The position numbers and the translations under genes are program-made. The notes below the pieces were generated by a model. It was not told the DNA's origin. It made no database searches and saw only the letters and a program-made list of their open reading frames with translations. Below, in pieces: positions 1 through 25,220 of a stretch of 25,220 nucleotides of DNA. Origin of the DNA: a virus; IMG/VR virus record IMGVR_UViG_3300034160_000203, positions 1-25,220 of that record; one strand, written 5' to 3'. Each line of letters starts with the position of its first letter. Within the stretch, counting starts at the first letter, position 1.

Positions 1-390
1 TTACTGCCGGCCACGCGAGTGAAGCTGCTGCAATGCATGCACAATAACCCGCATGAACAAATACAGCATGGCCCCAAAGACGCACCAGAACACCGCACTG
101 ACGGTATACGCCAACTCCTGCCAAAGTGAATAACCGGGCGTCAGCCAGAAGTGACGGATAAACAAACAAAATGGCACCGCATAGAGCGCCCCGAGCAGTG
201 GACACAAAATGCGTTTTTTGCTCGACAGATAGCTGGCAATAGCACCAGGGATCACAAACAGCAGCAACCCCGTCTCACCATCATGAGCAGACTCTGAACC
301 GCTGAAAACCCCGCCCTTCTGGCCCAGAAAAACCAGGCTGAACAGCAAGAAACTGCTGAAAATACCCAGCCAGTAGCGATAGCTTGTCAT
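1..390 (-). CDS. ybjM: Inner membrane protein YbjM
   Basis: A 129-residue hydrophobic protein with about four predicted membrane segments (roughly residues 7-24, 43-58, 63-80 and 92-116). It matches my recollection of E. coli YbjM in size and hydrophobic pattern. The assignment rests mainly on position, because ybjM is the divergent neighbour of ybjL in E. coli. The ATG at 388-390 is preceded by a good ribosome binding site (GGGGAGA, about five bases upstream). The TAA occupies the first three bases of the window, so the gene is complete. No catalytic motif is visible and the family has no firmly established function. This is host chromosome, not phage. Confidence 0.8.
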   Translation of the reverse strand: MTSYRYWLGIFSSFLLFSLVFLGQKGGVFSGSESAHDGETGLLLFVIPGAIASYLSSKKRILCPLLGALYAVPFCLFIRHFWLTPGYSLWQELAYTVSAVFWCVFGAMLYLFMRVIVHALQQLHSRGRQ

Positions 391-721
391 ACACTTCTCC
401 CCTTTAGCGATGTGACCACTGACTACATCGTAAAAACAGTCTTCTCACAGGCGTTGTGATGCGCAGCCAAAGCTGGCAACGCTGACTGAACTTTTCCTTG
501 GCTATAAAAAGGGTTAAATGCATCGGGCGGCACATACCGGCATGCTTTATGCTGGCTGTCGCGCGTCATAGAGACTAGAATAAGCGCCGCTGATCGATGG
601 TCTGAATTGCCTTCCGCTGGTCAGCTGTTCTATAAGTTTTTATCCCTATATTCTGTGGGTAAATTTATATCTTATAGTTTTATACATCAAGAATTTACTG
701 GTAAACAATAAGTTATCCTAC
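391..721. other. Divergent ybjM-ybjL intergenic region
   Basis: This 331-bp stretch lies between two divergent genes and must hold the promoters and leaders of both. It becomes AT-rich toward ybjL (about 640-720), where several TATA-like words occur (for example around 650-690), but none pairs with a convincing -35 box. No ORF, RNA gene or clear operator is visible. The bases just before the ybjL GTG lack an obvious Shine-Dalgarno sequence. Confidence 0.5.
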
Positions 722-2410
722 GTGAACATAAACGTCGCTAGTTTGTTAAGCGGTAACTACATCCTGTTACTGTTTGTGGTACTCGCCCTGGGGCTCTGCC
801 TTGGAAAACTCCGCCTGGGTTCCGTTCAACTCGGTAATTCCATTGGCGTTTTAGTTGTATCGCTGCTGCTTGGCCAGCAACATTTCACTATTAACACTGA
901 AGCCCTGAATCTCGGTTTCATGCTGTTTATTTTCTGCGTTGGCGTTGAAGCCGGCCCGAACTTTTTCTCGATTTTTTTCCGCGACGGCAAAAATTACTTC
1001 ATGCTGGCGCTGGTTATGGTCGGTTCAGCTATGGTACTCGCCATCGGTCTTGGCAAACTGTTCCAATGGGATATCGGCCTCACCGCAGGTATGCTCGCCG
1101 GTTCAATGACCTCTACGCCCGTGCTGGTAGGGGCTGGCGATACGCTGCGCAACACCATTACCAATGGCCCAGCGCTGCTGGTGGCCCAAGATCATCTGAG
1201 CCTGGGCTATGCCCTGACTTACCTGATTGGCCTGGTGAGCCTGATTTTTGGCGCACGCTACCTGCCCAAATTGCAGCATCAGGATCTCCCAACATCCGCC
1301 CAACAGATTGCCCGCGAACGTGGCCTGGATACCGATAGCCAGCGCAAAGTCTATCTGCCGGTGATCCGTGCTTATCGCGTTGGTCAGGAACTGGTTGCCT
1401 GGGCAGACGGCAAGAATCTGCGTGAACTCGGTATTTATCGCCAAACGGGCTGTTATATCGAACGTATTCGCCGCAACGGTATTCTGGCCAACCCGGATGG
1501 TGATGCCGTATTGCAGGTCGGGGATGAAATCTCGCTGGTGGGTTACCCCGATGCTCATGCACGCCTGGATCCCAGCTTCCGTAACGGTAAAGAAGTGTTC
1601 GACCGCGATCTGCTGGATATGCGCATCGTTACCGAAGAGATCGTGGTGAAAAACAGCAACGCCGTGGGTAAACGCCTGAGCCAGTTGAAACTAACCGATC
1701 ACGGTTGCTTCCTGAACCGCGTGATCCGCAGCCAGATTGAAATGCCGATTGACGACAGCATTGTGCTGAACAAAGGTGACGTGTTGCAGGTTAGCGGTGA
1801 TGCGCGCCGTGTGAAGAGCGTGGCAGAAAAAATCGGGTTTATCTCTATTCACAGCCAGGTCACCGACCTACTGGCCTTCTGCGCCTTCTTTATTATCGGT
1901 TTACTGATTGGGCAAATCACCATCCAGTTCAGCAACTTCTCATTCGGCATCGGTAACGCTGCCGGTCTGTTGATGTCTGGCATCATGCTTGGCTTCCTGC
2001 GCGCTAACCACCCAACATTCGGCTACATCCCGCAGGGTGCGCTTAATATGGTGAAAGAGTTTGGCCTGATGGTGTTTATGGCGGGCGTTGGCCTGAGTGC
2101 TGGCGCGGGCATTGGGAACAGCTTGGGTGCCGTTGGCGGCCAGATGCTGATTGCTGGCTTAATCGTCAGCTTGGTACCGGTGATCATCTGTTTCCTGTTC
2201 GGTGCTTACGTCTTGCGGATGAACCGAGCCCTGCTGTTCGGTGCCATCATGGGGGCGCGTACCTGTGCCCCGGCGATGGAAATCATCAGCGATACGGCAC
2301 GCAGTAACATCCCTGCGCTGGGTTATGCTGGGACCTACGCTATCGCTAACGTATTGTTAACTCTGGCAGGTTCGCTCATTGTGGTGATATGGCCAGGTAT
2401 ATGGGGATAA
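722..2410 (+). CDS. ybjL: YbjL, AspT/YidE-family membrane transporter
   Basis: A 562-residue protein nearly collinear with E. coli YbjL (561 residues). Two blocks of membrane helices (about residues 5-180 and 380-560) flank a central cytoplasmic region with two TrkA_C (RCK_C) domains (about 205-285 and 290-375). This is the layout of the aspartate:alanine exchanger (AspT) and YidE/YbjL family. The opening [17 protein letters not shown] matches the E. coli protein, which supports the GTG start at 722 despite a weak upstream ribosome binding site. The substrate of YbjL is not firmly known, though the family suggests anion or amino-acid exchange across the inner membrane. Its neighbours ybjM (divergent) and rybB (downstream, same strand) give the E. 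coli order. It is a chromosomal gene and appears intact. Confidence 0.95.
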
Positions 2411-2468
2411 CGCATCAACAAAGAAATGATTCAGGGCTAAAATATTTTGGATTTTTTTATCGACTGCC

Positions 2469-2496
2469 AGAACTTTTCAATCTGACGATAGTCTGA
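2469..2496 (+). promoter_or_regulatory. Sigma-E promoter of rybB
   Basis: GAACTT at 2470-2475 is followed after 16 bases by TCTGA at 2492-2496. The RybB start would be G2503, six bases further on. This fits the sigma-E (RpoE) consensus, and rybB is a known member of the sigma-E envelope-stress regulon. Spacing and both boxes are read directly. Sigma-E control here is inferred from the match. Confidence 0.85.
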
Positions 2497-2502
2497 CTTA
2501 GT

Positions 2503-2582
2503 GCCACTGCTTTTCTTTGATGTCCCCAATTTGTGGAGCCCGTTAGTCCCGCCGTTTCAGGTTCAAGACTAGCGGGTTTTTT
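2503..2582 (+). ncRNA. rybB: RybB small RNA
   Basis: The sequence starts with GCCACTGCTTTTCTTTGATG, the conserved 5' end of RybB, which is its seed for base-pairing with outer-membrane-protein mRNAs. It then continues collinearly with E. coli RybB (about 79 nt) through TGTGGAGCCC to a terminator hairpin and U-run. Substitutions relative to E. coli lie mostly in the terminator stem (2539-2548 with 2567-2576), where pairing is kept. RybB is an Hfq-dependent, sigma-E-induced RNA that represses porin and other outer-membrane mRNAs. The gene lies downstream of ybjL on the same strand, as in E. coli, and appears intact although a prophage begins just beyond it. Confidence 0.93.
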
Positions 2583-2585
2583 ATT
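2539..2585 (+). terminator. Rho-independent terminator of rybB
   Basis: A 10-bp stem is formed by CCCGTTAGTC (2539-2548) and GACTAGCGGG (2567-2576), with one G-U pair. It is followed by TTTTTT at 2577-2582. This is both the 3' module of RybB (Hfq-binding U tail) and the edge of recognisable host sequence. Confidence 0.88.
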
Positions 2586-2674
2586 GCCTGAATTTTAGCA
2601 CCATTAAAAACAATCACTTACAATGCAATGAATTACCCGATGGCGACAAAATGGCGGCGCATTTTTTATGGGCG
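2560..2674. other. Probable prophage attachment region (one att junction)
   Basis: Host-type sequence ends with the rybB terminator, and phage sequence is certain from the ogr terminator (2675) onward. In P2 the order is D-ogr-attP-int, so the ogr-proximal end of an integrated P2-like phage abuts host DNA, as seen here. The core repeat probably overlaps the 3' part of rybB or lies just after it. The second copy is outside the window, so the exact core cannot be given. The stretch 2586-2674 has no gene. Confidence 0.6.
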
Positions 2675-2697
2675 AAAAAAAACCTGCTTTCGCAGGC
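2675..2697 (-). terminator. Rho-independent terminator of ogr
   Basis: Read on the minus strand, CCTGC and GCAGG (2683-2687 with 2692-2696) pair around a GAAA tetraloop, with a possible extra terminal G-U pair. A run of eight T follows (2675-2682). It lies just past the ogr stop codon and converges on rybB. Confidence 0.85.
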
Positions 2698-2702
2698 TTC
2701 TT

Positions 2703-2921
2703 TCAGATCCACAGCGTTCCCTGGTTTTCCCTGGTTGGATGCGGTGGCACAATATCAATTTTTCCCGGTGTCACTATTTGGCGTTGAATTGATTCCAAGG
2801 TCACAAAGGTACAACTACAGTTTATATTCTGGCATTGGTGATAACGTTCTTTGGTGTTCTCACTCAGATAGCGACTTGTGCGGGCGTGTGCTGCGGTTCT
2901 GCAAAGCGGGCAATGCATCAT
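2703..2921 (-). CDS. ogr: Ogr/Delta-type zinc-finger late transcription activator
   Basis: A 72-residue protein whose segments TAAHARTSRYL and TKERYHQCQN match P2 Ogr. A CX2C pair (Cys4, Cys7) and a CX4C pair (Cys30, Cys35), separated by 22 residues, form the single zinc-binding module of the Ogr/Delta family. Ogr binds upstream of phage late promoters and recruits host RNA polymerase through its alpha subunit, switching on capsid, tail and lysis genes. The ATG at 2919-2921 follows a strong GGAGGGG about eight bases upstream. The next ATG (2916-2918) is also possible. Upstream extension in frame to 2948 lacks family similarity. It is the last gene before the attachment region, as in P2, and has its own terminator. 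Confidence 0.95.
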   Translation of the reverse strand: MMHCPLCRTAAHARTSRYLSENTKERYHQCQNINCSCTFVTLESIQRQIVTPGKIDIVPPHPTRENQGTLWI

Positions 2922-2929
2922 TATACTAT

Positions 2930-2990
2930 CCCCTCCTCTCTCCCTCATTTGCCGCGATAATACCTCGCACGATCAAGAACAAAACCACCT
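2930..2990 (-). promoter_or_regulatory. Possible ogr promoter
   Basis: On the minus strand a good -10 word TATTAT lies at 2957-2962, and the ogr ribosome binding site follows about 25 bases later. The -35 region (about 2979-2985, TTTTGT) is poor. ogr could instead be read mainly by readthrough from the FI-D operon. Confidence 0.3.
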
Positions 2991-2994
2991 TTAA

Positions 2995-3017
2995 GTGAAT
3001 TTACAAAAATAATTCAC
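2995..3017. repeat. Inverted repeat between D and ogr
   Basis: Perfect 7-bp arms GTGAATT (2995-3001) and AATTCAC (3011-3017) surround a 9-base AT-rich loop, immediately after the D stop codon. It may be a weak attenuator or an operator for ogr. There is no good U-run on the minus strand. Confidence 0.5.
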
Positions 3018-3018
3018 A

Positions 3019-4164
3019 TTATGATAAGTCATAAGAAACATCAGACAGCAACACCTCCAACTCTACCGCCGTCGTAAAGCCGTTGTTACCCAGGTTATGC
3101 ACCACCTTGCTGACTATCCAGGGTTGGGCGTCGATCACCTGCTTAAACCCCCTCACACGGATCGGCGTTTCCGGCACCAGTTCGGCACGGCCCATGGCAA
3201 GCGACAGCGAGAATTCCGCCACACCGCGTTGCAGCTTTTCCCACTTGGCCTGTGCGGCCCGCATGGCGGCTTTTTGGGTGGCGTACACCGTGATAATGGT
3301 GAACACATTATCTTCCGCGCCCACCAAATATTCTCCCTCGCGGGGTGCTTCCGGTTTGCTGGTTTTCTTGCTGGCCGGTTTCGCCTTCGGGTGTTGCAGG
3401 GCGCGCAGGTGCTGGGTTTTCGGCTTGCGTTTCAGCGTCACTGTCTTTGGCTTGGGCTCGCGGGTATTGAGCCAGCGTGCGGTCACACCGGTGTAGGCGT
3501 CCCGGTCAGCCAGACTAAAACTGTGCCGGTCGCCGTCTTGGCGGGTCAGGGTCATGACCGGCAACGGTTTGCCGTTCACCGTGGTGCCGTTGCCCGGTCG
3601 GATAAGCAGCAGGCAGCCATTTTTCACCGCTGCCACCGCGCCATTCAGTGACGCCAGTCGAGTGATAAACGCCGCATCTGTTTCCTGTGTCTGGTCAATA
3701 TGACCGATGGCGAGACTGTCCAACCCGTCGGCCATCTTGGCGGTCAACTGATTACGGGCCGCCACCTGCCGCACGATATCGCCGAGAGTGGTGTCGTGGT
3801 AGGAGGCTTCGCGCCGGGTGTTAAGAGTGCCCCTAAAATCTGCACTGCGGGCGCGGATGGTCAGCGTGTCCGGCGCGCCCCGGTGCTCGACCTCGTCCAC
3901 CGTAAAGCGTCCTTTCGGTGTCAGTGGCGAACCCTGCCAGCCGAGGGCCAGCGACAGCACCGCATTACGCTGTGGCATCACCATCAGCCCGTCGCTGTCG
4001 TCCAGCTCAATATCAAGCTGGTCAGCCTCAAAGCCCCGGTTATCGGTCAGTGATAACGACAACAGCCGGGGGCGGATATTGTGGGTAATGTCATTGCCCT
4101 GCAAGGTCAGTGAGAAGTCCGGGGCAACACGCGCCCCGGCGGGCAGTGGAACGGCGGTTATCAT
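3019..4164 (-). CDS. D: Tail protein gpD (phage late control D family, baseplate hub)
   Basis: A 381-residue member of the phage late control gene D family, close to the size of P2 gpD (387). These proteins form the central hub below the tail tube that holds the gpV spike, comparable to T4 gp27. The N-terminal part (about 1-225, including the stretch PKGRFTVDEVEHRG) is the conserved hub fold. A lysine/proline-rich linker follows (about 240-275), then a C-terminal domain with EYLVGAEDNVFTI. The start ATG overlaps the stop of U as ATGA, which indicates translational coupling. It is the last structural gene of the FI-D late operon. Confidence 0.93.
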   Translation of the reverse strand: MITAVPLPAGARVAPDFSLTLQGNDITHNIRPRLLSLSLTDNRGFEADQLDIELDDSDGLMVMPQRNAVLSLALGWQGSPLTPKGRFTVDEVEHRGAPDTLTIRARSADFRGTLNTRREASYHDTTLGDIVRQVAARNQLTAKMADGLDSLAIGHIDQTQETDAAFITRLASLNGAVAAVKNGCLLLIRPGNGTTVNGKPLPVMTLTRQDGDRHSFSLADRDAYTGVTARWLNTREPKPKTVTLKRKPKTQHLRALQHPKAKPASKKTSKPEAPREGEYLVGAEDNVFTIITVYATQKAAMRAAQAKWEKLQRGVAEFSLSLAMGRAELVPETPIRVRGFKQVIDAQPWIVSKVVHNLGNNGFTTAVELEVLLSDVSYDLS

Positions 4165-4646
4165 GGGAGCAGTCCTCCCAACACATCACCGGCTTTTCCG
4201 GCCAGTTCACCCGCTTGACCATACAGCTCACCGGCCTGCTGTTGCAGGTCACCGAACATGGCTGACAAGGATTCATCCACCCGCTTGAGGGTCAGGGTAA
4301 ACTCGGTGCGGCGCGGGCTGCCATCGGCAAAGAACTGGCTGTGCGTTTCGCTCACCGACTCAATCACAAACATGCCGTAAATGGTGCCGGTGCCTTCAAT
4401 CAACGGCCACGCCCGCCCCTGTTCGGCCATCAGTTGCAGGGTCAGCAGTGACCAGCGTCCGCCGGTGATTTCCGGCAACAACACCCCGGATAACGTGATT
4501 TTTTCCTCATCCAGCCCCAAGAACTGCGCGGCGGGTCGCTGCCCAATGCGCCCGTTGGTCGGCCAGCGATAATCCGCCGTGCGTTGCATCGACTGGTAAG
4601 GCAGCGTATGCAACATAAACACAAAGAGCCCCAAGGTCAGCATCAT
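4161..4646 (-). CDS. U: Tail protein gpU
   Basis: A 161-residue protein of the P2 gpU family (P2 gpU is 159 residues), involved in finishing the tail. Conserved features include an N-terminal hydrophobic stretch (MLTLGLFVFMLHTLPYQ), the core around LSGVLLPEITGG and ERxEFTLTLKRVD-like sequence near residue 120. The C-terminal 35 residues are repetitive and Ala/Gly-rich (GELYGQAGELAGKAGD). It lies between the tape measure T (gap of 12 bases) and D (ATGA overlap). Confidence 0.92.
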   Translation of the reverse strand: MMLTLGLFVFMLHTLPYQSMQRTADYRWPTNGRIGQRPAAQFLGLDEEKITLSGVLLPEITGGRWSLLTLQLMAEQGRAWPLIEGTGTIYGMFVIESVSETHSQFFADGSPRRTEFTLTLKRVDESLSAMFGDLQQQAGELYGQAGELAGKAGDVLGGLLP

Positions 4647-4658
4647 GATGGTTTTCCT

Positions 4659-7151
4659 TTAATTGGTCATGGCACTGCGCGCCCGGGCGCGGCGTTCGCG
4701 CTCCTGCCGGGCCTGTGCCTCATTCAGCAGTTGGAGGGTCGCTTCCCGGCTCATGCCCGCAGGCACCACCACGTCATAGCGGTTATGTGTGACGCTGTTG
4801 TCGGTGTAGGCCGAAGAGGCCCCCGGCACCACCGGCGCATAGCGGGGCGGTATCACCGGTTTGCTGGTTGGTAAACTGGCGGGCGTTTCAGCAGAAGCCA
4901 GCAGGCCGCCGCTCGGTGAATAGCCGTGTCCGTTGGCCCCGTTGGCATAGGGGTTGTTCTTTTCGGCCTCCTTATCCAGTTCGGCGGTTTCGTCTTTCAT
5001 CAGCCCGAGCTTTTTCGCCAGCCAACCCACCTTGCTGCCGAGCTTTTCAAGTACCTGCATCGGTAAGGTCAACGCGTTGCCAATGGCGGCACCGAACTTG
5101 CGGCCCATCTCGGCGGCACTCTGTAACTCGGCCTGCGTAGATTTCACCGGGGCCAGCAGCGCCATAAACCAGTCATAGACGGCTTTAATCTTCTCGCTAA
5201 ACCAGTCAAACACCGGCTTGAGCGGGGTGAAGGCCGCCACAATCGGGGCCAGTGCCGCCTTAAAGCCTTCAGCCACGCCACCGATAAAGGCGCTAATCGG
5301 CTCCCAATATTTGCGGATAAGCAACGCCCCGGCAGCCACGGCGGCAATCAGTGCCAGTACCGGCCAGGATATCGCGGTAAACGCGGTGGCGACCGCGCCG
5401 CCGACAGCGGTAAACACCGTACCTAGCAGGCTGGCCCCGGCCACCAACATATTCACCCCGGCCATCACCGGCCACGCCATCAGGCCGAGCGCTGCCAGCC
5501 CACCGATAAGCGCCGTGACCCCGGCGGTGACTTTTACCAACGAGCCGACCAGTTCCGGGTTGGCTTTGGCCCAGGCACCGACTTTCGCCAGCCACTCGGT
5601 GGCGGTGGTGGTCAGTTGTCGCAGCGCGCTATTCTGGCCGTCGAACACCTCAATGCGCACATCTTCCCAGGCGGAGAACAGGTTTTTCAGGTCACCGTCC
5701 AGGTTGTCCACTTTGACCTTGGCAATCTGGGCGGTGGCGCCCTGGGAGCGGGTAACGGTGTTATGTTTCTGCGCCAACTTGCCGTTACCGGCGGCAGCAA
5801 TCAGCTTGGTGGCCCCCTTCATCGCCTCCTCGCCAAAAATCACCTTCAGGTATTCCGCCTGCTGCGCGGTGCCGAGCGTGTGCTTTTTAAACGAGGTATC
5901 GATTTTCTTGAGAATGCCCGCAATCGGCAGCATGTTGCCTTTGCCATCTTTGGTCTTCACCCCGAGTTCCGCCAGCGCGTCACCGGCCTGCCCGACCGGG
6001 GCCTGCAAGCGGGTAAACAGCGCACTGGTGGCCGTCCCTGCCATACTGCCCTTGATGCCGTTATCCGCCAGAACACCCAGCAGCGCGGTGGCGTCTTCGA
6101 TACTGGCCCCGGCGGCGTCGGCAATCGGCGCGACGTACTTCATCGCCTCGCCAAAATCCATCAGGTTGGAGTTGGAGCTGGTAAACCCCTTGGTCATCAC
6201 ATCGGCAACACGCTGTATCTCGTCTATCGGCAGGTTAAACGCCGATTGCATGTTGGTGATGATGTCCGCCGCGTCGGCGATATCGAGGTCAGACGCCAGC
6301 GCCAGATTGACGGTGGACTCGGTCGATTTCAGGATAGCGTTACCGTCAAAGCCGGATTTTGCCAACACCGATTGGGTGCGGGCGACGTCGGTCGGGGAAA
6401 ACGCGGTGGTCGCGCCAATATCCCGCGCCTGTTGACGGATAGCCGCCAGTTGCCGGTCATTCTTCGCCAGCCCCAGGGTGGCCTGGGTGTCCGACATCTG
6501 GCGGTCGAACGCCACGCCCGGAGCAATAAAGCGGCTCTCGGCATACAACCCGGCGGTAGCGACACCAATCCCGGCAGCACTGGCATTGCGCACGTTGCCG
6601 GTCAGGGCCTTGCCGCGCTGGTAACGTTCACCGACGCGATTCACTGCCGCCTGTTTCTGGCTCAGGCGCGCCAGTTCAGCCCGCTGGCGTGTCAGTGCGC
6701 CGGTCACCTCAACGGCACTGGCTTTTAACCGGCGCTGTTCGGCGCTCAGGTTTTTGGTGGCGATACCGTCGGCGTTCAGGGCATCGCGCTGGCGCTGCAC
6801 CGACTGGCGCAGGCCGTTGTATTTGGTCTGCAGTTCGGTGGCGACCCGCTTTGAGGACTCCAATAATCGCGCCTGTTGCGCGGTGGGTTTCTCGGTGGCT
6901 TTGAACTGCACCGCCAGGGCGGCGGCTTCCTGCTTGGCCTTCTTCAGCGCCGCGCCGGTGACCGCCAGTTGCCCGTTGGCTTTGCGAAAGCCCTCAATCC
7001 GCGCCGCCTGGGTATCCAGGGATTTGAGGCGCTGCTGGGTGCTCTTGATATCCCCGGCCAGGGTCTGGCTGGCCTGTTGGATACTTTTCAGCGGGCGGGT
7101 GGCCTGGTCAACGGCCTTCAGCAACACCTGGAGTTGCAGGCTTTTACTCAT
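4659..7151 (-). CDS. T: Tail tape measure protein gpT
   Basis: An 830-residue tail length tape measure protein (P2 gpT is 815). Residues 1-190 are rich in Lys, Gln, Ala and Leu and look coiled-coil. The conserved TP901-type tape-measure domain follows (about 205-450, with FDRQMSDTQATLGLAKN and GFTSSNSNLMDFGEAMKYVA). Strongly hydrophobic segments occupy about 540-640 and would thread or insert into the host membrane during DNA ejection. The length of such a protein sets tail length, so a tail like that of P2 is expected. It overlaps the end of the E' frame by eight bases, which fits coupling to the frameshift product. The long open frames on the opposite strand here are shadows. Confidence 0.95.
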   Translation of the reverse strand: MSKSLQLQVLLKAVDQATRPLKSIQQASQTLAGDIKSTQQRLKSLDTQAARIEGFRKANGQLAVTGAALKKAKQEAAALAVQFKATEKPTAQQARLLESSKRVATELQTKYNGLRQSVQRQRDALNADGIATKNLSAEQRRLKASAVEVTGALTRQRAELARLSQKQAAVNRVGERYQRGKALTGNVRNASAAGIGVATAGLYAESRFIAPGVAFDRQMSDTQATLGLAKNDRQLAAIRQQARDIGATTAFSPTDVARTQSVLAKSGFDGNAILKSTESTVNLALASDLDIADAADIITNMQSAFNLPIDEIQRVADVMTKGFTSSNSNLMDFGEAMKYVAPIADAAGASIEDATALLGVLADNGIKGSMAGTATSALFTRLQAPVGQAGDALAELGVKTKDGKGNMLPIAGILKKIDTSFKKHTLGTAQQAEYLKVIFGEEAMKGATKLIAAAGNGKLAQKHNTVTRSQGATAQIAKVKVDNLDGDLKNLFSAWEDVRIEVFDGQNSALRQLTTTATEWLAKVGAWAKANPELVGSLVKVTAGVTALIGGLAALGLMAWPVMAGVNMLVAGASLLGTVFTAVGGAVATAFTAISWPVLALIAAVAAGALLIRKYWEPISAFIGGVAEGFKAALAPIVAAFTPLKPVFDWFSEKIKAVYDWFMALLAPVKSTQAELQSAAEMGRKFGAAIGNALTLPMQVLEKLGSKVGWLAKKLGLMKDETAELDKEAEKNNPYANGANGHGYSPSGGLLASAETPASLPTSKPVIPPRYAPVVPGASSAYTDNSVTHNRYDVVVPAGMSREATLQLLNEAQARQERERRARARSAMTN

Positions 7152-7577
7152 CGTCTTTCACCCCGCTGCGTTGCACCGCTTTATCACGCCAGTTCAGCAA
7201 CTCGGTGAGCGACATCCCGGCCATTTCCGACGGCGGCCAGTGAAATATCACTGCGATATCCGCCATCAAGTCATCGACACCCAACCGGGTATCCGTTACA
7301 ACGCCGAGTTCGGCGACAAAAAACCGACCACCTGCCCGGCCAAGGCGACCAAGTCCGGCAGCTCCAGACGCGCACACTCCTCGCGGGTCAGCGGCGGCAC
7401 CGTCATGCGGGGCAGCACCATCAGCAGCGCGTCCACATCGGCATTAGCGACCGCTGCCAGACCGACACCGCGCAGAGTGCCCGCGTTGGGTTTTAGCACC
7501 TGCACGGTGGTGATGGTGGTTTCACCACGTTGGATAGGTGTATCCAGGGTAATGGTGTTTTCTTTGCTGTTTTTCAT
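7144..7577 (-). CDS. E': Tail assembly chaperone gpE' (made by -1 frameshift in E)
   Basis: This is the frameshifted extension of gene E. Ribosomes read E to the slippery T TTT TTG at 7317-7323, slip back one base and continue in the -1 frame to the stop at 7144-7146. The product has about 144 residues, near the 142 of P2 E'. The extension contains ADIAVIFHWPPSEMAGMSLT and ends with AVQRSGVKDDE, the GpE+E' signature. By analogy with lambda G/GT, the two products chaperone the tape measure protein T during tail assembly. The extension could also be annotated as a separate 40-residue ORF from ATG 7264-7266, but the conserved slip site argues against independent initiation. Confidence 0.88.
7296..7577 (-). 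CDS. E: Tail assembly chaperone gpE
   Basis: A 93-residue P2 gpE family protein (P2 gpE is 91), with the typical sequence NTITLDTPIQRGETTITTV near the N terminus and LTREECARLELPDL near residue 70. I chose ATG 7575-7577 because its length fits P2. A GTG at 7587-7589 would add four residues, and neither start has a strong ribosome binding site. The E stop lies 18 bases after a T TTT TTG heptamer, which diverts a fraction of ribosomes into E'. It sits between the tail tube FII and the tape measure T, the usual position of tail assembly chaperones. Confidence 0.92.
   Translation of the reverse strand: MKNSKENTITLDTPIQRGETTITTVQVLKPNAGTLRGVGLAAVANADVDALLMVLPRMTVPPLTREECARLELPDLVALAGQVVGFLSPNSAL
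7317..7323 (-). promoter_or_regulatory. Programmed -1 frameshift site of E/E'
   Basis: Minus-strand heptamer T TTT TTG, in the E frame as GGT TTT TTG, lies 18 bases before the E stop codon. P2 uses the same heptamer at nearly the same distance. The -1 frame stays open for 57 further codons and encodes the conserved E' domain. Confidence 0.9.
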
Positions 7578-7672
7578 TGCGTGACTCACTTAAAAAGGGA
7601 TAACGGCCAGCCGTTCAGGACGTCAGGCTGGCACAGGGTTATGGGTACGGGGTACCAGTGCCCCATAGCGAA

Positions 7673-8182
7673 CTACAGACCAATCGCCTTGCGGTGTTCG
7701 GCCAGCCGGTCAACGCCGTTGACCTTCTCCACCATGTTCACCGTGTCGATTTCAATCAGCTCTTTGCCGTCAATCGTCAGCTTGTAGTAGGTGCATTCGG
7801 TGGAAACCTTGGTTTCGGTGTCTTCCCCTTCCTTATACTCACCAAAATCGATTTCCTTATGGCGACCGCGCAGCACCACTTCCACGGCGGACACCTCACC
7901 GGTGTCATCCCGCTGGAAGGCCCCGGCAAAGCGCAGCGGCACTGCCGCCACCGCTCCCCATTGCTCAAGCACTAGGGCATCAAACCCACCCAGCGACCAC
8001 TCGACGGTCAGGGCGTCATCGTCCAGCCCCATATCAATGGGAGCGGCACCGTTCATGCCGCCGCCCCGGTATTTCTCCAGCTTGCGGGTGAGCTTGGGCA
8101 GCGTCATGGAAGACACCACGCCCATGTAGCTGTAACCGTCGTTAAACAGGTTCAAGCGTTTCAGTTTTCTCGGCAATGCCAT
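7673..8182 (-). CDS. FII: Major tail tube protein gpFII
   Basis: A 169-residue protein of the P2 major tail tube family (P2 FII is 172). It opens with MALPRKLKRLNLFNDG and contains EKYRGGGMNGAAPIDMGLD, both typical. It polymerises into hexameric rings forming the inner tail tube inside the contractile sheath. The gene starts 14 bases after the sheath gene FI, with AAGGAG upstream. An 83-base gap without a gene separates it from E. Confidence 0.95.
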   Translation of the reverse strand: MALPRKLKRLNLFNDGYSYMGVVSSMTLPKLTRKLEKYRGGGMNGAAPIDMGLDDDALTVEWSLGGFDALVLEQWGAVAAVPLRFAGAFQRDDTGEVSAVEVVLRGRHKEIDFGEYKEGEDTETKVSTECTYYKLTIDGKELIEIDTVNMVEKVNGVDRLAEHRKAIGL

Positions 8183-8196
8183 AGCGCAACGGCTCC

Positions 8197-9366
8197 TTAG
8201 CGGTTAACGGACGCGGCGAACGTCACCAGATACTTGTCGGTGATGCGCTGGCGCAGGGTCAAATCTTCCAGCGGTGGCACCGGGGTGTAGTCGTAATCGA
8301 TAAACAGCTTTCCGGCCTTGAGGGTCTCTTTGTCGTTGGCGCTGTCGTCATACCAGCAATCGCCATCGACAATCAGCCCGGCGGATTTCAGCTCACGAAA
8401 CTTGGCCTTGATGCCATCAATCATGTCGCGAATGAGCGTCGGCGTGACCGGGCGGTCAACCGCCCACAGGTGGGCCTCGGCCAGGGTGTCGGCCAGCACC
8501 TGCGCGGTGCGGGTGTAGTTCTCGAACTGGAACAGCGGATCGTCCGAACAGGTGCGGGAGCCCCAGAACTTGAAGCCGTCTTTGCGGATAAGCGTGGTCA
8601 CACAGGCTTCGTTCAGCAGGTCAGCATCGGTGCCTGGGGCCTGCAAGTCCCAGAACACCGAGGCACTGATACCGGTCACGCCATTGACGCCGACGTTGGA
8701 CAGGGTTTTATGCCAGCCGGTCTCGCTGTCGATTTTGGCGCGCAGGCCAAGCGCCCGCGCCGTGGCATAAGCTATGTCGCTGCTGTTGGCGGTGGTATTC
8801 CAGGTGATGAAGTCTGGCCAAATCAGCATCAGCTCACGCTGGCTGAAATTGTCGCGGTACTTGATGGCCTCGGACACCGTTTTGCAGCCGAACGCGCTGA
8901 TATAGCCAAAGGCGCGCAACTGCTGGCAGACGCTGGCGAGTGCGGTCGCCACCGCCAGCGAGTCCAATCCGGGCACGCCGAGAATACGCGGTTTGACGCC
9001 GAGGTCAGCCTGGGCGGCCAACAGCGCTTTCATGCCGGTGTAACGGCCCTGTGCATCCGCGCCGCCGATAATGTTGGAGGTAGTCTCCGCCTCGTCTTTA
9101 CCTTCGGCGACGCGCACCACTACGGTGACCGGGCGGGCCTGTTCGGCAATGGCACGCAGGGAACTGGCGAGGGTGCCGCTTTTCCCGGCCTTGCCACTGG
9201 CAGCCAGGACATCGGTGATCAACACCGGGGTATTGAGGGGAAACAGGGTGGCGTCCGCGTCTGCTCCGGTGCAGACCATGCCGACCACGGCGGTCGAGAC
9301 CGTGGAGATAACGCGGGTGCCGTCGTTGATTTCGACCACACGCACGCCGTGATGATAGTCAGCCAT
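8197..9366 (-). CDS. FI: Tail sheath protein gpFI
   Basis: A 389-residue contractile tail sheath protein (P2 FI is 396), starting MADYHHGVRVVEINDGTR with the conserved TVSTAVVGMVCTG stretch. The C-terminal half (about 260-385) is the conserved sheath domain with FKFWGSRTCSDDPLFQFENY. Contraction of the assembled sheath drives the tube through the cell envelope. It is the first gene of the FI-D late operon. GGAG lies eight bases before the ATG, and a predicted Ogr box is centred about 81 bases upstream. Confidence 0.95.
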   Translation of the reverse strand: MADYHHGVRVVEINDGTRVISTVSTAVVGMVCTGADADATLFPLNTPVLITDVLAASGKAGKSGTLASSLRAIAEQARPVTVVVRVAEGKDEAETTSNIIGGADAQGRYTGMKALLAAQADLGVKPRILGVPGLDSLAVATALASVCQQLRAFGYISAFGCKTVSEAIKYRDNFSQRELMLIWPDFITWNTTANSSDIAYATARALGLRAKIDSETGWHKTLSNVGVNGVTGISASVFWDLQAPGTDADLLNEACVTTLIRKDGFKFWGSRTCSDDPLFQFENYTRTAQVLADTLAEAHLWAVDRPVTPTLIRDMIDGIKAKFRELKSAGLIVDGDCWYDDSANDKETLKAGKLFIDYDYTPVPPLEDLTLRQRITDKYLVTFAASVNR

Positions 9367-9437
9367 CCATTTAACTCCGTATTTATGGGGGAAGTGCTAT
9401 TTTCAGATGTAAACGGATCGGTGGCTATTGCCCTATG

Positions 9438-9457
9438 TTGGTAACGATCTGGCACAA
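9438..9457 (-). promoter_or_regulatory. Predicted Ogr binding site of the FI operon (PF)
   Basis: Minus-strand TTGTGCC begins the box and CCAA ends it, giving a TGT-N12-CCA core. Closely similar words lie upstream of V and O. P2-family activators recognise a TGT-N12-ACA dyad centred near -55. That puts transcription start near 9392, 26 bases before the FI start, with an AT-rich GAAAATA at the -10 position. Confidence 0.7.
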
Positions 9458-9510
9458 CAACCTAAAAGAGCAGATGATGACGCGCGTTTATCCTTAACGC
9501 CTCATTTCTA

Positions 9511-9539
9511 CTTACAAAACCCTCTGTCTATTGTAAAAT
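9511..9539 (+). promoter_or_regulatory. Predicted sigma-70 promoter of the acyltransferase cargo gene
   Basis: CTTACA (9511-9516) and TAAAAT (9534-9539) are separated by 17 bases, matching 4/6 and 5/6 of the sigma-70 boxes. The box lies 22 bases before the start codon. Its own promoter would allow expression in the lysogen when late genes are silent. Confidence 0.5.
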
Positions 9540-9561
9540 TCTAATAAAAACAGGGGAAAGC

Positions 9562-10644
9562 ATGAAAGAAGCCAATAAAAACACAAATATTCAAATACTT
9601 AGAGCAGTTGCTATCTTACTTGTCGTCGTTCAGCATCTTCATCGCCTACCTCTTCCTGAATGGTTATTGTCCACCTATAGCAAAGCCTCATATTGGACGG
9701 GGGTAGATATTTTCCTGGCAATATCAGGCTACCTGATGTGCAAAAGTCTAGAGAGTGAAATAATCAAAAATGGGAGAGGTACTCGTGCCTTCTCTGCTTT
9801 CTTTATGAAAAGAGTCTTCCGGCTTGTACCTGCTCTTTTCTTCTGGTGTCTGATATGCATTTTAATCGCTTCCCTGATCTCCCCTTTCTATGGAGCCAGT
9901 ATTTCGAAGTCATTTGAAACCTTTATTTATTCGATGCTGGGAATATCTAATTTATTTTTTTATGAACGCACCATCGCGAACATCCCTTATGACCCTTTGA
10001 TTTCCGTAACATGGTCTTTAAGCTTAGAGTGGCAACTTTATATAATTCTTGCTTTATTTTCCGTGATACTGAGAAAACACGCGTTGGTTTTTGCCATGAT
10101 GGCAATTATCTTATTGTCGTCACTCTTCCTACCGAATAGTGTTAGCCATCAGGAAACAATAGGTTGGTGGATAAGACCGCAAGCCTTCTTTTTAGGTGCT
10201 CTTATCTATATTTTTGAAGACAAAATATCTTGTGTAATCAAAGGCCCACTCTTGAGCTTTTCTCTATTCCTGCTCTCGAGTTTTTCCTTGGTATACTTTA
10301 CCCCGATAATAGCACCCCAACTTAAACTTTTTTACATTGGACTATTGGGTGCTATAATTTTTGCCTCACTGTCGATATCCATGTCAGTGGCCATTCGCTC
10401 AAGCGTGTTAGAGTGGATTGGCGATCGCTCATACAGTATTTATCTTTGCCACATCCCTATTATGCTTTTAACAAGAATGCTTTTAGATAAATATCTGGAA
10501 GGCTCTTTCTTATATCAAAATATTATGCTCTATCTGGCAACTTTCACTCTAGCCACAGCGTTTGCATCTGATTTAAGTTATAGATTTATAGAGAAGAAAT
10601 CCATTGAGCTTTACAAGAAAAGATACAGTGAAAAGCCTGCTTAA
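9562..10644 (+). CDS. Acyltransferase-3 family membrane O-acyltransferase (cargo gene)
   Basis: A 360-residue, very hydrophobic protein with about ten membrane helices, of the acyltransferase-3 (OafA/NodX/YrhL) family. Key motifs are present: Arg14 and His25 in the R-X10-H pattern of the first helix (LRAVAILLVVVQH), FLAISGYLM near residue 55, WSLSLEWQLY near 152 and a closing YRFIEKK. No C-terminal SGNH domain is attached. Such enzymes move acetyl groups across the inner membrane to O-antigen, other glycans or peptidoglycan. Prophage copies often change serotype and block other phages. The exact substrate here is unknown. The ATG follows AGGGGAAAG. The gene is AT-rich, lies opposite to the late genes between FI and G, and has its own predicted promoter and terminator, all signs of recent acquisition. 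Confidence 0.9.
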   Translation: MKEANKNTNIQILRAVAILLVVVQHLHRLPLPEWLLSTYSKASYWTGVDIFLAISGYLMCKSLESEIIKNGRGTRAFSAFFMKRVFRLVPALFFWCLICILIASLISPFYGASISKSFETFIYSMLGISNLFFYERTIANIPYDPLISVTWSLSLEWQLYIILALFSVILRKHALVFAMMAIILLSSLFLPNSVSHQETIGWWIRPQAFFLGALIYIFEDKISCVIKGPLLSFSLFLLSSFSLVYFTPIIAPQLKLFYIGLLGAIIFASLSISMSVAIRSSVLEWIGDRSYSIYLCHIPIMLLTRMLLDKYLEGSFLYQNIMLYLATFTLATAFASDLSYRFIEKKSIELYKKRYSEKPA

Positions 10645-10653
10645 TGAAATAAA

Positions 10654-10689
10654 AGTGCCTAACTATTTACTTGGAAATAGTTAGGCACT
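10654..10689. terminator. Hairpin terminator shared by acyltransferase gene and G
   Basis: A perfect 15-bp stem (10654-10668 with 10675-10689, arms starting AGTGCCTAAC) with a 6-base loop lies between the convergent stops at 10644 and 10698. On the minus strand a TTTTATTTC run follows, so it ends the V-G operon well. On the plus strand no T-run follows, though the hairpin may still act. Confidence 0.85.
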
Positions 10690-10697
10690 CACGCTGA

Positions 10698-11318
10698 CTA
10701 AAACCCAGGCATTTCAGGCCATTCAATATTTGGTGCCGTTTCCAGGTCAATGCGGCTTAACTGCACCCGGTACGCCTTCCACACCAACAGGGCGGCGGTT
10801 TCTTCCTCGGTCGCCATGCCCAGGCTCACCGCATCTTCCAGTAACGCAATTCTCTCGGCAGCCACCCGCTGACGCTGCGCAAGCTCATCACGGGCGGCAT
10901 TGATGGCGGCTGCCTGCTGTGCCGCCGTATCGGTCACCCACGTTTCGCCGTTCCAGGTATCGTAAGGTGTGGCCGGGGCCAACAGGGTAAAACCGTTATC
11001 CAATTCACCTATCCGGGTGACAGTCTCCGGCTGACCGGTCTCGGTGCTGTACGCCGTCTGGCCGCGATAATCTGCCGGCGTTTCCCAGGCGCTGCCGTCC
11101 AGGCTGCGCACCAGCGCCAGCCCGGCTTTCGGTAACGTCGGCTTATCGGCAAAGCAGAACGCAGGCAGGCCCACGCCTTGCGGCAGGTATTCCAGTGACG
11201 CCTGTTGGTATTCCCGCTGGTCGGGCTCGATGCTGTAGACCGTCAACCACCCGGCGGTCACGGCCAGACCGGCGTCATTAAGGATAGCATTAGGTAATGC
11301 AGTGCTGTATTGGCTCAT
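10698..11318 (-). CDS. G: Tail fibre assembly protein gpG
   Basis: A 206-residue tail fibre assembly (chaperone) protein of the caudoviral TAP family. It opens MSQYSTALPNAILNDAGLA. The C-terminal half has an Ala/Gln/Arg-rich helix (about 130-165), then ALLVWKAYRVQLSRIDL and WPEMPGF, the usual ending. It assists folding and attachment of the H fibre. Its ATG overlaps the stop of the H reading frame as TAATG. It is the last gene of the V-G late operon and is followed by the hairpin at 10654. Confidence 0.93.
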   Translation of the reverse strand: MSQYSTALPNAILNDAGLAVTAGWLTVYSIEPDQREYQQASLEYLPQGVGLPAFCFADKPTLPKAGLALVRSLDGSAWETPADYRGQTAYSTETGQPETVTRIGELDNGFTLLAPATPYDTWNGETWVTDTAAQQAAAINAARDELAQRQRVAAERIALLEDAVSLGMATEEETAALLVWKAYRVQLSRIDLETAPNIEWPEMPGF

Positions 11319-12211
11319 TAGGCGGCTCTCACGATGTAGTTAAAGGCGACGTTACGCGGGCGAACAATACCTGTTGAAAATGGTTCGCCAGTAGGATTGG
11401 TGGTGGTGGAATACAAGGTCATAGTTTGAGGCTGGTCGAACTCCAAGTTATCCCAGATGTTGGCCCCGTTGCCTGCACTCGGCGTGGTGGTAGAAGCACA
11501 TTGCCGCAGTTTGGAGCCGACTTGCGCGGACAACAGTGCTCGGCCGTTATCCACTCCACGACCATCATCCCAACCCCGGATAAACTCACCGCGCAGGTCT
11601 GGCAGCTTGCCGGAAGGATAGGCCGTCGCTAAAAGTGGATACTTGGCTTTATCAAAGGTGGCACCGTTGCACTTCAGCCAGCCAACTGGGGCAGTGTTGG
11701 TCGGCCAGGGTTGCGGAATGCCAACCGGAAAATCAGACCGGACAAGGGCCGAACCGCCTGTCGCCGACGAGGATTTTAAAAAACCATTCTCGTCTACTGT
11801 GGCATTTGTGCTGTGCCATATTTTTGACCATGTCGCAGACCACACGCCTGATGGAGAACGTACACGCGTTGCCAAGTCGGTCGTGGCCGTCCCTCTAATC
11901 CACGCTAACTGCCATCGGGAACCGGAGTCAGCTCCTTCAATCCCAAAAAACGCTTGGGGGGTTGGTGCGCCATTCGTGTTTGCCCCCCAACTGAAGAACT
12001 GATTCGGTGCAGCGACGTCAGCATCCGTCGATACAATGGAAGATGCAGCGCCAAGACCATATGCCCCAATCGGCAAATAGCGAGCATCATTTTTGCTGCG
12101 TGATTCATAGACGTTCCAATCCGTCCAGACTTGTGAGGCTGCCATAAAATTACGGCTATAGAAAATGCTGCTATCTGACTGCAGCCTATATTCTTGTGTT
12201 ATTGCCGCTGG
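11318..12211 (-). CDS. H: Tail fibre H, C-terminal part with tail-collar domain (-1 frame of H)
   Basis: The frame is open from the G-run at 12211-12217 to the stop at 11318-11320. It continues the fibre shaft (AITQEYRLQSDSSIFYSRNF and SQVWTDWNVYES) and then carries a phage tail collar domain (PF07484 type, around QPWPTNTAPVGWLKCNGATF and PDLRGEFIRGWDDG). The end, RPRNVAFNYIVRAA, is a standard fibre tip. The first ATG, 12143-12145, would give a 275-residue protein, but no ribosome binding site precedes it and it lies inside the shaft. It therefore looks like the distal part of H, reached by a -1 frameshift or left behind by a mutation. Receptor recognition would depend on this part. Confidence 0.85.
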   Translation of the reverse strand, partial: PAAITQEYRLQSDSSIFYSRNFMAASQVWTDWNVYESRSKNDARYLPIGAYGLGAASSIVSTDADVAAPNQFFSWGANTNGAPTPQAFFGIEGADSGSRWQLAWIRGTATTDLATRVRSPSGVWSATWSKIWHSTNATVDENGFLKSSSATGGSALVRSDFPVGIPQPWPTNTAPVGWLKCNGATFDKAKYPLLATAYPSGKLPDLRGEFIRGWDDGRGVDNGRALLSAQVGSKLRQCASTTTPSAGNGANIWDNLEFDQPQTMTLYSTTTNPTGEPFSTGIVRPRNVAFNYIVRAA

Positions 12212-13278
12212 CCCCCCTGAACGTTAACAGCCCTATGGTTGTAAACCTTCAGGGTGCCGCCCAAAACTGCCGGGTAATTTCTGGCCGCCGTGGCTGCCGA
12301 GTTCGTTGCCTGGTAGTAATTACCCTCTTCAATAACTGTGTTTAAATCCAGCGCTGCTAAAGGCGTTGCCTGAGTGATGACTTTGATACCGCTTGAATAG
12401 AGCGCCCCCGGGAACCATGCCGTTCCATCAGGCTTGAACTGCGCCGTATATGTGCTGCCGCCCCATCGGATGTTGAGCTGCCCGGTATCGGTTTGGGCAT
12501 AAATAGCCCCCTTATCCGCCCCGGCCTCATCCCTGAATCGAAATACCGGGTTCGGCTTGCCCATTAAGGCCTGTACCATTATTTCGCCATAGGAATACAC
12601 ACCAGACTTAAAAATCACGGTGCTGGCAACCGATTGACTTGTCGTTACCGTCTTACTCAGCGCATCGGTGGCGATGTCATACGCGGCCTTCACCGCTTTC
12701 GGCGTGGCGGCCAAGACCTCGCTGGTGCTGTTGGTGGCGCTGCTCAATTGCACAAAGCCCTTGGCCGTGGTGCTGGCATCCGGGTGATTGCGCGATTGGG
12801 CGTGCACGGTAATGGCCCTATCCACGTAATCACGCGTGGCGAGAACCACCGCAGGGTCAATCTTCAGCGTCACCGCCTCGGTGCTGCTGACAATCAGCAC
12901 CATGCGGATAGTCTGCGTGCGACCACTGCCCTCTTGTAACTGCGGCTTGTAGGTCTCCGGGCAGTTCGCCACGGCAATCAAGGTGCCGTCTTTATCCAAC
13001 AAGCCTATTTCGCGTATCCACCACCCGCCCTCGTTCTCAGGGATAACCTGCTCGGCAATAATCTGGTTGGCATTGGCCGGGTCAACGCTCAGCATGTTGA
13101 TGGCCGCGCGGCGTTTCTCCCCCTTGAGCTTGGTTTGTGCCGGGTCAGGCGTGGGCAAGGTGCCGCCACCGTCACCGACGGCAAGCTGCGTCAGGTCGAG
13201 CTTGGTGCCCAGCGCGGTGGCGTTCGCCAGTTTGGCCGCGCCCTGCTGGGTCAGAATGGCAAAGAATTTCGCTGTCAT
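12199..13278 (-). CDS. H: Tail fibre H, N-terminal part (frame broken at a G-run)
   Basis: The 359-residue N-terminal part of the P2 H tail fibre. The baseplate-attaching domain (about 1-165, MTAKFFAILTQQGAAKLANA) belongs to the phage tail fibre N-terminal family (DUF3751 type). Fibre repeats with ASTTAKGFVQLSSATNS follow, then a shaft ending NYPAVLGGTLKVYNHRAVNV. The frame stops after GGQRQ, a few codons past GGGGGG (12212-12217). Reading in the -1 frame from there restores a continuous fibre of about 653 residues (P2 H is 669). The start ATG overlaps the stop of I as ATGA. Without recoding this would be a truncated fibre lacking its receptor-binding tip. Confidence 0.88.
   Translation of the reverse strand: MTAKFFAILTQQGAAKLANATALGTKLDLTQLAVGDGGGTLPTPDPAQTKLKGEKRRAAINMLSVDPANANQIIAEQVIPENEGGWWIREIGLLDKDGTLIAVANCPETYKPQLQEGSGRTQTIRMVLIVSSTEAVTLKIDPAVVLATRDYVDRAITVHAQSRNHPDASTTAKGFVQLSSATNSTSEVLAATPKAVKAAYDIATDALSKTVTTSQSVASTVIFKSGVYSYGEIMVQALMGKPNPVFRFRDEAGADKGAIYAQTDTGQLNIRWGGSTYTAQFKPDGTAWFPGALYSSGIKVITQATPLAALDLNTVIEEGNYYQATNSAATAARNYPAVLGGTLKVYNHRAVNVQGGQRQ
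12211..12217 (-). promoter_or_regulatory. Candidate -1 frameshift or phase-variation site in H
   Basis: In the H frame, the sequence CAG GGG GGC contains G GGG GGC in the X XXY YYZ phase. A -1 slip leads to CCA GCG GCA and on into the distal fibre. The -1 frame has a stop at 12224-12226 just before the run, and the H frame has one at 12199-12201 just after. The usable overlap is therefore about 25 bases and contains the G-run. Slippage during replication would also switch the frame. Confidence 0.6.
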
Positions 13279-13883
13279 GGGTTTACTCTCAGAGTGTCAA
13301 TCAGGTGGACGACTGCGCCCCGGTAATCGGGCACGCCGACGCTAATCACTTCTGGTAAATACGGGTAGACCGTCAGTTCATCACCGCTATAACTGCACGC
13401 CCCGACATAGACGGGGCCGCCAGTGGAGAGACTGATGGTCAGCCCGGTCAGGTGTCGGCTTGCGGGTTTGGCATCGCTAATCAGGCGCTCAAGTTCGCGG
13501 TGCATGTCTTCGGTAATACCGGTTTCCAGCACACCCACAACCAGCCGAAAGGTGCCGGGGGTTTCATCAAGCTGCCACCATTCGCGCACCGCAATCAGAT
13601 AGCCGAGCGGCTCCACCACGCGCCGCAAAGCACTGATGGTGCCCTTGTGACGGTGAACAAAGTGGGCATTCGTCACCACGCTGCGCTTGGTCGCCTCCGG
13701 CCAGTGCTCATCCCAACGGTCAACCGAGAACGCCCAGGCCAGATACGGCAACAGGTTGACCGGACAGGTGGCCGGGCTCCACAGGGTACGCAGTGGCACC
13801 GGCACTCGTGCCAATTCAGCACAGGCGCTGGCGGCGGCCACCTCCAGCGGAGAAGAACCGACCGGTAACAGGCACTCACTCAT
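13275..13883 (-). CDS. I: Tail/baseplate protein gpI
   Basis: A 202-residue P2 gpI family protein that connects the tail fibre to the baseplate. The typical segments are LWSPATCPVNLLPYLAWAFS (about 35-54) and VDRWDEHWPEATKR right after it. ATG 13881-13883 was chosen because it overlaps the end of J, has GGGGG upstream and matches the family start MSECLLP. A longer frame would need a TTG. It overlaps H by four bases. Confidence 0.92.
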   Translation of the reverse strand: MSECLLPVGSSPLEVAAASACAELARVPVPLRTLWSPATCPVNLLPYLAWAFSVDRWDEHWPEATKRSVVTNAHFVHRHKGTISALRRVVEPLGYLIAVREWWQLDETPGTFRLVVGVLETGITEDMHRELERLISDAKPASRHLTGLTISLSTGGPVYVGACSYSGDELTVYPYLPEVISVGVPDYRGAVVHLIDTLRVNP

Positions 13884-14784
13884 CCGAACCCCCAACGGCA
13901 AGCTGGTAGTGCGTGCAGTAAGATGCCTGGGTGTTGTCCAGCACGATATCGGCCCGCGGGGCTTTCAGTTCAACCCGTTGCACCCCTTCCGCATGCAGGG
14001 CGGCATACAGGGCCGAGAGGCGGATATCCCGCCCTAAGCGGTGTTGCGCGCTGATGTACTGTTGCAACCGGGCTTCAGCCGCCGCCTGAATCGGGCCCGC
14101 TTCCGGCCCGGGATAGAGGTGCAACACCGCGTCAACCTCATAAGGCACAATCTTGGCAGACTGCACCGTCACCCGGTCACCCACCGGGCGCACGTCTTCG
14201 GCATTGAGCGCCGCCGTCACCACCGCCAACAGGTCGGCACTGGTGGTGCCGTTGTCCTCCCGCGACAGCACCGAGACAGTGACACAGGCCGGGCTCGGGC
14301 TGATGGCTTTCACATCCGCCACCCGACCATCAGCCGAGCGACCATGGTATTCATAGGCCCCGGACGGCCCGGCCACGCTGATGCCTTCAAACGCCTGCGG
14401 GATACGCACCCGGTAATCGCTGTCGGACTCCCACACCGCCGGGGTGGGTGGCAAGGTCGAATCATCAGCAGGAACCAGCGTCAGGCGCGGGGTATTCACA
14501 TTCGCCCCGAGCTGGTCGAGGTCGCTACCGGTCGCAAAGGCCACCATCACGGCGCGGGCGGCATCGTTCACCCGCTGGCGCAAAATCACCTCCCGGTAGG
14601 CGTTCTCTTGCAACAACTTCACCAGCGGTTCGGACTCCAACGACAGGGTGCGCGCAATGGCGGCGCGCTGCTCCTCCGGGTAGAGCGAAATCAGCGTGGC
14701 CTTCCGTTCGGCCAGCAGGGTTTCATAGTCTAGTTCCTCGACAATCTCGGGGGCAGGCAGTTGGCTCAGGTCAATGGTGGGCAT
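13876..14784 (-). CDS. J: Baseplate assembly protein gpJ
   Basis: A 302-residue Baseplate_J family protein, the same length as P2 gpJ (302), comparable to T4 gp6 that forms the wedge ring of the baseplate. It opens with PTIDLSQLPAPEIVEELDYE and carries the conserved GSDLDQLGANVNTPRL near residue 90. It starts four bases after W and its end overlaps the start of I, within the V-G operon. Confidence 0.95.
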   Translation of the reverse strand: MPTIDLSQLPAPEIVEELDYETLLAERKATLISLYPEEQRAAIARTLSLESEPLVKLLQENAYREVILRQRVNDAARAVMVAFATGSDLDQLGANVNTPRLTLVPADDSTLPPTPAVWESDSDYRVRIPQAFEGISVAGPSGAYEYHGRSADGRVADVKAISPSPACVTVSVLSREDNGTTSADLLAVVTAALNAEDVRPVGDRVTVQSAKIVPYEVDAVLHLYPGPEAGPIQAAAEARLQQYISAQHRLGRDIRLSALYAALHAEGVQRVELKAPRADIVLDNTQASYCTHYQLAVGGSDE

Positions 14785-14788
14785 CGGT

Positions 14789-15139
14789 TCACCTCACAGG
14801 AATGGACAGCGCCAACGCGCCAGGGGTATCGGTTCGGGTGCCGGTCAGCTCAACCGCCATCTTGCCGTCAAACGTGGTATGCAGGCTGATGCCAGTCAGC
14901 TTGACGCGCGGCTCCCAGGCTAAAACCGCGCTGTAGCAGGCGGCCATGATTTGCAGGCGCAGCGCGTCATTCTGCGGCTGGTCGAGCAACTCAGACAGCA
15001 ATGAGCCATAAGCCCGGCGCATCACGCGGGAGCCGACCGGCGTCACCAGGATGTCGGCCACCGACTGGCGAATATGGTCAATGTCCGCCACCCCGCACCC
15101 GCTATCACGGTGCATACCGAAGTATTTCGCCGGGCTCAT
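14789..15139 (-). CDS. W: Baseplate wedge protein gpW (GPW/gp25 family)
   Basis: A 116-residue gpW of the GPW/gp25 lysozyme-like family (P2 gpW is 115), comparable to T4 gp25, which nucleates sheath assembly on the baseplate. The diagnostic region is DIDHIRQSVADILVTPVGSR (residues 19-38), followed by GSLLSELLDQP. Its ATG overlaps the V stop as ATGA. Confidence 0.94.
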   Translation of the reverse strand: MSPAKYFGMHRDSGCGVADIDHIRQSVADILVTPVGSRVMRRAYGSLLSELLDQPQNDALRLQIMAACYSAVLAWEPRVKLTGISLHTTFDGKMAVELTGTRTDTPGALALSIPVR

Positions 15140-15768
15140 GACGGCGTATCCGTGTTACCACCGCCGCGCTGGACGCCGCCGTGGGAGTGGGTATGCAGCG
15201 TAACGCCATTGGAAACCAAGCTGCCGCCGGTGTGGGTAAGATTGCCGGTCAGGCTACCGCCTTGCTTCACCTGGAGCGTGCCAGTGATTAACTGATTGGT
15301 GCATTCCACCACCGGCGCATCCAGGGTGATTTTTTGCAAGGCGTTGACCGTCACCACCGACGCGCGTGCGGTAATGGACTCGGCGGCCTCCACGGTGGCG
15401 GTCTGAATACCGGTGACAGTCAGTGCGCCGGTGGCGGGTTCATACTCCAGCACCGCACCGTCAGGGAACGCGATATGCAGCGCATCCGCCGAGGCCGACG
15501 GGGCCGGGCAGTCATCAGAAAAAATGCCCGGCAACACAAAGGCGGTATCCAGTTCACCGCCGAGCGCCAGAAGCAACACCTGCTCCCCTTCGGACGGGGC
15601 CCACCAGGAACGAGAACGCCCCGCCCGGCAGGTGAGCCAGGGCAGCCAGTCGGTGAAGTTATCGCCGGTCTGCACGCGGCAACGTGCGTGTTCCAGGTCA
15701 ACGGCATTCACGGTGCCAATGCGGATCAGATTGCGCAGCAGGCGCAGGATGTTGGTTTGAGTGTTCAT
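15136..15768 (-). CDS. V: Baseplate spike protein gpV
   Basis: A 210-residue P2 gpV baseplate assembly/spike protein (P2 gpV is 211). The N-terminal OB-like domain contains CRVQTGDNFTDWLPWLTCRA and WWAPSEGEQVLLLALGGE, followed by a beta-helical part. The C-terminal tip has HTHSHGGV. In P2 the equivalent histidines bind an iron ion at the membrane-piercing apex. The protein starts MNTQTNILRLLRNLIRIG like P2, so the start is secure, yet no Shine-Dalgarno sequence precedes it. It is the first gene of the V-G operon. Confidence 0.94.
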   Translation of the reverse strand: MNTQTNILRLLRNLIRIGTVNAVDLEHARCRVQTGDNFTDWLPWLTCRAGRSRSWWAPSEGEQVLLLALGGELDTAFVLPGIFSDDCPAPSASADALHIAFPDGAVLEYEPATGALTVTGIQTATVEAAESITARASVVTVNALQKITLDAPVVECTNQLITGTLQVKQGGSLTGNLTHTGGSLVSNGVTLHTHSHGGVQRGGGNTDTPS

Positions 15769-15781
15769 GGGGGAAAGGATG

Positions 15782-15814
15782 CCGCTCTAAAAGAAAGGTG
15801 GCAATTTAGAGCGG
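15782..15814. repeat. Perfect 10-bp inverted repeat upstream of V
   Basis: CCGCTCTAAA (15782-15791) and TTTAGAGCGG (15805-15814) are perfect inverted arms with a 13-base spacer. The outer arm ends directly against the predicted Ogr box (15815-15834), so the repeat covers the expected V promoter region. No T-run follows on either strand, so a terminator is unlikely. It could be an operator. Confidence 0.7.
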
Positions 15815-15834
15815 TTGGATGATCATAGGCACAA
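15815..15834 (-). promoter_or_regulatory. Predicted Ogr binding site of the V operon (PV)
   Basis: On the minus strand, TTGTGCCTATGATCATCCAA shares TTGTGCC and CCAA ends with the boxes upstream of FI and O, a TGT-N12-CCA core. The word GCCACC occurs 13 bases downstream of this box and at the same distance after the FI box. The box centre is only 56 bases from the V start codon. Confidence 0.7.
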
Positions 15835-15897
15835 CATGATTACCATTTGGGATATATTGATATGTAACTGTGTTCAAGAATGAAAGGGAGGGTTTGC

Positions 15898-16668
15898 ATG
15901 TTTGGAATTGAAGTAATCACACCTGATGTATATAAAAATATTTTCTTTATGTATTTAATCATTCTTGCCATTTATCGATGTGGCGGAGTTACTTTCATTT
16001 TTCGATTAATACTAAGAACTGCAAGAATAGGATTTAAGAGTGGATTACTGGCAAAGCAAGATGATGAAGCATTCTACATTCAGATGTTCAGGTTTTTAAA
16101 TGGTGTCAATGTACGAACAAAGGAAGATACAGAGATAATTTCCAAAGGCTTATCCTCTGGGGAGTTGAATCGCTCAGATTTCCGCTTCTCTTGTTTCTTT
16201 GGCGCGGTAGGAATTATGAAACCATCTTACATTGATACATACTTCGTAGCAGCAATGACACTTGCCATGCTTGGATTCTCCTTGTTTATGGTTACTAATC
16301 TTCCCAAGATTGATTATGTCAATTACACATATAAATCAGTTAAGCTTCAGATGTCAAATGAAAATTTATTCCTGCCAGATAAGGGGCAGTATATAAACAA
16401 AGATAGGTGTATTGAAATTGTAAAAACCCACCCTAAAGACATATATAAGATGGCTTGTGAGTATCTGGTTTTGAAATCAGAAGAGCGACAAAACGAGCTC
16501 AAAAAATACATTAACAAATGGAATAACATTCGGTGGGTGTATCTTACAATTCTGTTTTTTTCCGTAATTTCTTCTGTATCTTTAATCACTGGGGGACTTA
16601 ATAGCCGCAACCTTAATGAGTTCATTTTCAACAAAAAAATCAGCACCTCAAGAATGCTGATAGCTTAA
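15898..16668 (+). CDS. Unrecognised AT-rich membrane protein (cargo gene)
   Basis: A 256-residue protein that I do not recognise. Predicted membrane segments lie at about residues 14-38 (FFMYLIILAIYRCGGVTFIF), 114-136 (FVAAMTLAMLGFSLFMV) and 212-233 (WVYLTILFFSVISSVSLI). A hydrophilic region of about 70 residues, rich in Lys, Glu and Tyr, separates the last two. ATG 15898-15900 is favoured because GGGAGGG lies five bases upstream. An in-frame ATG at 15880 would add six residues. The gene is far more AT-rich than its neighbours, runs against the late genes and sits between S and V, a late-operon boundary. This is how lysogenic conversion or phage-exclusion genes are placed in P2-like phages, but no function can be read from the sequence. 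Confidence 0.8.
   Translation: MFGIEVITPDVYKNIFFMYLIILAIYRCGGVTFIFRLILRTARIGFKSGLLAKQDDEAFYIQMFRFLNGVNVRTKEDTEIISKGLSSGELNRSDFRFSCFFGAVGIMKPSYIDTYFVAAMTLAMLGFSLFMVTNLPKIDYVNYTYKSVKLQMSNENLFLPDKGQYINKDRCIEIVKTHPKDIYKMACEYLVLKSEERQNELKKYINKWNNIRWVYLTILFFSVISSVSLITGGLNSRNLNEFIFNKKISTSRMLIA
16633..16661 (-). terminator. Rho-independent terminator of the O-S operon
   Basis: On the minus strand, ATCAGCA and TGCTGAT (16655-16661 with 16639-16645) form a 7-bp stem with a 9-base loop, followed by a T-run. It lies 44-72 bases past the S stop, inside the 3' end of the convergent cargo gene, and separates the O-S and V-G operons. Confidence 0.75.
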
Positions 16669-16690
16669 AATTAAAATGATTTCACAGACT

Positions 16691-16711
16691 AAAGTAAGGC
16701 CCCCTTACTTT
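16691..16711. repeat. Hairpin at the convergent end of the cargo gene and S
   Basis: AAAGTAAGG (16691-16699) and CCTTACTTT (16703-16711) form a 9-bp stem with a CCC loop. It starts 22 bases after the cargo gene stop and overlaps the S stop codon (16705-16707). There is no T-run, so termination of the plus-strand transcript is only possible, not shown. Confidence 0.5.
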
Positions 16712-17151
16712 ACTAAATGCTCAATTATCGCATTTCCAATTTCTCTGAAGTCAGTGTGAGCAAATCCGAGCAACGGCCTTTCCTCATACTTCACCGCCGG
16801 GCTACGCACCGAAGGCCGATCCCGCAGTCCATAATGATGCACCTCGGCCATGCGCTTCACCCGCCCGACAAACTCCACCACGGCGGCATCGCTGCTGCCG
16901 CTGGCTTTCATATAGCGGGTCGTGCGCAGCTTAGTGAACATCGCCCGCTTGATGCGGCCTTTCTTGTTTCTCAGTGTGGCCTTGCGTGGTGCATAGGGCG
17001 TGCCGTCCGGGGCCTGTTGGCGCTTGATATTCTGCTGCTGGCTGGCGCGCAGGCGTTTGGCAATCGTCACCGCCAATGCCTTGCGCGACTGCGGCGACAG
17101 CGTGCTAATCAGCCCCGCCAGCCGGGTGTCAAAGGGTTCAAGCTCATTCAT
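16705..17151 (-). CDS. S: Tail completion protein gpS (virion morphogenesis family)
   Basis: A 148-residue protein of the phage virion morphogenesis family (P2 gpS is 150), which with R completes the tail top and joins it to the head. Typical segments are a basic helix with IAKRLRASQQQNIKRQQAPD (about 30-49), followed by GTPYAPRK, and the region VHHYGLRDRPS near 105. It overlaps R by eight bases and is the last gene of the O-S operon. Confidence 0.93.
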   Translation of the reverse strand: MNELEPFDTRLAGLISTLSPQSRKALAVTIAKRLRASQQQNIKRQQAPDGTPYAPRKATLRNKKGRIKRAMFTKLRTTRYMKASGSSDAAVVEFVGRVKRMAEVHHYGLRDRPSVRSPAVKYEERPLLGFAHTDFREIGNAIIEHLVK

Positions 17152-17611
17152 GCCATGTACTCACTAACTCACCGTGGACATAGAGTTGCATCGGGCGGGT
17201 GACGTTCTCCGGCAACGGCGGTTCCGGCAGGTGGTCAACGTGCAGCGCGCCAGCCTGTTCTTTCACTATCACCCGCTCGGTCAGTTGCAGGTTAATGCTG
17301 ATATCAAACGAACCGTCGTTGTTGATATCAGCTTCAAAGGTGTAACCGGTGCGCCGCTTTTCTTCGGTTGCCATGATGTCCGGCTGGTGCTCACGCAACC
17401 ACGCCAGGATCGGGACGATGATGAAATCCATATCCCCGGTGTAATCCGTAATCAGCAGGTTCAGCCGAAACTGATATTCAAACGAGAGGGAGTTTGCCAG
17501 CGTGGAGGCAATGCGCCCGCTGTCGGTAAACAGGCGCAGGTTCTCCGGGTGGCGTTGCAGCCAGGGCAGTGACTCAGTCAGCGCGGCGCGCAACTGTTGG
17601 GGCTTTATCAT
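17144..17611 (-). CDS. R: Tail completion protein gpR
   Basis: A 155-residue P2 gpR family protein (P2 gpR is 155), a head-tail joining/tail completion factor. It starts MIKPQQLRAALTESLPWL, and the stretch FEYQFRLNLLITDYTGDMD near residue 45 is characteristic. Its start lies inside the 3' end of lysC (38-base overlap) and its end overlaps S, so the lysis and tail completion genes are tightly coupled. Confidence 0.93.
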   Translation of the reverse strand: MIKPQQLRAALTESLPWLQRHPENLRLFTDSGRIASTLANSLSFEYQFRLNLLITDYTGDMDFIIVPILAWLREHQPDIMATEEKRRTGYTFEADINNDGSFDISINLQLTERVIVKEQAGALHVDHLPEPPLPENVTRPMQLYVHGELVSTWHE

Positions 17612-17864
17612 GGTGCTGTTCCTGACACTGTTTAATCATCTCCACCTGGAGCGCACAGGCCACCAGGGCCTGTTCCAGTTGGCGAATGTCCGCGCTTAAC
17701 TCACCGAGGGTGGTCGGCTGGCTGCCCGGTATCGGGCACGGGCTGACCGCTGGACAACCAACGTAGATAATCGTCGGGGTGGTTGAAGGCGGGCCGCTGG
17801 TGCAGCCGGATAACGTCAGCAGGCAAAGGCTGGCTAAACCACGTGCGCAATGTTTCGTTTTCAT
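17574..17864 (-). CDS. lysC: Rz1-like outer-membrane spanin lipoprotein (LysC)
   Basis: A 96-residue small lipoprotein, the o-spanin. A basic N terminus and hydrophobic stretch lead to the lipobox LSGC, with Cys21 as the predicted lipidated residue. A Pro/Ser/Thr-rich segment (TSGPPSTTPT) follows, as in Rz1 proteins. ATG 17862-17864 has AGAGGG upstream, which favours it over a longer frame. The start is nested inside lysB in another frame, and the gene runs beyond the lysB end, the overlapping arrangement of P2 lysB/lysC. Together the spanins fuse inner and outer membranes in the last step of lysis. Confidence 0.88.
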   Translation of the reverse strand: MKTKHCARGLASLCLLTLSGCTSGPPSTTPTIIYVGCPAVSPCPIPGSQPTTLGELSADIRQLEQALVACALQVEMIKQCQEQHHDKAPTVARRAD

Positions 17865-18138
17865 TGAGTACCCTCTGTAAATCCTGTTCACGTTTCAGCG
17901 CCAGCCGCTGCGCGCTGCTCAGGCTGTTTCTCAGTTGCTGTTCGGCCTGCGCCTGTTGCCGGGCCTCACGCTGCAAGGCGGTAATTACCGTATCCCGGTG
18001 GTTGACGGCAGCGGTGAGCGTGCGATTTTGCTGTTGTGACTTATCCAGGGATTCACCCAGAGAGACCACCTGCCATTTCAGCCCGCAGATGACCGCCAGC
18101 GACACCAGCGCCAATAACCATCCGGTTCGGCCCGTCAT
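17701..18138 (-). CDS. lysB: Rz-like inner-membrane spanin (LysB)
   Basis: A 145-residue i-spanin. It begins MTGRTGWLLALVSLAVICGL, a single N-terminal membrane anchor. A long Gln/Arg/Glu-rich helical periplasmic domain follows (about 25-105) and would form the coiled coil that contacts LysC. P2 lysB encodes 141 residues. ATG 18136-18138 overlaps the endolysin stop as ATGA and is preceded by AAGGGGG. Upstream in-frame sequence lies inside the endolysin gene and is not plausible. lysC is partly embedded in its 3' half. Confidence 0.9.
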   Translation of the reverse strand: MTGRTGWLLALVSLAVICGLKWQVVSLGESLDKSQQQNRTLTAAVNHRDTVITALQREARQQAQAEQQLRNSLSSAQRLALKREQDLQRVLNENETLRTWFSQPLPADVIRLHQRPAFNHPDDYLRWLSSGQPVPDTGQPADHPR

Positions 18139-18644
18139 GCGGCCCCCTTGAGGCAGAGCGCCTTTTCCGCTGTCCTTCTGCGCTCCAGACCGTTGGACTT
18201 CACGCCGTTGACGTACACCCAGCGCGGCAATTGCTGGCAGGCGTTGCGCCAATCCTGCTGTCGGAGATACCCGGCCAGGGTGGAGTTACACGCGGCGGTG
18301 GTGCCGACGTTAAAGGCAAAGGCCACTACGGCGTCATACACCGGCTGCGGCATCGTCACCGGCAGGCAGCGCCCGAGGGCCCGCTCCGTGCGGTAGACAT
18401 CGGCTATCAGGTTGATGGCGGCCTGCCGTTCGCTGATGACCTGATTCGGTATGACGCCAGCGGTGTGACCGATACCGCTCGTCCACACCCCGGCGCTGCA
18501 CTGGTAAGGCGATAACTGACAGCCTTCAAAATCGGCAATCAGCCGCAACCCGGCCTCCGAGGTGTTGAGCGCACGGTATTGCGGCAACAGCATCGCCAGG
18601 GCCAGCACCGCCCCGGCGGCACAGCGTTTAACGGTTAAGCTCAT
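18135..18644 (-). CDS. K: SAR endolysin, GH24 lysozyme with P1 Lyz-type Glu-Cys-Thr site
   Basis: A 169-residue glycoside hydrolase family 24 (T4-type) lysozyme that cleaves the peptidoglycan glycan backbone. Residues 8-25 form a weakly hydrophobic Ala/Leu-rich segment like a signal-anchor-release domain, so export would use Sec without cleavage. The active site has Glu40, Cys49 and Thr55 (E-8-C-5-T), with Cys in place of the usual Asp. Cys42 and Cys8 match the cysteines that cage and free phage P1 Lyz by disulfide exchange. GGAGGG precedes the ATG. It differs from the cytoplasmic gpK endolysin of P2, so the symbol reflects position only. It overlaps the holin and lysB genes. Confidence 0.9.
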   Translation of the reverse strand: MSLTVKRCAAGAVLALAMLLPQYRALNTSEAGLRLIADFEGCQLSPYQCSAGVWTSGIGHTAGVIPNQVISERQAAINLIADVYRTERALGRCLPVTMPQPVYDAVVAFAFNVGTTAACNSTLAGYLRQQDWRNACQQLPRWVYVNGVKSNGLERRRTAEKALCLKGAA

Positions 18645-18837
18645 CCGTGACCCTCCGGGGAAGCCCCAATGTGTTCAGGAGTTGATAGGTTTTGCGGCGG
18701 TAGTACCAGTTCACCAGGAAGGTGCCGACACCCACCGCCGCCCCGACCATAAAGGCGATATCCTGCGGCGAATACTTCCCCACCCAGGCCAGGAACACCG
18801 CCATGGCGTAGGCAAAAAAAGAGGTGATGCGCTCCAT
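18628..18837 (-). CDS. Y: Phage holin, P2/HP1-type class II
   Basis: A 69-residue protein beginning MERITSFFAYAMAVFLAW. It has two membrane segments (about residues 6-20 and 26-46) and a basic C terminus (RRKTYQLLNTLGLP), the layout of a class II holin. It would trigger membrane depolarisation, which also releases the SAR endolysin encoded next. The ATG at 18835-18837 starts four bases after the X stop, with GGGA at its upstream side. The longer in-frame extension adds residues from X-overlapping DNA and is rejected. Confidence 0.9.
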   Translation of the reverse strand: MERITSFFAYAMAVFLAWVGKYSPQDIAFMVGAAVGVGTFLVNWYYRRKTYQLLNTLGLPRRVTDELNR

Positions 18838-18841
18838 GTTG

Positions 18842-19045
18842 TCAGTCCCATAAGTTGACGGTTTCACGTTGCGGGGCGGCGATGATGTCCGGCAGGTCAA
18901 CCGGCTGGCCGTGGGGCAGTATCACCCCGACCTCGGCCAGCCCGGCGTTGAGGGCATACACCTGTTCAACCACGCCCTGAGTGCGGCCAACGTAGCGCCA
19001 GCACAGGGCATCGACCGTGTCGCCTTGTTCAGCTATCACCCGCAT
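18842..19045 (-). CDS. X: Tail protein gpX (LysM-like)
   Basis: A 67-residue P2 gpX family tail protein (P2 gpX is 67), with a LysM-like fold and the conserved GRTQGVVEQVYALNAGLAE and ending ETVNLWD. The ATG at 19043-19045 overlaps the L stop as TGATG. A GTG one codon earlier is less likely. In P2, gene X lies between L and the holin gene, as here. Confidence 0.93.
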   Translation of the reverse strand: MRVIAEQGDTVDALCWRYVGRTQGVVEQVYALNAGLAEVGVILPHGQPVDLPDIIAAPQRETVNLWD

Positions 19046-19539
19046 CACAGCAACCCGATGATGCAGTGGCTACGCTCGGCCACGTTGCTGATGGCCTGCC
19101 GCGCACAGCGCCACAGCTCATCAATCGACGCCTCGACCCCCTCGGCCTTGCGGGCCCCGGTGGCGGTGGTGTCCAGGCTGCGGTATTGCTCGGACAGCAG
19201 CGCCAGGGTCATGGCGCTGACCGCGTTCTGGTACTCGCTCACCCGCAGGCTTTCACCGTCGAGCTGTTCGGCGGGCACCTCGGCCAAAAGCTGATAGCCG
19301 TCGGCCATCCGGTCTCGGCGGTAGGTGAACAGCTCGGCATTCACCTCGGCGATGGCGGACTTAATCGCCCGGCGCAGCCGGGGGGCGGTGATACTGCCTT
19401 CAATGCGCATCACGTCACGCACGGCCACCGGGTCAACGTCCGGCCAGAACAGGCTGTTGATAATCATCGGCTCTGTTACCGCCGGAGGACGCAGCGGCGG
19501 CGCATCCGGGCGCGGGGTGGGAATAATGACAGTGCTCAT
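19045..19539 (-). CDS. L: Head completion/stabilisation protein gpL
   Basis: A 164-residue P2 gpL family protein (P2 gpL is 169) that stabilises the filled head after DNA packaging. Conserved segments are INSLFWPDVDPVAVRDVMRI (about 27-46), ITAPRLRRAIKSAIAEVN and ADGYQLLAEVPAEQLDGES. The ATG has GAGG five bases upstream. A 92-base GC-rich gap with a possible hairpin separates it from M, with no gene in it. Confidence 0.93.
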   Translation of the reverse strand: MSTVIIPTPRPDAPPLRPPAVTEPMIINSLFWPDVDPVAVRDVMRIEGSITAPRLRRAIKSAIAEVNAELFTYRRDRMADGYQLLAEVPAEQLDGESLRVSEYQNAVSAMTLALLSEQYRSLDTTATGARKAEGVEASIDELWRCARQAISNVAERSHCIIGLL

Positions 19540-19631
19540 AAAACCTCAAAAATAGGGGGCGGTGGACGCGGGCATTGACACAGAGATTTCTGGTCGCCGC
19601 CCGCGTGCCGCCCGGCGCGGGGCGCGTTCGG

Positions 19632-20291
19632 TCAGCGGCTGGCCGCGTTGCGGATAGCACGCTCCAGCCGTTCTATGTCCTTTTTGACGCCGCAGCCGTT
19701 GTGCAACTGCAACGCCCGTTTCAGGTGGTTTAAGGCCCCTTCGGCCCGGCCCGCTTCACGCAACACATACCCGGTGATTTTGTGCAGCTTGGCGCGCACT
19801 TGGTCGGGCATATCTTCGGCATCGGTCAGTTCCAGGGTCTGCAACAGGTGCTCGATGTTGACCGGCTGCCCGGCCTCATGGGCGCGGGTGGCGGACTCGG
19901 CGACGTCTTCAGCTATCAAATACGGCGTTGAGCGGTTGAACCCGTTGGGCGGCACCAGCTTGTGGCGCAGCGCATAGCGGGCAATCGCCAGCGCCCCGGG
20001 GATATCGCCCGCATCCAACCGCCAAATCATCACCGTCATCACGATGACGTCCTGCGCGCCGCGCCCTTCCGCCAGGACTCCGGCCACCCACGGGGCATAA
20101 TCCGGCAGCAACTGGCGCTTAAGGTCGGCTTTGCGTTCCTGGGAGCGCACCTGTTTAAGCCTGCGTTTGTCCTCATACAGCTTGAGCAACATCAGCTCAT
20201 AGCCGTTGGCGTGGGCGGTGGGGCCCGCCTCCCGACGGGCGGCCTCAATGGCGGACTGGCGCAAAAAGTGACGGCGGGCCGGGTTGCTCAT
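19632..20291 (-). CDS. M: Terminase endonuclease subunit gpM
   Basis: A 219-residue P2 gpM family protein (P2 gpM is 247), the small terminase subunit that in P2 carries the cos-cutting endonuclease activity. It opens MSNPARRHFLRQSAIEAARR. The middle region has LPDYAPWVAGVLAEGRGAQD and a predicted helical HALRHKLV-like stretch (ALRHKLVPPNGFNRSTPYL). The gene starts three bases after N and works with the ATPase gpP. Confidence 0.92.
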   Translation of the reverse strand: MSNPARRHFLRQSAIEAARREAGPTAHANGYELMLLKLYEDKRRLKQVRSQERKADLKRQLLPDYAPWVAGVLAEGRGAQDVIVMTVMIWRLDAGDIPGALAIARYALRHKLVPPNGFNRSTPYLIAEDVAESATRAHEAGQPVNIEHLLQTLELTDAEDMPDQVRAKLHKITGYVLREAGRAEGALNHLKRALQLHNGCGVKKDIERLERAIRNAASR

Positions 20292-20294
20292 GGC

Positions 20295-21377
20295 TTACTC
20301 TCCGCTTTTCGCAGGGGCATCTTCCGGCGGGACAGCCGGGGTGAAATCACCCAGTTCGATGTTTTCCACCACGCAGCCGCAGGCATAATCCTCAACCACG
20401 TAATCCTCATTGATGGATTCGTAGTTCTCGACGCGGTCGCGCTTGGGGTTTTCTTCCAGGTGGCGACGGTGGGTGTCTTCCTGCCAATAGATGGAGAGGT
20501 TATCCAGGCGGGTTATCATCAAGGCATTGGCCGGGAAGTACGGCACGCGTACCGCAGGCAGATTGCCGATGCGTTTCTGGCTGATAATCATGTCAGCCGC
20601 CATGGCTTCGCTGTTGGGCTGTACCTGATTGACCAGCGGGAAGTATTTATCCGCCAGCAGCTTGCGGCCACAAATCACCACCAGTTCCGGGTCTTCCTGA
20701 TACCAGTCGGCAATCAGTTCGGCGTGGGCGCTCATCACCAGCGCATCGAGATTGGTGTAATCGCCACCGGGCCCTACACGAAGCGTGTCAGACAGGACAG
20801 TGCCGTTATCGTCCTGCACATTGCTCATCACCCGCGCTGGCGCTTCGTCCCGGTATTTTTGCAACCAGCCGACGGCAATATCCTGCAACATCGGGTTTTT
20901 AAGGCGGTTGGAGGTCTTGGCACGGTGGGTGCCGTTAAAACCGATGGTGATACGGTCAAGCGCCTGACGCTTCACGATGGCATCACGTAGGCGGGTTTGG
21001 AAATCCTGGTAACGCGCCCACAGGTCAAGGGTGTTATAGCGGATATGGAAGTCGTAGTTCACCTGCTGGCAGAAATAGCCGTCCTTATCCAGGGAGGCAA
21101 AATCGGCGGTTTCGCGTTCGTCACCCGCGCTGGTGTCGGTGGTGCTGGCAATGGTGCCGTTAACTCCCAGGCCCACCTTCTCGGCCTTCATCTCGGCCAC
21201 CGGCACAATGTTGATGCTGCTCAGGAACGCGGAAGATTCCTGTACGCGGGTCATGATGGTTTGTGTCACCGACGGCTCGACGCTGAATTTCTTGTCCAGG
21301 TCGCCGGTATCGACGCCGTTCAGCTCGGCGATACGGCTTAAAAACTTGTTAAATTGAAAGCGGGTTTTCTGACGCAT
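20295..21377 (-). CDS. N: Major capsid protein gpN
   Basis: A 360-residue P2 family major capsid protein (P2 gpN is 357). The N-terminal part MRQKTRFQFNKFLSRIAEL is the segment removed by the gpO protease in P2. The body contains KVGLGVNGTIASTTDT and GFNGTHRAKTSNRLKNPMLQ, both highly typical of the family and of HK97-fold P2 capsids. The C-terminal end is acidic and proline-rich. It lies between scaffold/protease O (36-base gap) and terminase M. Confidence 0.96.
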   Translation of the reverse strand: MRQKTRFQFNKFLSRIAELNGVDTGDLDKKFSVEPSVTQTIMTRVQESSAFLSSINIVPVAEMKAEKVGLGVNGTIASTTDTSAGDERETADFASLDKDGYFCQQVNYDFHIRYNTLDLWARYQDFQTRLRDAIVKRQALDRITIGFNGTHRAKTSNRLKNPMLQDIAVGWLQKYRDEAPARVMSNVQDDNGTVLSDTLRVGPGGDYTNLDALVMSAHAELIADWYQEDPELVVICGRKLLADKYFPLVNQVQPNSEAMAADMIISQKRIGNLPAVRVPYFPANALMITRLDNLSIYWQEDTHRRHLEENPKRDRVENYESINEDYVVEDYACGCVVENIELGDFTPAVPPEDAPAKSGE

Positions 21378-21413
21378 GAATTTTATCCTGTGAGTTATCG
21401 TTTTCTGTGCGGG

Positions 21414-22262
21414 TTAGCAGTCGGTCAGCACGTCTTGCGCACCGCTGCCGCCGGTGGCGGGCGGGCGTTGTCCTTGGCTGAAACTCTCGGTGCTGGCAAG
21501 CTGCTGCTTCAGCGCCGCAAAGGCCACCGCATCGGTCTCCACCTGCTGCTTGAGGTCGGCCACCTGCTGGGTCAGGGTGGTTTCCAACTGGCTGAATCGC
21601 TGCTCGGTGCCCTGCACCTGCTCGGCCACGGTCATCACCGCGCCTTCCATCTCGCTAAAACGCGCGTCATCGCTGGCCTGCTTGCGACTAAACATCGCTT
21701 TTACGCGGGCGGCAAAGGTCGGCTCCGGGTCGGCCAGCTCTTCAAACTCAATCAGCGCCTCACTGGCGACGGTGAACACGTTGGCCGGGTCGGCCTTGCG
21801 GGCGGTCAGCGGGTTGTGTTGGGCGGTACGGCTGAAGGTCAGCATCTCGGTGCCGAGGCTCGCCGGGTCATCGGTCACCGCCAGCCCCATAAGGTAGCTG
21901 CTGCCGGTCTTGGCAAAATTGCGGCCGATTTCCATCGAGGTGTAGACCTTCTGGCTCTTGCCAATCATCGCCACCAGTTCGGCGGTCGGGGATAACTTGG
22001 CGTACAGCGCCCACTTGCCGTGCAGGCGGGGTTCGTCCGGGTCGTCAATCTGTTCGGCCTTCAGCTCAATCACATCGCCATAACGGCGGAAATCACTGTC
22101 GGGCAAAATCCCCTTGATGTGCTCCAGGTTGATGCGCGCCCCGTACACCTTCGGGTTATAGCTGCTGCCCATTTGCTGAATGTCGTTGGCGTCAATTTCG
22201 CGACCGTCGCAGGTGTCACCCTCCAGGCCAATGCGAAACCACTTTGAAACTTTCTTTGCCAT
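21414..22262 (-). CDS. O: Capsid scaffolding protein and serine protease gpO
   Basis: A 282-residue P2 gpO family protein (P2 gpO is 284). The N-terminal half is a herpesvirus-like serine protease. Asp19, His48 (INLEHIKG) and Ser109 (VYTSMEIG) sit close to the catalytic residues reported for P2 gpO. The C-terminal part (about 200-260, many Gln, Glu and Leu) is the coiled-coil scaffold that guides gpN assembly. ATG 22260-22262 follows GGAGAG. A longer frame to 22427 would run into the start of P. It is the first gene of the O-S operon and divergent from P. Confidence 0.95.
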   Translation of the reverse strand: MAKKVSKWFRIGLEGDTCDGREIDANDIQQMGSSYNPKVYGARINLEHIKGILPDSDFRRYGDVIELKAEQIDDPDEPRLHGKWALYAKLSPTAELVAMIGKSQKVYTSMEIGRNFAKTGSSYLMGLAVTDDPASLGTEMLTFSRTAQHNPLTARKADPANVFTVASEALIEFEELADPEPTFAARVKAMFSRKQASDDARFSEMEGAVMTVAEQVQGTEQRFSQLETTLTQQVADLKQQVETDAVAFAALKQQLASTESFSQGQRPPATGGSGAQDVLTDC

Positions 22263-22335
22263 GTTGAACGGCTCTCCGGTTGTGGGGTTCGGGGCCAGTG
22301 TGCGGACAACAGCCCGCAGGCTCAACGCGTTGCAG

Positions 22336-22355
22336 TTGGACGAACCGAGGCACAA
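22336..22355 (-). promoter_or_regulatory. Predicted Ogr binding site of the O operon (PO)
   Basis: The minus-strand word TTGTGCCTCGGTTCGTCCAA shares its ends and TGT-N12-CCA core with the FI and V boxes. Its centre is 83 bases from the O start, nearly the same as for FI (81). The divergent P promoter needs its own site. A weaker TGTGCGG...CCCG word at 22299-22316 on the plus strand is a candidate. Confidence 0.65.
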
Positions 22356-22401
22356 CAGGGACTTAAGGCGGGTTGAAACGGGCTTGCGTAGCCTTGGCAG
22401 C

Positions 22402-24171
22402 ATGAACACGACACCGACGACACTCATCAGCGACCCGCGCCGACAGGCGGCCCTGCTTTACTGGCAGGGCTTCTCCGTGCGCCAGATTGCCGACACGCTG
22501 CAAACCAAGGCCCCGACCGTGCAAAGCTGGAAGCTGCGCGACAAGTGGGACGCCATCGCGCCGATATCCCGCGTCGAGCAAAGCCTGGAGGCGCGGTTAA
22601 TCCAGCTCATCATGAAAAGCCACAAGGAGGGCATCGACTTTAAGGAGATTGACCTGTTGGGCCGACAGGTGGAGCGGCTGGCGCGGGTGAACCGCTACGC
22701 CCAGACCGGCAACGAGGCCGATTTAAACCCCAACGTTGCCAATCGCAACAAGGGGGAGCGCAAGCCCGTTGAGCGCAACCTGTTCAGTGAGGCGGCCATT
22801 GAGAAGCTGAATGACATTTTCCAGCAGTCCACCTTTGAGTATCAGAAGGGGTGGTATCGCGCCGGGTTGCAACACCGTATCCGCAACATCCTCAAGTCAC
22901 GGCAAATCGGGGCCACCTTCTTCTTTGCCCGTGAGGCGCTGCTGGATGCACTGACCACCGGACGAAATCAAATATTCCTCTCGGCCTCCAAGGCTCAGGC
23001 GCATGTGTTCCGCAATTACATCATTGATTTTGCGCGGCTGGTCGAGGTGGATTTGAAGGGTGACCCGATGGTGTTATCCAACGGCGCACGGCTGATGTTC
23101 CTCGGCACCAACGTGCGTACCGCACAGAGCTACACCGGCAACCTGTACCTGGATGAATACTTCTGGATACCCAAGTTCCAGGAGCTGCGCAAGGTCGCCA
23201 GCGGCATGTCGCTGCACAAGAAATGGCGCACCACCTACTTTTCCACCCCGTCCAGTCTGGCGCACAGTGCCTATCCGTTCTGGTCGGGGGAGCTGTTCAA
23301 CAAGGGGCGGCGCAGCAAGGCCGACCATCTCCAGCTCGACCTCAGTCACAGCCATCTGGCAAAAGGCGTGCTGTGCGGCGATGGACAGTGGCGACAGATT
23401 GTCACGGTGGAAGATGCACTCACCGGCGGCTGTAACCTGTTTGACCTTAACCAGCTTTCACTGGAATACAGCCCGTCGGAATACCAGAACCTGCTGATGT
23501 GCGAATTTGTGGACGATACGGCCTCGGTGTTCCCGTTCGCCGAGTTGCAGGGCTGTATGGTGGATACGCTGGAAGAGTGGGACGACGTCAACCCGTATGC
23601 CGTGCGGCCCTTTGGTTATCGCCCGGTGTGGATTGGTTACGACCCGTCGGAGGCCAACGGCGGCGACAGTGCCGGGTGTGCGGTTATCGCCCCGCCAATG
23701 GTGGCCGGGGGCAAGTTCAGGGTGCTGGAGCGCCACCAGTGGCAAGGGATGAACTTTGCCGACCAGGCGCAGAAGATCAAAGACCTGACCGACAAATACT
23801 GTGTGGAATACATCGGTATCGATGCGACCACCGTCGGGCAAGGCGTATTCCAGTTGGTGCGGGAATTCTTCCCGGCAGCGCGTGAAATCAAATACACCCC
23901 GGAAATCAAGACGGCGATGGTGCTGAAAGCCAAGGACACCATCGGGCGCGGCTGCCTGGAATACGACACCAGCCACACCGACATCACCGCCTCGTTTATG
24001 GCGATACGCAAGACCATGACCGCCAGCGGCGCACGCTCGACCTACACCGCCAGCCGCAGTGAAGAAGCCAGCCATGCGGATCTGGCCTGGGCCATCATGC
24101 ATGCCCTGTTAAATGAACCGTTGACCGCCGGGAGCGGCAACAGCAGCCCGAACATTTTGGAGTTTTACTGA
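22402..24171 (+). CDS. P: Terminase large (ATPase) subunit gpP
   Basis: A 589-residue P2 gpP family terminase ATPase (P2 gpP is 590) that drives DNA packaging into the procapsid with gpM. An N-terminal helix-turn-helix (about 20-45, YWQGFSVRQIADTLQTKAPT) precedes the ATPase domain. The Walker A-like motif is SRQIGAT at 166-172 and Walker B is LYLDEYFW at 249-256. A C-terminal RNase H-like fold shows Asp in IGYDPS (414) and IGIDATTVG (474). ATG 22402-22404 gives the P2 length. The longer open frame covers the O promoter region. No good ribosome binding site is visible. Its stop overlaps the Q start as TGATG. Confidence 0.96.
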   Translation: MNTTPTTLISDPRRQAALLYWQGFSVRQIADTLQTKAPTVQSWKLRDKWDAIAPISRVEQSLEARLIQLIMKSHKEGIDFKEIDLLGRQVERLARVNRYAQTGNEADLNPNVANRNKGERKPVERNLFSEAAIEKLNDIFQQSTFEYQKGWYRAGLQHRIRNILKSRQIGATFFFAREALLDALTTGRNQIFLSASKAQAHVFRNYIIDFARLVEVDLKGDPMVLSNGARLMFLGTNVRTAQSYTGNLYLDEYFWIPKFQELRKVASGMSLHKKWRTTYFSTPSSLAHSAYPFWSGELFNKGRRSKADHLQLDLSHSHLAKGVLCGDGQWRQIVTVEDALTGGCNLFDLNQLSLEYSPSEYQNLLMCEFVDDTASVFPFAELQGCMVDTLEEWDDVNPYAVRPFGYRPVWIGYDPSEANGGDSAGCAVIAPPMVAGGKFRVLERHQWQGMNFADQAQKIKDLTDKYCVEYIGIDATTVGQGVFQLVREFFPAAREIKYTPEIKTAMVLKAKDTIGRGCLEYDTSHTDITASFMAIRKTMTASGARSTYTASRSEEASHADLAWAIMHALLNEPLTAGSGNSSPNILEFY

Positions 24172-25220
24172 TGAGCAAGCGCAACCGCCGCAAGGCATTG
24201 ACCACCACAACACAGCAGACAACACAGCATACACACCAACCCACCCCCACACAGAACGTGGAGGCGTTTACCTTTGGGGAGCCGTCGCCGGTGATGGACA
24301 AACGGGAAATTCTCGACCACCTGGAGTGCTGCGGCAACGGCAAATGGTACGAGCCGCCGATAAGTTTCGACGGACTGGCACGCAGTATGCGGGCCGCCGT
24401 GCATCACAGCTCACCGATGTTTGTGAAGCGCAATATTCTGGCCTCCACCTTTATCCCGCACCCGCTGTTAAGCCAGCAGGAATTTAGCCGCTATGCGCTG
24501 GATTATCTGGTGTTCGGTAACGCGTTCCTGGAGCTGCGCAAGAACCAGCTCGGCGAACCGCTGCGTCTGCAATGCTCCCCGGCCAAATACACCCGCCGGG
24601 GCGTGGAGCCGGATACCTACTGGTTTGTGCAAGACTGGAAAGAGGCGCACCAATTTGCACCCGGCAGCGTGTTTCACCTAATTGAACCCGATATCAACCA
24701 GGAACTGTACGGCCTGCCGGAATACCTGAGCGCGTTGAACTCCGCATGGCTGAATGAAGCAGCCACGCTGTTTCGCCGCAAGTATTACCAGAACGGCGCA
24801 CACGCCGGTTACATCCTCTATATGACCGATGCGGCACAGAGTACCAGCGACGTGGACAGGATGCGGCAGGCGATGCGCGATACCAAAGGGTTAGGCAACT
24901 TCCGTAATTTGTTTATGTACGCCCCCAACGGCAAGCCCGACGGCATCAAGATTTTGCCGTTGAGTGAAGTTGCCACCAAGGATGATTTTTTCAATATCAA
25001 AAACTCCAGCCGCGACGATCTGCTGAGTGCGCACCGCGTACCGCCGCAGATGATGGGGATCATCCCCAATAATACGGGCGGATTTGGGGATGTAGAGAAG
25101 GCCAGTCAGGTGTTTGTGAGGAATGAGTTGATGCCGTTGCAGGAAAGGATGAAGGAAATAAATTATTGGGCTGAGGAAGAAATCATCCGCTTTTTACCTT
25201 ATGACTTATCAAGTGGTTAA
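24171..25220 (+). CDS. Q: Portal protein gpQ
   Basis: A 349-residue P2 family portal protein (P2 gpQ is 344), forming the dodecameric channel for DNA at the capsid vertex. After a Thr/Gln-rich N terminus (about 8-27) come EAFTFGEPSPVMDKREILDH and the conserved YFPQ-like core with LIEPDINQELYGLPEYLSAL and HRVPPQMMGIIPNNTGGFGD. The gene is complete, with its stop at the last three window bases. It is translationally coupled to P. In P2 the cos site and the tin/old region come next, outside the window. Confidence 0.95.
   Translation: MSKRNRRKALTTTTQQTTQHTHQPTPTQNVEAFTFGEPSPVMDKREILDHLECCGNGKWYEPPISFDGLARSMRAAVHHSSPMFVKRNILASTFIPHPLLSQQEFSRYALDYLVFGNAFLELRKNQLGEPLRLQCSPAKYTRRGVEPDTYWFVQDWKEAHQFAPGSVFHLIEPDINQELYGLPEYLSALNSAWLNEAATLFRRKYYQNGAHAGYILYMTDAAQSTSDVDRMRQAMRDTKGLGNFRNLFMYAPNGKPDGIKILPLSEVATKDDFFNIKNSSRDDLLSAHRVPPQMMGIIPNNTGGFGDVEKASQVFVRNELMPLQERMKEINYWAEEEIIRFLPYDLSSG

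Follow-up and report, generated by a model that had tools for sequence, protein, structure and literature searches.

rybB as the probable attachment site of a P2-like prophage in a Serratia chromosome

Introduction

P2 prophages inserted at rybB (designated "Rybb*") are listed for Escherichia coli W, B and Crooks in Table 2 of PMC3032704, which also lists P2-type elements at cyaR. An earlier note on the DNA studied here had placed the attB of P2 itself at cyaR, in agreement with this insertion table. Among the papers searched for work specifically on attachment at rybB, PMC3032704 was the only one found. The attL and attR sites annotated in Klebsiella phage 4LV2017 (Elveevirus, Peduoviridae; KY271398) have a 19-bp sequence in common, ATGGGTTTTTTGTTGCCTG, in rybB; rybB lies around attR, ogr adjoins rybB, and int is found at the other end of the phage. 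In the prophage of E. coli LR-50, which was read in the course of this work, the order is ybjL-rybB-ogr...int-rcdA, with ogr toward rybB and int toward rcdA.

Insertion at rybB has been described before in E. coli and Klebsiella, and the prophage described here is an ordinary new example from Serratia, which is thereby added to the hosts whose rybB terminator is an established insertion site for P2-like phages. The virus record that we analyzed is 25,220 bases long and is referred to in its entirety as the window. We are highly confident that it contains one half, that on the ogr side, of a P2-like prophage (Peduoviridae) resident in a Serratia chromosome, and that its integration, presumably by a 4LV2017-type tyrosine integrase, took place at rybB, the 3' half of whose terminator serves as attB.

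Results

Host flank and the rybB gene

The left end of the window carries the following features.

1..390, minus strand: ybjM, host gene (Pfam PF11045, 3.1e-37); the record starts at its stop codon
722..2410, plus strand: ybjL (Asp-Al_Ex permease), host gene (Pfam; genome scan)
2470..2496, plus strand: sigma-E-like rybB promoter (GAACTT, spacer, GTCTGA), read from the sequence
2506..2585, plus strand: intact rybB sRNA including its terminator and U tract (Rfam RF00110; fold)

The product of ybjL was 99% identical to Serratia proteins in a genome scan, and the left flank (ybjM-ybjL) is chromosomal and of Serratia type. Downstream of ybjL sits rybB, which matched Rfam RF00110 over the full length of the model (positions 1-79 of 79; 100.4 bits, E of 7.9e-20), above the gathering score. 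Its RNA folds with a strong terminator at -23.8 kcal/mol (z of -3.7), and none of 200 shuffled sequences folded as well. The segment at 2470-2496, upstream of the gene, resembles the sigma-E consensus and is its putative promoter. The earlier note had described an intact RybB followed within about 90 bases by the ogr terminator and ogr, and this description proved accurate: the last base of rybB is 2585 and the first of the ogr hairpin is 2676.

Phage genes

After rybB, the prophage genes follow in the order ogr-D-U-T-...-N-O-P-Q.

2676..2702, minus strand: ogr terminator hairpin and T tract, between ogr and rybB (fold of -14 kcal/mol, z of -4.8)
2703..2948, minus strand: ogr, late-gene activator, convergent with rybB (Pfam Ogr_Delta, 7.6e-22; phrog_603)
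3019..4164, minus strand: gene D, tail protein (phrog_52, 5.7e-164)
9562..10644, plus strand: acyltransferase, an O-antigen acetylase-like moron (Pfam Acyl_transf_3, 7.4e-31; phrog_3333)
15880..16668, plus strand: 262-aa moron, function unassigned (phrog_2407 only)
20295..21377, minus strand: gene N, major capsid protein (phrog_70, 2.7e-162)
21414..22427, minus strand: gene O, scaffold (phrog_73, 1.7e-106)
22180..24171, plus strand: gene P, terminase ATPase (phrog_5751, 3.6e-178, from residue 71); its true start is probably downstream of 22180
24171..25220, plus strand: gene Q, portal; the record ends at its stop codon

Genes D, N, O and P match the P2-type tail, head and packaging families, and gene Q has hundreds of relatives among viral contigs. 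Several traits of Peduoviridae are present: ogr and D lie by the attachment site, the late genes are in P2 order, and P and Q are divergent from O. The early region, in which members of the family carry a tyrosine integrase, cI/cII and rep A, would lie beyond the end of the record at gene Q. Escherichia phage P2 shares with the window its gene order, the position of ogr by the attachment site and an attB at an sRNA, but its attB is a different one (cyaR; PMC3032704) and its integrase specificity presumably differs as well. Phage 4LV2017, P2-like as the window prophage is, showed 79% nucleotide identity to the window over the junction, whereas its late genes were only 67-73% identical at the DNA level where they could be aligned; it also differs in host, in morons and in its core (ATGGG, as opposed to GCGGG in the window). 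The E. coli "Rybb*" prophages (W, B and Crooks) and that of LR-50 occupy the same insertion site as the window prophage, and LR-50 has the same gene order, but the cargo is different: retron Ec86 in strain B and a SIR2 protein in LR-50. The best DNA match over the structural genes, which alone were compared, was Yersinia phage vB_YenM_31.17 (75% over 47% of the query).

The two morons lie on the strand opposite to their neighbors. The acyltransferase gene is upstream of the tail sheath gene, and its product resembles phage O-antigen acetylases. The 262-aa open reading frame lies between V and S; it had no Pfam match, and a comparison with PADLOC gave only a marginal match to HamA (E of 0.007). 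In LR-50 the SIR2 protein is encoded at the same place, which is a possible cargo hotspot.

Attachment core and the two junctions

Two further features lie at the junction between rybB and ogr.

2572..2592, plus strand: attachment core GCGGGTTTTTTATTGCCTGAA, at a position equivalent to direct repeats in 11 relatives
2641..2658, plus strand: tandem TGGCGACAAAATGGCGGC motif, probable integrase arm-type site (motif scan; putative role)

The boundaries of the record coincide exactly with the stop codons of ybjM (start) and gene Q (end). With both ends at gene boundaries, the record looks trimmed, and int and the second junction are absent from it because it ends at the gene Q stop. Since the window contains one junction only, both junctions were read in relatives. 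Eleven elements with both junctions came from Serratia, Yersinia, a Klebsiella phage, E. coli, Rahnella and Buttiauxella. In all 11, the 3' end of RybB, from about nucleotide 62-70 onward, was repeated at the int-side junction as a direct repeat of 14-30 bp, as opposed to a maximum of 9-12 bp in shuffled controls. The earlier note had predicted that a repeat of 2550-2620 would be found at the second junction. The repeat was indeed there in every relative, but it is shorter than predicted and corresponds to about 2572-2592.

The core consists of the 3' arm of the RybB terminator, the U tract and the bases that follow. The window resembles the unoccupied site of Serratia sp. Ag1 through the core and departs from it just beyond, and the host-phage boundary appears to lie within or just after the core. 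An ogr-side junction immediately after RybB is characteristic of the rybB-integrated type and is found in the window. As the earlier note had foreseen for the empty site, the sequence beyond int is host DNA, namely rcdA in E. coli as opposed to an ASCH-domain gene at the closest Serratia empty site. Thus, although the record itself ends at Q, the proposal that rybB is the attB of this prophage is well supported at the level of sequence by the rybB 3' repeat at the second junction of 11 of 11 relatives. A GCGGG-type core repeated in both copies was seen nowhere, because in the closest Serratia species that could be traced the sites are decayed or empty.

We propose that recombination occurs inside a core of approximately 15-20 bp (the 3' end of the stem, the U tract and the following bases) that is common to attP and attB, with the exact crossover point presumably within it. 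Such a crossover would keep rybB whole; ogr would come to lie directly after it, in convergent orientation and with the ogr terminator in between. Integration would duplicate the core, and the far junction, beyond the end of the record, would have the order int, about 90 bp, the second core copy and host DNA.

Alternative explanations

Because the record contains a single junction, one could argue that the junction arose by chimeric assembly or by rearrangement and that the true attachment site is elsewhere. We consider this extremely improbable. Window positions 1-8837, which span the rybB-ogr junction, are matched at 96% in one piece by L196, an independent viral contig of metagenomic origin, and the junction is therefore real and not an assembly artefact. 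It is also found in S. oryzae (93%), and 1,099 of 5,426 complete E. coli genomes (~20%) contain a homologous junction, scored where a place in the genome covered 80% or more of the query made from the E. coli junction. On these independent occurrences, a chimeric or artefactual origin was ruled out. The window might also derive from an old integration at rybB, now an immobile remnant from which int and part of the early region have been lost. The record does end at Q, and remnants do occur at this site: only ogr and fragments in S. oryzae (L003 and L106) and in G029, and partial P/Q remnants in S. marcescens and S. nevei. However, every structural gene examined between ogr and Q, both included, has a full-length open reading frame, an independent relative (L116) continues past Q, and the ends of the record at gene boundaries suggest trimming rather than decay. 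We therefore regard a remnant as rather unlikely.

The earlier note had further suggested that the prophage alters RybB output through the 3' end of the RNA, its termination or antisense transcription from ogr. The gene is convergent with rybB and close to it, but an effect of this kind is very doubtful. Promoter, RNA, terminator and U tract are retained; the RNA, the stem and the U tract are the same as at the empty site because the core is duplicated, and the ogr hairpin with its T tract (-14 kcal/mol) stands between the two genes. Given the number of complete E. coli genomes that match the junction query, the arrangement appears to be stable as well as common, and it persists in ~20% of them. 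The unchanged RybB, the intervening terminator and this common, stable arrangement all argue that an effect on RybB levels is unlikely, and antisense interference from ogr was likewise judged unlikely, given the hairpin and T tract. The locus opens no new question about RybB itself.

Sites in nearby Serratia

We searched for a complete rybB prophage in the nearest Serratia species. S. oryzae and G029 held remnants and G030 an ogr-side end, with no int or second core detected in the stretch examined, and the rybB sites of G001, G031 and G032 look empty. The S. oryzae remnant (L003 and L106:1-3412) consists of one end of ogr, a PAAR-motif gene and late-gene fragments, after which comes the host ASCH gene. 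At rybB in S. marcescens (L007) and S. nevei (L012), ogr and part of D are joined directly to a homologue of window 23.0-25.2 kb (P/Q), and the late genes between them are missing.

Integrase class and site specificity

Of 20 viral contigs tested, of which 18 were known to contain rybB, 16 encoded a 4LV2017-type integrase. The class was defined by an identity of at least ~74% to the Serratia type of integrase, and 80 viral contigs carried a member of it. Thirty-two of these reach far enough past int for the core to be judged; the core was present in 27, in 25 of them at an identical distance, and a clean core was absent in 5. In L378-L380, int is slightly shorter, different DNA comes after it and there is no clean core, and in L398 and L399 the core is degenerate, perhaps representing secondary sites. 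Among genomes of the family, the core lay by int for two of the three integrases that are at least 75% identical and was absent for the third (L422, 79%). At 27 loci with integrases ~51-61% identical there was no core, and some of these elements were at other sites; the core was absent with integrases below 62% identity. Judged by these sequence comparisons, the 4LV2017-type integrases are a sharp specificity class, and both core and class are now defined across Enterobacterales.

In L378, L379 and L380, and also in L322, L323 and L325, the integrase ends a few residues earlier and extra DNA is found where the core would be expected, which gives the impression of a cargo insertion between int and the attachment site. 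Related integrases with 55-56% identity (L429, L432, L433 and L436) adjoin AAAAAAAGACCGAATACGATTCC, which in our estimation resembles the terminator of the SdsR/RyeB sRNA and would be another sRNA-terminator site. The window prophage supports the general point that such phages target the terminators of sRNAs and leave the sRNA unbroken.

Tandem motif and terminator arms

The tandem motif TGGCGACAAARTGGCGRC on the ogr side (2641-2658) was matched once in the window and not at all in 100 shuffles. An ogr-side tandem motif near rybB was found in 17 of 80 species, compared with 0 of 2,000 random segments, and relatives carry a further copy at their other junction, within the 3' end of int. Its presence on the ogr side and in the int 3' end fits integrase arm sites, and the TGGCGACAAAATGGCGGC motif is a probable arm-type site. 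A Yersinia phage with its integration site at a tRNA has a similar motif, and so the arm motif is not proof of a rybB site.

We tentatively suggest, without considering it likely, that rybB-specific P2-like phages have in their attP an intrinsic terminator of their own, downstream of int, that the 3' arm and U tract of this terminator form the core, and that integration swaps the 5' arms. Strong, compact int-side hairpins that end in the core were found in two of four lineages: that of Klebsiella/Enterobacter (ACCCGTTTACATAAATGGGT), at -9 kcal/mol, and the ACCCGGTGACATTACCGGGT lineage, at -11 to -14 kcal/mol. With such a hairpin, the 5' arms would change places upon recombination, and each of the two ends would still have a terminator. 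No compact int-side hairpin was present in the Serratia or the Yersinia lineage; the former has a weaker long-range stem, and the long-range stem of the latter had a z of 0.3. A universal int-side terminator hairpin was therefore rejected, and arm exchange would not be general. Where it did operate, rybB and int would both keep a working terminator, and the 5' arm of the phage would follow the host-specific core sequence.

In L331/L356 (IMGVR_UViG_2519899758_000002), a second ogr-side end follows int and the core, a pattern that two tandem elements at rybB, or a circular junction, would show.
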